Source: Bradyrhizobium sp. B097 (lineage in GTDB: Bacteria > Pseudomonadota > Alphaproteobacteria > Rhizobiales > Xanthobacteraceae). Taken from it: 64,000 nt of DNA. The DNA is taken from NCBI RefSeq assembly GCF_038957035.1, contig NZ_CP152412.1:1484501-1548500 (forward strand), given 5' to 3'. Positions 1 through 64,000 of this stretch are shown in pieces; the first letter of the stretch is position 1; every line of letters starts with the position of its first letter. Under the pieces are notes generated by a model that did not search any database, was not told where the DNA came from, and saw nothing but the letters and a program-made list of their open reading frames with translations. Both the position numbers and the translations under genes were made by a program.

Positions 1-175
1 CAGCAGGGCGCGCGGGGCATAGCAACACCGCCACATCACGTAACAATCGGTGGCCGAGCACCGCAAATTCTGGCTGCACAATCGATGTTATGGCATAGGA
101 TGCGCAAGGCGCCGCAGATGCGGCGCCGTTCCGTTCTCTGCTCGCGTCATGCCTCTCAGCCGGAGACTCTCCAAC

Positions 176-658
176 ATGCGTCGCTTCACTCTCCTTGTCG
201 GTGCCGCCATCGCCACGCTGACCGCAATCGTTGGCGCCGACGCCCAACAGCCGAGCCAGCGCGTTCAGGTCGGCGTCCTGGAATGCCGCGGTGGCGCGAG
301 TGTCGGCTTCATCGTCGGTTCAGTGACCCATCTCGGTTGCGTGCTGCGCGCCAACGGCCTGCCTGAGGATCGCTACATCGCGACCATCCAGAAGGTCGGC
401 ATCGATCTCGGCATCACCCAGGAATCGGCGCTGGCCTGGGGCGTCTACGCACCGGTAGAGCGGCTCGGGCCGGGTGCGCTCTCCGGCAATTACGCCGGCG
501 CGCAGGGCAGTGCGACGCTCGGCGTCGGCGTCGGCGGCAATGTGCTGGTCGGCGGCTCCGACAACACGATCGCCCTGCAGCCGCTCAGCGTGCAGGGCCA
601 GGTCGGCGTCAACATCGCCGCCGGCCTCGAGAGCCTGGAGCTCCGTCCGGGCCGCTAA
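176..658 (+). CDS. DUF992 family secreted protein
   Basis: A protein of 160 residues whose first roughly 24 residues form a signal peptide ending near ADAQQ, so it is probably periplasmic. The mature part starts with a V-G-V-L-E-C segment and carries a second cysteine (THLGC), the pattern of the DUF992 family, which has no known function; the rest is glycine-rich. I chose the ATG at 176 because it is preceded by GGAGA and directly starts the MRRFTLL signal peptide. An upstream in-frame ATG at 149 is possible. It is convergent with the hydrolase gene and their stop codons overlap. Family call fairly sure, function unknown. Confidence 0.8.
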   Translation: MRRFTLLVGAAIATLTAIVGADAQQPSQRVQVGVLECRGGASVGFIVGSVTHLGCVLRANGLPEDRYIATIQKVGIDLGITQESALAWGVYAPVERLGPGALSGNYAGAQGSATLGVGVGGNVLVGGSDNTIALQPLSVQGQVGVNIAAGLESLELRPGR

Positions 659-1587
659 CGCGCGCGCGCACCGTTCTGCATTCCGCCGAAGAAGCCGCGG
701 GCTTCTTCGGCAACGATCCCGGGCGCTTCGGCGTGAACATAGTGCCCGGTGTCGACGAAGCTGATCGAAGGTTCGCTCCAATAGTCCCCCAGCCGGTCCG
801 ACCATTCCGGCGAGATCAGCGGATCACGGCGGCCCCAGAGAAAGCGCGAAGGGATTTCGATGCGCGGCTGCAGCGGCAGTCTGCCTTCCAGCCAGAGCCG
901 GCGATTGGGCGCGGACGAGAGATACCAGTCGAAGCCGCCCTGGATGTTGCCCGGCTTCATGAAGTTATCGACATAGGCTTCGAGCAGGTCGCCGAATACG
1001 GCGGGATCGTCGGCCGACCAATGCTCGAGGAAATGGCGGAAGTAGAGCCGGCATGACTCGCGCGAGCTTCCGACCAGTTGCGCAGCCCATGGCAGCTGCT
1101 GGAAGTATTGATACCAGACCTCGATCAGGTGGCCGGGCTCGCCGTAGCGTTGGCCGAGGCCCGGATAGGGCGTGCAGAGATAGAGCGTCCCTCGCAGCCG
1201 CCGCGGCTGACGATGCGACATCGCCTGCATGACATAGGCGCCGAGATCGCCGCCGATCACGCCGAAGCGGTCATGACCGAGCGCGTCCATGACCGCGAAC
1301 ATGTCCAGCGCGTGGCGCTCCGCCGTGGCGGACGCGTCAGGTCCCGGCACCGGCTTGCCGGTGTCGCCGCAGCCGCGCAGGTCCGGCGCGATCAGCTCGA
1401 AACTGTCGCCGAGCCGCAGCATCAGTGGGCGCCACACCAGCCAGAACTCCGGCCAGCCGTGGAGCAGGAGCAGCGGCGGCCCCTTGCCGAAACGCGCGAC
1501 GTTGACGAACAGGCCGCCGATATCGATCTTCTGTTGCGTGATGCCTGCCGCGGCCGCGTCCGCGAAGGCTTTTTCCAGTGCCGTCAT
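655..1587 (-). CDS. alpha/beta hydrolase, epoxide hydrolase-like
   Basis: A 310-residue alpha/beta-fold hydrolase. The oxyanion motif HGWPEFW lies at residues 43-49 and the probable nucleophile is Asp114 in GGDLGAYV, where epoxide hydrolases and haloalkane dehalogenases have an Asp and esterases a Ser. The base is probably one of the histidines in DTGHYVH near residues 282-285. The nucleophile elbow reads GGDLG rather than the common GHDWG, so the substrate is uncertain; epoxide hydrolysis or dehalogenation are both possible. It is divergent from a LysR gene across 124 bp, which suggests that regulator controls it. Cytoplasmic, no signal peptide. Confidence 0.85.
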   Translation of the reverse strand: MTALEKAFADAAAAGITQQKIDIGGLFVNVARFGKGPPLLLLHGWPEFWLVWRPLMLRLGDSFELIAPDLRGCGDTGKPVPGPDASATAERHALDMFAVMDALGHDRFGVIGGDLGAYVMQAMSHRQPRRLRGTLYLCTPYPGLGQRYGEPGHLIEVWYQYFQQLPWAAQLVGSSRESCRLYFRHFLEHWSADDPAVFGDLLEAYVDNFMKPGNIQGGFDWYLSSAPNRRLWLEGRLPLQPRIEIPSRFLWGRRDPLISPEWSDRLGDYWSEPSISFVDTGHYVHAEAPGIVAEEARGFFGGMQNGARAR

Positions 1588-1711
1588 GGCGACCTCCTGT
1601 GGTTTGCCGCAGGCTGTCCGCGTTCGCGCGTCCGGTCCAATACCCGTTCGATACGGTAGCAGAGCTATTGCGTATGGCTGCCGGCGCCGGCCGCCGTGCT
1701 ATATCGCCGGC

Positions 1712-2617
1712 ATGGAATTGCGACACCTCAGATATTTCGTGGCGCTCGGCGAGGAATTAAATTTCACCCGCGCGGCCGAGCGGCTGCGCATCGCGCAGCC
1801 GCCGCTGAGCCAGCAGATCCGCCAGCTCGAGGACGAGCTCGGCGTGACGCTGCTGCAGCGGAATAGCCGTCCTGTCAGGCTCACCGAGGCCGGCGAGCTG
1901 TTTCTGGCGCGCGCACGCGCGCTGCTCGCAAGTTTCGAGAGTGCGGTGGCCGATACCCGGCGCGTCGGCCGCGGCCAGGCCGGCAAGCTCGCAATCGGAT
2001 TCGTCGGCTCCGCCATGTTTGCCGGCCTGCCCGATATTATCGGCGCCTATCGCGATGCCTGTCCCGATGTCGAGCTCGTGCTCGACGAGATGCTGGCGGC
2101 CGAGATCGCCGAGGCATTGCGGCGGCGCCGGATCGATGTCGGCTTCGCACGCCCGGCGCTGTTGCCCGAAGCGGGGCTCGCGCAGCGTCTGATCCTCGAT
2201 GAGCCCTATGTCGCGGCGCTGCCGCGCGCGCATCCCCTCGCGGCGCGCGGCGACATTGCGCTCGCCGAACTGTCCGACGATGCCTTCGTGCTCTATCCGG
2301 CGCAGCCGGAGCCTTCGGTCACCGGCCTGATCGTCGCCGCCTGCCAGGCCGCCGGCTTCACGCCGCGGCTCGCGCAGGAAGTTCTGCATCTGCAAACCGC
2401 GATCGGCCTGATCGCCGCCGGTGTCGGCGTGTCGCTCGTACCTGAAGGCGCGGCGCGCGCGCAAACCGGTCGTGGCATGTCGTACGTTCGGCTTGCCGCG
2501 CCGGCGGTGACGGCTCCGCTCACGATTGCGTGGCGCGAGGAAGATGTGTCTCCTGCCGTGCAGCGCCTGCTCGACATCGCGCAGCGCTGGCGCGAGATTG
2601 CGCCGTTCAGGAACTGA
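1712..2617 (+). CDS. LysR-family transcriptional regulator
   Basis: A LysR-type regulator of 301 residues. The N-terminal winged helix-turn-helix is clear (residues 1-60: MELRHLRYFVALGEELNFTR then AAERLRIAQPPLSQQIRQLE), followed by a substrate-binding effector domain from about residue 90. The start at 1712 gives the standard LysR N-terminus; the open frame extends much further upstream but only through antisense of the hydrolase. Its divergent placement points to control of the neighbouring alpha/beta hydrolase. The effector is unknown; the form resembles CatR/BenM-like activators of aromatic degradation, but that is only a resemblance. Confidence 0.9.
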   Translation: MELRHLRYFVALGEELNFTRAAERLRIAQPPLSQQIRQLEDELGVTLLQRNSRPVRLTEAGELFLARARALLASFESAVADTRRVGRGQAGKLAIGFVGSAMFAGLPDIIGAYRDACPDVELVLDEMLAAEIAEALRRRRIDVGFARPALLPEAGLAQRLILDEPYVAALPRAHPLAARGDIALAELSDDAFVLYPAQPEPSVTGLIVAACQAAGFTPRLAQEVLHLQTAIGLIAAGVGVSLVPEGAARAQTGRGMSYVRLAAPAVTAPLTIAWREEDVSPAVQRLLDIAQRWREIAPFRN

Positions 2618-2787
2618 CGCATCGGACGCAATCGTCCGGCGAATGGCGGTGCGCAGCTCCGCTATCGCAAACTCCCGCGACGCCGCACCGCAGCGACGTT
2701 TTCCCGCTTGCCAAATGTCAAACGCAGGCAGAGCATAAACGGTCGCCGACCCAATCATGGGCCGAGCTCCAACACGAGGAGGCGGCA

Positions 2788-4836
2788 ATGGGACAAGACG
2801 TCAGAAGTCCCCGAGGTCCACGGTGCATCGCGCTGGTGGGCCCTTTCCAAAGCGGTAAAACCACACTTCTGGAAGCGATCCTGGCGCGCACTGGCGCCAT
2901 CAAGACTGCCGGCAGCGTCGATGCCGGAACCTCCGTCGGCGATGCTAGCCCCGAGGCACGTCAACACAAGATGGGCGTAGGCCTGACCGCCGCGACCACC
3001 ACCTTTATGGGGGACAGCTACACCTTTATCGATTGCCCCGGCTCGATCGAATTCGCGCACGACATGCGTGCCGCGTTGCCGGCGGTCGATGCCGCGGTCG
3101 TGGTCTGCGAGGCTGACGAGAAGAAGCTGCCGCAGCTGCAGATCATCCTGCGCGAGCTCGAGGAGCTCGGGATTCCCCGTTTCCTGTTCCTGAACAAGAT
3201 CGACCGCGCCAACAAGCGCGTCCGCGAGACGCTTGCGACGCTACAGCCGGCGTCGCGCGTGCCGCTGGTGCTGCGCCAGATCCCGATCTGGAACGGCGAT
3301 CTGATCGAAGGCTTCGTCGATCTCGCGCTGGAGCGCGCCTTCGTCTATCGCGAGCATAAGCCGTCGGAGGTGATGGCGCTGGAAGGCGGCAATCTCGATC
3401 GCGAGAAGGAAGCGCGCTTCTCGATGCTGGAGAAGCTCGCCGATCACGACGATGCGTTGATGGAGCAGTTGCTGGAGGATATCCAGCCGCCGCGCGATGC
3501 CGTGTTCGACGATCTCGCACGCGAACTGCGCGAAGGGCTGATTTGTCCGGTGCTGCTTGGCGCGGCGAGCCGCGAGAACGGCGTGCTCCGCCTGATGAAG
3601 GCGCTGCGCCACGAGGCGCCCGGGGTCACTGAGACCGCTGCGCGGCTCGGCATCAAGGACCAGAAGGATGCGCTGGCCTATGTGTTCAAGACCGTGCACC
3701 TGCAGCACGGCGGCAAGCTGTCGCTGGCGCGCGTGCTCGCAGGCCGGCTCGACGACGGCGCGACGCTGCAATCCTCAAGCGGCGAGAGCGGGCGGGTTTC
3801 CGGCATCCTCGCGGTCTCGGGTACGCATGACAGCAAGCGGCCGCAGGCCGAAGCCGGCGACGCGGTCGCGCTCGGCAAGCTCGATGCGATCAAGACCGGC
3901 GATACGGTATCGAGCGGCAAGACCGCCCCGGCCTCGCTGGTCAAGATCGAGCCGGTGGCGGCGGTGCTGTCGATCTCGATCGCCGCGACCGACCGCAAGG
4001 ACGACGTCAAGCTCGGCCAGGCGCTGCTGCGGTTGAACGAGGAGGATCCCTCGCTGACGATGATCCAGAACCCGCGCACCCACGACACCGTGCTGTGGGG
4101 GCAGGGCGAGATGCATCTGCGCGTTGCGCAGGAACGGCTGAAGGACCGCTACGGCGTCAACGTCAAATCGCATCCGCCGGCGATCGGCTATCAGGAGACC
4201 ATCCGCAAGGCGGTCACCCAGCGCGGCCGGCATAAGAAGCAGTCGGGCGGCCACGGCCAGTTCGGAGACGTCGTGCTCGACATCAAGCCGAAGCCGCGCG
4301 GAAGCGGTTTCGAATTCCACGAGAAGGTGGTCGGCGGCGCGGTGCCGCGCAACTATATCGGCGCGGTGGAGGAGGGGGTGGTCGACGCGCTCACGCGCGG
4401 CCCGCTCGGCTTCCCAGTGATCGACGTCGACGTCACGCTGACCGACGGCTCCTATCACAGCGTAGACTCCTCCGACCTTGCGTTCCGCACCGCGGCGCGG
4501 GTCGGCGTCAGCGAGGCGCTGCCGCAGTGCCAGCCGGTGCTGCTGGAGCCGATCCACGTGGTCGAGATCGTCTGTCCGACCGATGCGACCGCCAAGATCA
4601 ACGCGATCCTGTCGGCGCGTCGCGGCCAGATCCTCGGCTTCGACACCCGCGAGGGCTGGAGCGGCTGGGACTGCGTCCGTGCCACGATGCCGGAATCCGA
4701 GATCGGCGACCTCATCGTCGAACTGCGCTCCGCGACCGCCGGCGCCGGCACGTTTACCCGCCAGTTCGACCGCATGGCCGAAGTGACGGGCCGCGCCGCC
4801 GACCAGATCATCGCCGCGCATCGCGACGCGGCGTGA
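2788..4836 (+). CDS. elongation factor G-like GTPase (EF-G paralogue)
   Basis: A translational GTPase of 682 residues with the EF-G domain order: G domain with P-loop GPFQSGKTT (18-26), G3 DCPGS (82-86) and G4 NKID (136-139), then domain II, and domains III to V from about residue 390. Main-copy EF-G has DTPGH in G3 with a catalytic histidine; here that position is Ser86. The effector loop also departs from the usual RGITI, reading GVGLTAAT. This marks the diverged EF-G-like subfamily often annotated only as elongation factor G, not the essential FusA, which normally sits with rpsL, rpsG and tuf. GAGGAGG at 2777-2783 supports this start. Cytoplasmic; exact role unknown. Confidence 0.88.
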   Translation: MGQDVRSPRGPRCIALVGPFQSGKTTLLEAILARTGAIKTAGSVDAGTSVGDASPEARQHKMGVGLTAATTTFMGDSYTFIDCPGSIEFAHDMRAALPAVDAAVVVCEADEKKLPQLQIILRELEELGIPRFLFLNKIDRANKRVRETLATLQPASRVPLVLRQIPIWNGDLIEGFVDLALERAFVYREHKPSEVMALEGGNLDREKEARFSMLEKLADHDDALMEQLLEDIQPPRDAVFDDLARELREGLICPVLLGAASRENGVLRLMKALRHEAPGVTETAARLGIKDQKDALAYVFKTVHLQHGGKLSLARVLAGRLDDGATLQSSSGESGRVSGILAVSGTHDSKRPQAEAGDAVALGKLDAIKTGDTVSSGKTAPASLVKIEPVAAVLSISIAATDRKDDVKLGQALLRLNEEDPSLTMIQNPRTHDTVLWGQGEMHLRVAQERLKDRYGVNVKSHPPAIGYQETIRKAVTQRGRHKKQSGGHGQFGDVVLDIKPKPRGSGFEFHEKVVGGAVPRNYIGAVEEGVVDALTRGPLGFPVIDVDVTLTDGSYHSVDSSDLAFRTAARVGVSEALPQCQPVLLEPIHVVEIVCPTDATAKINAILSARRGQILGFDTREGWSGWDCVRATMPESEIGDLIVELRSATAGAGTFTRQFDRMAEVTGRAADQIIAAHRDAA

Positions 4837-4850
4837 GGCTGTAACAGTCA

Positions 4851-4879
4851 TCCCGGGCGCGCAAAACTTGCGCCCGGGA
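4851..4879 (+). terminator. Hairpin downstream of the EF-G-like gene
   Basis: Perfect 10-bp inverted repeat, TCCCGGGCGC at 4851-4860 and GCGCCCGGGA at 4870-4879, with a 9-base loop, starting 14 bp after the stop codon. No T-run follows, so it may be an RNA-stabilising hairpin or a weak terminator. Confidence 0.5.
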
Positions 4880-5012
4880 CTCGCGGCTACATTTGGTTCT
4901 GTCACTATCGGCCTGCAACGATGTGCAATTACACATTGTAGAATGACCGACACTATCCCGCCACGGAGTGCGCCTACTCGTCGATCCCGGTTTGGACGGT
5001 GAGGGCAGGACC

Positions 5013-7010
5013 GTGCGCGTGTGGTCGAAAGTTGCCGCGTTGGCAGGCGTACTGTTGATGCATGGCGTATTTGCGCAAGACAAGCCGATGGAATTGACGC
5101 CGGCCGGCAAGGCCGTTTTGCAGGATTTGATCGCGGAGAGGCCCTCACCCTACGACACTCCCTCGTCTGGCCCCCTGCCAATGTGCGCGTTTCCCGGCGG
5201 TCTGTGTGGAGCGGTGCACCGCGACGGTACGGTCGCGGTATTTCCCCGCTACGACTGGATCGGCACATTCTCGGATCAGCGGGCCGCCGTCCGCCTCGGC
5301 GGTCTCTACGGCTTCATCGACGAGGACGGCCACGAGATCGTCAAGCCACAATACCGCATCGTCGACGACTATCGGTTCGGCTTCGCGCAGGTCGATGTGG
5401 ATGGAAGGTCCGGTCTGATCGACCAGGACGGCAAGATGGTGATCGAGCCGAAATATGGATTCATCCGAGCGATCAGTCCTGATCGTTTTGCCGTATCGGA
5501 AGACCGGCACCTGGGCGGTATGACCGGCGGGGAGGACTTTTCCAGTAGCCGGGTCGCGTTTACGCCGTCCGGCGAAGCGAGCTTCAGCGTCAGCGCCCCT
5601 GAGCCGTCCCTCACCGATGTCATCGACGTCCAGGGCCGATTGATCGAGTCGCGCAAACCGCCGATTCCCGGGTTCGACAACAATCCGGCACTCCGCTGGG
5701 TGCAAAAGGACAAGCTTTGGGGGCTGATGCGCGCTGACGGAAGCTGGCTCGTCGAGCCGAAATTCCAGCAGGTGAGTGCGTTGAATAACGGGCTCGCACG
5801 CGTGACCGTCAACGGCAAGGTCGGCTTTATCGACCGGCGGGGAAACTTCGTCATCGAGCCGGTTTTCGACAAAGCCGGGTGGTTCATTGCGGGCTTCGAT
5901 CGCACCTCGGCCGAGCGCGACGGCATCGTGGGCGTGATCGACAAGTCAGGTGCATGGATTTTCCAGACCAATTATCAACAGCTTCAGTTTGCCTTTGCCA
6001 GCCTCAAGTCCGATCACCCGGGCGCTGTGTTCGGCTGGCGCTTCAAGACGGCCGACCGGTGGGGGCTTTTAGACCTCAATGGCCGCGTAATTATCGACGC
6101 CGAATACGATCAGCCGATCGGGCAATGCGCCGATGGCCGGCTCAACGCGTACAAGAACAAGGAAGCGCTCTACTTCAAGGCGGACGGCAGCCCGTTGCAG
6201 CCGCCCGACGGCCGGCTTATCGACGCGTCGTGCTATGGCGGCACTCCGCCATTCATTCTGAAGATCGGAGACAAATTCGGTTTGGTCGACGCCGGCTCGA
6301 ACCCAGTGACGCCTGTGGTGTTTGACGCGATCGTCTGGGCCGGACCGGACGTCAAGAATGCCAAGCTTCATGGCAAATGGGGTCGCCTTGGGCCCGATGG
6401 ACATTGGGTGCTCGAACTCAAATTCGACTACCTCTCAACCGGCGCCGGCCTCTTCGTCGCATCGATCCACGGCAAGCGCGGCTTCATGCGCTCGGACGGA
6501 TCATGGCTGATCGAGCCGAAATTCGACGCAGCCGCACTGCGTCGCGAAAATGACACCGCCTTTGTGACCCTGTCCGGAGCGACCGGCGTGCTCCGGCTTT
6601 CGGATCAATCCTGGGTCATTCCGCCGCGGCCGGGCGTTCTGTGCGATGTCAGTATCAGTCCCGTGATGGTGTCGGAAGCCGCGGGCAAGCGCGCTATCCT
6701 GTCGCGAACCGGGGAGACGTGGATCGACATTGGCGCCGAACGCGTGGGGGTCAACGTCGATTTCGGCCTCCTGACCTTTCTCAGGGACGGCAAGTGGGGG
6801 CTGGTCGATACCGCCGGGCTAGTGATGGTCGAGCCGCAGTTCGACGAGCCGGTCTACTTCACGCCGCGCCTACGCGGCGTGGCGTGGGCCAAGCGCGACG
6901 GCAAATGGTGTGCGATCGACCGGCGCGCTCACTCGGTCCCGGGCGTCGCATGCCTCGATACCAACCCCCTGGGTCGCGACAACCGCTTCGAGTGCAAAGT
7001 TGAGCGGTGA
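5013..7010 (+). CDS. WG-repeat secreted protein
   Basis: A protein of 665 residues with an N-terminal signal peptide (VRVWSKVAALAGVLLMHGVFA) and then at least ten WG-type repeats, seen as recurring units of the form W/Y-G-hydrophobic-D-x-x-G-x-hydrophobic-I-x-P-x-F/Y-D. Examples are KLWGLMRADGSWLVEPKF and GKWGLVDTAGLVMVEPQF. WG repeats are thought to form beta-rich binding folds in exported proteins; a substrate is not known. I chose the GTG at 5013 since GAGGG precedes it and the signal peptide starts there; a GTG at 4968 is in frame upstream. It stands alone, with hairpins on both sides. Confidence 0.85.
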   Translation: MRVWSKVAALAGVLLMHGVFAQDKPMELTPAGKAVLQDLIAERPSPYDTPSSGPLPMCAFPGGLCGAVHRDGTVAVFPRYDWIGTFSDQRAAVRLGGLYGFIDEDGHEIVKPQYRIVDDYRFGFAQVDVDGRSGLIDQDGKMVIEPKYGFIRAISPDRFAVSEDRHLGGMTGGEDFSSSRVAFTPSGEASFSVSAPEPSLTDVIDVQGRLIESRKPPIPGFDNNPALRWVQKDKLWGLMRADGSWLVEPKFQQVSALNNGLARVTVNGKVGFIDRRGNFVIEPVFDKAGWFIAGFDRTSAERDGIVGVIDKSGAWIFQTNYQQLQFAFASLKSDHPGAVFGWRFKTADRWGLLDLNGRVIIDAEYDQPIGQCADGRLNAYKNKEALYFKADGSPLQPPDGRLIDASCYGGTPPFILKIGDKFGLVDAGSNPVTPVVFDAIVWAGPDVKNAKLHGKWGRLGPDGHWVLELKFDYLSTGAGLFVASIHGKRGFMRSDGSWLIEPKFDAAALRRENDTAFVTLSGATGVLRLSDQSWVIPPRPGVLCDVSISPVMVSEAAGKRAILSRTGETWIDIGAERVGVNVDFGLLTFLRDGKWGLVDTAGLVMVEPQFDEPVYFTPRLRGVAWAKRDGKWCAIDRRAHSVPGVACLDTNPLGRDNRFECKVER

Positions 7011-7018
7011 CTTCCTGC

Positions 7019-7043
7019 GATCACGCCCTGCGCGGGCGTGATC
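7019..7043 (+). terminator. Probable terminator after the WG-repeat gene
   Basis: Perfect 10-bp stem GATCACGCCC (7019-7028) and GGGCGTGATC (7034-7043) with a 5-base loop, 9 bp after the stop codon. No strong T-run, so the strength is uncertain. Confidence 0.6.
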
Positions 7044-7101
7044 GTTGGCAGGATGGCCGGAGGCCGCTAGCTTGTGTCCCTGATGGGGGCGCAACGACAT
7101 C

Positions 7102-7743
7102 ATGCTTGAATCCCGCCGTAACCTGGCGCTGGCCTGCGCGCTCAGCGCGCTGGCCGGCTATGTAGACGGAATCGGCTATCTGCATCTCGGCGGGCTGTTC
7201 GTCTCCTTTATGAGCGGCAACTCGACGCGGCTCGGCGTGACCTTGGCCGAGGGCCATTGGCAGCACGCTCTGGATGCGCTGGAACTGATCGTGCTGTTCG
7301 TCGCCGGCGCTGCGGCCGGCAGCCTCATCGTGCTCAGCCGCATCGCGCATCGCCAGCCCCTGGTCCTGCTGGTCGAGGCGCTGCTGCTGATGGCGGCGGC
7401 GATCGCCTATGCCTACGGCCTGCCGAACACCGCGGTCGCCGCCATCGTGCTGGCGATGGGGCTCGAGAACGCCGTGTTCCAGCTCGAAGGCGGGGCCGGG
7501 CTTGGCTTGACCTATGTCACGGGAGCGCTGGTGAAAGCGGGGCAGCTGATCGCCGCCGCGCTGACCGGCGGTGCGCCCTGGGCCTGGCTGCCCAACGTAT
7601 TGCTGTGGGCGGCGCTGGTCGCGGGCGCTCTGCTCGGGGCACTTGCCTACCGCTGGATCAGTCTCGGTGCGATCTGGTTTGCCGCGGGCTCCGCGTTCAC
7701 CCTCAGCGCGCTGGTTGCCGCAACCGCGAAGCGGATGGATTGA
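7102..7743 (+). CDS. DUF1275 (YoaK-like) membrane protein
   Basis: A 213-residue integral membrane protein with about six hydrophobic spans. The first segment contains the family-typical GYVDGIGYLHLGGLFVSFMSGNST stretch (residues 19-42, given here as landmarks GYVD, GLFVSFMSGN), which identifies DUF1275/YoaK. The function of the family is not established; a transport or stress role has been suggested from context in other bacteria. The next gene, aroE, begins 31 bp downstream, so the two may be co-transcribed. No regulatory signal is evident. Confidence 0.85.
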   Translation: MLESRRNLALACALSALAGYVDGIGYLHLGGLFVSFMSGNSTRLGVTLAEGHWQHALDALELIVLFVAGAAAGSLIVLSRIAHRQPLVLLVEALLLMAAAIAYAYGLPNTAVAAIVLAMGLENAVFQLEGGAGLGLTYVTGALVKAGQLIAAALTGGAPWAWLPNVLLWAALVAGALLGALAYRWISLGAIWFAAGSAFTLSALVAATAKRMD

Positions 7744-7774
7744 CAGCGCGCCTGCCTTGGCCGATGTCACGGCC

Positions 7775-8641
7775 ATGACATCCCAAGGCGACACCCAAGG
7801 CAGCACCCAAGGCAAAACCCGCGCCGCGTGCCTGATCGGCTGGCCGGCGGCGCATTCCCGCTCGCCGCTGATCCATCATTACTGGCTGCGCACGCTCGGC
7901 ATCGAGGGCGGCTATGTGATCGAGGCGGTCCCGCCGGAGGATTTCAAGGATTTCCTGTTCCGCCTGTCGCTGCGCGGCTTCGTCGGCGCCAACGTCACCC
8001 GTCCGCACAAGGAGCACGCGCTGGCGCTCTCGGCCCCGGACGCGCGCGCCCGCGCCGTCGGCGCCGCCAACACCCTGTGGTTCGCCGATGGCGAGCTGCG
8101 CTCCACCAACACCGATGTCGAAGGCTTCATCAACAATCTCGACGCCAGCGCGCCCGGCTGGGACAAGACGGAGGATGCGCTGGTGCTCGGCGCCGGCGGC
8201 GCTGCGCGTGCGGTGGTGTTCGGCCTGATCGAGCGCGGGATTGCGCGCGTGCATCTGGTCAACCGCACCATCGACCGCGCCCGCGCGCTTGCCGACCAGT
8301 TCGGCGCGCGCGTTCATCCCGCGACGTGGGACATGGTCGGCGAACTGCTGCCGCGCGCCGGCCTGCTGGTGAACACGACGTCGCTCGGCATGCATGGCCA
8401 GCCGGCGCTCGAGGTCGATGTGGCGTTGCTCCCGCAGAGCGCGGTTGTTTCCGACATTGTCTATGTGCCGCTGGTGACGCCGTTGCTTGCGGCGGCAGAG
8501 GCGCGCGGGCTGAAGACCGCCGACGGGCTCGGCATGCTGCTGCATCAGGCGGTACGCGGTTTCGAGCTGTGGTTCGGCCAGCGCCCGCACGTCACGCCGG
8601 AACTGCGTGCCCTCGTTGAGGCCGATCTCACAAAGACTTGA
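7775..8641 (+). CDS. aroE: shikimate dehydrogenase
   Basis: NADP-dependent shikimate dehydrogenase, step four of the chorismate pathway, reducing 3-dehydroshikimate. The 288-residue protein shows the substrate-site SRSP (28-31), the catalytic Lys79 in NVTRPHK, Asp114 in STNTD, the dinucleotide loop GAGGAAR (139-145) and NRTIDRA, where Arg contacts the NADP phosphate. The ATG at 7775 gives the usual start; a short TQG-repeat tail (residues 6-13) precedes the first strand and looks like a local codon repeat. In many alphaproteobacteria aroE is next to maf and coaE; here neither is present, so the context is unusual. Confidence 0.95.
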   Translation: MTSQGDTQGSTQGKTRAACLIGWPAAHSRSPLIHHYWLRTLGIEGGYVIEAVPPEDFKDFLFRLSLRGFVGANVTRPHKEHALALSAPDARARAVGAANTLWFADGELRSTNTDVEGFINNLDASAPGWDKTEDALVLGAGGAARAVVFGLIERGIARVHLVNRTIDRARALADQFGARVHPATWDMVGELLPRAGLLVNTTSLGMHGQPALEVDVALLPQSAVVSDIVYVPLVTPLLAAAEARGLKTADGLGMLLHQAVRGFELWFGQRPHVTPELRALVEADLTKT

Positions 8642-8706
8642 GGCCTGGAATAGCGTCTCCGGAGCGGTGTCTCGTGTTAGTCCCCCGCGTTCCCTCCCGG
8701 AGATCA

Positions 8707-9330
8707 ATGATGCCTGCCAGCCGTTCCCATTTCATTCGTCCGTTCATTGCGCTCGCGATGGTGACGGCATCCACGCTCCACGCACTTGCGCAGCAGCCGC
8801 CGACGCGGGTGCGTGGAACCGTCGAGAGCGTCGACGGCGATACGCTCGCGGTGAAGTCGCGCGGCGGCGAGGGCGTCAAGCTGCACATGGCGGGCAACAT
8901 GGTGGTGCTCGGCCTCACCAAGATCGCGCTGTCCGACATCAAGGTCGGTTCCTTCATCGGCACCACCACGGTGCCGGGGCCCGACGGCGTACCGAAGGCG
9001 GTCGAGGTGCATGTCTTCCCCGAAAACATGCGCGGCACCGGCGAAGGCTCGCGGCCGTATGATCTGAAGCCGAACAGCAGCATGACCAACGCCACCGTCG
9101 CGGAATCCGTCGTCGGCAATGACGGTCATACATTGCTGGTCAAGTACAAGGACGGCGAGAAGAAGGTGCAGGTCACGCCCGACACGCCGGTCGTGACCTA
9201 TGTTCCCGGCGACAAGGCGGACCTCAAGGCCGGCGCCAAGGTCATCGCCTTCATGAAGAAGCTGCCCGACGGCTCGCTCGAAACCGACCGCGTCAGCGTC
9301 GGCCGCGACGGGCTTACGCCGCCGATGTGA
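8707..9330 (+). CDS. secreted DUF5666-like protein, copy 1
   Basis: A 207-residue exported protein with a signal peptide ending near ALAQQPP. The mature part begins TRVRGTVESVDGDTLAVKSR, the beta-rich start typical of DUF5666/OB-like proteins, and continues with SDIKVGSFIGTTTV and a C-terminal VSVGRDGLTPPM. The next gene, 9577-10185, is a clear paralogue with the same length and C-terminus, so this is a tandem duplication. Neither has recognisable catalytic residues. Start at 8707 (ATGATG) has GGAG just upstream. Function unknown; periplasmic binding or stress role is only a guess. Confidence 0.78.
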   Translation: MMPASRSHFIRPFIALAMVTASTLHALAQQPPTRVRGTVESVDGDTLAVKSRGGEGVKLHMAGNMVVLGLTKIALSDIKVGSFIGTTTVPGPDGVPKAVEVHVFPENMRGTGEGSRPYDLKPNSSMTNATVAESVVGNDGHTLLVKYKDGEKKVQVTPDTPVVTYVPGDKADLKAGAKVIAFMKKLPDGSLETDRVSVGRDGLTPPM

Positions 9331-9340
9331 CACGCGGTTG

Positions 9341-9423
9341 GTAGCCCGGATGGAGCGAAGCGAAATCCGGGAGTCTCTCCAGGGAGGCAGTCCCCGGATT
9401 GCGCTTCGCTCCATCCGGGCTAC
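9341..9423. repeat. Intergenic palindromic repeat, type D
   Basis: Long imperfect inverted repeat between the two paralogous secreted-protein genes. Left arm starts GTAGCCCGGATGGAGCGAAG, and the right arm ends CTCCATCCGGGCTAC (9409-9423). The form is that of a rhizobial extragenic palindrome. Confidence 0.75.
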
Positions 9424-9576
9424 GGGATGACAGTTTCGTTACCGCAGTAACGGCATCCTCATCCTCTCCGTAGTTGTCGTGCGTGTCGCCTCTCCCGCGA
9501 AGGGGAGGTAGCCGCACGGAATACCTACAACTCCCCGGTGTTCCCTGATTCGCCAGCCAAACCCATGAGGAACACC

Positions 9577-10185
9577 ATGCCGAAATCGACGCTGTTCGCC
9601 GCATTGCTTCTCGTTGCCTTTGCCTCAGCCGCATCGGCGCAACAACCGCCGACGGTGCGCATCCGCGGCACCATCGAGGCCGTCGATGGCGCGATGCTGT
9701 CGATCAAGTCGCGCGACGGCGATGATATGAAGGTACGCACGACCGACAACGTCGCGGTGTTCGGCGTCGCCAAGACCGATCTGTCGGAGATCAAGTCCGG
9801 TTCCTATATCGGCGTCACTGCGATGCCCGAGCCGGATGGAACCCAGAAGGCGATTGCGGTGCATATCTTCCCGGAAAACCAGCGCGGCGCCGCCGAAGGT
9901 TTTCGTCCCTGGGACCTGCGCGCCAACTCGACCATGACCAATGCTACCGTCGCCGAGACAGTGAAGGGCACCGACGGCCAGAACATCACGGTGAAATACA
10001 AGGACGGTGAGAAGAAGGTCGTGGTGCCGCCGGGAACGCCGGTCGTCACCTTCGTCTCCGGCGACAAGTCGGAGCTGAAGCCGGGCGCCAAGATCATCAT
10101 CTTCGGCGCGGTGAAGAAGGACGACGGCACACTGGAAGCCAATCGCGTCAATGTCGGCCGCGACGGCATCGCGCCGCCGATGTGA
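9577..10185 (+). CDS. secreted DUF5666-like protein, copy 2
   Basis: A 202-residue exported protein, paralogue of the gene at 8707-9330. It shares the signal peptide followed by QQPPTVRIRGTIEAVDG, the central HIFPENQRG segment, the STMTNATVAE stretch, KYKDGEKKV and the C-terminal NVGRDGIAPPM. The two copies are separated by 246 bp that contain a palindromic repeat, so they probably have separate promoters or are partly insulated. GAGGA at 9567-9571 supports the ATG at 9577; an ATG at 9565 is also in frame. Function unknown, probably periplasmic. Confidence 0.78.
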   Translation: MPKSTLFAALLLVAFASAASAQQPPTVRIRGTIEAVDGAMLSIKSRDGDDMKVRTTDNVAVFGVAKTDLSEIKSGSYIGVTAMPEPDGTQKAIAVHIFPENQRGAAEGFRPWDLRANSTMTNATVAETVKGTDGQNITVKYKDGEKKVVVPPGTPVVTFVSGDKSELKPGAKIIIFGAVKKDDGTLEANRVNVGRDGIAPPM

Positions 10186-10272
10186 CGCGAAGCGTCATCC
10201 CGGGGCGATGCGGAGCATCGAACCTCAGATGCGCAATTGCGCATCGGGGGATCTCGAGCCGCAAGTTACGCC

Positions 10273-10404
10273 GTCGTCCCTGCGAAAGCAGGGACCCATA
10301 ACCACTGGGTTGAGTTGTTGAAGCTCGCTGTGGCCCCAGCCATGCGCAGCAATATCGATCGGTGGTTATGGGTCCCCGGTCGCGCTTCGCTTGCCCGGGA
10401 CGAC
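10273..10404. repeat. Intergenic palindromic repeat, type C (copy 1)
   Basis: Inverted repeat from GTCGTCCC at 10273 to GGGACGAC at 10397-10404, with inner arms GGGACCCATAACCAC and GTGGTTATGGGTCCC. The same element recurs at 46734-46872. It lies between convergent genes and a palindromic ATGCGCAATTGCGCAT is just upstream. Confidence 0.75.
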
Positions 10405-10426
10405 GTAGAATGTGTGGCTGCGCGTG

Positions 10427-11563
10427 CTAAACCGCCAGCACCCTGTCGTCGATCTCGGCGATGGTGTTGACGCCGCACAGCCCCATCGTGGTGGTGAGCT
10501 CCTTGCCCAGGATGTCGAGCGCCTTGGCGACGCCCTCCTGGCCGCCGGCGCCGAGGCCGTAGGCATAGGCGCGGCCGATCATGCAGGACTTCGCGCCGAG
10601 CGCGAGCGCGCGCATGATGTCCATGCCGGTGCGGATGCCGCCGTCGAACATGATCTCGAGCTTCGAGCCGACCTCGTCGACGATCTCCGGCAGCACCTCG
10701 ATCGAGGACGGCGCGCCGTCGAGCTGGCGGCCGCCATGGTTGGAGACCACGATCGCCTGCGCGCCGGTCTTGGCGGCGAGCTCGGCGTCCTCGACATCGA
10801 GAATTCCTTTAAGGATCAGCTTGCCCGGCCAGATGCTGCGGATCCAGTCGATGTCCTTCCAGTTCAGCGTGGTATCGAACTGCGAGGCGGTCCATTCCGA
10901 CAGCTTGGTCAGATCCTCGGTGCCTTTGACGTGACCGACGATGTTGCCGAAGCTGCGGCGCTTGCCGCGCAGCACGCCGGCGACCCATGACGGCTTGCTC
11001 GCGAAGTCCAAGAGCTTCGACAGCGACCATTCCGGCGGCACCGTCATGCCGTTCTTGATGTCCTGGTGGCGCTGGCCGATCACCTGCAGGTCGACGGTCA
11101 ACACCAGCGCCGAGCATTTCGCCGCGATGGCGCGCTCGATCAGCGACTTGATGAAGCCGCGGTCCTTCATGACGTAGAGCTGGAACCAGAACGGCTTGTC
11201 GACGCTGGCTGCGATGTCTTCGATCGAGCAGATCGACATCGTGCTCTGGGTGAACGGGATGCCGGCCGCTTGCGCCGCGCGGCAGGCGTGGATCTCGCCG
11301 TCGCCATGCTGCATGCCGAGCAGGCCGACCGGCGCCAGGATGAGCGGCATCGCCGCCGGCTCGCCGAGGATCGTGGTCGCCAGGCTGCGCTTGGACACAT
11401 CGACCAGGATACGCTGGCGGAACTTGATCTGCTGCAGGTCCTCGGTGTTGGCGCGCAGCGTGTCCTCGGTGTAGGAGCCGCGGTCCGCATAATCGAAAAA
11501 CGCCTTCGGCACCCTGCGCTTGTGCAGCTGGCGCAGATCTTCGATGCAGGTAATGTGCTTCAT
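10427..11563 (-). CDS. FMN-dependent alpha-hydroxy-acid dehydrogenase (LldD-like)
   Basis: A 378-residue member of the FMN-dependent L-2-hydroxyacid dehydrogenase/oxidase family, with L-lactate as the likely substrate. The sequence has the N-terminal FFDYADRGS motif, QLYVMKDR, LTVDLQVIGQRH, and the active-site SNHGGRQLDG with the catalytic His, followed by MFDGGIRTG for FMN phosphate binding and GRAYAYGLGAGG. It ends QEGVAKALDILGKELTTTM..., as expected. Single gene, with no permease or regulator beside it. A second, more distant family member is at 49727-50944. Lactate specificity is inferred from family similarity only. Confidence 0.9.
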   Translation of the reverse strand: MKHITCIEDLRQLHKRRVPKAFFDYADRGSYTEDTLRANTEDLQQIKFRQRILVDVSKRSLATTILGEPAAMPLILAPVGLLGMQHGDGEIHACRAAQAAGIPFTQSTMSICSIEDIAASVDKPFWFQLYVMKDRGFIKSLIERAIAAKCSALVLTVDLQVIGQRHQDIKNGMTVPPEWSLSKLLDFASKPSWVAGVLRGKRRSFGNIVGHVKGTEDLTKLSEWTASQFDTTLNWKDIDWIRSIWPGKLILKGILDVEDAELAAKTGAQAIVVSNHGGRQLDGAPSSIEVLPEIVDEVGSKLEIMFDGGIRTGMDIMRALALGAKSCMIGRAYAYGLGAGGQEGVAKALDILGKELTTTMGLCGVNTIAEIDDRVLAV

Positions 11564-11587
11564 GGACGTTCCCGGCCCTTCTTCTAG

Positions 11588-11860
<273 letters not shown>

Positions 11861-12077
11861 GGGACAGCGTTCGTTCCCGGGGATTGCCTCAGGGGCGATA
11901 ATGTTATATTTTTCAGCGCCTTAATGCCGAAAAACGCGGTTCGGCCGCGGTAATGATTCATCATATTTTTTGAAGTCATTTTAGCGCCTGGCAGTCTATA
12001 AGGCCGATGCACGCTACACTGGTAGGCGTTCAGGACTCTCTCGCCGGGTGGTTCGAGAGGTCCGTGTTGGGGGTATC

Positions 12078-13424
12078 ATGAGCCGCAAATATTTCGGGAC
12101 CGATGGAATTCGGGGCCGCGCCAATGGGCTGATCACGCCGGAGCTCGCGCTCAAGGTGGGGCAGGCCGCAGGGTTGGTGTTCCAGCGTGGCGACCATCGC
12201 CATCGCGTCGTGATCGGCAAGGACACGCGGCTGTCCGGCTACATGATCGAATACGCCATGGTCGCCGGCTTCACCTCGGTCGGCATGGATGTGCTGCTGG
12301 TCGGCCCGATGCCGACGCCGGCGATCGCGATGCTGACCAAGTCGATGCGCGCCGATCTCGGCGTCATGATCTCGGCGTCGCATAATCTTTTTGAAGACAA
12401 CGGGATCAAGCTGTTCGGCCCGCAGGGCTTCAAGCTCTCCGACGATGTCGAGAAGCAGATCGAGCAGCTGCTCGACGAATCGCTCGACCGCCGCCTGGCG
12501 CAGAGCGCGAGCCTCGGCCGCGCCCGCCGTATCGACGGCGTCCATGACCGCTACATCGAATTCGCCAAGCGCACCCTGCCGCGCGACCTCTCGCTCGACG
12601 GCCTGCGCGTCGTGGTCGATTGCGCCAATGGCGCCGCCTACAAGGTGGTGCCGGAAGCGCTGTGGGAGCTCGGCGCCGATGTGGTGCCGATCGGGGTCGA
12701 ACCCGACGGCTTCAACATCAACAAGGAATGCGGCTCGACCTCGCCGGAAGCGCTGTCGCGGAAGGTGCGCGAGATGCGCGCCGACATCGGCATCGCGCTC
12801 GATGGCGATGCCGATCGCGTCATCCTGGTCGACGAGCGCGGCCACATCGTCGACGGCGACCAGCTGCTCGCGGTGATCGCGCAGAGCTGGAAGGAAGAGG
12901 GGCGCCTCGCCAAGCCCGGCATCGTGACGACCGTGATGTCCAATCTCGGACTGGAGCGCTTCCTGCAGGGCCACGGGATTTCGATGGTCCGCACCCCGGT
13001 CGGCGACCGCTACGTGCTCGAGCAGATGCTGAGCGGCGGCTACAATCTCGGCGGCGAGCCGTCCGGCCATATCATCATGTCGGACTATTCGACCACCGGC
13101 GACGGCTTCGTCGCTGCGTTGCAGGTGCTAGCCGTGGTGCAGAAGCTGCGCCGTCCGGTGTCGGAGATCTGCCGGCGTTTTGATCCGTTGCCGCAAATCC
13201 TGAAGAACGTGCGCTATCGCAGCGGCAAGCCGCTCGACGACGCCGAGGTCAAGTCCGCGATCACCGACGGCGAGAAGCGCCTCAACGGCCATGGCCGCCT
13301 GTTGATCCGCCCCTCCGGCACCGAGCCGGTGATCCGCGTCATGGGCGAGGGCGACGATCGCATCCTGGTGGAAGAGGTCGTCGACAACATCGTCAGCGCG
13401 CTCGGCCACGCGGCGGCGGCTTAG
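12078..13424 (+). CDS. glmM: phosphoglucosamine mutase
   Basis: GlmM converts glucosamine-6-phosphate to glucosamine-1-phosphate on the way to UDP-GlcNAc, the precursor of peptidoglycan and LPS; it acts in the cytoplasm. The 448-residue protein starts [12 protein letters not shown], has the phospho-serine loop ISASHN (Ser101), the metal loop DGDADR, the sugar-ring loop GGEPSGH, and the C-terminal phosphate-binding [12 protein letters not shown]. Length and motifs match the family. Unlike in many alphaproteobacteria, ftsH and folP are not adjacent. An AT-rich stretch at about 11900-12000 upstream probably carries its promoter. Confidence 0.97.
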
Positions 13425-13457
13425 GGCCCGCTGTTTCCAATCTCGCATCTGCCGATC

Positions 13458-13596
13458 CCGTCATCCCCGCGCAAAGGCTTCGCCTTTGTCGCTGGAGGAG
13501 CGCGCTTCTTGCGCGCGTCTCGAAGGATGCACGGCCCGGTGGTGGCCGATTCATCCTTCGAGACGCGGCCAAGCGGCCGCTCCTCAGAATGACGGG
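13458..13596. repeat. Intergenic palindromic repeat, type B (copy 1)
   Basis: Palindromic element running from CCCGTCATCCCC to GAATGACGGG, with an inner pair of arms CGTCTCGAAGGATGCA and TCATCCTTCGAGACG. It is the first of five type B copies in the window. It lies right after glmM. Confidence 0.75.
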
Positions 13597-13940
13597 TCGT
13601 CGATGAGAGCTCCACAGCGCATCGCTGCCATCGGCTAGTGCAACTGGTCCGCTTCACCTCCGCGCGCATTAAGCATTCGCTAACACTCAGGGCTTGCGTG
13701 CGCGGCAAACCCTGCGCCTGCGTCAACGCCTCATTAGCACCTGTGGCGAGATCGCCATCTTTCGCCGCCGCACGCGCGCTTTTATCGACCCATAAGCAAC
13801 AGCCGCAGCAAAAGGTGAGAGAAAATCAACCTTAAAAATTAGGGTTAAGTGCCGCTTAAACATTTGCTGGCATCGTCCGGCCCGTGAGTTTCAGACGTGG
13901 GGCTTTCGTGTCGCCTCACTGGCCCAAAAGGACGAAGCCA
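13597..13940 (+). promoter_or_regulatory. AT-rich region upstream of an outer-membrane protein gene
   Basis: Gene-free stretch with lower GC than its surroundings, especially 13820-13880 (AAAATCAACCTTAAAAATTA nearby). It probably carries the promoter of the barrel gene at 13941, but no pair of standard -35 and -10 boxes is clear. A 65-codon open frame here has no family features and is not called. Confidence 0.4.
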
Positions 13941-14786
13941 ATGCGTAGCGTAACGACCCTGATTGCCGCAGGCGCGGCATCCCTGCTGTCTTCGGTGGCG
14001 TTCGCTGCCGACATGCCGATCATGCCACCGCCCCCGATGGCGTATGCTCCTCCGCCGATCCAGGATTTCGGCGGCTGGTATCTGCGCGGCGACATCGGCA
14101 TGACCAACACCCGGGCCAAGCTGCACGCCAATGCCTACGACACGCTGCCGGCGGGCACCACGTTCAACCAGTTCGGCACCGGCTTCGACAGCGGCATGCT
14201 GTTCGGCGTCGGCGTCGGCTATCAGTTCAACAGCTGGTTCCGTGCCGACATCACCGGTGAGTATCGCTCGAAGGTGAGCTTCAACGGCACCGACTTCTTC
14301 ACGTTCCCCGGGCCGAGTTCGCTGGGTGATACCTACCACGGCGGCGTTCAGAGCTGGGTCGGCCTCGCGAACATCTATGCCGATCTCGGCACCTGGGGGT
14401 GCTTGACCCCGTTCATCGGTGCCGGTGTCGGTGCCGCGGTAATCAAGACCTCGGCCTTCTCCGACGTCGCCACGTTCCCGAGCGGGTCCGGCCTGACCAG
14501 CTCCTTCGTCGCCGACGGCGCCACCAAGACCAACTTCGCCTGGGCGCTGCATGCCGGTGTCGCCTACAGGGTCACCAACAACTTCACGGTTGAACTGGCC
14601 TATCGCTACCTCGACATGGGCACCGCGGGCCACGGCCAGGGTCACTTCTTCGACGGCACGCCGGCCGGTCCCTCGAGCTTCCAGTTCCGCGACATGACCT
14701 CGCAGGATGTGAAGCTCGGCGTGCGCTTCGCCTTGCCCTGCTGCGACGTGCTGCCCCCGCCGCCGCCGCTGATCCGCAAGGGTTAA
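13941..14786 (+). CDS. outer-membrane beta-barrel protein (Omp25/31-like)
   Basis: A 281-residue protein with signal peptide (MRSVTTLIAAGAASLLSSVAFA) and then a short proline-rich neck (MPIMPPPPMAYAPPP) before the barrel. The barrel begins GGWYLRGDIGM, has alternating aromatic strands such as VAYRVTNNFTVELAYRYLDMG, and ends in a further strand (KLGVRFALPCC) followed by a proline-rich tail. This is the Omp25/Omp31 porin-like family of rhizobia and brucellae, abundant structural outer-membrane proteins. AAGG precedes the ATG at 13941. A strong terminator follows. Confidence 0.85.
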   Translation: MRSVTTLIAAGAASLLSSVAFAADMPIMPPPPMAYAPPPIQDFGGWYLRGDIGMTNTRAKLHANAYDTLPAGTTFNQFGTGFDSGMLFGVGVGYQFNSWFRADITGEYRSKVSFNGTDFFTFPGPSSLGDTYHGGVQSWVGLANIYADLGTWGCLTPFIGAGVGAAVIKTSAFSDVATFPSGSGLTSSFVADGATKTNFAWALHAGVAYRVTNNFTVELAYRYLDMGTAGHGQGHFFDGTPAGPSSFQFRDMTSQDVKLGVRFALPCCDVLPPPPPLIRKG

Positions 14787-14812
14787 TTTCGAGCCTTCAC
14801 GGTTAACGATTG

Positions 14813-14842
14813 AACGGCGCGGGATCATCCCGCGCCGTTTTT
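14813..14842 (+). terminator. Rho-independent terminator
   Basis: Perfect 12-bp stem AACGGCGCGGGA (14813-14824) and TCCCGCGCCGTT (14828-14839) with a 3-base loop, running into TTTTT. It ends transcription of the outer-membrane protein gene. Confidence 0.9.
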
Positions 14843-14965
14843 CTTTGCCGTGTCATGCCGCGAGCTTCTGCAACTTGAGTTGTCGAAAGCGGCCGGCGAC
14901 AACGATTGGTTAAGGTTAACAGGCGATGATCAACGCGCATTCGGTGAGTGGGATGGAGCGTTGCA

Positions 14966-15817
14966 ATGCGTAGGTTCTTGCTGGCGGCGATGATGTTCGG
15001 GGCGGTGACCGGCGCGCAGGCGGCCGACATGCCTGATTTCCTTCGCGGCAGTCTTCCCGCTTCCAGCGCGCCGACCAGAAACTGGGACGGCTGGTATGCC
15101 GGCGGTCAGGTCGGCCAGACATGGATCAACACCGACTTCGGGGGCAGCGTTGCTTCCCTCACCAATTCCATCTTCCGCAACACCACGCTGCAGGGGCCGA
15201 CGTCCCAGTTCAATTTGCTGGGCCGGGTCAATGCGCAAAGCTCGGGCTTCGGAGCGTTTGTCGGACGCAACTATCAGTTTGACGACGTCGTGGTCGGTGT
15301 CGAAGCAAACTATACCTATTGGTCCGGCCTTACGACAACGACCTCCGGAAGTCTGGGTCCGATTCAAGTGGCTCAGCCAACCCTGGTCCTGCCAGTCGGC
15401 GCCACTGCCGCCGATGGCGTGACGTTGAATGGAAGCGCTTCGCTGAAGCTCAAGGATGAGATGACATTCCGCGGCCGCGCGGGTTGGGCAACCGGTGACT
15501 TTCTGCCTTACGTCTTCGGCGGCCTTGCAGTCGGCCGAATGGACGTTTCGCGTACGGTCACAAGCTCGGTGAACCGAACGATCAACTTTGCTAACGGAAG
15601 TTCGACCACCTTTGCGCTCCCGCAGCTTGCCCAAACCGCGACAGATGCGAAAACGGACGCCTACGTTGCCGGCTGGACCGCTGGTCTCGGCCTGGAATAC
15701 ATGCTGTGGAATTGTGTTTTCGTGCGCGGCGAGTGGGAATACGTCAAGTTCAGCCCGGTCAAGAACACGTCGGTCACGCAGAACAGCGTGCGTGCTGCCA
15801 TCGGCTACAAGTTCTGA
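14966..15817 (+). CDS. outer-membrane beta-barrel protein
   Basis: A 283-residue outer-membrane protein with signal peptide ending AQAADMPD. The mature N-terminus has the typical NWDGWYAGGQVGQ opening strand, and the C-terminus ends in NSVRAAIGYKF with the terminal phenylalanine that marks a barrel sorted by the BAM machinery. It resembles the Omp25-like and Bradyrhizobium outer-membrane family but is a different branch from the upstream protein. GGATGGAG at 14951-14958 supports the ATG at 14966. Separated from the previous gene by a strong terminator, so independently transcribed. Confidence 0.82.
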   Translation: MRRFLLAAMMFGAVTGAQAADMPDFLRGSLPASSAPTRNWDGWYAGGQVGQTWINTDFGGSVASLTNSIFRNTTLQGPTSQFNLLGRVNAQSSGFGAFVGRNYQFDDVVVGVEANYTYWSGLTTTTSGSLGPIQVAQPTLVLPVGATAADGVTLNGSASLKLKDEMTFRGRAGWATGDFLPYVFGGLAVGRMDVSRTVTSSVNRTINFANGSSTTFALPQLAQTATDAKTDAYVAGWTAGLGLEYMLWNCVFVRGEWEYVKFSPVKNTSVTQNSVRAAIGYKF

Positions 15818-15888
15818 CGCACGCCGCGTCGCTTGACACTGCAATGCACGGCTGATCGGATGTTGCTCCGCGAGCGGAGCGACCTCAG

Positions 15889-16479
15889 ATGAAAATCTAC
15901 GGCGACGCCAATTCGGGCAATTGCCTGAAGGTGAAATGGGTGTGCGACAAGTTGGCGCTGCCGTACACATGGGTCGAGATCGACACCATGAAGGGCGGCA
16001 GCCGGACGGCGGAATTCCTCAAGCTGAACGGCTGGGGCCAGGTGCCGACGGTCGAACTGGATGACGGCCGCACGCTCGGGCAATCCAACGCCATTATCCG
16101 CTACCTCGCGCGCGGCAGCGATCTGATCCCCGGCGATCCCTATCGCGCGGCGCAGATGGATGCCTGGATGTTCTGGGAGCAGAACAGCCACGAGCCCTAT
16201 GTTGCCGTCTGCCGCTTTCAGACCGTGTATCTCGGCAAGGCCGTGTCGGAGATTGATCCGAACCTCATCAAGCGCGGCTATGTGGCGCTCGATCATTTGG
16301 AGCGGCATCTTGCCGGCGCGCAGTTCCTGGTCGGCGATGCGTTCTCGCTCGCCGACGTCTCGCTGCTTGCCTATACGCGCGTTGCGGAGGATGGCGGCCT
16401 CGCGCTCGAACGCTACCCCATGACCCGCCGCTGGATCGCCGATGCCGAGCATGTGCTCGCTCTGCCGCCGGTCCGCTGA
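15889..16479 (+). CDS. glutathione S-transferase family protein
   Basis: A 196-residue cytosolic glutathione transferase-like enzyme. The N-terminal thioredoxin-like domain shows MKIYGDANSGNCLKVKW, the cis-proline region GQVPTVELDDG and the glutathione-binding SNAIIRYLA; the C-terminal helical domain has the FSLADVSLLAYTRVA hydrophobic motif. It may conjugate or reduce electrophiles. The next gene, a GNAT acetyltransferase, begins 18 bp downstream, so they probably share a transcript. Confidence 0.88.
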   Translation: MKIYGDANSGNCLKVKWVCDKLALPYTWVEIDTMKGGSRTAEFLKLNGWGQVPTVELDDGRTLGQSNAIIRYLARGSDLIPGDPYRAAQMDAWMFWEQNSHEPYVAVCRFQTVYLGKAVSEIDPNLIKRGYVALDHLERHLAGAQFLVGDAFSLADVSLLAYTRVAEDGGLALERYPMTRRWIADAEHVLALPPVR

Positions 16480-16497
16480 TTTCGGGTAAACCTCGCC

Positions 16498-16968
16498 ATG
16501 CGTGAAGCTTCATCGATCACGATCCGCCGCGCTCGCCGCGAGGATGTCGCCGCCATCGTCGGCATGCTGGCGGACGATCCGCTCGGCAGTGCGCGCGAGC
16601 GGATCGCGGATCCGCTGCCGCAAAGCTATTACGACGCCTTCGCGCGGGTCGAGCGCGATCCCAACCTGCAGCTTGTCGTCGCCGTCGACGGGGAGGGCGC
16701 GGTCGTCGGCTGCCTGCAGCTTGCGGTGCTGCCGGGTATCAGCTCGCAGGGCTCTTCGCGCGGCCTGCTCGAGGACGTCCGCGTCGCAACACACTGCCGC
16801 AGCCGCGGCATCGGTGAGCAGCTCGTGCAGTGGGCGGTCGCGGAGGCGCGCTTGCAAGGCTGCATGCTGGTCGAGTTGCTGACGCATCACACGCGCGTCG
16901 ATGCGCAGCGCTTCTATGAGCGGCTCGGATTCGCGCGCAGCCATGTCGGCATGACGCTCCGCTTCTGA
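16498..16968 (+). CDS. GNAT family N-acetyltransferase
   Basis: A 156-residue acetyl-CoA-dependent N-acetyltransferase. The N-terminal strand ITIRRARREDVAAI and the acetyl-CoA-binding motif RSRGIGEQLVQWAV (about residues 101-114; Q/R-x-x-G-x-G/A form) are clear, and the C-terminal QRFYERLGFARSH completes the fold. It closely follows the glutathione transferase gene. The substrate is unknown. Confidence 0.87.
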   Translation: MREASSITIRRARREDVAAIVGMLADDPLGSARERIADPLPQSYYDAFARVERDPNLQLVVAVDGEGAVVGCLQLAVLPGISSQGSSRGLLEDVRVATHCRSRGIGEQLVQWAVAEARLQGCMLVELLTHHTRVDAQRFYERLGFARSHVGMTLRF

Positions 16969-17130
16969 CCTGCGCGAGTTGTGCCGCACCCAAGACAATG
17001 CCTGCGGTAGCCGCTGCTGCGCGATCCGGTTAACAGCCAATAAACTAAGCTGGTCTCCGTGAATTTACGGGTCGGAACGAGTCCGGTATGTCGGACGTCT
17101 CCCACGGGGCGGCGGCGACTGGGGATTGGA

Positions 17131-17343
17131 ATGTCGGATTATTCGATCGTGCGGGTCGGCAACGAGTATATCGTGCAGGCCGGCGATAAGAGCGTTTTGA
17201 AAATATCGAGCCGGCGCAGGGCAGTTAAGATCATGACTCTCGCGGCAGATTTGCTCGATCAGGAGACGATGCAGCAGGTCGAGGACGCCCCATCAATCAG
17301 CCGTGATCCCCCGATTGCCCCGGAAAAGTCTGAACTTCCTTGA
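17131..17343 (+). CDS. small conserved hypothetical protein
   Basis: A 70-residue protein starting MSDYSIVRVGNEYIVQAGDKSVLKISSR, with two short beta-like strands and a basic stretch followed by a helix (AVKIMTLAADLLD) and an acidic tail. GGGGA at 17121-17125 supports this start. It lies 78 bp before serC and may share its region. Similar short proteins are common in Bradyrhizobium, but I cannot assign a function. Its stop codon is followed directly by the serC leader. Confidence 0.65.
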   Translation: MSDYSIVRVGNEYIVQAGDKSVLKISSRRRAVKIMTLAADLLDQETMQQVEDAPSISRDPPIAPEKSELP

Positions 17344-17353
17344 CGTTTTGGTG

Positions 17354-17421
17354 CCCTTCCACTATGTCCGACCGCGGGAAACCTCTCCCCACCGAGAGGC
17401 AGCTATCTGGAAGGGTAGATT
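17354..17421 (+). promoter_or_regulatory. Putative serC leader RNA element
   Basis: The 17354-17361 strand CCCTTCCA can pair perfectly with TGGAAGGG at 17408-17415, which is the serC ribosome binding site. Between them is a hairpin CCTCTC (17382-17387) with GAGAGG (17394-17399). A serC leader RNA is known from alphaproteobacteria (Rfam family of that name) in which the last stem covers the serC ribosome binding site; this matches that design. Base pairing is seen directly; identity with the Rfam family is inferred. Confidence 0.7.
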
Positions 17422-18594
17422 ATGACTGCAGCGAAGCCCGCTTCGCGGCCCAATGTGCCGCATTTCTCTTCCGGCCCCTGCGCCAAGCGCCCCGGCTGGA
17501 ACCCCAACAATCTCAAGGACGCCGCCCTCGGCCGCTCGCATCGTGCGAAGGTCGGCAAGGCCAAGCTCAAGCTCGCGATCGAACTGACGCGCGAGGTGCT
17601 TGAGGTGCCTGCGGACTACAAGATCGGCATCGTGCCGGCGTCGGACACCGGCGCGGTCGAGATGGCGCTGTGGTCGTTGCTCGGTGCGCGGCCCGTCACC
17701 ACGCTCGCCTGGGAATCCTTCGGCGAAGGCTGGGTCAGCGACATCGTCAAGGAATTGAAGCTGAAGGACGTCACCAAGCTGAACGCGGCTTACGGTGAAA
17801 TCCCCGATCTCGCCAAGGTCGATCCCGCATCCGACGTCGTCTTCACCTGGAACGGCACCACCTCCGGCGTGCGCGTGCCGAACGCCGACTGGATCAGCGC
17901 AACCCGCGAAGGCCTGACGATTTGCGACGCGACCTCGGCCGCCTTCGCGCAGCCGCTCGATTTCGCCAAGCTCGACGTCGTCACCTTCTCCTGGCAGAAG
18001 GCGCTCGGCGGTGAAGCGGCGCACGGCATGTTGATCCTGTCGCCGCGCGCGGTGGAACGGCTCGAGACCTACAAGCCGGCCTGGCCGCTGCCGAAGATCT
18101 TCCGCCTCACCAAGGGCGGCAAGCTCAACCAGGGCATCTTCGAGGGCGAGACCATCAACACGCCGTCGATGCTCTGCGTCGAGGATTATCTCGACGCGCT
18201 GAACTGGGCGAAGTCGATCGGCGGCCTGAAGGCGCTGATCGCGCGCGCCGACGCCAACACCAAGGCGCTCGCCGACTGGAAGGCGAAGACGCCCTGGATC
18301 GACTTCCTGGCCAAGGATCCCGCGATCCGCTCCAACACCTCGGTGTGCCTGAAGTTCACCGATCCCGCGATCACCTCGCTTCCCGCTGACGCGCAGGCCG
18401 ACTTCTGCAAGAAGCTGGTCGCGCTGGTGGAGAAGGAAAACGCCGGCTTCGACTTCGCGTATTACCGCGATGCGCCGGCGGGCCTGCGGATCTGGTGCGG
18501 CGCCACCGTCGAGGCCAAGGACGTCGAACTGCTGACGCAGTGGATCGACTGGGCCTTCGCCGAAACCAAGGCGGCACTGCCCAAGGCGGCATAA
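17422..18594 (+). CDS. serC: phosphoserine aminotransferase
   Basis: SerC makes 3-phosphoserine from 3-phosphohydroxypyruvate with glutamate as amino donor; PLP-dependent and cytoplasmic. The 390-residue protein has the N-terminal [12 protein letters not shown] motif of the alphaproteobacterial type, [19 protein letters not shown], and the PLP lysine Lys193 in [11 protein letters not shown]. It is followed by serA after 209 bp with a palindromic repeat between. Expression is probably controlled by the leader that overlaps its ribosome binding site. Confidence 0.96.
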
Positions 18595-18608
18595 GCTTTT
18601 TCTTGTCA

Positions 18609-18733
18609 CCTCTCCGCGTTCTTACGGGGAGAGGTCGGATTGCGCAGCGTTCCGGGTGAGGGGCCTTCTCGGCTTGTTCCTCGCCTGTGGCTGCCCCTCA
18701 CCCTAACTCTCTCCCCGCAAGAACGGGGAGAGG
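18609..18733. repeat. Intergenic palindromic repeat, type A (copy 1)
   Basis: Starts CCTCTCCGCGTTC and ends CGGGGAGAGG (18724-18733), between serC and serA. The arms are the same kind as the other type A copies at 20451-20577, 49547-49695 and 63811-63948. It interrupts the likely serC-serA transcript. Confidence 0.7.
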
Positions 18734-18803
18734 GAGACGTGATCTGAGACTTCACCACATTGGTCCAAGAGACCCGCCCGCTGCAGGGCAGAGGAACAGT
18801 CAC

Positions 18804-20393
18804 ATGACAAAACCCAAGGTTCTGATTTCCGACGCGCTGTCTCCCGCCGCCGTGCAGATCTTCAAGGATCGCGGCGTCGAGGTCGATTTCCAGCCCAATC
18901 TCGGCAAGGACAAGGACAAGCTCGCCGAGATCATCGGCAACTATGACGGCCTTGCGATCCGCTCGGCCACCAAGGCGACCGCCAAGATCATCGAGAAGGC
19001 GACCAGGCTGAAGGTGATCGGCCGCGCCGGCATCGGCGTCGACAATGTCGAGATTCCGGCCGCGACCGCCAAGGGCATCATCGTGATGAACACGCCGTTC
19101 GGCAATTCGATCACGACCGCCGAGCACGCCATCACCTTGATGCTGGCGCTGGCGCGCGAGATCCCGCAGGCCGACGCCTCGACCCAGGCCGGCAAGTGGG
19201 AGAAGAACCGCTTCATGGGCGTCGAGATCACTGCCAAGACGCTCGGGGTGATCGGCTGCGGCAATATCGGCTCGATCGTCGCCGATCGCGCGCTCGGCCT
19301 GCGCATGAAGGTGATCGCGTTCGATCCGTTCCTGTCGCCGGAGCGTGCCAAGGACATCGGTGTCGAGAAGGTCGAGCTCGACGATCTGCTCAAGCGCGCC
19401 GATTTCATCACGCTGCACACGCCGCTGACCGAGAAGACCCGCAACGTGATCGACGCGGCCGCGATCGCCAAGATGAAGAAGGGCGTGCGCATCATCAATT
19501 GCGCCCGCGGCGGCCTGGTCGACGAGCAGGCGCTGGTCGATGCGCTGAATTCCAAGCATGTCGCGGGCGCCGCCTTCGACGTGTTCGTCGAGGAGCCGGC
19601 GACGTCGAACGTGCTGTTCGGCCATCCCAACGTGATCTGCACCCCGCATCTCGGCGCCTCCACCACCGAGGCGCAGGAGAACGTCGCGCTGCAGGTCGCC
19701 GAGCAGATGTCGGACTATCTGCTGTCGGGCGCGATCTCCAACGCGGTCAACTTCCCCTCGATCACGGCGGAAGAGGCGCCGAAGCTGAGGCCGTTCATCG
19801 AGCTCGCCGAGAAGCTCGGCTCGTTTGCCGGCCAGCTCACCGAGAGCGGCATCCTCAAGACCACGATCACCTATGAGGGCCATGTCGCCGAGATGAAGAT
19901 CAAGGCGATCACCTCGGCGGTGCTGTCCGGCCTGCTGCGGCCGATGCTGGGCGAGGTCAACGTGGTGTCGGCGCCTGTCGTCGCCAAGGAGCGCGGCATG
20001 GTGGTCGACGAGGTGGTCCGTGCCGCGCAGAGCGACTATGAAAGCCTGATCACGGTCACCGTCACCACCGAGCGCCAGGAGCGTTCGGTGTCCGGCACCG
20101 TCTATGCCGACGGCAAGCCGCGTCTCGTCGACATCAAGGGCATCCGCGTCGACGCCGAGTTCGGCAAGTCGATGATCTACGTCACCAACGAGGACAAGCC
20201 GGGCTTCATCGGCGCGTTCGCGAGCCTCTTGGGTGATGCGAAAATCAATATCGCGACCTTCCATCTCGGCCGCGTCAAGCAGGGCGGCGACGCCATTGCG
20301 CTGGTCGAGGTCGACGGTGCGGTGCCGGCGGATCTGCTCGCCAAGGTGCAGTCGCTGCCGCAGGTGAAGCAGGCCAAGGCGCTGACGTTCTAA
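18804..20393 (+). CDS. serA: D-3-phosphoglycerate dehydrogenase
   Basis: SerA oxidises 3-phosphoglycerate to 3-phosphohydroxypyruvate, the first serine step. The 529-residue long form has the Rossmann motif GCGNIG (151-156), catalytic Arg235 (NCARGG), Glu264 (EEP) and His282 (PHLGAS), then the intervening domain and a C-terminal ACT domain (about 455-529, MIYVTNEDKPGFIG) for serine feedback. GAGGA at 18791-18795 supports the ATG at 18804. It follows serC in the same orientation. The stop lies inside a duplicated 16-bp segment. Confidence 0.97.
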   Translation: MTKPKVLISDALSPAAVQIFKDRGVEVDFQPNLGKDKDKLAEIIGNYDGLAIRSATKATAKIIEKATRLKVIGRAGIGVDNVEIPAATAKGIIVMNTPFGNSITTAEHAITLMLALAREIPQADASTQAGKWEKNRFMGVEITAKTLGVIGCGNIGSIVADRALGLRMKVIAFDPFLSPERAKDIGVEKVELDDLLKRADFITLHTPLTEKTRNVIDAAAIAKMKKGVRIINCARGGLVDEQALVDALNSKHVAGAAFDVFVEEPATSNVLFGHPNVICTPHLGASTTEAQENVALQVAEQMSDYLLSGAISNAVNFPSITAEEAPKLRPFIELAEKLGSFAGQLTESGILKTTITYEGHVAEMKIKAITSAVLSGLLRPMLGEVNVVSAPVVAKERGMVVDEVVRAAQSDYESLITVTVTTERQERSVSGTVYADGKPRLVDIKGIRVDAEFGKSMIYVTNEDKPGFIGAFASLLGDAKINIATFHLGRVKQGGDAIALVEVDGAVPADLLAKVQSLPQVKQAKALTF

Positions 20394-20410
20394 GAGGCGC
20401 TGACGTTCTA
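20377..20410 (+). repeat. 18-bp-period tandem duplication at the serA 3' end
   Basis: AGGCGCTGACGTTCTA occurs at 20377-20392 and again at 20395-20410. The first copy contains the last codons of serA (KALTF) and its stop; the second copy is out of the reading frame. A run of seven T follows. Confidence 0.85.
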
Positions 20411-20450
20411 GTTTTTTTGCGATCGGCGGTTTGTCCGCACACTCACTTCA

Positions 20451-20577
20451 CCTCTCCCGCTTGCGGGGGAGGTCGGATCGCATCGATAGACGCGATCCGG
20501 GTGGGGGCTCTCTCCTCACGAAGACTTTCGATTGCCGAAATACCCCCACCCCAGCCCTCCCCCGCAAGCGGGAGAGG
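20451..20577. repeat. Intergenic palindromic repeat, type A (copy 2)
   Basis: Inverted repeat with CCTCTCCCGCTTGCGGGGG at the left and CCCCCGCAAGCGGGAGAGG at the right, and inner GGTGGGGG and CCCCCACC. It lies in the 384-bp gap between serA and the thiolase gene, the rest of which shows no gene. Confidence 0.8.
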
Positions 20578-20777
20578 GGGCAAAGCGAACTCGTGGTCAC
20601 CACCGGATCTCGTTCAAGCACATCCAAATTCCGATCTGCGGAACATGACACCGTCTCCGGCCCCGGAGGCGGCGTTTGCCGTTCCGGGGCGTCTGGTATT
20701 GCTGTTGCAGCGTCCAAAATATGTGTACGAAGGCGTCAAGACGCGCCACTATCCGGCGATCTCAGAGGGAGAAAACA

Positions 20778-21950
20778 ATGCGTGAAGCCGTAATCGTTTC
20801 CTACGCGCGCACTGGCCTGGCGAAGTCCGGCCGTGGCGGATTCAACATCACCCCGCCGATGTCGCTGGCCGGGCACGCCATCAAGCACGCCGTCGAGCGC
20901 GCCGGCGTCGACAAGGACTATGTTGAGGATTGCTATCTCGGCAATTGCGCGCATGGCGCGCCGAACATCGGTCGCCAGGCGGCGCTGCTCGCCGGCCTGC
21001 CGAAGTCGACCGCGGGTGTCTCGGTGAACCGCTTCTGCTCGTCGGGCCTGCAGACCATCGCGATGGCTGCGAACTCGATCCGTTCCGACGGCTCCGATTG
21101 CATCGTCGCCGGCGGCGTCGAGAGTATCTCGATTCCCGGCGGCGGCGCGCCGAAGGAATCGATCGATCCGGACCTGCTCAAGACCGCGCCCGCCATCTTC
21201 ATGGCGATGATCGACACCGCCGACATCGTCGCCGAGCGCTACAAGGTCAGCCGTGAATACCAGGACGAGTATTCGCTGGAGTCGCAGCGCCGCATGGCGG
21301 CCGCGCAGCAGGCCAACAAGTTCAAGGACGAAATCGTCCCGATGAAGACCAAGATGAAGGTGGTCGACAAGGCGACCAAGGCCGAGACGATCGTCGACTA
21401 CGTCGTCGACCGCGACGAGTGCAACCGCCCCGAGACCACGCTGGAAGGCCTTGCCAAGCTTGAGCCGGTCAAGGGTCCGGGCAAGTTCGTCACCGCCGGC
21501 AACGCCAGCCAGCTCTCCGACGGCGCCGCCGCGGTGGTGCTGATGGAAGCCAAGGATGCCGAGAAGCGCGGCCTCAACCCGCTGGGGCGCTTCGTGGCCT
21601 GGGCCTCAGCCGGCTGCGAGCCCGACGAGATGGGCATCGGTCCGGTGTTCGCCGTGCCGAAGCTCTTGAAGCGCCACGGCCTGAAGGTCGAGGACATCGA
21701 TCTCTGGGAGCTCAACGAAGCCTTCGCCAGCCAGTGCCTCTATTCGCGCGACCAGCTCGGCATCGATCCCGAGAAGTACAACGTCAACGGCGGCTCGATC
21801 GCGATCGGCCATCCGTTCGGCATGACCGGCGCCCGGCTCACCGGCCACTTGCTGCAGGAAGGCCGCCGCCGCAAGGCCAAGTGGGGCGTCGTGACCATGT
21901 GCATCGGCGGTGGTCAGGGCGGCGCCGGCCTGTTCGAGATCTACAGCTAA
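20778..21950 (+). CDS. acetyl-CoA acyltransferase (thiolase)
   Basis: A 390-residue thiolase that cleaves or forms 3-ketoacyl-CoA. The three catalytic segments are seen: NRFCSSGLQT with the acyl-carrying Cys, NGGSIAIGHPFGMTG with the His, and CIGGGQGGAG with the second Cys. An ATG at 20778 preceded by AGAGGGAGA is clear. It is alone, with no enoyl-CoA hydratase next door, and ends at a strong terminator. Beta-oxidation (FadA-type) is more likely than acetoacetyl-CoA biosynthesis (PhaA/AtoB), but the sequence does not settle this. Confidence 0.93.
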   Translation: MREAVIVSYARTGLAKSGRGGFNITPPMSLAGHAIKHAVERAGVDKDYVEDCYLGNCAHGAPNIGRQAALLAGLPKSTAGVSVNRFCSSGLQTIAMAANSIRSDGSDCIVAGGVESISIPGGGAPKESIDPDLLKTAPAIFMAMIDTADIVAERYKVSREYQDEYSLESQRRMAAAQQANKFKDEIVPMKTKMKVVDKATKAETIVDYVVDRDECNRPETTLEGLAKLEPVKGPGKFVTAGNASQLSDGAAAVVLMEAKDAEKRGLNPLGRFVAWASAGCEPDEMGIGPVFAVPKLLKRHGLKVEDIDLWELNEAFASQCLYSRDQLGIDPEKYNVNGGSIAIGHPFGMTGARLTGHLLQEGRRRKAKWGVVTMCIGGGQGGAGLFEIYS

Positions 21951-21980
21951 AGCGCGGTCGATTCTGATCGTGTCAGAACG

Positions 21981-22011
21981 AGCGGCCCGGCGGCAACGCC
22001 GGGCCGCTTTT
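21981..22011 (+). terminator. Rho-independent terminator after the thiolase gene
   Basis: Perfect 12-bp stem AGCGGCCCGGCG (21981-21992) and CGCCGGGCCGCT (21997-22008) with a GCAA loop and a T-run. It sits between the convergent thiolase and MarR genes and may serve both. Confidence 0.88.
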
Positions 22012-22024
22012 CGTTTGCAGCCGG

Positions 22025-22483
22025 TCATGACACCGGCAAATCGGCCGCGCGCTCGCCGAAGTCGAGCGCGGCAATCAGTTCGAGCGTTTGCCTGAGATCG
22101 CCGGCCTGCTTTGCGCCGAAGGCGGTCTCGAAGCGCTCCTGGGCCTTGAGCCAGGCGGCCTGCGACTCATCCAGCCGGCCTTCGCCGCGTTTGGTCAGCC
22201 GCACCAGGCGGCTGCGGCGGTCGTTCTTGTCGACGGTGATGGTCAGCAGGCCGTCGCGCTCGAGCGGCTTGAGGTTGTGGTTGAGCGCGGTGCGGTCGAG
22301 CACCAGCGCGGCGGCCAGTTCGCCCATGGTCGGCGCGCCTGATCGTCTGACATAGACCAGAATGGCCCGTTGCGTACCGCGCAGCCCGGATGTCGCAAGG
22401 ACCTGATCGTAAAGCTGTGACACCCGCCGCGTCGCCTTGCGCAACGCCGTGAGATTGCACCGGCTGGGTTCCGTTTTCGCCAT
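22025..22483 (-). CDS. MarR-family transcriptional regulator
   Basis: A 152-residue winged-helix repressor-type regulator. Helices around LYDQVLATSGLRGTQ and the DNA-recognition segment MGELAAALVLDRTALNHNLKPLERDG are typical, followed by the wing DKNDRRSRLVRLTKRGE. The ATG at 22483 gives the natural start. It is divergent from a DHA2-type exporter gene, and a strong dyad lies between, so it very probably represses that exporter and itself and is released by a small ligand. Confidence 0.93.
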   Translation of the reverse strand: MAKTEPSRCNLTALRKATRRVSQLYDQVLATSGLRGTQRAILVYVRRSGAPTMGELAAALVLDRTALNHNLKPLERDGLLTITVDKNDRRSRLVRLTKRGEGRLDESQAAWLKAQERFETAFGAKQAGDLRQTLELIAALDFGERAADLPVS

Positions 22484-22502
22484 CGCCGCCTCCAATGGGC
22501 TT

Positions 22503-22557
22503 GACAGATACATGCATATGCACCTAATGGCAATAGATGCATATGCACGTATCTGTC
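22503..22557. promoter_or_regulatory. MarR operator dyad between marR-type and MFS genes
   Basis: Large inverted repeat: 24-base arms (22503-22526 and 22534-22557) with only two mismatches. Outer parts are GACAGATAC and GTATCTGTC; each arm also holds a perfect 10-bp palindrome TGCATATGCA (22513-22522 and 22538-22547), centres 25 bp apart. A TTGACA -35-like box is at 22501-22506, so bound protein would block the exporter promoter. Confidence 0.85.
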
Positions 22558-22568
22558 TGGAGGATGTG

Positions 22569-23996
22569 ATGTCGGAGGTAGAGGCGGAGACCATCGGGCC
22601 GGCCGTCGGGACTGCTGCGCGGCCGCGCTCTCGCGTCGCAACACCGCGCCAGGTGCTGGCGATCGTATCGGTCGGAATCTGCCTCGCCAATCTCGACCTG
22701 TTCATCGTCAATGTCGGGCTGCCGAACATCGCGCAGGAATTCCGCGGCGCCTCGCTCGAGGATCTGTCCTGGATCCTCAACGGCTATGCGATCGTCTATG
22801 CGGCGCTGCTGGTGTTCTTCGGCCGGCTCGCCGAGCGCCACAGCCGCAATCTCAGCTTCCTGCTCGGCGTTGCGCTGTTCACGGCCGCGTCGGCGGCGTG
22901 CGCCCTTGCCGGCAATGTCGAATTGCTGGTCGTCGCGCGCGTCGCGCAGGCCGCCGGTGCGGCGTTGATGACCCCGACCTCGATCGGCCTGCTGCTGGCG
23001 TCGTTCCCGCCCGAGCAGCGTCCCGGCGCGGTGCGGACCTGGACGGCGATCGGCGGCCTTGCCGCCGCGCTGGGGCCGCTGGCGGGCGGCGTGCTCGTCA
23101 CCTTCGACTGGCGCTGGATCTTCATCGTCAATGTCCCGATCGGCATCGTCGCACTCATCATCGGCTGGCTGAAATTGCCCGAGGTGCCCGGCCATGACGT
23201 GCCGCGTCCGAGTTCATGGGCCGCGCTGCTGGTGACCTGCGGCATCGGTGCGCTGACATTTGCGATCGTGAAGGCGAACGACTGGGGATGGAGTTCGCGC
23301 GGCGTCGTGCTTGGCTTTGCCGTCGCGGCCATCTCGCTCGCTGCCTTTGCGTGGCACTGCCTCAAATCGAAGAACCCCTTCGTCGATCCTGCCTTGTTCA
23401 AGGTGCGGCTGTTCACCGGGGCGACGTTTGTCATGGCGCCTTACTCGGCGGCTTTCGGCGCGATGCTGCTGTCGGTGGCGCTGTGGGAGCAAACCGTGTG
23501 GGGCTGGTCGGCGTTGAAGACCGGCCTTGCGATCGCGCCGGGTCCGCTGCTTGTCCCGTTCACCTCCTTGCTGTTCGCCGGCCGTCTGATCGCGCGATTT
23601 GGCGCCGCGGCCGTTGTGTCCGCCGGGATCGTATCGTTCGCGGGCGGCCTTGCGATCTGGGCAACGTTGCTTGGCGCCGACCCCAACATGCCTGCCTTTG
23701 TGGTCGGTATGATGCTCACCGGTATCGGTGTCGGGCTGACCTTTCCGACCCTGATGGGCGTCGGTGCTGGTTCGCTGCCGCCATCGTCGTTTGCCACCGG
23801 TTCCGGTGTCATCAACATGATCCGGCAGGCGGCGCTTGCGATCGGGGTTGCGATCTTTGTCGCGATCCTTGCAACCCCGGTCTCGATGGCGGACCGGATC
23901 GCGGCGTTTCAGCGCGGCTGGTGGATCATGATTGCCATCACGATTGCCGGTTTCGTGCCGAATTACCTGTTCATCCGGCGCAGGGCGGACCGCTAA
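22569..23996 (+). CDS. MFS drug exporter, DHA2 (14-TMS) type
   Basis: A 475-residue major facilitator transporter of the EmrB/DHA2 group, exporting a drug-like compound in exchange for protons across the inner membrane. Early LANLDLFIVNVGLPNIAQEF is the family-typical motif, LFFGRLAERHSRN is motif A, and ALGPLAGGVLV is motif C. GGAGG at 22559-22563 supports ATG 22569; upstream in-frame starts fall in the operator. Under likely MarR control. The substrate is unknown; no EmrA-like partner gene is adjacent. Confidence 0.92.
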   Translation: MSEVEAETIGPAVGTAARPRSRVATPRQVLAIVSVGICLANLDLFIVNVGLPNIAQEFRGASLEDLSWILNGYAIVYAALLVFFGRLAERHSRNLSFLLGVALFTAASAACALAGNVELLVVARVAQAAGAALMTPTSIGLLLASFPPEQRPGAVRTWTAIGGLAAALGPLAGGVLVTFDWRWIFIVNVPIGIVALIIGWLKLPEVPGHDVPRPSSWAALLVTCGIGALTFAIVKANDWGWSSRGVVLGFAVAAISLAAFAWHCLKSKNPFVDPALFKVRLFTGATFVMAPYSAAFGAMLLSVALWEQTVWGWSALKTGLAIAPGPLLVPFTSLLFAGRLIARFGAAAVVSAGIVSFAGGLAIWATLLGADPNMPAFVVGMMLTGIGVGLTFPTLMGVGAGSLPPSSFATGSGVINMIRQAALAIGVAIFVAILATPVSMADRIAAFQRGWWIMIAITIAGFVPNYLFIRRRADR

Positions 23997-24171
23997 CGGG
24001 TGAAAGCCGTCGCCGCGCCATCCGGCAGCCGCGAGCGTGCCATCGTCGTGCCGCAGGGAAACCTCAATCGAACCAGTCCTTTCCTCGCTGCGTCTCACCA
24101 CGAGAAACGGCGCGCCTTTGAGCGGGCGTGCCGTCCGTCTCGCGCGATGCGATGTTTCCCGGAGGGATGTG

Positions 24172-25839
24172 ATGCGAAAGATTGCGAACTGTCTTGTGAC
24201 CACCAGCCTGGTGCTGGCGGGTGCGCTGGTTGCCCGGCCGCTCCATGCGGCCAATCTCGATGCGGCGTCGCAGGTCGACGCCGTGACTGTCTATCCCGAT
24301 GGCGCGAGCGTCACCCGCGTCATCACGCTGGATCTGCCCGCCGGCGACAACACGCTCGTCGCGAAGGATTTCCCGATGGGGCTCGATCCGTCTTCGCTCC
24401 GCGTGGAGGGCGAGGCGGGTGGCCGGCTGACGATCGGGGCCATCGACGCGCGGCCGCCGCGCCCGGTGGAGCCGGCGAACCTGCCCGAGATCGACAAGCG
24501 GATCGAGGCGCTGCGAGATCAGCGCGAGGATCTGCAGGGGATCATCACCTCGGCCGAGGCGCGGCGCAAATTCGCCGAACATTTCGCCGAGGCCTCGCCG
24601 GTCGGAATCGGCGAAAAGGGCGAGGCGCGTCCGGTCAGCGAGTGGCGCGCCGCGTTCTCGGCGGTCGGGGACGAAGTCGCAACCGCCGACACCGCGATCC
24701 GGGATGCCGCGCGCAAGCAGCGCGACATCGATCGCGAGATCGCGCGCCTCGAAGCCGATCGCGCGGCCAAGCCGCCGAGCAAGCTCGAGGTACGGATCGA
24801 GCTTGCCTCCGCCGCCGCGACCCGCGCGACATTGCGGGTGACCTATGCGGTGCGCAACGCCCGCTGGATGCCGCTCTACGACGCCCGTCTCGACACCGGC
24901 GCCAAGGATCGCAAGCCGGCGATCGAGCTGGTGCGCCGCGCCGAGATCACCCAGTCGACCGGCGAGGATTGGTCGAACGTCGCGCTCGCCGTCTCCACCG
25001 TGCGCGTCGCCCGCGGCGGCAATGCGCCCGACCTCAATTCGTTGATCGTACGATATCCGCAGCCGCCGCGACCGCTGGCCGCCGGCAGAGCTTTCGACAG
25101 CGTGCAACAGCCCTCGGCGCTGATGCCGGCACCGGCTGCGCCGCCGATGGAGCAGCATCTGTTCAAGCAGGCCGAGGAGCGGGACGCCGTCGCCGAGGTC
25201 GGCGCGTTCCAGGCCACCTTCAAGATTCCCGGCCGCGTCAGCGTCGCCGCCAACGAGGGCGCGAAGAGCCTGCGTATCTCGACGGCGACGATCACCCCCG
25301 ATCTCGCGGTGCGCGCCGTTCCGGTGATCGACCCGACCGCGTTCCTGGAAGCGAGCTTCGTGCAGGCGGACGAGGCGCCGCTGCTGCCGGGGCAGGTCTC
25401 GATCTATCGCGACGGCATCTTTGTCGGCCGCAGCCGGATGGCGACCGCCGCCAAGGACGAGACCGTGCGGCTCGGCTTCGGCGCCGACGACAAGGTCAAG
25501 ATCGAGCGCACGGTGGTGAAGCGCAACGAGGGCTCCGCCGGCCTGATCGTGACGACGTCGAAGACCGACGAACGCGCGTTCAAGACCACGGTGCGCAACG
25601 GCCACGACTTCCCGATCAAGGTCGCGATCCAGGATCAGCTCCCGGTCAGCGAGAACGACGATATCGTGGTCGAGATGCTGCCGTCGTCGACGCCGGCGAC
25701 CACCACTAACCTGCGCGACAGACGCGGCGTGCTGGAATGGGCGTTCGAAGCCAAGGCGGGCGAAGTCCGTGACATCAATTTCGCCTGGCGGATGCGCTGG
25801 CCCAAGGACAAGGGCGTCGTGATGGTGCCGGCAGGCTGA
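24172..25839 (+). CDS. DUF4139 domain protein (mucoidy inhibitor A-like)
   Basis: A 555-residue exported protein with a signal peptide ending LHAANLDAAS. The N-terminal domain (VDAVTVYPDGASVTRVITLDLPAG, DUF4140 type) is followed by a coiled segment (EIDKRIEALRDQREDLQGII and REIARLEADR), then the DUF4139 C-terminal domain with the landmark YAVRNARWMPLYDARLD and ITQSTGEDWSNVALAVST. Such proteins are found in bacteria and eukaryotes with no firm function. GGAGGGA before 24172 supports the start. Not coupled to a neighbour; transcribed after the MFS gene with a 175-bp gap. Confidence 0.88.
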   Translation: MRKIANCLVTTSLVLAGALVARPLHAANLDAASQVDAVTVYPDGASVTRVITLDLPAGDNTLVAKDFPMGLDPSSLRVEGEAGGRLTIGAIDARPPRPVEPANLPEIDKRIEALRDQREDLQGIITSAEARRKFAEHFAEASPVGIGEKGEARPVSEWRAAFSAVGDEVATADTAIRDAARKQRDIDREIARLEADRAAKPPSKLEVRIELASAAATRATLRVTYAVRNARWMPLYDARLDTGAKDRKPAIELVRRAEITQSTGEDWSNVALAVSTVRVARGGNAPDLNSLIVRYPQPPRPLAAGRAFDSVQQPSALMPAPAAPPMEQHLFKQAEERDAVAEVGAFQATFKIPGRVSVAANEGAKSLRISTATITPDLAVRAVPVIDPTAFLEASFVQADEAPLLPGQVSIYRDGIFVGRSRMATAAKDETVRLGFGADDKVKIERTVVKRNEGSAGLIVTTSKTDERAFKTTVRNGHDFPIKVAIQDQLPVSENDDIVVEMLPSSTPATTTNLRDRRGVLEWAFEAKAGEVRDINFAWRMRWPKDKGVVMVPAG

Positions 25840-25915
25840 TCTGCGTCAGGTGCACGACACGACGTTCGCGAATTATCGGACGAAGAAGGAGTGACGCCTC
25901 GTGGGAGAACGCGGG

Positions 25916-26359
25916 CTAGAAGCCCGCGTCCTCCTCCAGCCATTGCTGATTGTCCCAGCGCGCGCGACGGCCGACGACATATTCGCGAACATCGTCCATG
26001 AAGCGCACCTTGCTGGCGAGTGCTCCGATGAAAGCTGCCAGCGCCGCGATCCAGGGCCACAGATGCATCAGCAGCGAGGCGGGTATCTGATTGGCAAATC
26101 CCGCCTGCAGCGCGCCGGTGACCAGGTAAGCCAACACGCCCCAGGCAACGGCCAAGATCGTCGCCACGACCTCATAACTGTTTTGATGAAATCTCACCAA
26201 GCGTCGCATCAAGCATAGGTAGGCAAAGTAGACGATCACGCCGAGCATCAAGGCGACGATTGGAGGTGGAAGTCCCCAGCTCTGGTCCCAGCCCAGATAC
26301 GCAACGAAGCCCGCGGCGATGAACGCCTCGATGTAGGTCAGGCTGGATTTGTCTCGCAT
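25916..26359 (-). CDS. hypothetical four-TM membrane protein
   Basis: A 147-residue protein with about four hydrophobic spans (AFIAAGFVAYLGW, PPIVALMLGVIVYFAYLCLM, EVVATILAVAWGVLAYLVTGAL and LWPWIAALAAFIGALASKV) and a charged C-terminus. No family recognised. The CAT at 26357-26359 is the only good start. It is convergent with the DUF4139 gene. Inner-membrane location inferred from hydrophobicity. Confidence 0.65.
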   Translation of the reverse strand: MRDKSSLTYIEAFIAAGFVAYLGWDQSWGLPPPIVALMLGVIVYFAYLCLMRRLVRFHQNSYEVVATILAVAWGVLAYLVTGALQAGFANQIPASLLMHLWPWIAALAAFIGALASKVRFMDDVREYVVGRRARWDNQQWLEEDAGF

Positions 26360-26530
26360 GATTTGCCCCGAAGCGATTCAAGTATCGGCCGAGGCTATCA
26401 TCATTGAGCGCATCGGTAGAAGGGCAATTGCAAGACAACCTTTGGCGCCTTGTCCAGCGCGATCCTATGTTCGGGGATTCGGATGAAGAAGGAGCGAGCT
26501 AACGCTGAGTGTGGCGGGGCAGCTCTATCA

Positions 26531-26681
26531 CCGTCACCCTGAGGAGGCCGCAAAGCGGCCGTCTCGAAGGGCGACGGCCCGGCTTGCTCCGCGCGGCATC
26601 GTCGGGGCCGTGCATCCTTCGAGGCTCGCTCCGCTCGCACCTCCAGCGACAAAGGCGAAGCCTTTGCGCGGGGATGACGGG
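26531..26681. repeat. Intergenic palindromic repeat, type B (copy 2)
   Basis: Runs from CCGTCACCCTGAGGAGG to GGATGACGGG with a central CTCGAAGGGCGACGG. It fills much of the 472-bp gap between 26360 and 26831. An open frame across it (26401-26727, minus) is repeat-derived and is not called. Confidence 0.75.
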
Positions 26682-26703
26682 ACTGCTTCCGCATACTTAC
26701 TGT

Positions 26704-26803
26704 CATGCCCCGCCTTGAGCGGGGCATCCAGTACGCCGCGGCTTATCCGCTGAGTTCGGACGCCTCTGGAATACTGGATCGCCCGGTCGAGCCGGGCGAC
26801 GAC
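26704..26803. repeat. Intergenic palindromic repeat, type G
   Basis: Element with GTCATGCCCCGC (26702-26713) at the left and CGGGCGACGAC at the right; inner TGGATCGCCCGG and AGCGGGGCATCCAGTA-type arms. Adjacent to a type B copy, making a repeat cluster downstream of the phytase-like gene. Confidence 0.6.
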
Positions 26804-26831
26804 ACCGTTGTGAGTGGCGACAGCAATCGCC

Positions 26832-28184
26832 TCACTTCGCTTTCAGGAAGTCGCCGACTTCGAGCAGCACGAACTCGTCGTCATCGGCCTTGTTCGGATC
26901 GCGGCTCGAGGAGAACGGCAGATTGTTGTCGTTGCCGACGATGATGCGGGTCTCGTCGACCCGGTCGACGTTCTCGATGGTGAAGAACGGGAAGGTGTAG
27001 ACGCCGTCGTTGAGCGGCTTGCGAGCCTTCTTGTTCGGATCGCGGGTCTTCATCAGGTCGATATAGGCGATCTTGCGCACCGGCTTGCCGACATTGGCGT
27101 CGGACAGCTCGATCTTGTAGACGCGCTTGAACTTGGCGAGGTCGGGGAAGCAGTTCTCGCCGCGCTGGCCTTGCGGGCAGGCCTTGTCGGCAGTGCCTTC
27201 GCCATTGTCGCGCTCGATCACGAGGCCCTGGGCCGGATCGATCATGTTGAAGTCGCCGATCGCATTGCCGTTCTGCTCGAACACATATTGCCAATAGCGA
27301 CCGGTGAACTTCTCCGCCGCGACGTCGAATTCGAGGATGCGCGAGGCTTCCTTGCCGTCGACCTTCTCCCAATCCTTCTTGTCGGCATCCCACAACGGGC
27401 CTTCGAGCAGGCCGTAGAGGAACTTGCCGTCCTTGGAGGAGGCAAAGCCCTCATAGCCCTTGGAGCGGCGCAGATTGACGTTGGTGTAGGTGGCGCCGGG
27501 CGCGCCGGGCGACTGCACGGCCCAGTGATCCGGCGAGCGTACCGGCTTGCCGTCGGCGACCGTCTCGAACACGGCGAGGATCTTGCCGGTCTTGTCGGCC
27601 TTGAGGATGTAGGGCCCGAACTCGTCGCCGATCCAGAAGGTGTCGTTGATGATCTGGAAGCCTTCGGTGTCGAAGTCGGCACCGGTGAGGTAGCGCTTGG
27701 CGGTGTCCTCATGCACGATACGGAACGGCACCTTCTTGTCGGGATCGTGCAGGAACACGGTCTCCTGACGCTCGATCTTGCCGTTCGCCCAATCCATCTT
27801 GTAGCGGTTCAGGTACAGCATCGAGTCCGCCGAGTTGTAGCGCGAGCCCATGCCGTTGTCGGTGATCACCCAGAACGAGCCGTCGGGCATCGCCTTGATG
27901 CCGGAATGTCCCTGCAGCGGCTGGCCCTTGAACGGCAGCGACACGCCGGTCGGCCGCTCGTAGGACTTGCCCATCACGGTGCCGATGGCGTCGACGCGCT
28001 TGCCGGTGGTGTACTTGCCCGATGTCTTCAAATCCGCCGGGGCATCGGCGGGGGCGTCGATGAAGCTCTCTGCCGGCATCACGGCATGTCCTGCCAGCGT
28101 CGCCGGGAATTCGCCCTCGCTTTGCGCGAACGCCGGTGTGGCGAGCAGGATCGAGGCGACGGAACAGAGCAGTGACAGGCGCAT
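26832..28184 (-). CDS. esterase-like phytase family protein
   Basis: A 450-residue exported protein with a cleavable signal peptide (MRLSLLCSVASILLATPAFA). It matches the esterase-like activity of phytase family (phytase-like domain): a beta-propeller-like protein with HSGIKAMPDGSFWVITDNGMGSR, EGFQIINDTFWIGDEFGPYI, SKGYEGFASSKDGKFLYGLLEG and EVGDFLKAK landmarks. Probable periplasmic phosphoesterase activity on organic phosphate, but not proven for this branch. Monocistronic; repeats follow it. Confidence 0.86.
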   Translation of the reverse strand: MRLSLLCSVASILLATPAFAQSEGEFPATLAGHAVMPAESFIDAPADAPADLKTSGKYTTGKRVDAIGTVMGKSYERPTGVSLPFKGQPLQGHSGIKAMPDGSFWVITDNGMGSRYNSADSMLYLNRYKMDWANGKIERQETVFLHDPDKKVPFRIVHEDTAKRYLTGADFDTEGFQIINDTFWIGDEFGPYILKADKTGKILAVFETVADGKPVRSPDHWAVQSPGAPGATYTNVNLRRSKGYEGFASSKDGKFLYGLLEGPLWDADKKDWEKVDGKEASRILEFDVAAEKFTGRYWQYVFEQNGNAIGDFNMIDPAQGLVIERDNGEGTADKACPQGQRGENCFPDLAKFKRVYKIELSDANVGKPVRKIAYIDLMKTRDPNKKARKPLNDGVYTFPFFTIENVDRVDETRIIVGNDNNLPFSSSRDPNKADDDEFVLLEVGDFLKAK

Positions 28185-28292
28185 GGTTGATCTCCCAAAG
28201 GATAAACGATGCGGTGTTCTCGGAGCCGCCTGTTACAGCCGGCTGACAGTTTTGTGAACCGCGGATGTTGCGATGGGATAAGCCTTGCGGCG

Positions 28293-29096
28293 TTACGTCG
28301 CCGTGCCCGCCGGCCGCATCGTCTGCGGCAGCAGGAAGGGCACGCCGCTCGCGGTGTAGTCGATCGTGGCGTCGATCTCGAAGATCTGCCTCAGCGTGTC
28401 GGCCTGCATCGCGGCGGCACGGTCGCCGTCGACGGCAAGCCGCCCGCGATGCAGCAGCAGGATGCGATCCGCGAACCGCATCGCGAGGTTGAGATCGTGC
28501 AGGATTGCGATCACGGCGGTGCCGCGCGCGGCGCGCCGCCGGGCGGTCTCGACCAGGTCGATCTGATGCCGCAAATCGAGGCTCGAGGTCGGCTCGTCCA
28601 GCAGCAACAGCCCCGGCCCATGCAGCGCCTCACCGCAGGCGAGCTGCACCAGCACGCGGGCGAAATGTGCGCGCTGCTGCTCGCCGCCGGACAGCGTCGG
28701 CAATTGCCTGAACCGGAAATGCGAAAGCCCAACCTCGTCCAGCGTGGCAGTGACCAGCGCCCGCGTCACCGCGCGCGGGCTCTCGCCGCCACCCATGCTG
28801 ACGATTTCCTCGACCGTGAACGGGAAGGTGACGTTGACGTGCTGCGACAGCATCGCACGGTGCTGCGCCAGCGCGCGCGGACCATAGGCGTCGAGGTCGC
28901 GCTGCCTGAGCCGGATCGTTCCGCGCGACGGACGGAGATCGCCCGACAGCATCCGCAGCAGGGTCGATTTGCCGGCGCCGTTGGGACCCACGATCGCGAC
29001 CATCTCGCCGGCGCCGATCTGCAGCGAGGCCGTATCGACCAGCGTGGCGCCGCCGATTGTCATCGATACCGACTGCGCTTCCAGCAGCGCGCTCAC
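28293..29096 (-). CDS. hmuV: heme ABC transporter ATP-binding protein
   Basis: The ATPase subunit of the heme importer HmuTUV. The 267-residue protein has Walker A GPNGAGKST (37-45), the Q-loop region, the LSGGEQ signature (135-140), Walker B LLLLDEPT (163-170) and the His switch AILHDLNLA. The GTG start at 29096 overlaps the hmuU stop as GTGA, so translation is coupled. It drives import of heme from HmuT through HmuU at the cytoplasmic face of the inner membrane. Confidence 0.95.
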   Translation of the reverse strand: MSALLEAQSVSMTIGGATLVDTASLQIGAGEMVAIVGPNGAGKSTLLRMLSGDLRPSRGTIRLRQRDLDAYGPRALAQHRAMLSQHVNVTFPFTVEEIVSMGGGESPRAVTRALVTATLDEVGLSHFRFRQLPTLSGGEQQRAHFARVLVQLACGEALHGPGLLLLDEPTSSLDLRHQIDLVETARRRAARGTAVIAILHDLNLAMRFADRILLLHRGRLAVDGDRAAAMQADTLRQIFEIDATIDYTASGVPFLLPQTMRPAGTAT

Positions 29097-30193
29097 AGCG
29101 ACACCAGGGAGCGCCGGCGCAGCAGCATGGCGAGGAAGAACGGCGCGCCGATCGCCGCGGTCAGGATGCCGATCGGCATTTCCGCGGGGGCGACGATGGT
29201 GCGCGCCACCGTGTCGGCCCCGACCAACAGGATGGCGCCGAGCAATGCGGAGGCCGGCAGCAGCAGGCGATGCCCGGGTCCGATCACCAGCCGCAGCAGA
29301 TGCGGCACCACGATGCCGACGAAGCCGACAACACCGCAGACCGAAACCGCGACCCCGGTCATTGCCGATACCAGCACGATCGAAATCCGCTTCAGCCGTT
29401 CGACATCGACGCCGCTGTGGAATGCCTCGGCCTCGCCGAGCACCAGCACGTCGAGCCCGCGCGCGATCCAGAGGCAGGCGATCAGGGCAATGGCCAGCAC
29501 CGGCGCCAGCGCTGTGAGCTTGGTCCAGGTCGCGCCGCTCAGCGAGCCCAGCATCCAGAAGGTGATGTCGCGCAGCTGGCGGTCGTCTGCGACGAAGACT
29601 AGGAGCCCGATGCCGGCATTGGCGATCGCGGCAATCGCAAGTCCGGCGAGCAGGAAGATCGCAATCGAGGTCCGGCCGCCGCGGCTCGCTATGCCATAGA
29701 GCAGGATGGTCGTGATCAGCGAACCGGCGAAGGCCGCGAGCGGCAGCAATTGATGTTGCAGGAAGCGCAGGCTCTCGCCGAGCTGGCTGTCGGTGAACAC
29801 GATCGCCGCTGCGGCAGCAAGCGCGCCGCCGGACGAGACGCCGACCAGCGCGGGATCGGCGAGGGGGTTGCGGAACAGGCCCTGCATGATCGTGCCTGAT
29901 ACGGCAAGGAGTCCGCCGACCATCGCAGCCGCCGCGATCCGCGGGATGCGGATCGACCACACCACGAGCTGGTCGCGCGCGAGCAGCGGGTTGGCCACGC
30001 CGTCGGCCCATAGGCCGAGCGCGGCGGGAAGCCGTGCCACTGGGATACCCGCAGCCCCGACCGTCAGGGCGACCAGGGCGGTCCCCGCGAGCGCCGCAAG
30101 CAGGCAGAGCAGGGTGAGTGGCGCCGCCGGCCGCAGCGACATGCCGGCGCGCCGTTGCTTCGCACGCGCGCGGCGTTCGGCCAGCACGCTCAT
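29093..30193 (-). CDS. hmuU: heme ABC transporter permease
   Basis: A 366-residue FecCD/BtuC-type permease with about ten membrane spans that forms the heme channel in the inner membrane. Landmarks are WSIRIPRIAAAAMVGG near the start, GTIMQGLFRNPLADPALVG, FWMLGSLSGATW, the ATPase-coupling GFVGIVVPHLLRLVIGPGH and the C-terminal IGAPFFLAMLLRRR. Its start overlaps the hmuT stop by 4 bp (ATGA type), and its stop overlaps the hmuV start. Part of the hmuPTUV transcript. Confidence 0.94.
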   Translation of the reverse strand: MSVLAERRARAKQRRAGMSLRPAAPLTLLCLLAALAGTALVALTVGAAGIPVARLPAALGLWADGVANPLLARDQLVVWSIRIPRIAAAAMVGGLLAVSGTIMQGLFRNPLADPALVGVSSGGALAAAAAIVFTDSQLGESLRFLQHQLLPLAAFAGSLITTILLYGIASRGGRTSIAIFLLAGLAIAAIANAGIGLLVFVADDRQLRDITFWMLGSLSGATWTKLTALAPVLAIALIACLWIARGLDVLVLGEAEAFHSGVDVERLKRISIVLVSAMTGVAVSVCGVVGFVGIVVPHLLRLVIGPGHRLLLPASALLGAILLVGADTVARTIVAPAEMPIGILTAAIGAPFFLAMLLRRRSLVSL

Positions 30194-31152
30194 TGCCGGC
30201 AGTTCGCGGTCAGCGCCGCCGGCTTGAAGGTGGCGGCCTCCGGCGCCAGCGCCGGATAGAGCTTGACCGAGAGGTCGCGTGCCGCGGCCGCGGTGCGCGG
30301 CCCGAAGCCGAGCAAATAAAGCCCCTCCATCGAGATGAAGGCCTTGTTGGTGCCGACCGATGTCAGCGCGAAGGCCGGATGCGTGAACACGGCCTCCGAT
30401 GTCAGCGAGTCCTTGCCGCGATCGATCGAAAGCACGACATCGGGTTTGGCCGCCACGATGGCTTCGTCGTTGACCGGCTTGTAGCCGTCGTAACCGTCGA
30501 TCGCGTTGACACCGCCGGCGAGCTGGATGATCTCGTCCGCGGCGGTCTTGTGGCCCGCGGCCAACGCCCGGCCGTTCAGGAGCGACATCACGAACATCAC
30601 GCGCACCGGTTTTGTCACTTTGGCGCGCAGTGTGCGCAGTTGCGCGAGGTCACTCTCCACCGCTGTGGCGAGGCAAGCGGCGCGCGGGTCGGCGCCCATG
30701 GCATGGCCCACAAGTTTGATCTTCTCGACCAGTCCGGCCTCCGAGAACGTCTCCGGCACCAGCACCAGCGGCACCTTGGCCGCTTCCAGCACGTCCATGG
30801 TCTCCTTCGGCCCGGAGCCCTGTACCGCGAGCACCAGCGATGGGTGCAGGCCGAGCACACCCTCCGGCGACAGCTGGCGCATGTAGCCGACGTCGGGCTT
30901 CTCCCGCAGCGCGGACGGCGGGTAGAGACTGGTCGCATCGACGCCGGCGATGCGGTCCTCGAAGCCGAGCGCATAGAGGATCTCGGTAATCGCGCCGCCG
31001 ATCGAGACGATCCGCGTGGGATCGTCGATCACGACGTCGCGGTCGCGTGCGTCGTGCACGGTGATGCCCTCGGCGGTTGCCGCGCCGATCGGCAGCAGAC
31101 AGGAGAGCGCGAGCAGAGCGAGCGTGCGACAAATTGTCATTGGAGCCGTCAC
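30190..31152 (-). CDS. hmuT: heme ABC transporter periplasmic binding protein
   Basis: The 320-residue periplasmic heme-binding protein that hands heme to HmuUV. It starts with a signal peptide ending IGAATAEG, and has the TroA-fold opening RIVSIGGAITEILYALGFEDRIAGVD with PPSALREKPDVGYMRQLSPEGVL, typical of HmuT. The GTG at 31152 overlaps the hmuP stop in GTGA, matching the coupled style of the operon; ATG at 31140 is an alternative. Third step of heme uptake after HmuR. Confidence 0.93.
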   Translation of the reverse strand: MTAPMTICRTLALLALSCLLPIGAATAEGITVHDARDRDVVIDDPTRIVSIGGAITEILYALGFEDRIAGVDATSLYPPSALREKPDVGYMRQLSPEGVLGLHPSLVLAVQGSGPKETMDVLEAAKVPLVLVPETFSEAGLVEKIKLVGHAMGADPRAACLATAVESDLAQLRTLRAKVTKPVRVMFVMSLLNGRALAAGHKTAADEIIQLAGGVNAIDGYDGYKPVNDEAIVAAKPDVVLSIDRGKDSLTSEAVFTHPAFALTSVGTNKAFISMEGLYLLGFGPRTAAAARDLSVKLYPALAPEAATFKPAALTANCRQ

Positions 31153-31355
31153 TTGGTCAGGATCAGCTTGTTCTGCGAGGTCAACCGCAAGCGGTAATGC
31201 TCTTCGCCATGCACGATGATGATCTCGCGCTCAGCCGAGAACAGGTCGCGGCTGTCAAGGCGATTCCCGTGCATGACGAGCGTTTTGGCGGCGTCAGACG
31301 CGGATGCGGCGTGTTTTCCCGCCGCGCCGATGTTGTCTCCGGAAGGTGCCGACAT
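31149..31355 (-). CDS. hmuP: hemin uptake protein HemP/HmuP
   Basis: A 68-residue protein of the HemP/HmuP family. The conserved C-terminal core RLDSRDLFSAEREIIIVH followed by GEEHYRLRLTSQNKLILTK is diagnostic. In Bradyrhizobium HmuP acts with Irr as a co-activator of hmuR. The N-terminal part before MHGNRLDSRD is variable, and a shorter start at that Met is possible. The stop overlaps the hmuT start. First gene of the leftward heme operon. Confidence 0.88.
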   Translation of the reverse strand: MSAPSGDNIGAAGKHAASASDAAKTLVMHGNRLDSRDLFSAEREIIIVHGEEHYRLRLTSQNKLILTK

Positions 31356-31395
31356 GCTCGTGGTGCTGCGCCTACGAAATCTTCAAATGATGCTT

Positions 31396-31407
31396 GCTTG
31401 TACAAGC
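31396..31407. promoter_or_regulatory. 12-bp palindrome in the hmuP-hmuR intergenic region
   Basis: Perfect palindrome GCTTGTACAAGC between the divergent hmuP and hmuR genes. Could be an operator half of iron control, but no known consensus matches closely. Confidence 0.4.
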
Positions 31408-31435
31408 GGGCGAAGGCGCATTCCAACGGCTGCAC

Positions 31436-31452
31436 TTTACAATCGATGTAAA
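31436..31452. promoter_or_regulatory. ICE-like iron control palindrome
   Basis: TTTACAATCGATGTAAA, with 6-bp arms TTTACA and TGTAAA, between hmuP and hmuR. The Irr-bound iron control element of Bradyrhizobium is a 17-bp palindrome of the form TTTAGAA-N3-TTCTAAA; this has the same size and the same outer TTTA and TAAA, but different inner bases. Irr or HmuP binding is an inference. Confidence 0.55.
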
Positions 31453-31606
31453 CAGCGCCGCCGCATTCTTGACCGTTTTGTTGCCGGCTCGTAACCAATC
31501 ATCACTCGATGCGAGCTTGTGGCTTGCATCGCAACGTAGCCAGCAAGCCGCTCCGTGGAGCGCACGCCAGCCAAACCAGAAATGCGATGATCGGGCTGGG
31601 GCTAGA

Positions 31607-33955
31607 ATGGCTGACGGGGCTAGGGTTTCGCGCGCCTTGATTTTGGGTGCGTCGGTGTTTTCATGTTCGGCGGCGCTGCCGGCAAACGGCTTGGCGCAAA
31701 CGGCCGATCCGTCGGCTGCGCGTCCCGCGACCGAACGGCCGAAGCAGGTCGAGCGCAAGCCAAGGCCCGCGGCCAACCCGCAGGCGGCGGCGTCGCCTGC
31801 GATGAATGCGCGTGCGCAGATCGGCGCGGTGCCGGTGCAATCGCTCGACACCATCACGGCTGTCGCATCCAAGACCGAAGAGCGCGCGATCGACGCGCTG
31901 GCGCCGGTCAGCTCCGTCACGCTGGAGAAGATTCAGGGCCTGCAGCCGAACCGGCTGTCCGACATTTTCTATAACGTGCCCGGCGTCTCGTTCCAGGAGC
32001 GCGGCGACGATCCGGCGACGGTCATCAACATCCGCGGCCTGCAGGACTTCGGCCGCGTCGCTGTGGTGGTCGACGGCGCGCGGCAGAACTATCAACGCAC
32101 CGGCCACAACGCCAACGGCTCGTTCTTCCTCGATCCCGAATTGATCGGCGGCGTCGACGTGGTGCGCGGCCCGACCGCGAATATCTACGGCTCCGGTGCG
32201 ATCGGCGGCGTGGTCTCGTTCCGCACCAAGGACATCGATGACGTGGTGCGTCCCGGCGAGCGCTGGGGCGTCGACATGTCGGGGTCCTACGGCAGCAACA
32301 AGGACCGCGGCATGGGTTCGGTGTTCGGCGGCGTGCGCGCCGATCCGAATGTCGATGTGTTCGGCGGCGCGGTCTACCGCACCCAGGGCAACTACAAGGA
32401 CGGCGCGGGCACCGAGATCGGCAACACCGGCAACGATATCGCGGCCGGCCTGATGAAGGTGACGATCCGTCCGGCCGAAGGCCACGAGTTCAAGATCGGC
32501 GGCGTCTTCCAGGACTACCAGTACAATATCGGTCAGCAAAACCGCGGCCCGACCACGACGGCGGCGCCGCTGGCCGCGATCGCGGGCTCCTCGGTCTACG
32601 CTTCCGATGCAAGGAACTACACGGGTACGCTGAGCTGGCGCTATTCCAAGCCCGACGACACGCTGTTCGACTGGAATATCTCGGTCTACGGCAACCGCAC
32701 CGACAACGACCAGGTCAAGACCTACAACAACCGCATCACGTCAGGCGGCGGCGTCTGCACGCTCGCCAATCCCGGCAACAACATCTCCGGCTGCGTCGGC
32801 GACAAGCGCGGTTACTCGCTCGACACCGTCGGCCTCGACGTCAACAACACCTCGCGCTTCAATTTCGGCGACTGGCGCAACGCCGTGACCTACGGCTTCG
32901 ACGCCTTCCGCGACGATGTCGAGACCTTCGACTCCCGCGGCAACTCCAACATCACGACGCCCGGCGGCCAGCGCACGGTGTCCGGCGGCTTCGTGCAGTT
33001 GAAGCAGAACTATTCGACCTGGCTTGAGCTCGTCAGTGCGGTCCGCTACGATCATTACGAGCTCACCTCGATCAACACCACGACCAGCGGCGACCGGCTG
33101 TCGCCGAAGATCACGGTCGGCGTCACGCCGGTGGCCGGCTTCACGCCCTATGTGAGCTATGCCGAAGGCTATCGCGCGCCGTCGATCACCGAGACCCTGA
33201 TCTCGGGCGGCCACGCCACCGGCGGCGGCCCGGCGCTGTTCAACTGCCCCGACGGCACCAGCGGCCTGTTCTGCTTCCTGCCCAATGCGACGCTGCGGCC
33301 CGAGGTCGGCAAGAACAAGGAAGCCGGCATCAATCTGAAGTATGACGGCATCTTCACCGCGAACGATTCATTCCGCGGCAAGATCAACGTGTTCCAGAAC
33401 GACGTCGATGGCTATATCGACCTCGTTCCGTCGGCGCCGACCCTGACGCCGTTCGGACGCTTCAGCCAGTTCTACCAGTACCAGAACATCGCCCATGCCC
33501 GCATCGAGGGCTTCGAGCTGGAGACGATGTATGACGCAGGCGACTGGTTCCTCGGTGTCGCCGGCCACCTGATGCGCGGCCGGAACACCGGGACCAATGT
33601 GGGGCTCGCCACCATCACGCCGCGCAAGGTGACGACGACGGGCGGCGTGCGCCTGCTCGACCGCACGCTGATCATTGCCGCGCAATGGTCCTCGTTCGGC
33701 GCGAACAACGATTTGCCGGCGGGCTATCTACCGTCGACCGGCTACGAGCTGGTCAACCTCTATCTGACCTGGAACGCCACCAAGGACATCACCTTCACGG
33801 CGTCGGTCGACAATCTCTTGAACCAGTACTACCGGCCCTATGCGATCCCGGGCTCCTCGAGCGACGGCACGACGCAGAACGACGTGCTGTTCTCGAGCCC
33901 CGGCCCGGGCACCGTCTACAAGGCCGGGCTCAGGATTCACCTAGGTGGAGCGTAA
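31607..33955 (+). CDS. hmuR: TonB-dependent heme/hemoglobin receptor
   Basis: A 782-residue outer-membrane receptor that takes up heme using TonB-ExbBD energy. It has a signal peptide (ALILGASVFSCSAALPANGLAQ), a plug domain with NVPGVSFQERGDDPATVINIRGLQDFGRVAV and VRGPTANIYGSGAIGGVV, then the barrel with the heme-receptor landmark YAEGYRAPSITE (FRAP-like) and the C-terminal DNLLNQYYRPY plus KAGLRIHL strands. The start is the ATG at 31607; the frame is open upstream to 31394 without a sensible N-terminus. Divergent from hmuP. Confidence 0.92.
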   Translation: MADGARVSRALILGASVFSCSAALPANGLAQTADPSAARPATERPKQVERKPRPAANPQAAASPAMNARAQIGAVPVQSLDTITAVASKTEERAIDALAPVSSVTLEKIQGLQPNRLSDIFYNVPGVSFQERGDDPATVINIRGLQDFGRVAVVVDGARQNYQRTGHNANGSFFLDPELIGGVDVVRGPTANIYGSGAIGGVVSFRTKDIDDVVRPGERWGVDMSGSYGSNKDRGMGSVFGGVRADPNVDVFGGAVYRTQGNYKDGAGTEIGNTGNDIAAGLMKVTIRPAEGHEFKIGGVFQDYQYNIGQQNRGPTTTAAPLAAIAGSSVYASDARNYTGTLSWRYSKPDDTLFDWNISVYGNRTDNDQVKTYNNRITSGGGVCTLANPGNNISGCVGDKRGYSLDTVGLDVNNTSRFNFGDWRNAVTYGFDAFRDDVETFDSRGNSNITTPGGQRTVSGGFVQLKQNYSTWLELVSAVRYDHYELTSINTTTSGDRLSPKITVGVTPVAGFTPYVSYAEGYRAPSITETLISGGHATGGGPALFNCPDGTSGLFCFLPNATLRPEVGKNKEAGINLKYDGIFTANDSFRGKINVFQNDVDGYIDLVPSAPTLTPFGRFSQFYQYQNIAHARIEGFELETMYDAGDWFLGVAGHLMRGRNTGTNVGLATITPRKVTTTGGVRLLDRTLIIAAQWSSFGANNDLPAGYLPSTGYELVNLYLTWNATKDITFTASVDNLLNQYYRPYAIPGSSSDGTTQNDVLFSSPGPGTVYKAGLRIHLGGA

Positions 33956-34095
33956 CGCGACGAGCCGATCATTCCATCCAGGTTGCTCCGGCCGCGCTGG
34001 TGCCCCCAGCGCGGCTTTGGCGCATTCATGATATCAACGAGATCAACCGGCAGGATCGCCCGCGGGCATCCGCCGTCAAACAGGAGAAGGCTTTC

Positions 34096-34428
34096 ATGTT
34101 CATCGCAATGAACCGGTTTCAGGTGATCAAGGGCAAGGAACAGGCGTTCGAGACGGTCTGGAAGACCCGCGAATCCTATCTCGGCGATCTGCCCGGATTC
34201 ATCGAGTTTCACCTGGTGAAGGGCCCCGAGGCCGAGGACCACACGCTCTATGCGACCCATACGGTGTGGGCCAGCAAGGCGGCATTCGAGGACTGGACCA
34301 AGTCGGAGGCGTTCCGCCGCGCCCATTCCCGCGCCGGCAACGAGACCGGCGGCAGCCTCTATCTCGGCCATCCGAGATTCGAAGGCTTTGAGGTGCTGAT
34401 CACCGAGCGCGCCAAGAGCCCGGCGTGA
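34096..34428 (+). CDS. hmuQ: heme-degrading monooxygenase (IsdG/HmuQ type)
   Basis: A 110-residue antibiotic-biosynthesis-monooxygenase fold protein. It carries Asn6, Trp67 and His77, which match the catalytic Asn-Trp-His set of IsdG-type heme oxygenases (family knowledge), so it should open the heme ring in the cytoplasm and release iron. Bradyrhizobium japonicum has two such enzymes, HmuQ and HmuD, and which one this is cannot be settled here. GAGAAGG precedes the ATG at 34096. It is co-transcribed with hmuR and hutX. Confidence 0.86.
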   Translation: MFIAMNRFQVIKGKEQAFETVWKTRESYLGDLPGFIEFHLVKGPEAEDHTLYATHTVWASKAAFEDWTKSEAFRRAHSRAGNETGGSLYLGHPRFEGFEVLITERAKSPA

Positions 34429-34949
34429 CGGAGGCGGCCGTGCAGAACGCGGAGCCTGCCGGGTTGAAGGCCTATATGGCCGACAATCCCGGCGCAGTCA
34501 TCGAGGACGTCGCGCGCGAGCGCAAGGTGACGCCGCGCGCGGTGCTCGAGGCGCTGCCGGGCGGCATGGTGCGGATCGGCGCCGCCGAGTTCGCCGCCGC
34601 GATGCAGGACATCGCGGAGTGGGGCGAGGTGACGCTGATCGTCCACACCGATGATGCGATCTTCGAGTTCACCGGCGCCATTCCGAAAGGCGAAATGGGC
34701 CGCGGCTATTTCAACCTGATGCAGCCGAAGGGCCTGCACGGCCACCTCAGGCATGAGCGCTGTGCGGCGATCGCGTTCGTCGAGCGGCCGTTCATGGGCA
34801 AGGTGTCGGCCTTCATCGCTTTCATCAATCTTGACGGCGGCATCATGTTCAAGGTGTTCGTCGGCCGTGACGAGACGCGCGCGTTGCGCGGCGACCAGCT
34901 GGCGCGCTTCCACGCGCTGGCGGACCGCCTCGCGCCGAAGGCGGGCTGA
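34425..34949 (+). CDS. hutX: heme utilisation cytosolic carrier protein HutX
   Basis: A 174-residue HutX/HuvX family protein, a cytosolic heme carrier that hands heme to degradation enzymes. Landmarks are PGAVIEDVARERKVTPRAVLEALPG, EWGEVTLIVHTDDAIFEFTGAIPKGEMGRGYFNL and the GLHGHLRHERC segment. It starts at GTG 34425, overlapping the stop of the preceding monooxygenase gene by 4 bp (GTGA), so translation is coupled. Consistent with shared heme handling. Confidence 0.9.
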   Translation: MTEAAVQNAEPAGLKAYMADNPGAVIEDVARERKVTPRAVLEALPGGMVRIGAAEFAAAMQDIAEWGEVTLIVHTDDAIFEFTGAIPKGEMGRGYFNLMQPKGLHGHLRHERCAAIAFVERPFMGKVSAFIAFINLDGGIMFKVFVGRDETRALRGDQLARFHALADRLAPKAG

Positions 34950-34974
34950 GACCGACGAAGGACGGGAGGCGACT

Positions 34975-35760
<786 letters not shown>

Positions 35761-35763
35761 GCG

Positions 35764-36210
35764 ATGGGCGCGAAGCTTGGCACTGGCGGTGCGTTCGGCG
35801 GCCGGCGTCGCGGCGAGGACGACCTGGTCGAGGCGCATGAGATCAACGTCACGCCGTTCATCGACGTGATGTTGGTGCTGCTGATCATTTTCATGGTGGC
35901 GGCGCCGCTCGCGACCGTCGATCTCGGCGTCGACCTGCCGGCCTCGACCGCGGAGCCGCAGCCGCGGCCGGACAAGCCGGTGTTCGTCACGGTGAAATCA
36001 GACCTCTCGGTCGCCGTCGGCGAGGATTTGATCGCGCGTGATGCGCTGACTGCGACCCTCGACGGCGCGACGCAAGGCAGGAAGGACGAGCGCATCTTCC
36101 TGCGTGCCGACAAGGCGGTCAGCTATGGCGACCTGATGGAGGTGATGAACCTGCTGCGCAATGCCGGCTATCTCAAGATCGCGCTGGTCGGCCTCGACGG
36201 ACGAAGCTGA
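35764..36210 (+). CDS. exbD: TonB-system protein ExbD
   Basis: A 148-residue single-pass protein: the sequence EINVTPFIDVMLVLLIIFMVAAP contains the TM segment with the proton-conducting Asp (PFIDVMLVLL), and the periplasmic part contains ERIFLRADKAVSYGDLMEVMNLLRNAGYLKIALV, as in ExbD/TolR. It begins 3 bp after the exbB stop and is followed 5 bp later by tonB. Confidence 0.94.
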   Translation: MGAKLGTGGAFGGRRRGEDDLVEAHEINVTPFIDVMLVLLIIFMVAAPLATVDLGVDLPASTAEPQPRPDKPVFVTVKSDLSVAVGEDLIARDALTATLDGATQGRKDERIFLRADKAVSYGDLMEVMNLLRNAGYLKIALVGLDGRS

Positions 36211-36215
36211 TTTCG

Positions 36216-37037
36216 ATGAACGCGTATGCGCTTCATGATGCGGGCGACGATATCAGGTTGAGGCGGTGGGGCCTGTCGGCGGTCGCGATCCTGGCCACGC
36301 ATGCGGCGCTGATTGCGCTCGGCATGACCTGGGTCTCGGCGCCGCCGCCGGGGGTTGCCGTGCCCGCGGTGCTGGTCGACCTGACGCCGATCACGTCCTC
36401 GCCGGCGATTTCGGAGACCGAACTGCCGCCGGGTCCGGCGATGCAGGAGGCTGACGCGTCGCCGCCGGAGCCTGCCGCCGCGCAGTCGGTGCGGGAGGAG
36501 ATCGCGCCGACGCCGCTGCAGGAGAAGCCCGAAGTGGCGGCGCCGCCGGAGCAGAAGCAGCAGGCCACGCCGCCGAAGCCCGAACCTACGAAGGTCGTTC
36601 CGGAGCGGAAGCCCGAACCCATCAAGCCGAAGGTGATCCGCCGGGAGGCCAAGAAGCCGTCCGAGGCGACGCCGGCACCACGCACCAGCGCGCCGAGCCG
36701 CGCCGAGCGTCAGGCGCCCGCGGCATCCGCGATCAGCGCCGGCGCAGCCGCGTCGGCGATCGCGGCCTACAACGCACGCGTTCGCGCGCATTTGCTGCGC
36801 TTCCATTCCTATCCCGCCGGCGGCAACGGCCAGCGCGGCGTGGTCCGGCTGGTGTTCACGCTCGGCCGTGGCGGGCAGGTGCTGTCGAGCCGTCTCGGCG
36901 GCTCCTCCGGCAATCCGACCTTCGACGCGCGGGCGCTGGCGATGCTGCGCCAGGCCCAGCCGTTTCCGGCGTTTCCGCCCGAGATGCCGCAGGGCTCGAT
37001 GGGTTTTAGCGTGCCGGTCGCGTTCGTGCCGCGGTAG
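36216..37037 (+). CDS. tonB: TonB-like energy transducer
   Basis: A 273-residue TonB-type protein. Residues about 18-40 form an inner-membrane anchor (GLSAVAILATHAALIALGMTW), residues 60-165 are a proline, lysine and glutamate-rich linker (PKPEPTKVVPERKPEPIKPK), and the C-terminal domain has YNARVRAHLLRFHSYPAGGNGQRGVVRLVFTLGRGGQVL and FDARALAMLRQAQPFPAFP, the TonB/TolA fold that contacts the receptor TonB box. It closes the heme operon; a repeat follows. Confidence 0.93.
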   Translation: MNAYALHDAGDDIRLRRWGLSAVAILATHAALIALGMTWVSAPPPGVAVPAVLVDLTPITSSPAISETELPPGPAMQEADASPPEPAAAQSVREEIAPTPLQEKPEVAAPPEQKQQATPPKPEPTKVVPERKPEPIKPKVIRREAKKPSEATPAPRTSAPSRAERQAPAASAISAGAAASAIAAYNARVRAHLLRFHSYPAGGNGQRGVVRLVFTLGRGGQVLSSRLGGSSGNPTFDARALAMLRQAQPFPAFPPEMPQGSMGFSVPVAFVPR

Positions 37038-37060
37038 GTCGCGATCGAGGCCCTTCTATC

Positions 37061-37164
37061 CCCGTCATCCTGAGGTGCGAGCGGAGCGAGCCTCGAAGGA
37101 TGCACGGCCCCGCTCGCGGCCGTCGACCCTTCGAGACGCGCTACGCGCTCCTCAGGGTGACGGG
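37061..37164. repeat. Intergenic palindromic repeat, type B (copy 3)
   Basis: Type B element from CCCGTCATCCTGAGGTGCGA to CTCAGGGTGACGGG, in the 164-bp gap between the convergent tonB and ABC-permease genes. It may act as a bidirectional transcription stop. Confidence 0.8.
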
Positions 37165-37201
37165 AAGAGATTGAGTGCGCTTCCATACGCCGGAAGCCCC
37201 G

Positions 37202-38110
37202 CTACTCCTTCACCGCCCCCGTCAGCGACGACACGTAGTAATCGACGAACAGCGAGTAGAACAGCGCGACCGGCAGCGAGCCGAGCAGGGAGCCGGCCAT
37301 CAGCGCGCCCCACTGGTAGACGTCGCCGGTGATGAGCTCGGTCAGGATCGCGACCGGCACGGTCTTGTTGGCACCGCTCTGGATGAAGGCGAGCGCGTAG
37401 ATGAACTCGTTCCAGGACAGTGTGAAGGAGAAGATGCCGGCCGAGATCAGGCCGGGCACCGCGAGCGGCAGCGTGATCCGCCACAGGATCTGCAGCCGCG
37501 TCGCGCCGTCGACCAGCGCGCATTCCTCGAGCTCGTAGGGGATCGACTTGAAATAGCCGATCAGCAGCCAGGTGCAGAACGGCACCAGGAAGGTCGGATA
37601 GACCAGGATCAGCGCCAAGGGTGAATCGAACAGGCCGAACTGCACGATCACGGTGGCGAGCGGAATGAACAGGATCGACGGCGGCACCAGATAGGCGAGA
37701 TAGATGCCGAGCCCGACATAGGGGCTGCCGCGGAAGCGCAGCCGCTCGATCGCGTAGGCCGCGAGCGTCGAGGCGAACAGCGACAGGAAGGTCGAGCCGA
37801 TCGCGACCAGCATGGTGGTCTTCAGCCAGCGCGGATACGAGGTGTCGAACAACAGATGCTTGACATGCGCGAGCGTCGGCGAGGTGATCCAGAACGGATT
37901 GTGCTCCTTGTAGTTCAAGAGCTCCGCGTTCGGTTTGAACGAGGTGATCGCCATCCAGTAGAACGGGAACAGCAGGATCAGGATGAAGCAGGCGAGCGGC
38001 AGATAGATCATCACCACGCGCCGGGCGCGGGAATCCCACGCCATCGTGTCGGGCGTGGCGCTGGCGACGTTGGAGGATTGGGCCAATACTTGAACATTTT
38101 GGTCAGTCAT
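37202..38110 (-). CDS. ABC sugar transporter permease (MalG type)
   Basis: A 302-residue inner-membrane permease of the carbohydrate ABC importer family (binding-protein-dependent). It has about six spans and the coupling EAA loop (EECALVDGATRLQILWRITLPLAVPGL). Its start overlaps the stop of the upstream permease by 8 bp, so they are coupled. The set lacks an ATPase gene here, so the ATP-binding subunit must come from elsewhere, perhaps shared. Confidence 0.92.
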   Translation of the reverse strand: MTDQNVQVLAQSSNVASATPDTMAWDSRARRVVMIYLPLACFILILLFPFYWMAITSFKPNAELLNYKEHNPFWITSPTLAHVKHLLFDTSYPRWLKTTMLVAIGSTFLSLFASTLAAYAIERLRFRGSPYVGLGIYLAYLVPPSILFIPLATVIVQFGLFDSPLALILVYPTFLVPFCTWLLIGYFKSIPYELEECALVDGATRLQILWRITLPLAVPGLISAGIFSFTLSWNEFIYALAFIQSGANKTVPVAILTELITGDVYQWGALMAGSLLGSLPVALFYSLFVDYYVSSLTGAVKE

Positions 38111-39059
38111 TGGCTTCTCCCTGCTGCCATTTGCGGCGGGCGAGGCCGAAGTAGCTGAATAACGTTGCGAACACGAGGAACGGGATCATCGAGACCGCGA
38201 TCGCGGCACCCTCGCCGAGCTCGCCGCCGGCGATGCCGCGCTGGAACGCCAGCGTTGCCAGCAGGTGGGTCGAGTTGACCGGGCCGCCGCGGGTGATGGC
38301 GTAGACGAGCTGGAAATCGGTGAACGTGAAGATGATCGAAAACGTCATCACAATTGCGAGAATCGGCATCATCATCGGGAAGGTGATGTAGCGGAAGCGC
38401 TGCCAGGAGGTGGCGCCATCGAGCATCGCCGCCTCATAGAGCGAGGGCGAGATGGTCTGCAGCCCGGCCAGCAGCGAGATCGCGACGAACGGGATGCCGC
38501 GCCAGATGTTAGCCGCGATCAGCGAGAACCGCGCCGGCCAGGGCGAGCCGAGGAAGTCGACATTGCTGTCGCGCAGGTGCAGCACGTCGACCAGCAGATA
38601 GGAGATGATCGAGAACTGCGGATCGTAGATCCACCAGAACGCCAGCGCGGAGAGCACCGTCGGCACGATCCACGGCAGCAGCACGATGGCGCGGATCAGG
38701 CTCTTGAACGGAAAATGGTTGTTGAGCAGCAGCGCCAGCCAGAAGCCGAGCGCGAACTTTCCGAAGGTCGCGACCGCGGTATAGAAGATCGAGTAGAACA
38801 CCGCGTTCCACCACAGGGGATCCTTGAGGAGATACTGGAAGTTCTCGAGCCCGATGTAGATGCCGCGCTGGCCGATCGTGGTGTCGGTGAAGGCAAGCCA
38901 GATGCCGAGGCCGAGCGGATAGGTGAGGAACACCAGCAGCAGGCCGACCGCGGGCGCTAGGCACATCACGATCAGGAACGGCTTGTAGTCGAACAGCCGC
39001 GCGAGCCAGCCCGGCTGGCGCAGCACTTGTCCCCGTGTAGGTAGTGTCGTTACAGACAT
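38103..39059 (-). CDS. ABC sugar transporter permease (MalF/UgpA type)
   Basis: A 318-residue permease with about six spans and the EAA-type loop YEAAMLDGATSWQRFRYITFPMMMPILAI. The start MSVTTLPTRGQ at 39059 is a clear choice; the longer frame upstream runs through a repeat. It is in a row with the binding-protein gene (131-bp gap containing a repeat) and the second permease (8-bp overlap). Confidence 0.92.
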   Translation of the reverse strand: MSVTTLPTRGQVLRQPGWLARLFDYKPFLIVMCLAPAVGLLLVFLTYPLGLGIWLAFTDTTIGQRGIYIGLENFQYLLKDPLWWNAVFYSIFYTAVATFGKFALGFWLALLLNNHFPFKSLIRAIVLLPWIVPTVLSALAFWWIYDPQFSIISYLLVDVLHLRDSNVDFLGSPWPARFSLIAANIWRGIPFVAISLLAGLQTISPSLYEAAMLDGATSWQRFRYITFPMMMPILAIVMTFSIIFTFTDFQLVYAITRGGPVNSTHLLATLAFQRGIAGGELGEGAAIAVSMIPFLVFATLFSYFGLARRKWQQGEAND

Positions 39060-39077
39060 TGAATGCTCGTCCGCTGC

Positions 39078-39159
39078 CGTCATTGCGGGGAGCGAAGCAA
39101 CGAAGCAATCCATTCTCCTCGCGGTGCTATGGATTGCTTCGCTTCGCTCGCAATGACGG
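39078..39159. repeat. Intergenic palindromic repeat, type F
   Basis: Palindromic element with CGTCATTGCGGGGAGCG at the left and CGAAGCGAAGCAATCC-type arm at the right (GGATTGCTTCGCTTCGCTCG, 39131-39150), ending CAATGACGG. It lies between the binding-protein gene and the first permease gene. Confidence 0.75.
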
Positions 39160-39190
39160 TTGGTCCAGATCTACGGTTCAATGACCGGCG

Positions 39191-40537
39191 TTACCGGCCC
39201 TGCCGCCGGAAGTACCGCTTGGCGCGCTGTTCGGCTTCCGCGGCGGCGGCTTCAGGCGTTGCCGCATCGGTCGCGACCGAGGCGCACATCTGCACCAGCA
39301 CATAGTCGGCGTTGACGGCGCCGGTCGCGGTCGAGATCGGCCCCTTGTAGCCGTTATAATAGGGGCTCTTCATCGTATCTTTGAAGATCGCGACCTTGGG
39401 ATCGCCCGACCACACCGCAGCGTCGGCGTAGGCCGCGAGCGGCTGCGACCAGTAGCCGGAGTTGGCATTGAGCCACGGCTCGTACTGCTCCTTCTCCAGC
39501 ATGAATTGCAGGAACGCCTTCGCCGCATTGGGATACGGGCTGTGCTTGAACGCCATCGCATTCAGCGTCAGGCCCGACATCGGCGAGGTCGTTGCGAGTC
39601 CCTTGGGCAGGAACTGATGCTCGGTGTCGTCGGCGACCGCCTTGGTCGCGGGATCGTTCTTCAGCGAGAAGTACAGCGAGACGCCGTTGGCGGTCAGGCC
39701 GATTTCCTGCGACGAGTAGGCGCGGTTGTTGGAGACGTCGTTCCAGGAAGGCGTGCCGGCGATGAAGGTCGGATAGAGTTCCTTTAAATATTTCAGCGCG
39801 GCGATCGTCTCCTTGCTGTTGATAATGATATTGCCTTCCTCATCCAGCAGCGCGGCGTTGTGCGACCACAACAGCCAGTTGGCGAAGCCGTTGCCGTCGC
39901 CGACGGCGTTGCCGAGCGCGAAGCCCGCCGGCTTGCCGGCCTCCTTCAGCTTCTTGCAGAGCGCGAGAATGCCGGCGTGGTCTTCCGGCACCTTGTCGAA
40001 GCCGGCCGCGTTGACCAGCGACTTGCGATAGACCAGCGGGCCGCCCGAGGCGCCGAACGGCAGGCCGACCCAGCTCTTCGACTTCGAGCGCATGCCGTAG
40101 CGTTTCGCCAGCGTCAGCCATCCGCCGTAGCGCTTGTCGAGATAGTCGGCGACGTCGGTCAGTTCGATCAGCTTGTCGATATAGATGTGCGGCGCGTCGC
40201 CAAAGCCGATGATGATGTCGGGGCCGGCGCCGGAGTTCGAGGTCACCGCGGTCTGCTGATTGATGTCTTCCCAGCCGACGAAGTCGACCTTGACCTCGAC
40301 GCCGGTCTTGTCGGTGAATCGCTTGGCATTGGCGCGGAACACGTCTTCGTCGGCCTGGACGAAGCGCACCGGCCGCAACATGCGCAAGGTCGCGCCCTTC
40401 TCGATCGGCAGCGACGGCGCCGCCACGTCGGCAGCCTTTACTTTCGATGCGTCCTGCGCTGAGGCCCCGGTGACCGCCAGTGCCGCCGCGGACGCCCCCA
40501 GCGCCAGCGCGTCGCGACGCGTGATCTCGTACTTCAT
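39191..40537 (-). CDS. ABC sugar transporter substrate-binding protein
   Basis: A 448-residue extracellular solute-binding protein, family 1 (sugar or polyol type). Its N-terminus MKYEITRRDALALGASAAALA carries the twin-arginine RR motif, so it is probably Tat-exported. The body has the ABC-solute opening LRMLRPVRFVQADEDVFRANAKRF, the GPDIIIGFGDAPHIYIDKL site and TSPMSGLTLNAMAFKHSPYPNAAKAFLQFML. First gene of a three-gene set with two permeases. The substrate is unknown. Confidence 0.9.
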   Translation of the reverse strand: MKYEITRRDALALGASAAALAVTGASAQDASKVKAADVAAPSLPIEKGATLRMLRPVRFVQADEDVFRANAKRFTDKTGVEVKVDFVGWEDINQQTAVTSNSGAGPDIIIGFGDAPHIYIDKLIELTDVADYLDKRYGGWLTLAKRYGMRSKSKSWVGLPFGASGGPLVYRKSLVNAAGFDKVPEDHAGILALCKKLKEAGKPAGFALGNAVGDGNGFANWLLWSHNAALLDEEGNIIINSKETIAALKYLKELYPTFIAGTPSWNDVSNNRAYSSQEIGLTANGVSLYFSLKNDPATKAVADDTEHQFLPKGLATTSPMSGLTLNAMAFKHSPYPNAAKAFLQFMLEKEQYEPWLNANSGYWSQPLAAYADAAVWSGDPKVAIFKDTMKSPYYNGYKGPISTATGAVNADYVLVQMCASVATDAATPEAAAAEAEQRAKRYFRRQGR

Positions 40538-40683
40538 GTCGTTCGCACTCCCGTTCTTATTGTTTCGTTGTTATTGTTCCTTCCCGGCGTTGGCCGCCGG
40601 TGAAGGGTCTTGTGGTCGCAGCGCGCCCGCCGCGCAAAGGGCCGGCTCGAGACGGGCCCTCGCGCGAAAAGCGCATTCCCGCC

Positions 40684-41727
40684 TTAGCTGTTCGGACCGC
40701 GATCCATGCTGACGGGTTGCCAGCGGCGCAGCGCGGTGTTCTGCAGCACCGACGGGTTGACGCAGCTTACCGGCCACATGCCTTGCAGCACTAGTGACAA
40801 TTCGTAGCCCACCCGGCGCTTGCGCGCCTCGTCAAAACGTGCCGATGCCGAGGCGACATGGGCGGTCAAGGTAACATTGTCCATCCCGAGCATCGGATTG
40901 TTGTGCGACGGCGGCTCCTTTTCGAGCACGTCGAGCGCGGCGTGGGCGATCCAGCCCTCTTGCAGCGCCTTGATCAGCGATTCCTCGTCGACGGTGGCGC
41001 CGCGGCCGGTGTTGATGAAGATGGCCGATTTTTTCATCTGGCGAAAATGCTTCTCGGTCAGCATATGATGCACTTCGGGCCGCGCCGGGGCGTGCATCGA
41101 GACGAAATCCGACTGCGACAACACCTCGGACAGCGTCGAGGGAATCACGCCGTGGTCGTACATCAGCGTTTCCTGGATGAAGGGATCGTAGGCCATCATC
41201 CTGAGGCCGAACGGCGCGGCGCGCTTGGCCACCGCGCGGGCGACGCGGCCGAACGAGATGAAGCCGAGCGTCTGGCCCATCAGCCGCGGAATCTTCAAGA
41301 GCGCCGGGCGGCCCTCGGCCCAGCGGCCGCTGCGCACCATCTTGTCCTGCTCGATCAGGCGGCGGAAGCCGGCGAGCAGCAGCATCATGGCGTGGTCGGC
41401 AACCTCCTCGATGAAGGTGTCGGGGATGTTGGTGACGGGGATGCCGCGGGCTGTCGCGGCCTTCACGTCGACCGAGTCGACGCCGACGCTGCCGAGCGTG
41501 ATCACCTTGCAGTTCTCCAGCGCGTCGATCACCGCCTTGGTGATCGGCATGCCCTTGGCGTAGATCGCATCCGCGGTGCGGGCGGCGGCGATGAATTCGG
41601 CCTCGTTGGCCGGCGCCTCGACGATCTCCGCGCCGATCGGATCGAGCGCCTCGCGCTCATAATCATAGCCGCCGCCGGCGACCGTGAAGCTCGCGCCCTT
41701 CGGCGTCACCACCCTGAATTTCGACAT
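40684..41727 (-). CDS. D-2-hydroxyacid dehydrogenase, CtBP-like
   Basis: A 347-residue NAD-dependent D-isomer-specific 2-hydroxyacid dehydrogenase resembling the C-terminal-binding-protein branch. The catalytic Arg is in NTGRGATVDEES, Glu in LEKEPP and His in TAHVASASA. The dinucleotide loop, however, reads GFISFGRVA where GxGxxG is usual, with two of the glycines replaced by Ser and Ala. This may alter cofactor use. It lies just upstream of the sugar-type ABC importer in the same direction (146-bp gap), so it could act on an imported sugar acid. Confidence 0.88.
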   Translation of the reverse strand: MSKFRVVTPKGASFTVAGGGYDYEREALDPIGAEIVEAPANEAEFIAAARTADAIYAKGMPITKAVIDALENCKVITLGSVGVDSVDVKAATARGIPVTNIPDTFIEEVADHAMMLLLAGFRRLIEQDKMVRSGRWAEGRPALLKIPRLMGQTLGFISFGRVARAVAKRAAPFGLRMMAYDPFIQETLMYDHGVIPSTLSEVLSQSDFVSMHAPARPEVHHMLTEKHFRQMKKSAIFINTGRGATVDEESLIKALQEGWIAHAALDVLEKEPPSHNNPMLGMDNVTLTAHVASASARFDEARKRRVGYELSLVLQGMWPVSCVNPSVLQNTALRRWQPVSMDRGPNS

Positions 41728-41996
41728 TGTCTGCTCCCGATTGAGGTCTTCTGTTCTTGCTTCTTGCTGGTCTGCTTCTTGATGTTCTTGCTTCTCGGAG
41801 CGCGGCTTGGATCACCGCTGTCCCTACTTCTACGCGAGCGGCGCTGCTCGCTCCACAATTGCCGGTTGGTCCATGGCCCGATTCTCCGGGCTTCTACGGG
41901 GAACCTCCGTAACCATCAGGTAAAGGGTCTCACATTACGGTGAGCGGAATCAATCCGCCAATCGCGTCGCGTTCCCCGCCTCTTCTGGAGATCCCC
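41728..41996 (+). promoter_or_regulatory. Chemoreceptor upstream region
   Basis: 269-bp gap between divergent hydroxyacid dehydrogenase and chemoreceptor genes. It includes a TC-rich tract (TTCTTGCTTCTTGCTGG, 41755-41771, then TTCTTGCTTCT again) with no clear promoter pair. Seen as unusual but unassigned. Confidence 0.35.
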
Positions 41997-43682
41997 GTGA
42001 AGCTGTCAAATCTGAAGATCACCCCCAAGCTCGGCATTCTGGTGGGGGTGACCCTCCTCGGTCTGTGCACGGCCGGCATCCTCGCCGGTCAGCTGATGCA
42101 GCGTGAGATGACAAATGCGCGCATCGACCAGGCCAAGGCCATGGTCGAGATGGCGAAGAACATGGCAGCGAGCCTGAAGAAGGATGTCGACGCCGGAAAG
42201 ATGACCAAGGAAGCGGCTCTGGCCGAGTTGGGTAAGCGCGGCAACGCGATGACCTACGATAATGGCTCGGGCTATCTGTTCGGCACGGACTACAACGGCA
42301 TCACCGTGCTGGCCCCCGATCCGAAGCAGGTTGGCACAAATCGGATGGACGTCGTGACCAATGGCCGAAAGCTCTCGCAGGAGCTGATGGACGGCGTGAA
42401 GGCCAAGGGCGACATTCTGCTGTTCTATGAATACGTGAAGCCTGGTCAGGAGACGCCGATCCGAAAGCTTGGTTACGCCGTCGCAGTGCCTGGCTTCGAC
42501 ATGTATCTCGGCACCGGCGCCTATCTCGACGATATCGACACCAAGATGCGTCCCATTGCCTGGTTGCTCGGGCTCGCGATCCTCGGCATCGGCATCATCT
42601 CGAGTTCGGTCGCCTGGCTGATCGGCCGCAGCATCTCCCGGCCGCTCAACCTGCTGGGCTCGCGCATGCGCGACATCGCCGACGGCAAGCTCGATGGCGA
42701 CATCCCGGGCGTCGGCCGCGGCGATGAGGTCGGCGGCATGGCGGCGACCGTGCAGATCTTCAAGGACAATGCGATCCGCATCCGCGGCCTTGAGCAGGCC
42801 GAGGCCGAGACGCAGGCGCGCGCCACCGCCGAGCGCCGCAGCGCGATGCAGAACATTGCAAGCGATTTCGAGCGCAGCGTGAATGGCATCGTCCGGACGG
42901 TGGCCTCCGCCGCCGCCGGCATGCAGACCACGGCGCAGTCGATGACCGCAACCGCCAGCGACGCCAGCGCGCGCGCCGCGACCGTGGGTGCCGCCTCCGA
43001 CTCTGCCTCCAACAATGTCGGGACCGTGGCTGCGGCGGCCGAGGAGCTCTCCAGCTCGGTTGCGGAAATCTCGCGCCAGGTGGCCCGCTCCAGCGAAGTC
43101 GCAAGCCAGGCGGTGGCCGATGCCGAGCGCACCAATGCGACCGTGCAGGCGCTCTCGACCGGCGCGGAGAAGATCGGCGAGGTGGTCAAGCTGATCCACT
43201 CGATCGCCGCCCAGACCAACCTGCTCGCGCTCAACGCCACCATCGAGGCGGCGCGCGCCGGCGAATCCGGCCGCGGCTTCGCGGTGGTCGCCTCCGAGGT
43301 GAAGGCGCTGGCCAACCAGACCGCGAAGGCGACCGAGGAGATCTCGGCCCAGGTCGCGGCGATGCAGGCCTCCACCGGTGAGGCGGTGACATCGATCGGC
43401 GGCATCACCGCGACCATCGCGCAGATGAGCGAGATCACCGCCTCGATCTCGACCGCGATCGACCAGCAGGGCGATGCGACGCGCGAAATCGCGCGCAACA
43501 TTCAGCAGGTCGCGGCCGGCTCGAGCGAGATCTCCGCCCATATCGGCGGCGTCACCACCGCGGCCGCCGCCACCGGCACCGCGGCGGGCGACGTGCTGTC
43601 GAACGCGCGCGAGCTCGACACCCAATCGGGCATGCTGCGCAACGCGGTCGACGAGTTCCTGCAGAAGGTCCGTGCGGCGTAA
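41997..43682 (+). CDS. methyl-accepting chemotaxis protein, Cache-type
   Basis: A 561-residue chemoreceptor. Residues 12-31 are TM1, about 40-180 a periplasmic Cache domain (landmarks [13 protein letters not shown] and [11 protein letters not shown]), 187-209 TM2, then HAMP ([18 protein letters not shown]) and the cytoplasmic signalling domain with the conserved tip [19 protein letters not shown] and [13 protein letters not shown]. The start is GTG 41997, with GGAG at 41987-41990; a GTG at 41940 is in frame. It signals to CheA/CheW to steer flagella; the ligand is unknown, often carboxylates or amino acids for such Cache domains. Confidence 0.93.
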
Positions 43683-43693
43683 CGGATTGCGCA

Positions 43694-43724
43694 GGGTGGG
43701 TTAGCTAGCGAAGCGCACCCACCC
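43694..43724 (+). terminator. Hairpin downstream of the chemoreceptor
   Basis: GGGTGGGT (43694-43701) pairs with ACCCACCC (43717-43724) across a 15-base loop, 12 bp after the stop codon. No T-run; this form is also a recurring palindrome in such genomes. Confidence 0.5.
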
Positions 43725-43747
43725 AGCGCATTCCACGACTGTGCACC

Positions 43748-43853
43748 CCGTCATCCTGAGGTGCGAGCGTAGCGAGCCTCGAAGGATGCACGGCCTCAGT
43801 CGGGCCGTCGATCCTTCGAGACGCGCGCAAGAGCGCGCTCCTCAGGATGACGG
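43748..43853. repeat. Intergenic palindromic repeat, type B (copy 4)
   Basis: From CCGTCATCCTGAGGTGCGA to CTCCTCAGGATGACGG, in the 323-bp gap after the chemoreceptor. The rest of the gap (43854-44005) holds no gene. Confidence 0.8.
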
Positions 43854-44005
43854 AATTGGCAGACTTCGCAGGGGCGCTGCCAAAATATCGAAAACAACCC
43901 CATGCAAAGTAGCCGGTGGCGGCCGGCGCTCGACCAGGCAACTTGACACGTCGGGCAAATCGGTGTCACATTTCTAATATTCCGAAAAGCCGGTCGTTGG
44001 CGACG

Positions 44006-44389
44006 CTACGATCCCGCCGGGAAGACCTGCGCGACGTGAAACGCCTTGGTGGTGATGAGCCACCTGCCGTCGATCCGATGAAACACGAGATGGTCGATGA
44101 AGCCGGTTTGGCCGGCCCTGACGCGCACCTTGGCGATGGCCAGATCGGACGCGGTCTGGTCGATGCTGATGATGGCCTCATCGCGCGGCGATTTCATCGA
44201 CGCCGGCGAGGGACGGCTGCGGATGAAGTCGCGGAATTCCGTGGCCGACCGCACCGTGTGCTTGCCGTCCCGGATGCCGTGCACGATGCAGGCATCGGAG
44301 AAGACGTCGCGGAACCGGCTGTCGTCGACGTCATACATCAGGTTGAAATATCCATCGATCGCGGATGCGATGGCCTGGATGTCGCTCAT
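44006..44389 (-). CDS. NTF2-like / SnoaL-type domain protein
   Basis: A 127-residue protein with the cone-shaped NTF2-like fold: an N-terminal helix AIASAIDGYFNLMYDVDDSRFRDVF, the VHGIRDGKHTV strand, and the C-terminal GFIDHLVFHRIDGRWLITTKAFHV. Members include steroid isomerases, dehydratases and unknown binders; the active-site residues do not identify a reaction. Divergent from a LysR gene across 135 bp with an operator-like palindrome, so probably its target. Confidence 0.8.
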   Translation of the reverse strand: MSDIQAIASAIDGYFNLMYDVDDSRFRDVFSDACIVHGIRDGKHTVRSATEFRDFIRSRPSPASMKSPRDEAIISIDQTASDLAIAKVRVRAGQTGFIDHLVFHRIDGRWLITTKAFHVAQVFPAGS

Positions 44390-44425
44390 TGCAAGATCTC
44401 CGTAGCGGATGATGTGGCGGTGGCT

Positions 44426-44445
44426 TCACCGGATCGAACCGGTGA
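44426..44445. promoter_or_regulatory. Operator-like palindrome between NTF2-like and LysR genes
   Basis: Perfect inverted repeat TCACCGG (44426-44432) and CCGGTGA (44439-44445) with a 6-base spacer. Position between the divergent pair fits a LysR binding site, though the spacing is shorter than the common T-N11-A form. Confidence 0.5.
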
Positions 44446-44524
44446 TCTGCGCCGACAGTGGCCGATATGGTGGCGGAGTGCTACGACTGGGCGGTCATCT
44501 CTTGGATGACTGAGAGGCATCGGC

Positions 44525-45481
44525 ATGGACGAAGTTGACGGTCGGCTGGTTGGCGGCCTGGTGGTCCTCGCGGCGCTGGCGGATGCGCGCAGTTTTGGCC
44601 GGGCCGCCGAACGGCTCGGTATGACGCAATCCGGGGTCAGCAAGGCGATCGCCAAGCTCGAGGCTCGGCTCGATGCCAGGCTGGTTCACCGCACCAGCCG
44701 CGCCGTCGAGCTCACCGAGGAAGGACGTGCGCTATACGAGCGGGTTGCCGCGCATTTGGCCGGGATCGGCGAGGCGGCGGCGGAGACCTCGAAATCGCGC
44801 GATGCGGTCCGCGGCAGGCTGCGGGTCAATGTCGACCCGCTGTTCTCCCGCATGGTGCTGTCGCCGAAGCTGAGCGAGTTCCTGCTGCAGAATCCAGGCA
44901 TGGAGCTGCGGATCGAGACCCGCGACCGGATCGCGGATCTGGTCAGCGACGGTTTTGATCTGGCGGTGCGTTTCGGCGAGCCGGCGCCGTCGGCGCTGAT
45001 TGCGCGCCGCGTCCTCGATGCGCGCGTGCTCACCGTGGCCTCGCCGATCTATCTCGAACGACACGGCCGGCCGCTTGATCCGCGGGAGCTCGCGAGCCGC
45101 GACCATCAGTGCATCATGGCCATCGACGCTGCGACCGGGCGTCCGTTCGATTGGGAGTTTTGGCGCGGTGGCGAGGTCGTACCGGTCGCGGTCAACGGGC
45201 GGCTCACCGTGACCGATTCCGGAACCAAGCTCGGCGCCTGCCTGGCCGGCTTCGGCATCGCGCAGGTGATCGATCTCGGCCTCGACGACCACTTGCGGAG
45301 CGGCGCGCTGGTCGAGCTGTTTCCGGACTGGCCCGACGAACGTTATCCGCTCTACGTCTACTACGCCTCGCGTAACCACGTGCCGGCCAAGGTGCGGCGG
45401 TTCATCGACTTCATCACAGACACGCTGGCGGCAAAGCCACATTCGCCACGCAAATCCGCCGGCTTGCGCAAGGCAGGCTAG
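44525..45481 (+). CDS. LysR-family transcriptional regulator
   Basis: A 318-residue LysR regulator. The N-terminal HTH (SFGRAAERLGMTQSGVSKAIAKLE, near residues 23-47) and a substrate-binding domain with VNVDPLFSRMVLSPKLSEFL and DLVSDGFDLAVRFG are clear, the latter typical of the CrgA/AaeR-like group. It is divergent from the NTF2-like gene and probably regulates it. Start ATG at 44525, MDEVDGRLVGGL. Confidence 0.9.
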   Translation: MDEVDGRLVGGLVVLAALADARSFGRAAERLGMTQSGVSKAIAKLEARLDARLVHRTSRAVELTEEGRALYERVAAHLAGIGEAAAETSKSRDAVRGRLRVNVDPLFSRMVLSPKLSEFLLQNPGMELRIETRDRIADLVSDGFDLAVRFGEPAPSALIARRVLDARVLTVASPIYLERHGRPLDPRELASRDHQCIMAIDAATGRPFDWEFWRGGEVVPVAVNGRLTVTDSGTKLGACLAGFGIAQVIDLGLDDHLRSGALVELFPDWPDERYPLYVYYASRNHVPAKVRRFIDFITDTLAAKPHSPRKSAGLRKAG

Positions 45482-45549
45482 CGGCATCCTGGGCGTCAGC
45501 TAAAGTCTGATGAGATTGGGGTGAATCGGCTTGCCGCGGCTCCGGTCGA

Positions 45550-45572
45550 CCTCTCCCCGTCGGGGAGAGGTG
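45550..45572. repeat. Partial type A repeat
   Basis: Short palindrome CCTCTCCCCGTCGGGGAGAGG, 21 bases with perfect arms, in the 137-bp gap between convergent LysR and EamA genes. A fragment of the type A family, possibly acting as a terminator. Confidence 0.6.
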
Positions 45573-45618
45573 AACATTCGATGCCGCTCCAGCCCAACCT
45601 AATCTCATCATGCGTCGG

Positions 45619-46560
45619 CTAGCGCTTCGCCGAGCCTTGACGCGAAGCGATGATGACGCCGGCGAGCACCAGCGCGTAGCCGATCAGATGGTACGGCGCG
45701 AGCGTCTCGCCGAGCAGCAGGATCGCCATCGCCGAGCCGAACACCGGCACCAGATGGAAGAACGGCGCCGCGCGGTTCGGGCCGATCAATGCGACGCCGC
45801 GGTTGAAGAACAGATAGGCGAGCGTGGACGGGAAGATCAGCGTGTAGCCCAGCGTCGCAAAGGTCAGAACGTCGAGCTTCAGCGTCACGCCGTTCAGGAA
45901 TTCCCAGATGGCGACCGGCAACAGCATCAGCGCACCGCAGCAGGTGGTGAACGAGATCAGCGAGAGCTGATGGATTTTCGGCCGCCGCGGGATCAGCGCC
46001 GAATACAGCCCGAACGACACCAGCGAGGCGCCGAACATGATGTCACCGCGGTTGAAGCTGATGCTGGCGAGCGCCGAGAAATCGCCGCGCAGGATGATGG
46101 TCAGCACGCCAGCCAGCGAGATCGCGATGCCGGCAAGCTGCGCCGGCGTCAGCCGGACCCCGAACAGGATCAGCGACCACAGCGCCACGAACAGCGGCCC
46201 CGCCGATTGGATCAGCAGCGCGTTCAACGCCTCGGTATATTGCATCGCCCAGTAGGAGATCGCGTTGTTGAACGCGAAGCCGACCGCGGACAACAGCAGC
46301 ATCAGCGGCAGCGCCTTGCGCAGCTTCGGCCAGTCCTCCTTCAGATGCGGCCAGGCGAACGGCAACAGGATCAGGAACACGCCGAACCAGCGGATCGTGG
46401 TCAGCGTGACCGGCGGCACATGGCTGCCGACATGCCGCGCCAGCACGATATTGGCGGCCCAGAACAGCGACGTCAGGCTGAGCAGCAGATAGGGCTGGTT
46501 GTTGAGCCAGTGCAGCGGCTGATATCGTGGAGTTGTGGCAGGTGCGGGCAAGGCGGTCAT
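45619..46560 (-). CDS. EamA/DMT-family transporter, paralogue 1
   Basis: A 313-residue inner-membrane protein with ten spans in two EamA halves (WLNNQPYLLLSLTSLFWAANIVLARHVG opening, then ISYWAMQYTEALNALLIQSAGPLFVALW, and APFFHLVPVFGSAMAILLLGE). It probably exports amino acids or other metabolites. The start MTALPAPATTP at 46560 is chosen; the longer frame upstream runs through a repeat. A closely similar paralogue is at 51987-52913, so this is a recent or retained duplication. Confidence 0.9.
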   Translation of the reverse strand: MTALPAPATTPRYQPLHWLNNQPYLLLSLTSLFWAANIVLARHVGSHVPPVTLTTIRWFGVFLILLPFAWPHLKEDWPKLRKALPLMLLLSAVGFAFNNAISYWAMQYTEALNALLIQSAGPLFVALWSLILFGVRLTPAQLAGIAISLAGVLTIILRGDFSALASISFNRGDIMFGASLVSFGLYSALIPRRPKIHQLSLISFTTCCGALMLLPVAIWEFLNGVTLKLDVLTFATLGYTLIFPSTLAYLFFNRGVALIGPNRAAPFFHLVPVFGSAMAILLLGETLAPYHLIGYALVLAGVIIASRQGSAKR

Positions 46561-46733
46561 TATCTGGCGGATGTTGTGCCCGAATCCGCCGCCGCCACAA
46601 GACGAAAGAGCGGATTGGAGCCATGCGTGCGGGGCCGCAATCTGACGCGGGAGCCACGCCGCCGCCGAATAACAGAACCCGTCATACTGAGAGACCGTGA
46701 ATACATGCCTCTCGATGACGCAACATACTCGAT

Positions 46734-46872
46734 GTCGTCCCGGCCTAGTGCGCAATTGCGCACGGGAGCCGGGACCCATAACCACCGAAGGTCATTGTTG
46801 CACGACGCTGGGGCCACAGCCTTCTAACAACTCAAATCTGTGGTTATGGGTCCAGGCTTTCGCCGGGACGAC
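46734..46872. repeat. Intergenic palindromic repeat, type C (copy 2)
   Basis: Second copy of the element at 10273-10404: GTCGTCC at the left, GGGACGAC (46865-46872) at the right and inner GGGACCCATAACCAC and TGGTTATGGGTCC. It fills most of the 341-bp gap 46561-46901; no gene is seen in the rest. Confidence 0.78.
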
Positions 46873-46901
46873 ATCGGGGAGAGATTGCGCTGCATCCCCG
46901 C

Positions 46902-47747
46902 CTACTTCTGCGGCCCCGACAGCGAGATGTCGCGCTCGGCGCGAAACACGTTGCCGTAGAGATTGGCGATCCATTGCCGTCCGCTGGAGGTGATGTTGAG
47001 GTGGCGGATCGCCCTCTGCACATGCGGCGCGACGCTGTCCCAGTAGAAGCGCGGATAGAGGTCGACGAGGTCGGCCGGCGAATCGTAGCCGAGCTGGCGG
47101 TTCAGTCCGGCCTCCTCGAATTCGAGGTACAGCGCGTTGGCCTTGCGGATGTAATGGGGGTCGCCGAGCTGGCCGATCAGGTCGGCGGCCCGCAGCAGGA
47201 TGGCCTCCTCGCCGAACTCCTCATCCCCGTCCGGCGCGCTCTGCGGAAAGCGGGTGCCCTCGATGGCGCGCGCGATGCGCTCCTTGTCGAGGAGCGCGAC
47301 GCCCTTGAGCCGCTCCATCACGAAGATCTTCGAACGGTCGACGTGATAGGACATCAGCGCCGCATCCGACGAGCCGCGCGGCAGGATCACCTTGCGGCCG
47401 TCGGCGGCGACCAGGTAGCCGTCCTGGTCGTCGGCATCGAACAGCCCGCGCACATAGCCGATATCATGGGTGAGGCAGGCGACGATGACATGCGCATAAT
47501 CCTCGGCGCTCATGTGCGAGTGCAGCGCGCGGCCGCGCAGGATGGCGTGGCCGGCCAGGGTCACCAGCATGGTGTGCTCGACATTGTGATACAGCGCGTC
47601 GCTGTTGCCGATGCATTCGATGGCGATCCGCGCGATCGAGGGCACCATCTCGACCAGCTGGGTCTGCGAAGAGCCGAACCGGCGCTGCATGTATTCGCCG
47701 AGGAATTTGCCGAGCGCGTCGGCCGCAAGTTCGGGAAGGGTCATCAC
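46902..47747 (-). CDS. HD-domain metal-dependent phosphohydrolase
   Basis: A 281-residue HD-fold protein. His54 and His58 (YHNVEHT) and His94-Asp95 (CLTHDIG) form the metal site; the HD family cleaves phosphoester bonds, often of cyclic nucleotides or (p)ppGpp-like compounds. The actual substrate is not visible. The start is GTG 47747, or ATG three bases downstream; GGAGG lies 9 bases upstream of the GTG. No partner gene near. Confidence 0.87.
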   Translation of the reverse strand: MMTLPELAADALGKFLGEYMQRRFGSSQTQLVEMVPSIARIAIECIGNSDALYHNVEHTMLVTLAGHAILRGRALHSHMSAEDYAHVIVACLTHDIGYVRGLFDADDQDGYLVAADGRKVILPRGSSDAALMSYHVDRSKIFVMERLKGVALLDKERIARAIEGTRFPQSAPDGDEEFGEEAILLRAADLIGQLGDPHYIRKANALYLEFEEAGLNRQLGYDSPADLVDLYPRFYWDSVAPHVQRAIRHLNITSSGRQWIANLYGNVFRAERDISLSGPQK

Positions 47748-47881
47748 GGCATTGACCTCCGAGATCGGGTGACGAGCTTACGGCCTGCCGGCATTTCAGG
47801 GTAGTCCTGCGATGTGACATAATCGTTGCGGCCGGACCGACCCGGCCCCGGGCTGATGTGATTTTGGGCGGGAGCTGGTGG

Positions 47882-48283
47882 ATGGGTGTCGATCTCTTGA
47901 ACGTCAAAGGCTTGAGCGAACTGGATCAAGAGGCTCCGGTCGTGATGGTCAATCTGATGCGATTTCGCCAGCGGTCGCTCGACGGCGACGGCTCGGGCTG
48001 GGATGCCTATCTGCGCTACAGCGCGCTCACCGTCCCCATGATCAAGGCCCGCGGCGGCACGCTGCTCTGGACCGGCAGCGCCGAGACGGTCGCGCTGGGC
48101 GAGCCGGCCGGCCAGCGCTGGGACTACCTCGCGCTGGTCCACTACCCGAGCGTCGCCGCCTTCCTCGACATGATGACCTCGGCCGACTACGAGACCCGCT
48201 GCGACCCGCATCGCCGCAACGGCTGCGAGGAGCACGTCATCATCGCGACGCGCGAGGCCTACAGCAAGTTTAAGGTGGGGTGA
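47882..48283 (+). CDS. DUF1330-like dimeric alpha/beta barrel protein
   Basis: A 133-residue protein of the ferredoxin-like dimeric alpha/beta barrel type (DUF1330). The APVVMVNLMRFRQRSLDGDGSG strand and WDYLALVHYPSVAAFLDMMTSADYETR segment are recognisable. These proteins bind small organic ligands, and the role is unknown. ATG at 47882 has GGGAG shortly upstream. Divergent from the HD-domain gene. Confidence 0.8.
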   Translation: MGVDLLNVKGLSELDQEAPVVMVNLMRFRQRSLDGDGSGWDAYLRYSALTVPMIKARGGTLLWTGSAETVALGEPAGQRWDYLALVHYPSVAAFLDMMTSADYETRCDPHRRNGCEEHVIIATREAYSKFKVG

Positions 48284-48321
48284 GGCGCACGCGCCCTTGG
48301 TGGCCGCACACTCATATCTAT

Positions 48322-48446
48322 CCCCGTCACCTGAGGAGCGCGAAGCGCGTCTCGAAGGGTCGACGGCTCGACTGTGGCCGATTCATCCTTCGAGGCTCGC
48401 CCAGCGGCGCAATTGCGCCGCAAGGCTCGCACCTCAGGATGACGGG
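48322..48446. repeat. Intergenic palindromic repeat, type B (copy 5)
   Basis: From CCCCGTCACCTGAGGAGCG to ACCTCAGGATGACGGG. Its right end overlaps the last codons of the TetR gene (48434-49057), and the repeat supplies the TetR stop codon. Confidence 0.8.
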
Positions 48447-49057
48447 TTTGAGAGTAGGAGCGGCGCCAGCGCCGCGTGGCAGGCCCGCTGCACCACCCGG
48501 CAGACCTCATCCCGCGACCGTCCCCCGCTCAGCGAGGCGAAGGTCGGATAGCTTGTCAGCGCGAAGATCAGGTCGACGGCATCGTTGCGAGCCTGCGGCG
48601 GCGCGCTCTTGCCCGCAATGCGGTCGACCAATGCGGTGATGCCGCGGCGGCGGCGCTCGTTGCGCTCGCGCACGGCTTCGGCGAATTCGGGATCGGTCGC
48701 CATCGCGTCGTGCAGGCGTCCGACCGCGGAATCGCGGCTCCAGAAGCCGCAGAAGATCTCGACCATGCGGTCGAGCGCGGCGCGCGGATCGGCCATCGCC
48801 ATGGCGTCGGCGAGCTGATGCAGCCCGCCATGGCGCGCGATCTCGTCGAACACGGCTTCGAGCAGTCCGCGCCGCGAGCCGAACTGGTTATAGACCGTCA
48901 GCCGCGTCACGCCGGCGGCCTTCGCCACCGTATCCAGCGAGAAGCGCGCAATGCTCTCGCCTTCGCGCAGCGTGCGCGAGGCGGCCTCGATCACGCGCTC
49001 CCGGGTCTCGGCGGCGGCAGCGCTGCGCGCCGGGCTCACATAACTGCGCGGCGGCAT
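48434..49057 (-). CDS. TetR-family transcriptional regulator
   Basis: A 207-residue TetR-type repressor with the N-terminal HTH (AGVTRLTVYNQFGSRRGLLEAVF, residues about 48-70) and a variable C-terminal ligand domain. The last residues (NPSS) and the stop codon are encoded by the type B repeat, so the C-terminus was probably trimmed or extended by its insertion. Divergent from a membrane protein gene with a perfect palindrome between, its likely operator. Confidence 0.9.
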   Translation of the reverse strand: MPPRSYVSPARSAAAAETRERVIEAASRTLREGESIARFSLDTVAKAAGVTRLTVYNQFGSRRGLLEAVFDEIARHGGLHQLADAMAMADPRAALDRMVEIFCGFWSRDSAVGRLHDAMATDPEFAEAVRERNERRRRGITALVDRIAGKSAPPQARNDAVDLIFALTSYPTFASLSGGRSRDEVCRVVQRACHAALAPLLLSNPSS

Positions 49058-49085
49058 CGGCTGGCCTTGCTTTCGTCTGATTGAC

Positions 49086-49100
49086 TATACATTATGTATA
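49086..49100. promoter_or_regulatory. TetR operator palindrome
   Basis: Perfect 15-bp inverted repeat TATACATTATGTATA (arms TATACAT and ATGTATA), between the TetR gene and the membrane gene. A TTGACT -35-like box begins at 49081, so a bound TetR would block transcription. Confidence 0.78.
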
Positions 49101-49131
49101 TCTAATTCTCAATGCCCTTTGGAGCGAGATC

Positions 49132-49536
49132 ATGCAGACCGTCCTCATCATAGCCCTGTCCCTTCACGTCCTGTCATCGGTGTTTTGGGCCGGCTCCAGC
49201 TTCACCTTGGCGCGTACCGGCGGCCTCGGTGGCGAGAAGCTGCTGGTCCCGCAAATCGGCGCGGCGACGGTTGCGATCGTGACCGGCGCTACGCTGTGGC
49301 GCCTGGTCCATGAAGGCTCATTCGCGCTGTCGGAGCAGATCCTGGCGGGCGCCGAGCTCGCCGCGCTGGCCGCCATTGCCGTGCAGATCATCGTCGGCGG
49401 CGGCGCTATCCGGCAGCTGCGCAATGGCGCGGCCGAACCGTCAGCCGCGCGTTCGCGGCTCGCGGTCGCCCAGCGCATCGCGGCCGCGCTGCTCGCGGTC
49501 ACCGCACTCTGCATGGGCGCGGCGCGCTACGCGTGA
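49132..49536 (+). CDS. small membrane protein, probable TetR target
   Basis: A 134-residue protein with four hydrophobic spans (VLIIALSLHVLSSVFWAGSSFTLA, GAATVAIVTGATLWRLV, ILAGAELAALAAIAVQIIVGG and IAAALLAVTALCMGAARYA). GGAGCGAG at 49121 supports the ATG at 49132. No family recognised; it looks like a small integral protein of the DUF2269/heme-interacting kind because of the HVLSSVFWAGS segment, but this is uncertain. Divergent from TetR. Confidence 0.72.
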   Translation: MQTVLIIALSLHVLSSVFWAGSSFTLARTGGLGGEKLLVPQIGAATVAIVTGATLWRLVHEGSFALSEQILAGAELAALAAIAVQIIVGGGAIRQLRNGAAEPSAARSRLAVAQRIAAALLAVTALCMGAARYA

Positions 49537-49546
49537 CCGCTTCTTA

Positions 49547-49695
49547 CCTCTCCCGCTTGCGGGGTCGAGACGAGCGAAGCTCGCTCTTAGGTTGCTGTGC
49601 CCGAAGGGCGCAGCGGGTAGGGGCTGTCGCCACACAACGACTCTGTCGCAAGCAGAGATACCCCCACCCTAACCCTCCCCCGCAAGCGGGAGAGG
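49547..49695. repeat. Intergenic palindromic repeat, type A (copy 3)
   Basis: CCTCTCCCGCTTGCGGGG at the left and CCCCGCAAGCGGGAGAGG at the right. It fills the 190-bp gap between the convergent membrane gene and the second hydroxy-acid dehydrogenase. Confidence 0.8.
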
Positions 49696-49726
49696 GGACC
49701 GTAGTTCCGTTGCGGATGCAATCGTC

Positions 49727-50944
49727 TCAGTATTTCCGCACCAGGTCGGGGGTGATCTCTTTCAGGCTGCGGATGCCGAGCAGCGCGAGATCGCGGTCGA
49801 TCTCGGCGTGCAGCAGCGAGATCGCGCGCGACACGCCGGCCTCGCCGGCGACCACGGCGCCGTAGAGGAACGGGCGGCCGATCCAGACGAAGTCCGCACC
49901 GAGCGCCAGCGCCTTGATCACGTCGGTGCCGCGGCGGATGCCGCCGTCCACCATGACGGTCATGTCGCCCTTCTGCGCCGCGATCTCCGGCAGCGTGCGC
50001 AGGCCGGACACGGTGTAGTCGAGTTGGCGGCCGCCATGGTTGGAGACCATCACGCCGTCGCAGCCGTGCTCGCGCGCCAGCCGCGCATCCTCCGGCGAGA
50101 TCAGCCCCTTGACCACGAGCTTGCCGCGCCAGCGCTTGCGGATCAGCTCGACGTGTTTCCAGGCGAGCTGGTCGCGGCTGCCGATGTTGCGCATCAAATT
50201 CTTGGACAGCACCGGCGGGCCCCGCTTGGCGTCCATGTTCTCGAAATGCGGCATGCCGTGATTGAACACGGTGCGTGCCCAGGTGTTCAGTAGCCAGTCC
50301 GGATGGGTGATGGTGTCCCAGAACACAAGCGGCGTGATCTCGAGCGGCACCTGGAAGCCGTTGCGGATGTTGTTCTCGCGGTTGGGCGGCACCGGTACGT
50401 CGGCGGTGACGACGAAGGTGTCGTAGCCGGCCGCCGCGACGCGATCGACCAGCGGCTCGATGCGCTGGTCGAGCCCGGCGAGATAGGCCTGGTACCAGGC
50501 CTGCTGGTTGGCGGCGCGGACGTCCTCCAGCGTGATCAGCGAGGAGGCCGAGAGGATCATCGGCACATTGGCCGCCGCCGCGGCGCGCGCCAGCACGATG
50601 TCGCCGCGATAGGCGCACAGCGCCGACGAGCCCATCGGCGGAATCCCGAACGGCGAGGCGTAGGTCTTGCCGAATAGCGTCGTGGTCTGGTCGCGGCCGG
50701 AGACGTCCTTCAGCACCCGCGGCACGAAGCCGTATTCGTCGAATGCCCGGCGATTGTCTGACCGCGCTGCGTCGGTCTCGGCGCCGCCGGAGATGTAGCC
50801 GTAGAGGAATTTCGGCAGCAGCCGCCGCGCCTGCGGCTCGAAATCGTCGAGCGTGAGATAGCGGCGCAAATGCCGGGGCACGGCGCTCGCCGCGCGGTTG
50901 ACGGTTGCGGGAGGCGGGGAAGCGGCTGCGGTCCGGTCGTGCAC
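49727..50944 (-). CDS. FMN-dependent alpha-hydroxy-acid dehydrogenase, paralogue 2
   Basis: A 405-residue flavoprotein of the FMN-dependent hydroxy-acid family, with YLTLDDFEPQARRLLPKFLYGYISGGAETD, VVTADVPVPPNRENNIRNGF, the active-site SNHGGRQLDYT, VMVDGGIRRGTDV and GRPFLYG. The N-terminus starts at GTG 50944. It is only distantly similar to the family member at 10427-11563 and could use a different 2-hydroxy acid. No partner gene. Expression signals not seen; a type E repeat is upstream. Confidence 0.9.
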   Translation of the reverse strand: MHDRTAAASPPPATVNRAASAVPRHLRRYLTLDDFEPQARRLLPKFLYGYISGGAETDAARSDNRRAFDEYGFVPRVLKDVSGRDQTTTLFGKTYASPFGIPPMGSSALCAYRGDIVLARAAAAANVPMILSASSLITLEDVRAANQQAWYQAYLAGLDQRIEPLVDRVAAAGYDTFVVTADVPVPPNRENNIRNGFQVPLEITPLVFWDTITHPDWLLNTWARTVFNHGMPHFENMDAKRGPPVLSKNLMRNIGSRDQLAWKHVELIRKRWRGKLVVKGLISPEDARLAREHGCDGVMVSNHGGRQLDYTVSGLRTLPEIAAQKGDMTVMVDGGIRRGTDVIKALALGADFVWIGRPFLYGAVVAGEAGVSRAISLLHAEIDRDLALLGIRSLKEITPDLVRKY

Positions 50945-50990
50945 GTCGAGTGTTTCCGTTGTTCTTGGTTCTTGGTTGGAGCTTCAGGTT

Positions 50991-51040
50991 AGAGCATGAT
51001 CCGGAAAAGTGTGAAGCGGTTTTCCGAAAAGATCATGCTC
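50991..51040. repeat. Intergenic palindromic repeat, type E (copy 1)
   Basis: Palindrome AGAGCATGATCCGGAAAAGT at the left to GATCATGCTC at the right. Second copy at 53129-53204. It lies between the second hydroxy-acid dehydrogenase gene and the MlaD-type gene. Confidence 0.75.
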
Positions 51041-51055
51041 AAAAGAAACGAAGAG

Positions 51056-51098
51056 CTAAAGCGCAATGATGATTCAACCCAATCTCATTGCGCTTTAG
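51056..51098 (-). terminator. Hairpin overlapping the mlaD-type stop
   Basis: Perfect 14-bp stem CTAAAGCGCAATGA (51056-51069) and TCATTGCGCTTTAG (51085-51098). The MlaD-type stop codon lies within the right arm, so it probably ends that transcript. Confidence 0.6.
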
Positions 51099-51904
51099 CG
51101 CCTGCCGCCGCGCCCGACAATTTTTTCGTTGAACTTGTTGACGGACTGGCTGACGTCGCTGAGCGTCCTGCGGGTTTCGGCGATCATGGCGCCGGATTTC
51201 TTGTCAAAACTCTGGATCAGCTCGCGCAACGAGATCACGGTCGGCAACAGCTCGCCGCCATACTTGTCGCTGCCGAAGCTCTTCAGGAACTTGTCGGCGG
51301 ACGTCAACTTGCTGTCGACCGCGTCGACGCCGTCCTCGGCGGCATCGATGAAGCCCGCGATCAGCTCGCCATTGCCGGACAGCGAGTTGGTGAAGTTCTC
51401 GAGCCCGAGCAGCGAGTCCTTGATGTCGGCCTCGTTCTCGGTGATGACGCGGTCGACATTGCGCAGCGCGACCCGCAGTTTCTCCTGAATGCCCATCGTG
51501 CCTTCGGCATCGGCGGTCAGCTCGGGAATGCCGTCGGCGCCGAGCGGCGGCGGCGGAGCATCGTCGGTACCACCGGTGAAGGAGATCGAGGCGATCCCGG
51601 TGAGGCCCTGGAATTCGAGGCCGACCTGGGTGTCCTTCTTGATTGGGGCGTTGCCCTCGATCCGCGTCATCGCCACCACGCGGTGACGGTCGAGCCTGAT
51701 CGAGACCACTTCGCCGATCCGCACGCCGGCGAAGTTGACGCTGCCGCCGCGGCGCAGGCCGGAGGCCGAGCCCTCGAACACGACGCGGAACGGCACCATC
51801 CGCTTGATGCCGGCATAGCGCTGATAGCCCAGCCAGCCGCCGAGCGAGCCGGCGATCAAAGCCAGCGTCAGGGTGCCGATCACGAGATTGCTGGCGCGCG
51901 CCAT
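51095..51904 (-). CDS. MCE/MlaD-family protein
   Basis: A 269-residue protein with an N-terminal membrane anchor (NLVIGTLTLALIAGSLGGWLGY) followed by an MCE domain (GSASGLRRGGSVNFAGVRIGEVVSIRLD and VGLEFQGLTGIASISFTGG), the form of MlaD, which binds phospholipid between inner and outer membranes. MlaE, MlaF and MlaC genes are not in this window, so it is an orphan here. The start is ATG 51904 (MARASNLV). Probably helps keep outer-membrane lipid balance, but partners must lie elsewhere. Confidence 0.85.
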   Translation of the reverse strand: MARASNLVIGTLTLALIAGSLGGWLGYQRYAGIKRMVPFRVVFEGSASGLRRGGSVNFAGVRIGEVVSIRLDRHRVVAMTRIEGNAPIKKDTQVGLEFQGLTGIASISFTGGTDDAPPPPLGADGIPELTADAEGTMGIQEKLRVALRNVDRVITENEADIKDSLLGLENFTNSLSGNGELIAGFIDAAEDGVDAVDSKLTSADKFLKSFGSDKYGGELLPTVISLRELIQSFDKKSGAMIAETRRTLSDVSQSVNKFNEKIVGRGGRR

Positions 51905-51986
51905 GCGTTGGGGACCTGTCCGCGAAGCAGACCTCAAGAGATAGCGGATTTGCCGCCGATAGTCACCGCGCCTCCGGCGGGCAAGA

Positions 51987-52913
51987 TCAGGCCGACTGCC
52001 TCCGCGACGCCGCGAAGACGCCGGCCAGCACCAGCGCGAAGCCGATGAAATGGAAGGCCTGCGGATGCTCGCCGATGAACACGATCGACATGATGGTGCC
52101 GAACACCGGAACCATGTGGAAGAACGGCGCGGCGCGGTTGGCGCCGATCAGCTGCACACCGCGGTTGAAGCACAGATAGGCCACCGTCGAGGGGAATACC
52201 GCGACATAGAACAGCGACAGCAGATTGCTGGTGGTGAGCTGCATCACCGGACGCGTGCCGAGTTCCCAGATCAGGAACGGGATCAGGAACAGCGCGCCGC
52301 AGCCGAAGGTGAAAGCCGCGACCGACAGCCCGTGGATCTTGGGCCGCTTCAGGGTCAGCACCGAGTACAGCGCGAAGATCACCAGCGCGGCGATGAAGAT
52401 CAGGTCGCCCTTGTTGAACTCGATCTTCGACAGCGTCGTGAGATCGCCGTGCAGCAGGATGACCAGCACGCCGGCGAGCGACAGCAACACGCCGCAGAAC
52501 TGCGCCAGCGTTAGCCGCGCGCCGAGCAGGATCAGCGACCACAGCGCGACCATCAGCGGCACGGAGGATTGCAGCAGCAGCGTGTTGAGCGCCTGGGTGT
52601 GCTCGAGCGCCCAGTATTGCAGTGTGTTGAAGGCGCTGATGCCGGTCATCGACAGCAGCATCATGATGCCGAGATTCTTGCGGATCGCAGGCCAGTCGCT
52701 GGCGAGGTGCTTCCAGGCAAACGGCAGGATGATCAGGAACGCCACGAACCAGCGCAGGAACGACAGCGTCACCGGCGGAATATGGCCGGCCGCGAGCCGG
52801 CCGACGATCGCATTGCCGGCCCAGCACATCGCGGTGATGCAGAGCAAGAGATATGGCTGGTTGGCGATCCAGGAGCCGGACGCAGGCGTTGTGGTGGAAT
52901 CGGTGGCAGACAT
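51987..52913 (-). CDS. EamA/DMT-family transporter, paralogue 2
   Basis: A 308-residue ten-span exporter like the one at 45619-46560. It has the same opening ANQPYLLLCITAMCWAGNAIVGRLAAGHIPPVTLSFLRW and the second-half NRAAPFFHMVPVFGTIMSIVFIGEHPQAF, and the shared YWALEHTQALNTLLLQSSVPLMVALWSL. The copies are only 5.4 kb apart and in the same orientation. Substrate unknown. Start MSATDSTT at 52913. Confidence 0.9.
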   Translation of the reverse strand: MSATDSTTTPASGSWIANQPYLLLCITAMCWAGNAIVGRLAAGHIPPVTLSFLRWFVAFLIILPFAWKHLASDWPAIRKNLGIMMLLSMTGISAFNTLQYWALEHTQALNTLLLQSSVPLMVALWSLILLGARLTLAQFCGVLLSLAGVLVILLHGDLTTLSKIEFNKGDLIFIAALVIFALYSVLTLKRPKIHGLSVAAFTFGCGALFLIPFLIWELGTRPVMQLTTSNLLSLFYVAVFPSTVAYLCFNRGVQLIGANRAAPFFHMVPVFGTIMSIVFIGEHPQAFHFIGFALVLAGVFAASRRQSA

Positions 52914-53128
52914 GCGAAGGGCCCGGGTTCACGACGCCGCGGCCCGCCCGCCCGGCCGTCGCCGGGCCGGTATGGATCGCCCCGGCACCCTGTCACAGAC
53001 ACGGATTCCACCGTTCTATCAATGGTGATCGACGCATCGCGACCATGCGCGAAGGCCCCTTACGGAAAGCGCAACGACGCTTTGCCAGGCCGGCCGGCAC
53101 ACGGCGATCCGCCACAAGCCGCTTGTTT

Positions 53129-53204
53129 GAGCATGATCTCCGCGCAAACGCGTTCCGCGTTTGTCGCGAGGGAAAACCGCTTCGCACTTTTCCGGATTAT
53201 GTTC
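53129..53204. repeat. Intergenic palindromic repeat, type E (copy 2)
   Basis: TGAGCATGATC at the left and GATTATGTTCT at the right, with inner AACGCG palindromic parts. It ends exactly at the stop codon of the HTH gene on the minus strand. It lies in the 290-bp gap between EamA paralogue 2 and that gene; no other gene is seen there. Confidence 0.72.
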
Positions 53205-53590
53205 TAGCCGGTCTCCGGCGGCGTGGTCTGGCGCTTGACGATCTGCTCGGCGAGCTCGATCAGGATCCGCTTGGTGTCGGGGTCCTTGACGTCGCGGAAC
53301 ACCCGCAGCATGCGCAGCTCGAGCAAGGATTGCAGCGATTCCGACGCCTGGCCGCCTTGTGTCTGCGCTGTGGTGGCGGGCCGGCGATTGAGGATGTCCG
53401 CGGCGATCCCGAGCATTTCGGCGACGGTCGCCAGGCGGCCGGTATCGACTTTGACGGTGCCGTCCACGCCGTTCTTTTGCAGGGAGGCCCCCGCGCACAG
53501 GATCTCGGCGAGATCTGCCTGCGACAGCCCGATTGCGCGCCAGCGCGCCTGCACCAGTTGATCGATCTGGTCGTCCTGCGATGTGCTCAT
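53204..53590 (-). CDS. HTH-domain protein (XRE/cro-like), adjacent to luxR
   Basis: A 128-residue protein with an N-terminal cro/CI-like helix-turn-helix segment (IGLSQADLAEILCAGASLQKNGVDGTVKVDTGRLATVAEMLGI) that is stretched relative to the usual spacing, so it is a degenerate or special XRE protein. The rest is hydrophilic and charged and ends LIELAEQIVKRQ. It lies 338 bp from the luxR stop on the same strand, so it may be part of the quorum-sensing neighbourhood, but co-transcription is not shown. Confidence 0.7.
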   Translation of the reverse strand: MSTSQDDQIDQLVQARWRAIGLSQADLAEILCAGASLQKNGVDGTVKVDTGRLATVAEMLGIAADILNRRPATTAQTQGGQASESLQSLLELRMLRVFRDVKDPDTKRILIELAEQIVKRQTTPPETG

Positions 53591-53928
53591 GGTGCGCTTG
53601 GGCGACCTCCAGCTACGTCCGTCGACAGCATGTCCGCGACGATGATTGGTAGCAAATGGAACAGCGGTTCGTCGTGACGGGACTTCTACGGATCACCCGG
53701 GTCGACAATCGGTCCCGGCGCACCGGGCAACGTGCAGGACGATCCGTGCTTCACGACAGCTCGGCAGTCGCGCCGGGCGGGCACTGCAATACGCACCCAT
53801 GGTCTGAAATCCCTGTCATCAGGCCGCAGCCTTATTATCAAGATCGTACGCGAATGCAATCTGGGGGTGATCGTTGAAGAAAATCCAACCCGGATGTGTG
53901 ACCTCGCCACAGTTCGCGGCGTTGTCGC
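53591..53928. other. Gene-free stretch between the HTH gene and luxR
   Basis: 338 bp without a convincing gene. A 73-codon open frame on the plus strand has no family features. A lower-GC part at about 53830-53890 could carry the promoter of the HTH gene. No strong hairpin seen. Confidence 0.4.
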
Positions 53929-54702
53929 TCACAGGTCGATGATCCCGAGCGCGATGCTCTTCGCCACCCCGTGCGTCTTGTTGGAGGCCTCGAGCTTGCG
54001 CAGCGCCTGCTTGATGAAGCCTTCCACCGTCTCCGGCGAAATGCCGAGGATCTGCGCGGTGTCGGCCACGGTCTTGCCGCGCGCCGCCCAGGCGATCACT
54101 TCCTTCTCCCGTGCCGTGAGCTTGATGGTCTCGGCGGCGTCGGCGGGCTTGAGAATGGTCGGCGCGTTGCGCTGGTCGCGGTTGACGATGTCCATCGCCC
54201 GCTGCACCCAGTAGATCATCAACAGATGCAGTTCATGGCGATGGCAGATGAACAGTTTGTCGAAGTCGCGCGGCTGGTCTTCCCAGAAGAACACCGTCGA
54301 GCTCGAATGCACGGCGCCGAGCCGGTCGCGATAATGGAAAGGTACCACGAAGCCGTCCTTGAATCCGAACTCGCGGGCGGCATCCATCGTCTTGACCTCG
54401 GGCGCCCGCTTGTGTCCGCTTCGCTCCGGCAGCTTCAGGCTGCTCCAGCTGAACGGCGTGTTGGTGCGTCGCGACCGCGCCAGCGCCGGATCGGCATGGA
54501 CGAACTCGTTCTGCACATACGCCCGCTTCCAGGCGTCGGGAAAGGTGCCGACATGATAGGGCAGATCAAGGTCGGGCCGGCCGGCATCGACAAAGGCGAA
54601 GCCCGAGAAGCCGTAGTTCTGGATGACACGGTGCAATGACGAGCTGAGCTCGTCGATGGTGTCCGACGCCTCGATGGTTGAAATCGCGTCTACCAGGCCC
54701 AT
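53929..54702 (-). CDS. LuxR-family quorum-sensing regulator
   Basis: A 257-residue acyl-homoserine-lactone receptor and transcription factor. The ligand-binding half has Trp58, Tyr62, Asp71, Pro72 and Trp86, at positions equivalent to the conserved contacts of TraR. The DNA-binding half is LTAREKEVIAWAARGKTVAD then TAQILGISPETVEGFI (about 195-230). It is divergent from luxI; a 19-bp palindrome lies 9 bp upstream of this start. In Bradyrhizobium, BjaR and BraR act in this way; which it resembles most cannot be told. Probably controls luxI and the P450 operon. Confidence 0.93.
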   Translation of the reverse strand: MGLVDAISTIEASDTIDELSSSLHRVIQNYGFSGFAFVDAGRPDLDLPYHVGTFPDAWKRAYVQNEFVHADPALARSRRTNTPFSWSSLKLPERSGHKRAPEVKTMDAAREFGFKDGFVVPFHYRDRLGAVHSSSTVFFWEDQPRDFDKLFICHRHELHLLMIYWVQRAMDIVNRDQRNAPTILKPADAAETIKLTAREKEVIAWAARGKTVADTAQILGISPETVEGFIKQALRKLEASNKTHGVAKSIALGIIDL

Positions 54703-54710
54703 TGACTAAA

Positions 54711-54729
54711 ACCCCCGGTTTCCGGGGGT
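54711..54729. promoter_or_regulatory. Lux-box-like operator
   Basis: Perfect palindrome ACCCCCGGTTTCCGGGGGT, with 8-bp arms and a 3-base spacer, between luxR and luxI. It is 9 bp from the luxR start and 53 bp from the luxI start. A LuxR target site is the likely role. Confidence 0.72.
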
Positions 54730-54781
54730 ACCACAGTTAACCCCTTTCGTTCCAGATGTTCCGCATTTGGAGGAAAGGATA

Positions 54782-55438
54782 ATGCCGCATTCATTGGACG
54801 GATATCATGCACTCATCACCAGGGAAGAGCTTGATCCGGCGCATGTCGGGGCGATGTTGCGGCTGCGCAAGCGGCTGTTCGTCGACCATTGCGGCTGGCT
54901 TCTGAGCACGACCGGCGACGTCGAACGCGATCAGTTCGACAGCTGGTATACCGAGCACTGCCTGTTGTTCTCAGGCGCCGAGCTGGTCGGCGGCTTCCGG
55001 GCGATCCGCACCGACTATCCCTATCTGACCAAGTCGGTATTCCCGCAGCTTGCAGTGCGCCGCTTTCCGAGCCGCCGCGACGCCTGGGAAATCAGCCGGT
55101 TCGGCGTGCTGCCTGGTGTCGCGAGGTCGTGGACGGCACGCGTGAATTACGCGCTGATGTTCCGCTTCGCCGAGCTGCGCGGGGCCGCCGCGCTCGTGGC
55201 GCTCGCCGACCTTTCCTACGAGCGCTTTCTCACCCGCATGGAGATCCGCACCCGCCGCTACGGCCCGCCGCAGGTGATCGGCAATGATCGCATGGGCCGC
55301 CCGCTGACGGCGCTCGCCGGAGAAATCCCGCTTGGTCTCGCCGACAATCCCGGCCTGACCAAATTCCTCGACCTTGGACGGCAATTGGAGATTCACGATG
55401 CCTCACATGTTCTCGGACGTTCGAGCATTCCAGCGTGA
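54782..55438 (+). CDS. LuxI-family acyl-homoserine-lactone synthase
   Basis: A 218-residue AHL synthase. The conserved LuxI residues are all present with proper spacing: Arg29, Phe33, Trp39, Asp50, Asp53, Arg73, Glu103 and Arg106. GGAGG at 54769-54773 sets the ATG at 54782 as the start. Family members use S-adenosylmethionine with an acyl donor; Bradyrhizobium synthases are known that use branched or aryl acyl groups (BjaI, BraI), so the signal here may be unusual. The gene overlaps the P450 gene by 41 bp, so they are transcribed together. Confidence 0.94.
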   Translation: MPHSLDGYHALITREELDPAHVGAMLRLRKRLFVDHCGWLLSTTGDVERDQFDSWYTEHCLLFSGAELVGGFRAIRTDYPYLTKSVFPQLAVRRFPSRRDAWEISRFGVLPGVARSWTARVNYALMFRFAELRGAAALVALADLSYERFLTRMEIRTRRYGPPQVIGNDRMGRPLTALAGEIPLGLADNPGLTKFLDLGRQLEIHDASHVLGRSSIPA

Positions 55439-56762
55439 CCCGCTGCGTCTGCTGCTGACGCGCGGCAACGAGGCCGAGCTCGGGCTCGTGCCCCTGCGGC
55501 TCGGTCCTGCGCCCGTCTTTCTGGTGAACGATCCCGATCTGCTGCGCCCGATCCTCAAGGCGCCGGAGACCGACATCGGAAAGGGCAAGCTGATCAAGAA
55601 GCTGACGCCGGTGCTCGGCCGCAGCTCGCTGATGCTGAGCGGCGAGGAGCACAAGCGGCGGCGGACGGTGTTGCAGAAGCACATGGCCAAGGGCAGCGTC
55701 GAGAAATTCCTGCCGCATATGTGCGCCGAGATCCGCGCGGTCGGCGCCAGCCTGGCGCGGCTCGGATCGTTCGATCCGCACCATGTCACCGCGATGCTGG
55801 CGCTGCGGACGATCTGCGTCGCGATCTTCGGCTCCCAGGTGATGTCGTCCGGCGACGAGGAAGCGCTGGTTCAGGCCGTCGGCGTGATCGAGGACGATCT
55901 GGCCGAGGAGATGTTCCGCGCGTTGCCGTTCGGTCCGGTGGCTTGGTACCGGCGCCGGCAGAACCGGGTCTGCGCCAAGCTTGCCATGTCGACGGTGGTG
56001 CAACGCCTGCGCCGCAAGGCGGGCTCGAGCAGCGCGCTGCGCGATCTCGAGGCGCTCGGCCTGAGCGATCGCGATCTCGAGGACGAGATCCTGACACTGC
56101 TGCTGGCCGGCCATCACACCACCGGTTCGACGGCGGCGTGGATGTTCTACCAGATGGCCGCCGATCCCGCTTTGATGGACGACATTGCCGACGAGGCGGC
56201 GGAGTGCCTTGGCGACGACGGCGAGCTGCGACTTGACGCGGTGAAGCGCGCCAATCTGAGCGCGACGTTTGTCAAGGAGGTCTGCCGGCTCTATCCCAGC
56301 GCTTGGTGGTTCTCGCGCGAGGTGATGCAGCCGGTGACGATCGGCGGGCGCGACCTCAAGGTCGGCACCTCGCTGTTGATCTGTCCCTGGCAATTGCAGC
56401 GCGATCCCAGGCATTTCGAGGATCCCGACCGCTTCCTGATGACGCGGCGCTACAACACCGACGCCTACATCCCGTTCGGCGCCGGCCCGCGCGCCTGCGC
56501 CGGGATGGGAGTTGCGATGCTCGAGTTGCAATTGCTCGCGCTCGAGATCGCGGCGGCCTATCGCTTCACCGCCGTCAGCCCGAATCCGGCGCCCTGGCCG
56601 AAAGCCTCGGTGACGCTGATTCCGCCGCCGATGACGATCGACATCGAAGTCCGCGAGCTGCCATCGCGCATCCTGCATCTCGGTGAGGAAGCCGAGCGGC
56701 TGCCATACATTTCATCCGCCAGCGCGGCGTCCATCAGCACATTACAATCGGTATCCCAATGA
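55398..56762 (+). CDS. cytochrome P450 in the luxI operon
   Basis: A 454-residue soluble cytochrome P450. The I-helix oxygen motif is AGHHTTGST (237-245), the K-helix ExxR is Glu294 to Arg297, and the heme ligand Cys367 sits in FGAGPRACAGMG (360-371, FxxGxxxCxG form). GGAG at 55387-55390 precedes the ATG at 55398, inside the luxI 3' end. Redox partners (ferredoxin, reductase) are not in the window. The overlap with luxI suggests it oxidises the autoinducer, its acyl precursor, or a metabolite made under quorum control. Function not established. Confidence 0.93.
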   Translation: MPHMFSDVRAFQRDPLRLLLTRGNEAELGLVPLRLGPAPVFLVNDPDLLRPILKAPETDIGKGKLIKKLTPVLGRSSLMLSGEEHKRRRTVLQKHMAKGSVEKFLPHMCAEIRAVGASLARLGSFDPHHVTAMLALRTICVAIFGSQVMSSGDEEALVQAVGVIEDDLAEEMFRALPFGPVAWYRRRQNRVCAKLAMSTVVQRLRRKAGSSSALRDLEALGLSDRDLEDEILTLLLAGHHTTGSTAAWMFYQMAADPALMDDIADEAAECLGDDGELRLDAVKRANLSATFVKEVCRLYPSAWWFSREVMQPVTIGGRDLKVGTSLLICPWQLQRDPRHFEDPDRFLMTRRYNTDAYIPFGAGPRACAGMGVAMLELQLLALEIAAAYRFTAVSPNPAPWPKASVTLIPPPMTIDIEVRELPSRILHLGEEAERLPYISSASAASISTLQSVSQ

Positions 56763-57019
56763 CCACACACATCACGACGGCCAGCATCGGGCAAAGGGCC
56801 ATGGATCAAGTGCAAATGCGCAGCTTGCGCGACGTCATCGCGGTGTTGATCGAGCAGCGCAGCATCGTGACGGCGGCCGGTGCGACCTTCGCCGCACATC
56901 TGCTCGACCTCGCGATCATGCAGCTCAGGCTCAACGTCAACGATATTTCGGCGGAGGAATTGTCCGGCCTGTCCGACTATGTCGGCGCGGAGTTCAACAG
57001 GGACAAGCCCTCGCATTGA
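56759..57019 (+). CDS. small unknown protein, third gene of the luxI-P450 operon
   Basis: An 86-residue protein whose ATG overlaps the P450 stop as ATGA, so it is coupled translationally. It contains two predicted amphipathic helices: RDVIAVLIEQRSIVTAAGATFAAHLLDLAIMQL and NDISAEELSGLSDYVGAEFNRD. No cysteine, no signal peptide and no recognised family. It might be a stability partner of the P450 or a regulator. An internal ATG (MDQVQ, residue 15) is an alternative start. Real-gene status rests on position and length. Confidence 0.68.
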   Translation: MTTHITTASIGQRAMDQVQMRSLRDVIAVLIEQRSIVTAAGATFAAHLLDLAIMQLRLNVNDISAEELSGLSDYVGAEFNRDKPSH

Positions 57020-57073
57020 TCGCGCGAAGTGGGCATCGGTTCGCGTGAAGAAAACGCGTCAAGACAAGAATCC

Positions 57074-57104
57074 AGAGCTTCGATTCTGATTCAACCGAAG
57101 CTCT
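57074..57104. terminator. Palindrome between the small gene and ybaK
   Basis: Perfect 9-bp arms AGAGCTTCG (57074-57082) and CGAAGCTCT (57096-57104), between convergent genes. It probably ends both transcripts. Confidence 0.55.
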
Positions 57105-57585
57105 AATCCTGCGTCGCCACCAGCGCCTTCATCGTGGCGCCGGCGGCAAGCGCGGCGTCGTTCGGATCGATCTCGATCTGCAGGCCGCGCTGGCCGCCAT
57201 TGACGAACACGGTGACATGGGTGAGCGCGGTCTCGTCGATCGCGGTCGGCACTTTCTTTTTCTGGCCGAACGGGCTGATGCCGCCGACATGGTAGCCGGT
57301 CAGCCGCTCGGCATCGGCCGGGCGCATCATCCTGGCCGACTTGCCGCCGAGGGCTGCGGCAAGCTTCTTCATGCTGACCTCGCAGTCGGACGGCACCACG
57401 GCGCAGACCGGCTTGCCGTCGACCTCCGCCATCAGCGTCTTGAGCATGCGGTTCGGGTCGACCCCGAGCGCCTCCGCCGCCTGCAGCCCGATGCTCTCGG
57501 CGCTGGAATCGTAGACATAGGTGTGGAGCTTGAAGGCAATGCCTAGCTTGCGCAGCGCAATCGTCGCTTGTGTTGAATTGGGCAT
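57103..57585 (-). CDS. ybaK: YbaK/EbsC-family Cys-tRNA(Pro) deacylase
   Basis: A 160-residue aminoacyl-tRNA editing protein of the YbaK type, which hydrolyses cysteinyl-tRNA(Pro) made by mistake by ProRS. The fold shows TQATIALRKLGIAFKLHTYVYD, the MLKTLMAEVDGKPVCAVVPSD strand with the catalytic-region Lys, and the YHVGGISPFGQKKKVPTAID motif, all typical. The ATG at 57585 gives a standard start. A large inverted repeat lies in its 5' region. Cytoplasmic. Confidence 0.92.
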   Translation of the reverse strand: MPNSTQATIALRKLGIAFKLHTYVYDSSAESIGLQAAEALGVDPNRMLKTLMAEVDGKPVCAVVPSDCEVSMKKLAAALGGKSARMMRPADAERLTGYHVGGISPFGQKKKVPTAIDETALTHVTVFVNGGQRGLQIEIDPNDAALAAGATMKALVATQD

Positions 57586-57601
57586 GGTCCGGGCCGGTTG
57601 A

Positions 57602-57648
57602 TACGGCCGAATGATCGCCGCAATGGGCCCGGCGATCAATCGGCCGTA
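57602..57648. promoter_or_regulatory. Large inverted repeat in the ybaK-purA gap
   Basis: Arms TACGGCCGAATGATCGCCG (57602-57620) and CGGCGATCAATCGGCCGTA (57630-57648) pair at 18 of 19 positions around a 9-base loop. It lies 17 bp upstream of the ybaK start. It could be an operator, or an RNA hairpin in the ybaK leader. Confidence 0.6.
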
Positions 57649-57934
57649 CGGTCAGCCCAAGGCGGCGCCAACATTAAATTCCCGCCAGTCCGGAACGGCC
57701 GGGTGCAGCATGGAATTTTCAGGGGATATCAAAGGCTTGTCGCCCCTCTAAAAGGCGCAAACGACCCCCTTCTTGCTTGCGCAGCCGACCCGCTTCCTTT
57801 ATCCGGTAGGCGCCTTGCGTGCGCGCGGCCGGGCGCCGCGGTTTGGGCTGGGCATATCATGCATGGTCGCTGTGGGCGGACGCGTTTTCGCCGCGATCAT
57901 GGTCTCTGAAACACCTGAAGGGAACATCTTCGCA

Positions 57935-59227
57935 ATGGCCAATGTTGTCGTCGTCGGCGCCCAATGGGGTGACGAGGGGAAGGGCAAGATCGTCGACTGG
58001 CTGTCGGAACAGGCCGACATCGTCGTGCGCTTCCAGGGCGGCCACAATGCCGGCCATACGCTCGTGATCAATGGCGAGACCTACAAGCTGGCGCTGCTGC
58101 CCTCCGGCGTGCTGCGCCCGAACAAGCTCGCGGTGATCGGCAATGGCGTGGTGTTCGATCCGCAGGCCTTCCTCGACGAGGTCGCCAAGCTGAGGGGGCA
58201 GGGCGTTGCGGTCGGACCGGACAATCTGCGGATCGCCGAGAACGTCACGCTGATCCTGCCGCTGCATCGCGAGCTCGACTCGCTGCGCGAATCCTCCAAC
58301 GCCGTCACCTCGATCGGCACCACCCGCCGCGGCATCGGCCCGGCCTATGAGGACAAGGTCGGCCGCCGGGCCATCCGCCTGATGGATCTCGCCGATCTCG
58401 ATACCCTGCCGCACAAGATCGAACGCCTGCTGGCGCACCACAATGCGCTGCGCCGCGGCAACAATCTGGAGGAGATCGACGGCAAGGGCATCCTCGCCGA
58501 ACTGACGGCGTTCGCGCCGAAACTGCTGCCGTATGCCGAGACGGTGTGGCGGCTGCTGGATATCAAGCGCCGCGAGGGCAAGCGCATCCTGTTCGAGGGC
58601 GCGCAGGGCGCGCTGCTCGACGTCGACCACGGCACCTATCCCTATGTGACGTCGTCCAACACGGTGGCGGCGCAGGCCGCAACCGGCACCGGCATGGGTC
58701 CGGGCGCAGTCGGCTATGTGCTGGGCATCTGCAAGGCCTACACCACCCGGGTCGGCCAGGGTCCGTTCCCGACCGAGCTGAACGACGAGATCGGCGAGGA
58801 AATCGGCCGCCGCGGCAAGGAATTTGGCGTCAACACCGGGCGCAAGCGCCGGGTCGGCTGGTTCGACGCGATGCTGGTGCGGCAGACCGTTCGTACCTGC
58901 GGAATTGCCGGGCTGGCGCTGACCAAGCTCGATATTCTCGACGGGTTCGACAGCATCAAGGTCTGCATCGGCTACAAGCTCGACGGCAAGGAAATCGACC
59001 ACCTGCCGGCGGGCGAGGGCGCGCAGGCCCGCATCGAGCCGATCTATGAGACCATCGAGGGCTGGAAGCAGCCGACCGCCAATGCGCGGTCCTGGGCGGA
59101 CCTGCCGGCCCAGGCCATCAAATATGTCCGCCGGGTCGAGGAGCTGGTGGGGTGCCCGGTCACCCTGCTTTCCACCAGTCCGGAACGTGAAGATACTATT
59201 CTGGTACAGAATCCGTTCGAGGCTTAA
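57935..59227 (+). CDS. purA: adenylosuccinate synthetase
   Basis: PurA joins IMP and aspartate using GTP, the first step from IMP to AMP; it is cytoplasmic. The 430-residue protein has [11 protein letters not shown] with catalytic Asp13, His41 in GHNAGHT, the IMP loop [30 protein letters not shown] and the nucleotide-binding [14 protein letters not shown]. The ATG at 57935 has GAAGGGA upstream. The next gene starts 35 bp downstream and is probably co-transcribed. Confidence 0.97.
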
Positions 59228-59262
59228 CGGGATATTACCTATATCCCACCAATTGTGTGGAA

Positions 59263-60798
59263 ATGGCTGACTACTACCCGCTGATCGCCCGTGCCATCGC
59301 CGGACTGGACCCCAACGCCCCCGGCGAAGCCCGCCGTGCGCTGTATGCGCGGGCGCGGACGGCGTTGATCCAGCAACTCCGCGGCGTGCAGCCGCCGCTC
59401 TCCGAATCCGAGATCACCCGCGAGCGGCTGTCGCTGGAAGAGGCGGTGCGCAAGGTCGAGTCCGAGGCCGCGCAGCGCGCCCGCGAGGCCTCGCGCCCCG
59501 GCGGCGGGGCGGCCCGCAGCAGCGACCCGCTGCGCCGGGCCAATCCCCGTCCGCCCGAGGACAATGCCGCGCGCCCGCGGCCGCCGGCCGAAACCCGCCC
59601 GCCGCGCAATTTGCGCCCCGATGCGCCGCCGCCGGCCCCGCCGCGGCCGCAGAACCCGCAGGTTGCTGCCGGCACCGATACCCGGCCGGCGCCGCCGCGC
59701 CGTGGCCCCGAAGGCGCGCCGCCCCCGACGCCGCCGGCCGCCCCGGGTGTGCGCGGCTTCCGCGACATTACCGCCGACGCCGACGATCTCGGGCGTGCTG
59801 CGGCGCAAGCCAGCCGCAACGCGCGCAAGACCTACGCCAACGTGCCGTCGCCCTCGCCGGAATTCGACCGGCTCGAGCCGAGCCTCGAAAACCGCGGCGG
59901 CGATCCCGAGGCGCCGTATTCCTACGACGAGTCGATCGAGGAGGCGGAGCGCTACGCCCCGCAGCCGCCCCAGGCGCCGCCGCCGCCACGCGCGCGGGTC
60001 AGCAATGCCGAGCGCGAGCCGAAGCGGCCGCGTGTCGGTTCGATGTTCCCGTTCAAGACCGCGATCGCGATCGGCATCCTGCTGATCCTGGTCGGCACCG
60101 GCTTTCTGTTCCACCAGCAGGCCGCCACCCTCGTCAGCAGCCTGTTCAAATCCTCGGCCCCCGTCGAGGCGCCGAAGGACGCCGCGGCGACGCCTTCGAG
60201 CAAGAAGATCACCGACCGCGTCGGCCAGCCGTCGTCGTCCGGCGAGCCGGTCGCTCCGGTGGCGCAGCGCGTGGTGCTCTATGACGAGGACCCGTCGGAT
60301 CCGAAGGGCAAGCAATATGTCGGTTCGGTGGTCTGGCGCACCGAGCAGGTCAAGGGCTCGGGCAACCAGAAGCCCGACATCGCCGTGCGCGCCGACATCG
60401 ACATCCCCGATCGCAAGTTCAAGATGACGATGTCGTTCCGCCGCAACACGGATTCATCGCTGCCGGCGAGCCATACCGCGGAATTGACCTTCATCCTGCC
60501 GCAGGACTTCGCCAATGGCGGCGTCGGCAACGTGCCGGGCATCCTGATGAAGTCCAACGAGCAGGCGCGCGGCACGCCGCTGGCCGGGCTCGCGGTCAAG
60601 GTCACCGACGGCTTCTTCCTGGTTGGGCTCTCCAACGTCGACGCCGACCGCTCGCGGAATTTGCAGCTCTTGAAGGAGCGCTCCTGGTTCGACGTGCCGC
60701 TGGTCTACACCAACCAGCGCCGCGCCATCATCGCGATCGAAAAGGGCGCCCCCGGCGAGCGTGCCTTCAACGACGCCTTCGCGGCGTGGGGTGAGTAA
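59263..60798 (+). CDS. proline-rich single-TM protein downstream of purA
   Basis: A 511-residue protein of unknown function. Residues 1-60 are helical (MADYYPLIARAIAGL, then ALYARARTALIQQL). About 80-250 are proline and arginine-rich and disordered (PRPPAETRPPRNLRP and similar). A TM segment (FKTAIAIGILLILVGTGFLF) is near 264-283 and a folded, probably periplasmic, C-terminal domain follows (YVGSVVWRTEQV, ADIDIPDRKFKMTMSFRRN, FILPQDF). The start is ATG 59263. It is probably in the purA transcript; the pairing suggests a conserved neighbour, but a role is not known. Confidence 0.82.
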   Translation: MADYYPLIARAIAGLDPNAPGEARRALYARARTALIQQLRGVQPPLSESEITRERLSLEEAVRKVESEAAQRAREASRPGGGAARSSDPLRRANPRPPEDNAARPRPPAETRPPRNLRPDAPPPAPPRPQNPQVAAGTDTRPAPPRRGPEGAPPPTPPAAPGVRGFRDITADADDLGRAAAQASRNARKTYANVPSPSPEFDRLEPSLENRGGDPEAPYSYDESIEEAERYAPQPPQAPPPPRARVSNAEREPKRPRVGSMFPFKTAIAIGILLILVGTGFLFHQQAATLVSSLFKSSAPVEAPKDAAATPSSKKITDRVGQPSSSGEPVAPVAQRVVLYDEDPSDPKGKQYVGSVVWRTEQVKGSGNQKPDIAVRADIDIPDRKFKMTMSFRRNTDSSLPASHTAELTFILPQDFANGGVGNVPGILMKSNEQARGTPLAGLAVKVTDGFFLVGLSNVDADRSRNLQLLKERSWFDVPLVYTNQRRAIIAIEKGAPGERAFNDAFAAWGE

Positions 60799-60831
60799 CA
60801 GCTTCAGCGCTCACCTCGTATTCACGCTCTC

Positions 60832-60855
60832 ATCGCCCGGCTGAGTCCGGGCGAT
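60832..60855 (+). terminator. Probable terminator hairpin
   Basis: Perfect 9-bp stem ATCGCCCGG (60832-60840) and CCGGGCGAT (60847-60855) around CTGAGT, 34 bp after the proline-rich gene. No long T-run. Confidence 0.55.
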
Positions 60856-60990
60856 TCCGTATCGCAGCGAAGTCCGGCTGTTGCAGCGCATCGACGCGAT
60901 GATCCCGGAACATTACCGGGCGCTTTCGATTTTCCCTAGAACCGTCGCGTGACTGCGTTACACTCGCCTGATGTCGGGCAGGGGCACGCC

Positions 60991-61425
60991 ATGAAACGCT
61001 ATCTGATCTTCGCAGCCATCGGGCCGTTCATCGGCGGCTTCCTGCTGCTGCTCATGACCACCTATCAGTCCGGCTACTGGACCGAGACCAATGGCGGCGA
61101 AGTGGCGAAGCTGCTCGTCGTGTTCGTGAAGTCGCTGCAGTACAATTATCTGTTCGGCATCGTGCCGTCGCTGATGTTTGGCGCAATCGACGACATCCTG
61201 ATGCACATGCGGCGGATCACGCCGACGGTGCGGATGCTGATCGTAGGTCTCGTGGCGTTCGTCGGCGCGGCGCTGACTTACGCCTCGCACGGCTCCGAAA
61301 GCGGCGCCGTGCAGTTCATCCTCTATGGGCTGGTCGGCTTCATCCCGGGCGTGATCACATCCTGGCTGGCGCACAAATATGCCGAAGAGCAGCACGTGCC
61401 GGCGACGCCGGCATCCCAGCATTAG
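60991..61425 (+). CDS. DUF5413-like small membrane protein
   Basis: A 144-residue protein with four hydrophobic spans (RYLIFAAIGPFIGGFLLLLM, LQYNYLFGIVPSLMFGAIDD, VRMLIVGLVAFVGAALTYA and VQFILYGLVGFIPGVITSWLAH). The NYLFGIVPSLMFGAIDDI segment is typical of DUF5413-type proteins. No function known. The ATG at 60991 has a purine-rich GGCAGGGGC upstream. Alone, with a 282-bp gap to pit. Confidence 0.7.
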   Translation: MKRYLIFAAIGPFIGGFLLLLMTTYQSGYWTETNGGEVAKLLVVFVKSLQYNYLFGIVPSLMFGAIDDILMHMRRITPTVRMLIVGLVAFVGAALTYASHGSESGAVQFILYGLVGFIPGVITSWLAHKYAEEQHVPATPASQH

Positions 61426-61628
61426 GGCGTGTACGCATTGCATTTCGGAAAGCAGAAGTCGCCGGCTTTGACGCGATCGGCGATTTCTGACCGTCGGCGC
61501 AATGAGCGCATCGTCGCCGGACAGGAAGCCGTGTCTAACGCACGGCCGCGGCCGCTCGCGCTATTATAGTAATCTTGTCAATATATTAGGCGCCCGGCTG
61601 CAAATCGCGCGCATCGTCTTTCATGGAA

Positions 61629-61646
61629 CTGTCACATGGGCGTCAT
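61629..61646 (+). promoter_or_regulatory. Pho-box-like site upstream of pit
   Basis: CTGTCACATGGGCGTCAT: two 7-bp half-sites (CTGTCAC and GCGTCAT) separated by 4 bp, matching the PhoB box plan CTGTCAT-N4-CTGTCAT. A second TGTCACATGG occurs at 61663-61672, 33 bp downstream. A CATAGT -10-like hexamer lies at 61652-61657. PhoB control of the phosphate transporter is inferred. Confidence 0.65.
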
Positions 61647-61707
61647 GCAAACATAGTCCCAATGTCACATGGCCGCTTTTGTCCTCCCGCGGCCGTGAGG
61701 GCGATCC

Positions 61708-63330
61708 ATGAGCGATGTAGCGTTACCTGGTTCGATCGAGCCTGCGCGTAGCGGCGGGCCCGATCTCGAGAAAGGCTTTCATCCTCTCACCGGCATCATC
61801 TATCTCGGCGTGATCGGCGCCGCGCTGCTGTTCGTGGCCTACAGCATCTACGCGGATGTCGGCGCGACGGGAGCGGGCAAGACTTCCTATCTCGCGTTCC
61901 TGCTGCTGTTCGTCGCGCTGCTGATCTCGCTCGGCTTCGAATTCGTCAACGGCTTTCACGACACGGCGAACGCCGTCGCGACCGTGATCTACACGCGTTC
62001 GATGCCGGCTCACATTGCCGTCGTCTGGTCGGGGCTCTTCAATCTGATCGGTGTCCTGCTCTCCAGCGGCGCCGTTGCCTTCGGCATCGTCTCGCTGTTG
62101 CCGGTCGAATTGATCCTTCAGGTCGGCAGCAGCGCCGGCTTCGCGATGGTGTTCGCGCTGCTGATCGCCGCCATCATCTGGAACGTGGGCACCTGGTACT
62201 TTGGATTGCCCGCCTCGAGCTCGCACACCCTGATCGGATCGATCATGGGCGTCGGTATCGCGAATGCCCTGATGCACGGAAGGGAAGGGACGTCCGGTGT
62301 GGATTGGTCGCAGGCCGTCAACACCGGCAAGGCGCTGCTGCTGTCGCCGCTGTTCGGATTTGCGCTCGCTGCCATCCTGCTCTATGGGCTGAAAACCGCG
62401 CTGTTGCGCGCAACACCGGCGCTGTTCGGCGAGCCGAAAGGCGATCAGCCGCCGCCGTGGTGGATCCGCGGCATCCTGATCCTGACCTGCACAATGGTCA
62501 GCTTCTTTCACGGGTCGAACGACGGTCAAAAAGGCATGGGTCTCATCATGCTTATCTTGATCGGCGTGGTCCCGACCGCTTACGCACTCAACCGCGCGAT
62601 GCCTGCTAGCCAGATCGATGCATTCACCGCGAATTCGGCGGCGGCGAGCAAGGTGATCGAGGATAAGGGGGCCGATCGCAAGGTGACGGGCAATCCGCGT
62701 CCGGCGGTGACGAACTACATCGCGCTTCGACAACTCACTGACGCTACCTATCCGTCACTCGCCGTTCTCGTCAGCGAAATCCGCGACCAGGTCATTCAGT
62801 ACGGTTCGCTGGCGAAATTCCCGGCCGAGACCGTCGGCAACACGCGTAACGACATGTATCTGGTATCGGAGGCGCTGCGCTCGCTCATGAAGAGCAGCGA
62901 CAGTGGGCTGAACGATGCTGATGTCGCGACGCTCAATCGCTACAAGGGCTCGCTGGATGCCGCGACCAAATTCATTCCGTCCTGGGTGAAGATTGCGGTC
63001 GCCATCGCGCTCGGCCTCGGTACGATGGTTGGCTGGAAGCGGATCGTCGTGACGGTGGGTGAAAAGATCGGCAAGACCCATCTGACCTACGCGCAGGGTG
63101 CCTGCGCCGAGATCACGGCGGCGGCGACCATCGCCGCGGCGGACGGATACGGCCTGCCGGTGTCGACGACGCATGTGCTGTCGTCCGGCATCGCAGGCAC
63201 CATGACCGCAAACGGGTCCGGCCTGCAATGGTCGACCATCCGCAACATCGCCATGGCCTGGGTTCTGACCCTGCCGGTGGCGATGCTGATCTCGGGCATT
63301 CTCTACTTCGTGTTCGCGCATTTGTTCTAG
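61708..63330 (+). CDS. pit: inorganic phosphate transporter, PiT family
   Basis: A 540-residue PiT transporter, a proton-coupled low-affinity phosphate importer in the inner membrane. Both signature repeats are present: GFHDTANAVATVIYTR (N-terminal) and the GSNDGQKGMG motif (C-terminal half). A hydrophilic insert of about 115 residues (roughly 310-425) sits between the halves. Start ATG 61708. Upstream is a Pho-box-like site. The next gene, a cyclic-nucleotide-binding protein, follows after 63 bp (or 21 bp by its alternative start). Confidence 0.95.
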   Translation: MSDVALPGSIEPARSGGPDLEKGFHPLTGIIYLGVIGAALLFVAYSIYADVGATGAGKTSYLAFLLLFVALLISLGFEFVNGFHDTANAVATVIYTRSMPAHIAVVWSGLFNLIGVLLSSGAVAFGIVSLLPVELILQVGSSAGFAMVFALLIAAIIWNVGTWYFGLPASSSHTLIGSIMGVGIANALMHGREGTSGVDWSQAVNTGKALLLSPLFGFALAAILLYGLKTALLRATPALFGEPKGDQPPPWWIRGILILTCTMVSFFHGSNDGQKGMGLIMLILIGVVPTAYALNRAMPASQIDAFTANSAAASKVIEDKGADRKVTGNPRPAVTNYIALRQLTDATYPSLAVLVSEIRDQVIQYGSLAKFPAETVGNTRNDMYLVSEALRSLMKSSDSGLNDADVATLNRYKGSLDAATKFIPSWVKIAVAIALGLGTMVGWKRIVVTVGEKIGKTHLTYAQGACAEITAAATIAAADGYGLPVSTTHVLSSGIAGTMTANGSGLQWSTIRNIAMAWVLTLPVAMLISGILYFVFAHLF

Positions 63331-63393
63331 CCGGAGCAGCAAGGCAATCGGATGCACGAGATCTGCATCCGGGTTCGGGGAAAGGAATTTCGA

Positions 63394-63762
63394 GTGGCAG
63401 ATGCAAGCTTCAGCCTTCTGACGGGCAACGATATCGAAACCCGCCTGGTCCGGGCCGGTGGCATTATTTTTCGCGAGGGTGAGGAGGCCAACGAGCTGTT
63501 CGTGATCAAGAGCGGCTATGTGCGCATTCAGGTCGGCAACAAGACCATGGCGGACTTGCCGGCCGACACGATCTTTGGCGAAATGGCGTTGATCGACAAT
63601 GAGCCGAGGAGTGCGACCGCCACGGCGCTCACGGATGTCGAGCTCGTCCCGGTCTCGGAAAAGCAGTTCCTCTTCCTCGTGAGCCAGACGCCGCATTTTG
63701 CCCTGAAGGTGATGAGGACGCTGGCCCAGCGGCTCAGAACCATGAACAAGGGCGTGTTCTAG
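63394..63762 (+). CDS. cyclic-nucleotide-binding-domain protein
   Basis: A 122-residue protein made of a single cNMP-binding domain (CAP-ED): GGIIFREGEEANELFVIKSGYVRIQVG, DTIFGEMALIDNEPRSATATA with the phosphate-binding cassette, and the C-terminal helix FALKVMRTLAQRLRTM. No DNA-binding domain follows, so it is not a CRP-type regulator. GTG 63394 is the chosen start since GAAAGGAA precedes it; ATG 63352 (MHEICIRVRG) is an in-frame alternative giving 136 residues. Just downstream of pit, possibly co-transcribed. Confidence 0.82.
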   Translation: MADASFSLLTGNDIETRLVRAGGIIFREGEEANELFVIKSGYVRIQVGNKTMADLPADTIFGEMALIDNEPRSATATALTDVELVPVSEKQFLFLVSQTPHFALKVMRTLAQRLRTMNKGVF

Positions 63763-63810
63763 AGCCTGATGAAGTTAGGTTAAGCCGGCGACCGCAAGGA
63801 CACTGCGCTC

Positions 63811-63948
63811 CCTCTCCCGCTTGCGGGGGAGGGCTGGGGTGGGGGTATTGCCACGAATCCCATCGCGGAGAGAGCCCCCACCCGCCGCGCTCCGGACGAC
63901 GCTTCGCGTCGCTCGTCGCGCGTCGGCCTCCCCCGCAAGCGGGAGAGG
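63811..63948. repeat. Intergenic palindromic repeat, type A (copy 4)
   Basis: CCTCTCCCGCTTGCGGGGGA at the left and CCCCCGCAAGCGGGAGAGG at the right, with inner GGTGGGGG and CCCCCACC. It is the last feature; the window ends without another gene start. Confidence 0.8.
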
Positions 63949-64000
63949 CGAAACGAGTCTGCGGCTCGGGCTGATTCAACCAAAAATCATCGTGCTCCAG

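Follow-up and report, generated by a model that had tools for sequence, protein, structure and literature searches.

The diversity of acyl-homoserine lactones (AHLs) is mostly ascribed to the acyl pool available to the LuxI synthase. The only linked AHL-modifying gene that we found in the literature is of the crotonase type: in the R1-I1-crotonase system of Mesorhizobium japonicum, a crotonase-superfamily gene located 8 bp from luxI, itself of the acyl-CoA type, is needed for production of an unusual AHL (PMC10470506). In Bradyrhizobium, the BjaI/BjaR pair uses isovaleryl-HSL, and BjaI prefers isovaleryl-CoA (PMC4234381). Poly-hydroxylated AHLs are described from the Rhodobacteraceae strain MOLA 401, for which a cytochrome P450 was proposed, but not tested, as the source of the added oxygen; the genome holds a P450 homologue, linkage of which to luxI goes unmentioned in the accessible part of that report (PMC5479921). 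Searches of an open-access library found no report of luxI–P450 linkage or fusion.

We analysed a 64,000-nucleotide stretch (the window) of the genome of the soil bacterium Bradyrhizobium sp. B097, in which a luxI/luxR pair, a P450 gene and an 86-codon ORF (56759-57019, plus strand) lie together. The features of the locus are as follows.

53929..54702, minus strand: luxR-type receptor/regulator gene, 257 aa, divergent from luxI (Pfam Autoind_bind and GerE; aligned AHL-pocket residues)
54711..54729, no strand: perfect palindrome ACCCCCGG-TTT-CCGGGGGT, putative lux-box-like operator (sequence; copies; genome scan)
54782..55438, plus strand: luxI-type AHL synthase gene, 218 aa (Pfam Autoind_synth; solved relatives; conserved blocks)
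55398..55438, plus strand: out-of-frame luxI/P450 overlap, 41 nt (overlap in 32/32 junctions measured)
55398..56762, plus strand: cytochrome P450 gene, 454 aa (Pfam p450; EVCR and FGAGPRACAG; AlphaFold model)
56109..56120, plus strand: I-helix GHHT motif, with His240 in place of the Glu of related P450s (motif survey)
56475..56504, plus strand: haem-binding FGAGPRACAG with Cys367 (motif alignment)
56801..57019, plus strand: small accessory gene with a product of probably 72 aa, or 86 aa if read from 56759 (codon periodicity; homologues)

Coordinates and Pfam matches confirm the arrangement described in the initial annotation: luxR and luxI diverge from a spacer that holds a perfect palindrome, luxI shares its last 41 nt with the P450 gene, and a small ORF follows. 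The LuxR protein has both an AHL-binding domain (Autoind_bind, PF03472, 6.8e-23) and a helix-turn-helix domain (GerE, PF00196, 7.7e-13), and its residues W58, Y62, D71 and W86, the AHL-holding positions of TraR and LasR, are invariant in an alignment of nine cassette LuxRs. LuxI has an AHL synthase domain (Autoind_synth, PF00765, 1.1e-13) with conserved catalytic residues. As in the M. japonicum system (PMC10470506), luxR and luxI are accompanied by a gene for a further enzyme that adjoins luxI and runs in the same direction, but here this neighbour is a P450 rather than a crotonase-superfamily gene, it overlaps a luxI that looks to be of the ACP type, and elsewhere the two are fused. With MOLA 401 the locus shares the idea of a P450 adding oxygen to the AHL chain (PMC5479921).

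The P450 protein (PF00067, 1.1e-51) retains both the ExxR motif, as EVCR, and the haem-cysteine motif, and its AlphaFold model (mean pLDDT 84.4) matches the P450 fold; the structural matches are generic P450s and indicate no substrate. The usual, though not universal, acidic residue before the I-helix Thr is replaced by His240. CYP51 also has His at this position, so the substitution does not exclude P450 chemistry. The GHHT motif is found in 23/23 P450s of the core clade and in 118 of 120 database homologues, whilst Glu occupies the His240 position at three loci in other orders (L052-L054), in 6/6 fusion proteins and in 26 of 31 unlinked P450s (the pattern was not found in the other five).

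The LuxI profile scores higher with TofI and LasI (103 and 94 bits) than with BjaI (73 bits for its entries) and RpaI. Its best solved relatives are 3p2f, which we take to be TofI, and LasI, the alignments of which to LuxI reach further towards the C end; the identities of the LasI, BjaI and RpaI entries are likewise presumed. On these scores LuxI looks to be acyl-ACP-type and not, like BjaI, a member of the acyl-CoA-dependent BjaI/RpaI clade, although this placement is one of profile score only. An isovaleryl- or aryl-type LuxI was rejected on the same comparison, and the likeness to isovaleryl and cinnamoyl signals raised in the initial annotation is not borne out; the genome also holds a second, distant luxI.

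Linkage in related genomes had been set as a test of the system. A P450 profile (A1), built from six Bradyrhizobium sequences together with those of Microvirga and Methylocystis, was run on 397 genomes of the order and found matches in 12 of them, the window's own included, in nine genera (E<=1e-70); luxI adjoins the P450 gene in 11 of the 12, and in the remaining one a contig end truncates the P450 (L036 is counted here but is absent from the P450 tree). Within the genus, 22 of 175 genomes match, again including our own (E<=1e-100), and luxR and luxI are present in 22/22; in the genome_contigs set, 21 of 22 luxI loci carry the P450. Several of the carriers are named Bradyrhizobium species, a genus in which many species are legume partners. 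The luxR–luxI–P450 order is also kept in other orders, at L052-L054. As a control, a P450 was found beside 0/21 other luxI loci in the flanking DNA examined, 19 of the non-cassette luxI matches having been checked as loci with ~1.5 kb each side. Counts are not summed over genome sets, since the named, unnamed and several further (G) sets share members.

Beyond the order the association thins out. At class level, seven P450 matches besides the window comprise three linked to luxI, one fused to it and three (L055, L057, L058) without luxI in the DNA examined. A broader P450 profile, run on 398 genomes of the phylum, found matches in 76 (E<=1e-45), and amongst its 30 loci luxI adjoins only in the window's own and in L093, the genome of L053 again. 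A second P450 in our own genome matched this broad profile (C1:94133). The LuxI profile gave 11 matches at <=1e-87, all in cassettes, with the next at 1e-28, but ten of the eleven genomes had supplied the profile, and we therefore do not count this gap as evidence. LuxI and P450 are co-inherited, their distances correlating at r=0.916 over 20 cassettes, as those of any two linked genes would be expected to. An unsystematic look at luxI–P450 loci showed no linked ferredoxin or reductase.

The overlap of the two genes is conserved: all 32 junctions measured (the window, L003-L023 and L026-L035, with L122-L142 left out) overlap, by 41 nt in 22 cases, 62 nt in eight, 44 nt in one and 140 nt in one (L029). 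Twenty of the 32 are from Bradyrhizobium and many of these are near-identical to one another (L018 and L020 have 62 nt, L019 has 41 nt); outside the genus the overlap is exactly 41 nt in 10 of the 12 junctions. The overlap shrinks to 1 nt at L052 and to 4 nt at L054, and is uncertain at L053. Such overlaps suggest that luxI and the P450 gene are co-transcribed and translationally coupled.

In other orders, a separate P450 lineage carries P450 and LuxI in one 686-aa frame. Six database proteins possess both Pfam domains, one of them identical to this fusion, and another genome encodes a version of it with 96% identity. On the P450 tree a 99/97 branch separates 22 luxI-linked sequences from five fusion and 24 unlinked sequences, and the fusion P450s form their own clade (100/100), so the luxI–P450 pairing probably arose twice. 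The LuxI tree has a firm core of 19 sequences (100/99), whilst support for the branch that unites the full set of 22 linked sequences is weak (88/45); a single ancient pairing with later losses may also account for the distribution. Near-duplicates and fragments were left out before tree building (12 from the P450 tree, six from the LuxI tree), and P0246, with its reduced P450 part, lies outside the P450 set. The unlinked P450s are the best-scoring class and phylum loci (L055, L057, L058, L094-L121) rather than a random draw, 'unlinked' meaning without luxI in ~1.5 kb each side.

The linkage test, passed by luxR–luxI–P450, is failed by the small third gene, which had been read as an 86-residue protein coupled to the P450 through an ATGA overlap. 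The 86-codon ORF is present and its ATG overlaps the P450 stop as ATGA in 20/20 Bradyrhizobium sequences compared, but the gene probably starts at 56801 (M15) rather than 56759, making a 72-aa product. Codons 1-14 lack codon-position bias (variable columns 10/12/12 of 14) whilst codons 15-72 possess it (19/12/39 of 58); M15 is the start of most aligned homologues (P0144 and P0240 start earlier), and in the window a purine-rich stretch precedes M15 with none before M1. With this start, ATGA coupling is doubtful. The gene is found in 20 of the 22 genus cassettes, with no match in Microvirga, Methylocystis or ten cassettes of other genera (L026-L035), and members of its family also occur at ten Bradyrhizobium loci (L162-L171) whose examined DNA contains neither luxI nor luxR, beside MFS, isochorismatase and GNAT genes. 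A core role was rejected on these grounds: within a single Bradyrhizobium lineage the small protein is an optional accessory. Its model has three helices (pLDDT 87.3), none of 64 fold-search matches reached E<=0.001, no solved relative was significant (best E 0.88) and no Pfam or NCBIfam family fits. An antirepressor role is a lead only. The 59-aa MmaP of Methylobacterium fujisawaense is encoded directly after mmaI and binds PraR (PMC10790750); our gene also lies within the luxI operon, but after the P450, and is set beside MmaP by description only.

The palindrome between luxR and luxI, which we infer to be the LuxR operator, is perfect in 14 of 20 Bradyrhizobium copies (the window and L003-L021), the other six having arm mismatches. 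A pattern scan of the 9.25-Mb genome found no second site with 0 or 1 mismatch, and therefore the operon may be LuxR's chief target; with 2 mismatches there were two sites genome-wide, against one for the backwards control.

We think it quite probable that these genes form a three-component circuit in which the LuxI signal is oxidised by the P450, as acyl precursor or as AHL, and LuxR answers through the palindrome. LuxI would make an acyl-homoserine lactone, with acyl-ACP as its probable substrate. The co-made P450 would introduce the oxidation, most simply a hydroxylation, either into the acyl chain ahead of its transfer or into the completed AHL, so that the signal becomes a distinct, oxidised one. 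LuxR would bind this signal preferentially, act at 54711-54729 and raise expression of its own luxI–P450 operon. That the signal is probably oxidised is suggested by the retention of the trio in relatives from several families and by the fusions elsewhere. The initial annotation had drawn the same idea from the closeness of the two genes, and cross-family linkage, the conserved overlap and the fusions now lend it indirect support.

Cytochrome P450s often make secondary metabolites, and the enzyme might instead produce a separate quorum-controlled compound, such as an oxidised fatty acid or a plant-active product, residing in the luxI operon as LuxR's main target. The linkage would fit such a product too, as would the lack of close palindrome copies elsewhere, and the fold matches include P450 BM3 and CYP184A1 with oleic acid; we nevertheless consider this unlikely, since it leaves unexplained the fusions and the pairing in 11/12 and 22/22 genomes, and a rough gene call found no further gene recurring in most families' cassettes. 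Less probable again is a braking role, in which the P450 would serve to inactivate the AHL or turn it over. Two of its fold matches, 9iss and 9isu, are BM3 mutants crystallised with N-decanoyl-homoserine lactone, and Chowdhary 2007 is cited in PMC5479921 for P450 oxidation of aliphatic AHL chains, but an enzyme made in step with the synthase would oppose signal accumulation, and fusion to the synthase would favour a biosynthetic partner. Cassettes can gain accessories, as the small third gene demonstrates, but the P450 is most improbable as a chance passenger in the luxI transcript given its conservation across families, the unbroken run of overlaps and its second form as a fusion.

Returning to oxidation of the signal, we lean, with rather less assurance than for the circuit itself, towards a new class of alphaproteobacterial circuit with a P450 dedicated to oxidising the AHL, a class that would have evolved twice (as the overlapping pair with its His core clade and as the bifunctional P450–LuxI) and in which receptors tuned to the oxidised signal would provide a private channel. 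If this is correct, bacteria would be oxidising the signal itself by means of a P450 tied to LuxI by overlap and fusion, a new twist on known signalling that would predict AHLs able to escape standard reporters and mass-spectrometry libraries. The system would also offer a genetic handle on hydroxylated AHLs, which are seen chemically without a proven enzyme (PMC5479921), whilst the P450–LuxI fusion would be a bifunctional enzyme open to in vitro work.

The genome is a single contig of 9.25 Mb, and the 64-kb window occupies 1,484,501-1,548,500 of it. The window's relatives belong to Bradyrhizobium; among named loci the closest is that of B. altum (98% identity for LuxI and 99% for the P450). 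Family searches bore out the identities given to luxR, luxI and the P450 gene in the initial annotation; with the small protein they returned nothing above the cut-off. The features are:

53929-54702, minus strand: luxR (family search)
54711-54729: perfect 8-3-8 palindrome
54782-55438, plus strand: luxI (family search)
55398-56762, plus strand: P450 gene (family search)
56759-57019, plus strand: small ORF (no family above cut-off)

A 128-residue ORF (53204-53590, minus strand) adjoins luxR. Across loci L003-L023 it has matches in all 19 of the Bradyrhizobium loci (L003-L021) and none in those of Microvirga (L022) or Methylocystis (L023), and the sole match of its product, of helix-turn-helix type, is weak (NCBIfam, E 0.048). 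Elsewhere in the genome lies a second luxI (L002, G000:C1:5469856-5470326) with a luxR, its product being 32% identical to the window LuxI.

With LuxI as query against genome contigs, 22 loci were found to encode relatives, and in 21 of these (19 Bradyrhizobium, Microvirga pudoricolor and Methylocystis rosea) a P450 gene directly follows luxI and luxR is divergent; the remaining locus, from Pseudomonas, has 32% LuxI identity and no P450. Searching the order with the P450 (E<=1e-70) gave matches in 12 of 397 genomes, its own included, in nine genera. Eleven of these have luxI in the same arrangement, the P450 gene of the twelfth being cut by a contig end, and ten of the eleven have luxR, the contig of L032 ending there. 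Within the genus, 22/175 genomes (own included) match at E<=1e-100, every one with luxR and luxI and 20 with the small gene. The cassette is rare, and no broken copy was found where the DNA is complete. When genes were roughly called in the flanks (L044 and L049 aside), there was no extra gene common to most families, only a few scattered matches besides those of same-genus pairs. As a control, 21 other luxI loci (L069-L087, L002 and L024) were inspected, for most over ~1.5 kb each side, and none has a P450.

The luxI and P450 genes overlap at all 32 junctions measured (window, L003-L023 and L026-L035), by 41 nt in 22, 62 nt in eight, and 44 and 140 nt in one each; outside Bradyrhizobium the overlap is exactly 41 nt at 10/12. 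Within the overlap, the P450 frame of both Microvirga and Methylocystis encodes MRHWFSDL and FRRD, and their LuxI frame ETLVLG. Such conservation suggests that the two genes are translationally coupled. In more distant cassettes the overlap is 1 nt (L052), 4 nt (L054) or uncertain (L053).

A class-level search of 385 genomes gave seven matches besides the window at E<=1e-50. L052, L053 and L054 have the order luxR-luxI-P450, and no luxI was found within ~1.5 kb of L055, L057 or L058 (~8 kb each side for L055). With a broader P450 profile, 76 of 398 genomes across the phylum gave matches (E<=1e-45). Among its 30 loci luxI adjoins the P450 gene only in the window and in L093 (the L053 genome), so that most P450s in the wider family stand apart from luxI.

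The seventh match, L056 (799-2859, G543), is arranged differently: a single 686-residue open frame encodes a P450 followed by a LuxI domain, and luxR is divergent. The LuxI part of this fusion identified six proteins of similar length (P0242-P0247), all with precomputed PF00067 and PF00765 matches; P0242 corresponds to the L056 protein but starts later. The family of the L056 genome has the fusion in 2/17 genomes (itself included), the second (L176) being 96% identical in its own unbroken frame. In all of these the P450 is N-terminal and LuxI C-terminal, with lengths of 670-686 residues save for P0246, a shorter fusion (487 residues) with a reduced P450 part.

Trees of the P450 (51 rows) and LuxI (47 rows) were rooted at the midpoint only. 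In the former, a branch with support 99/97 separates the 22 luxI-linked rows from the rest; the five fusion rows, a clade of their own (100/100), fall with the 24 unlinked P450s. The LuxI tree has the same order of deep branches (L053+L054, L052, L032, rest) and a firm 19-row Hyphomicrobiales core (100/99), though the branch of all 22 is weak (88/45); six fusion rows form one clade (100/99). LuxI and P450 distances correlate across 20 cassettes (r=0.916; 0/5000 permutations as high). Both trees and this correlation point to one old luxI-P450 cassette, probably inherited as a unit, and a second, independent fusion. Alternatively, the pairing may have had a single origin followed by losses. Two Bradyrhizobium loci, L141 (G1133) and L142 (G1111), have luxR-luxI-P450 of a different lineage without an adjoining small gene, and group with other families in the P450 tree, which suggests that the cassette has also moved horizontally as a unit.

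Both enzymes appear intact. The window LuxI keeps the residues conserved in its clade, and its profile scores 103 bits against 3p2f (which we take to be TofI), 94 against LasI, 73 against 5w8c (presumably BjaI) and 60 against 6wn0, the alignment extending through the ACP-helix region only for 3p2f and LasI. Positive charges in this region are kept by ACP-using clades and not by the BjaI clade, according to the part of PMC4234381 consulted. Taken with the profile alignment and scores, this pattern indicates that the window LuxI probably uses acyl-ACP. In the P450 the motifs EVCR and FGAGPRACAG are present, and its model has the P450 fold (pLDDT 84.4). In L007 and L140 the P450 frame is apparently shifted past about residue 403, after the haem Cys, as judged only by a split or shortened match. 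LuxR positions W58, Y62, D71 and W86, which hold AHLs in TraR and LasR, are kept in 9/9 aligned cassette receptors.

P450s usually carry an acid before the I-helix Thr, and CYP51 has a His at this position. The core clade reads GHHT in 23/23 rows. So do 118 of 120 database homologues, and the remaining pair, with AGDHTT and AGHHST, still keep the His. At the same site L052 has GHET, L053 and L054 GFET, the fusions GHET (6/6) and the unlinked P450s GHET in 26/31, the pattern search finding no motif in the other five. In the sequences compared, the His is a mark of the core clade.

The palindrome lies 52-55 nt upstream of luxI. Of 20 Bradyrhizobium copies (window and L003-L021), 14 are perfect and six have arm mismatches; a script scan of other genera found other inverted repeats at a comparable position in some and none in others. 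As a genome scan gave no further site with 0 or 1 mismatch, the luxI-P450 operon may be the main direct target of LuxR.

The small-protein family is ~72 residues long, and both its conserved part and the codon periodicity of the gene begin at M15. Matches (E<=1e-6) occur in 40/175 genomes of the genus, 20 being the cassette copy; ten non-cassette copies checked adjoin MFS, isochorismatase and GNAT genes (Pfam on L162 and L166). These Bradyrhizobium loci (L162-L171) comprise GNAT, isochorismatase, a 72-residue relative of the cassette third gene and an MFS transporter. The modelled protein is a three-helix bundle (pLDDT 87.3) with no significant relative among solved structures. By analogy, a lead to its role is offered by MmaP of Methylobacterium, described in the part of PMC10790750 consulted as a PraR-binding small protein encoded in a luxI operon. 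Short ORFs also follow the P450 gene in Microvirga (L022:7928-8215, 95 codons) and Methylocystis (L023:7917-8174, 85 codons), neither matching the window small protein.

On the simplest account, the P450 would oxidise the AHL chain, before or after the LuxI step, by hydroxylation, desaturation or further oxidation. P450BioI shows that P450s are able to act on acyl-ACP, and entry titles among the fold matches record BM3 mutants crystallised with N-decanoyl-homoserine lactone. The P450-LuxI fusion argues for one substrate line shared by the two enzymes. A search of the open-access literature, with subscription literature mostly outside its scope, found neither linkage of a P450 to luxI nor fusion of a P450 to LuxI reported among the titles and abstract openings listed; the nearest published comparisons, from the parts consulted, are PMC10470506 and PMC5479921, and the corresponding parts of PMC11896636, PMC5082802 and PMC9957244 have no bearing on the question. 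The cassette is a real and conserved variant of LuxI/LuxR signalling that has probably not been described so far, and its proposed chemistry is a prediction.
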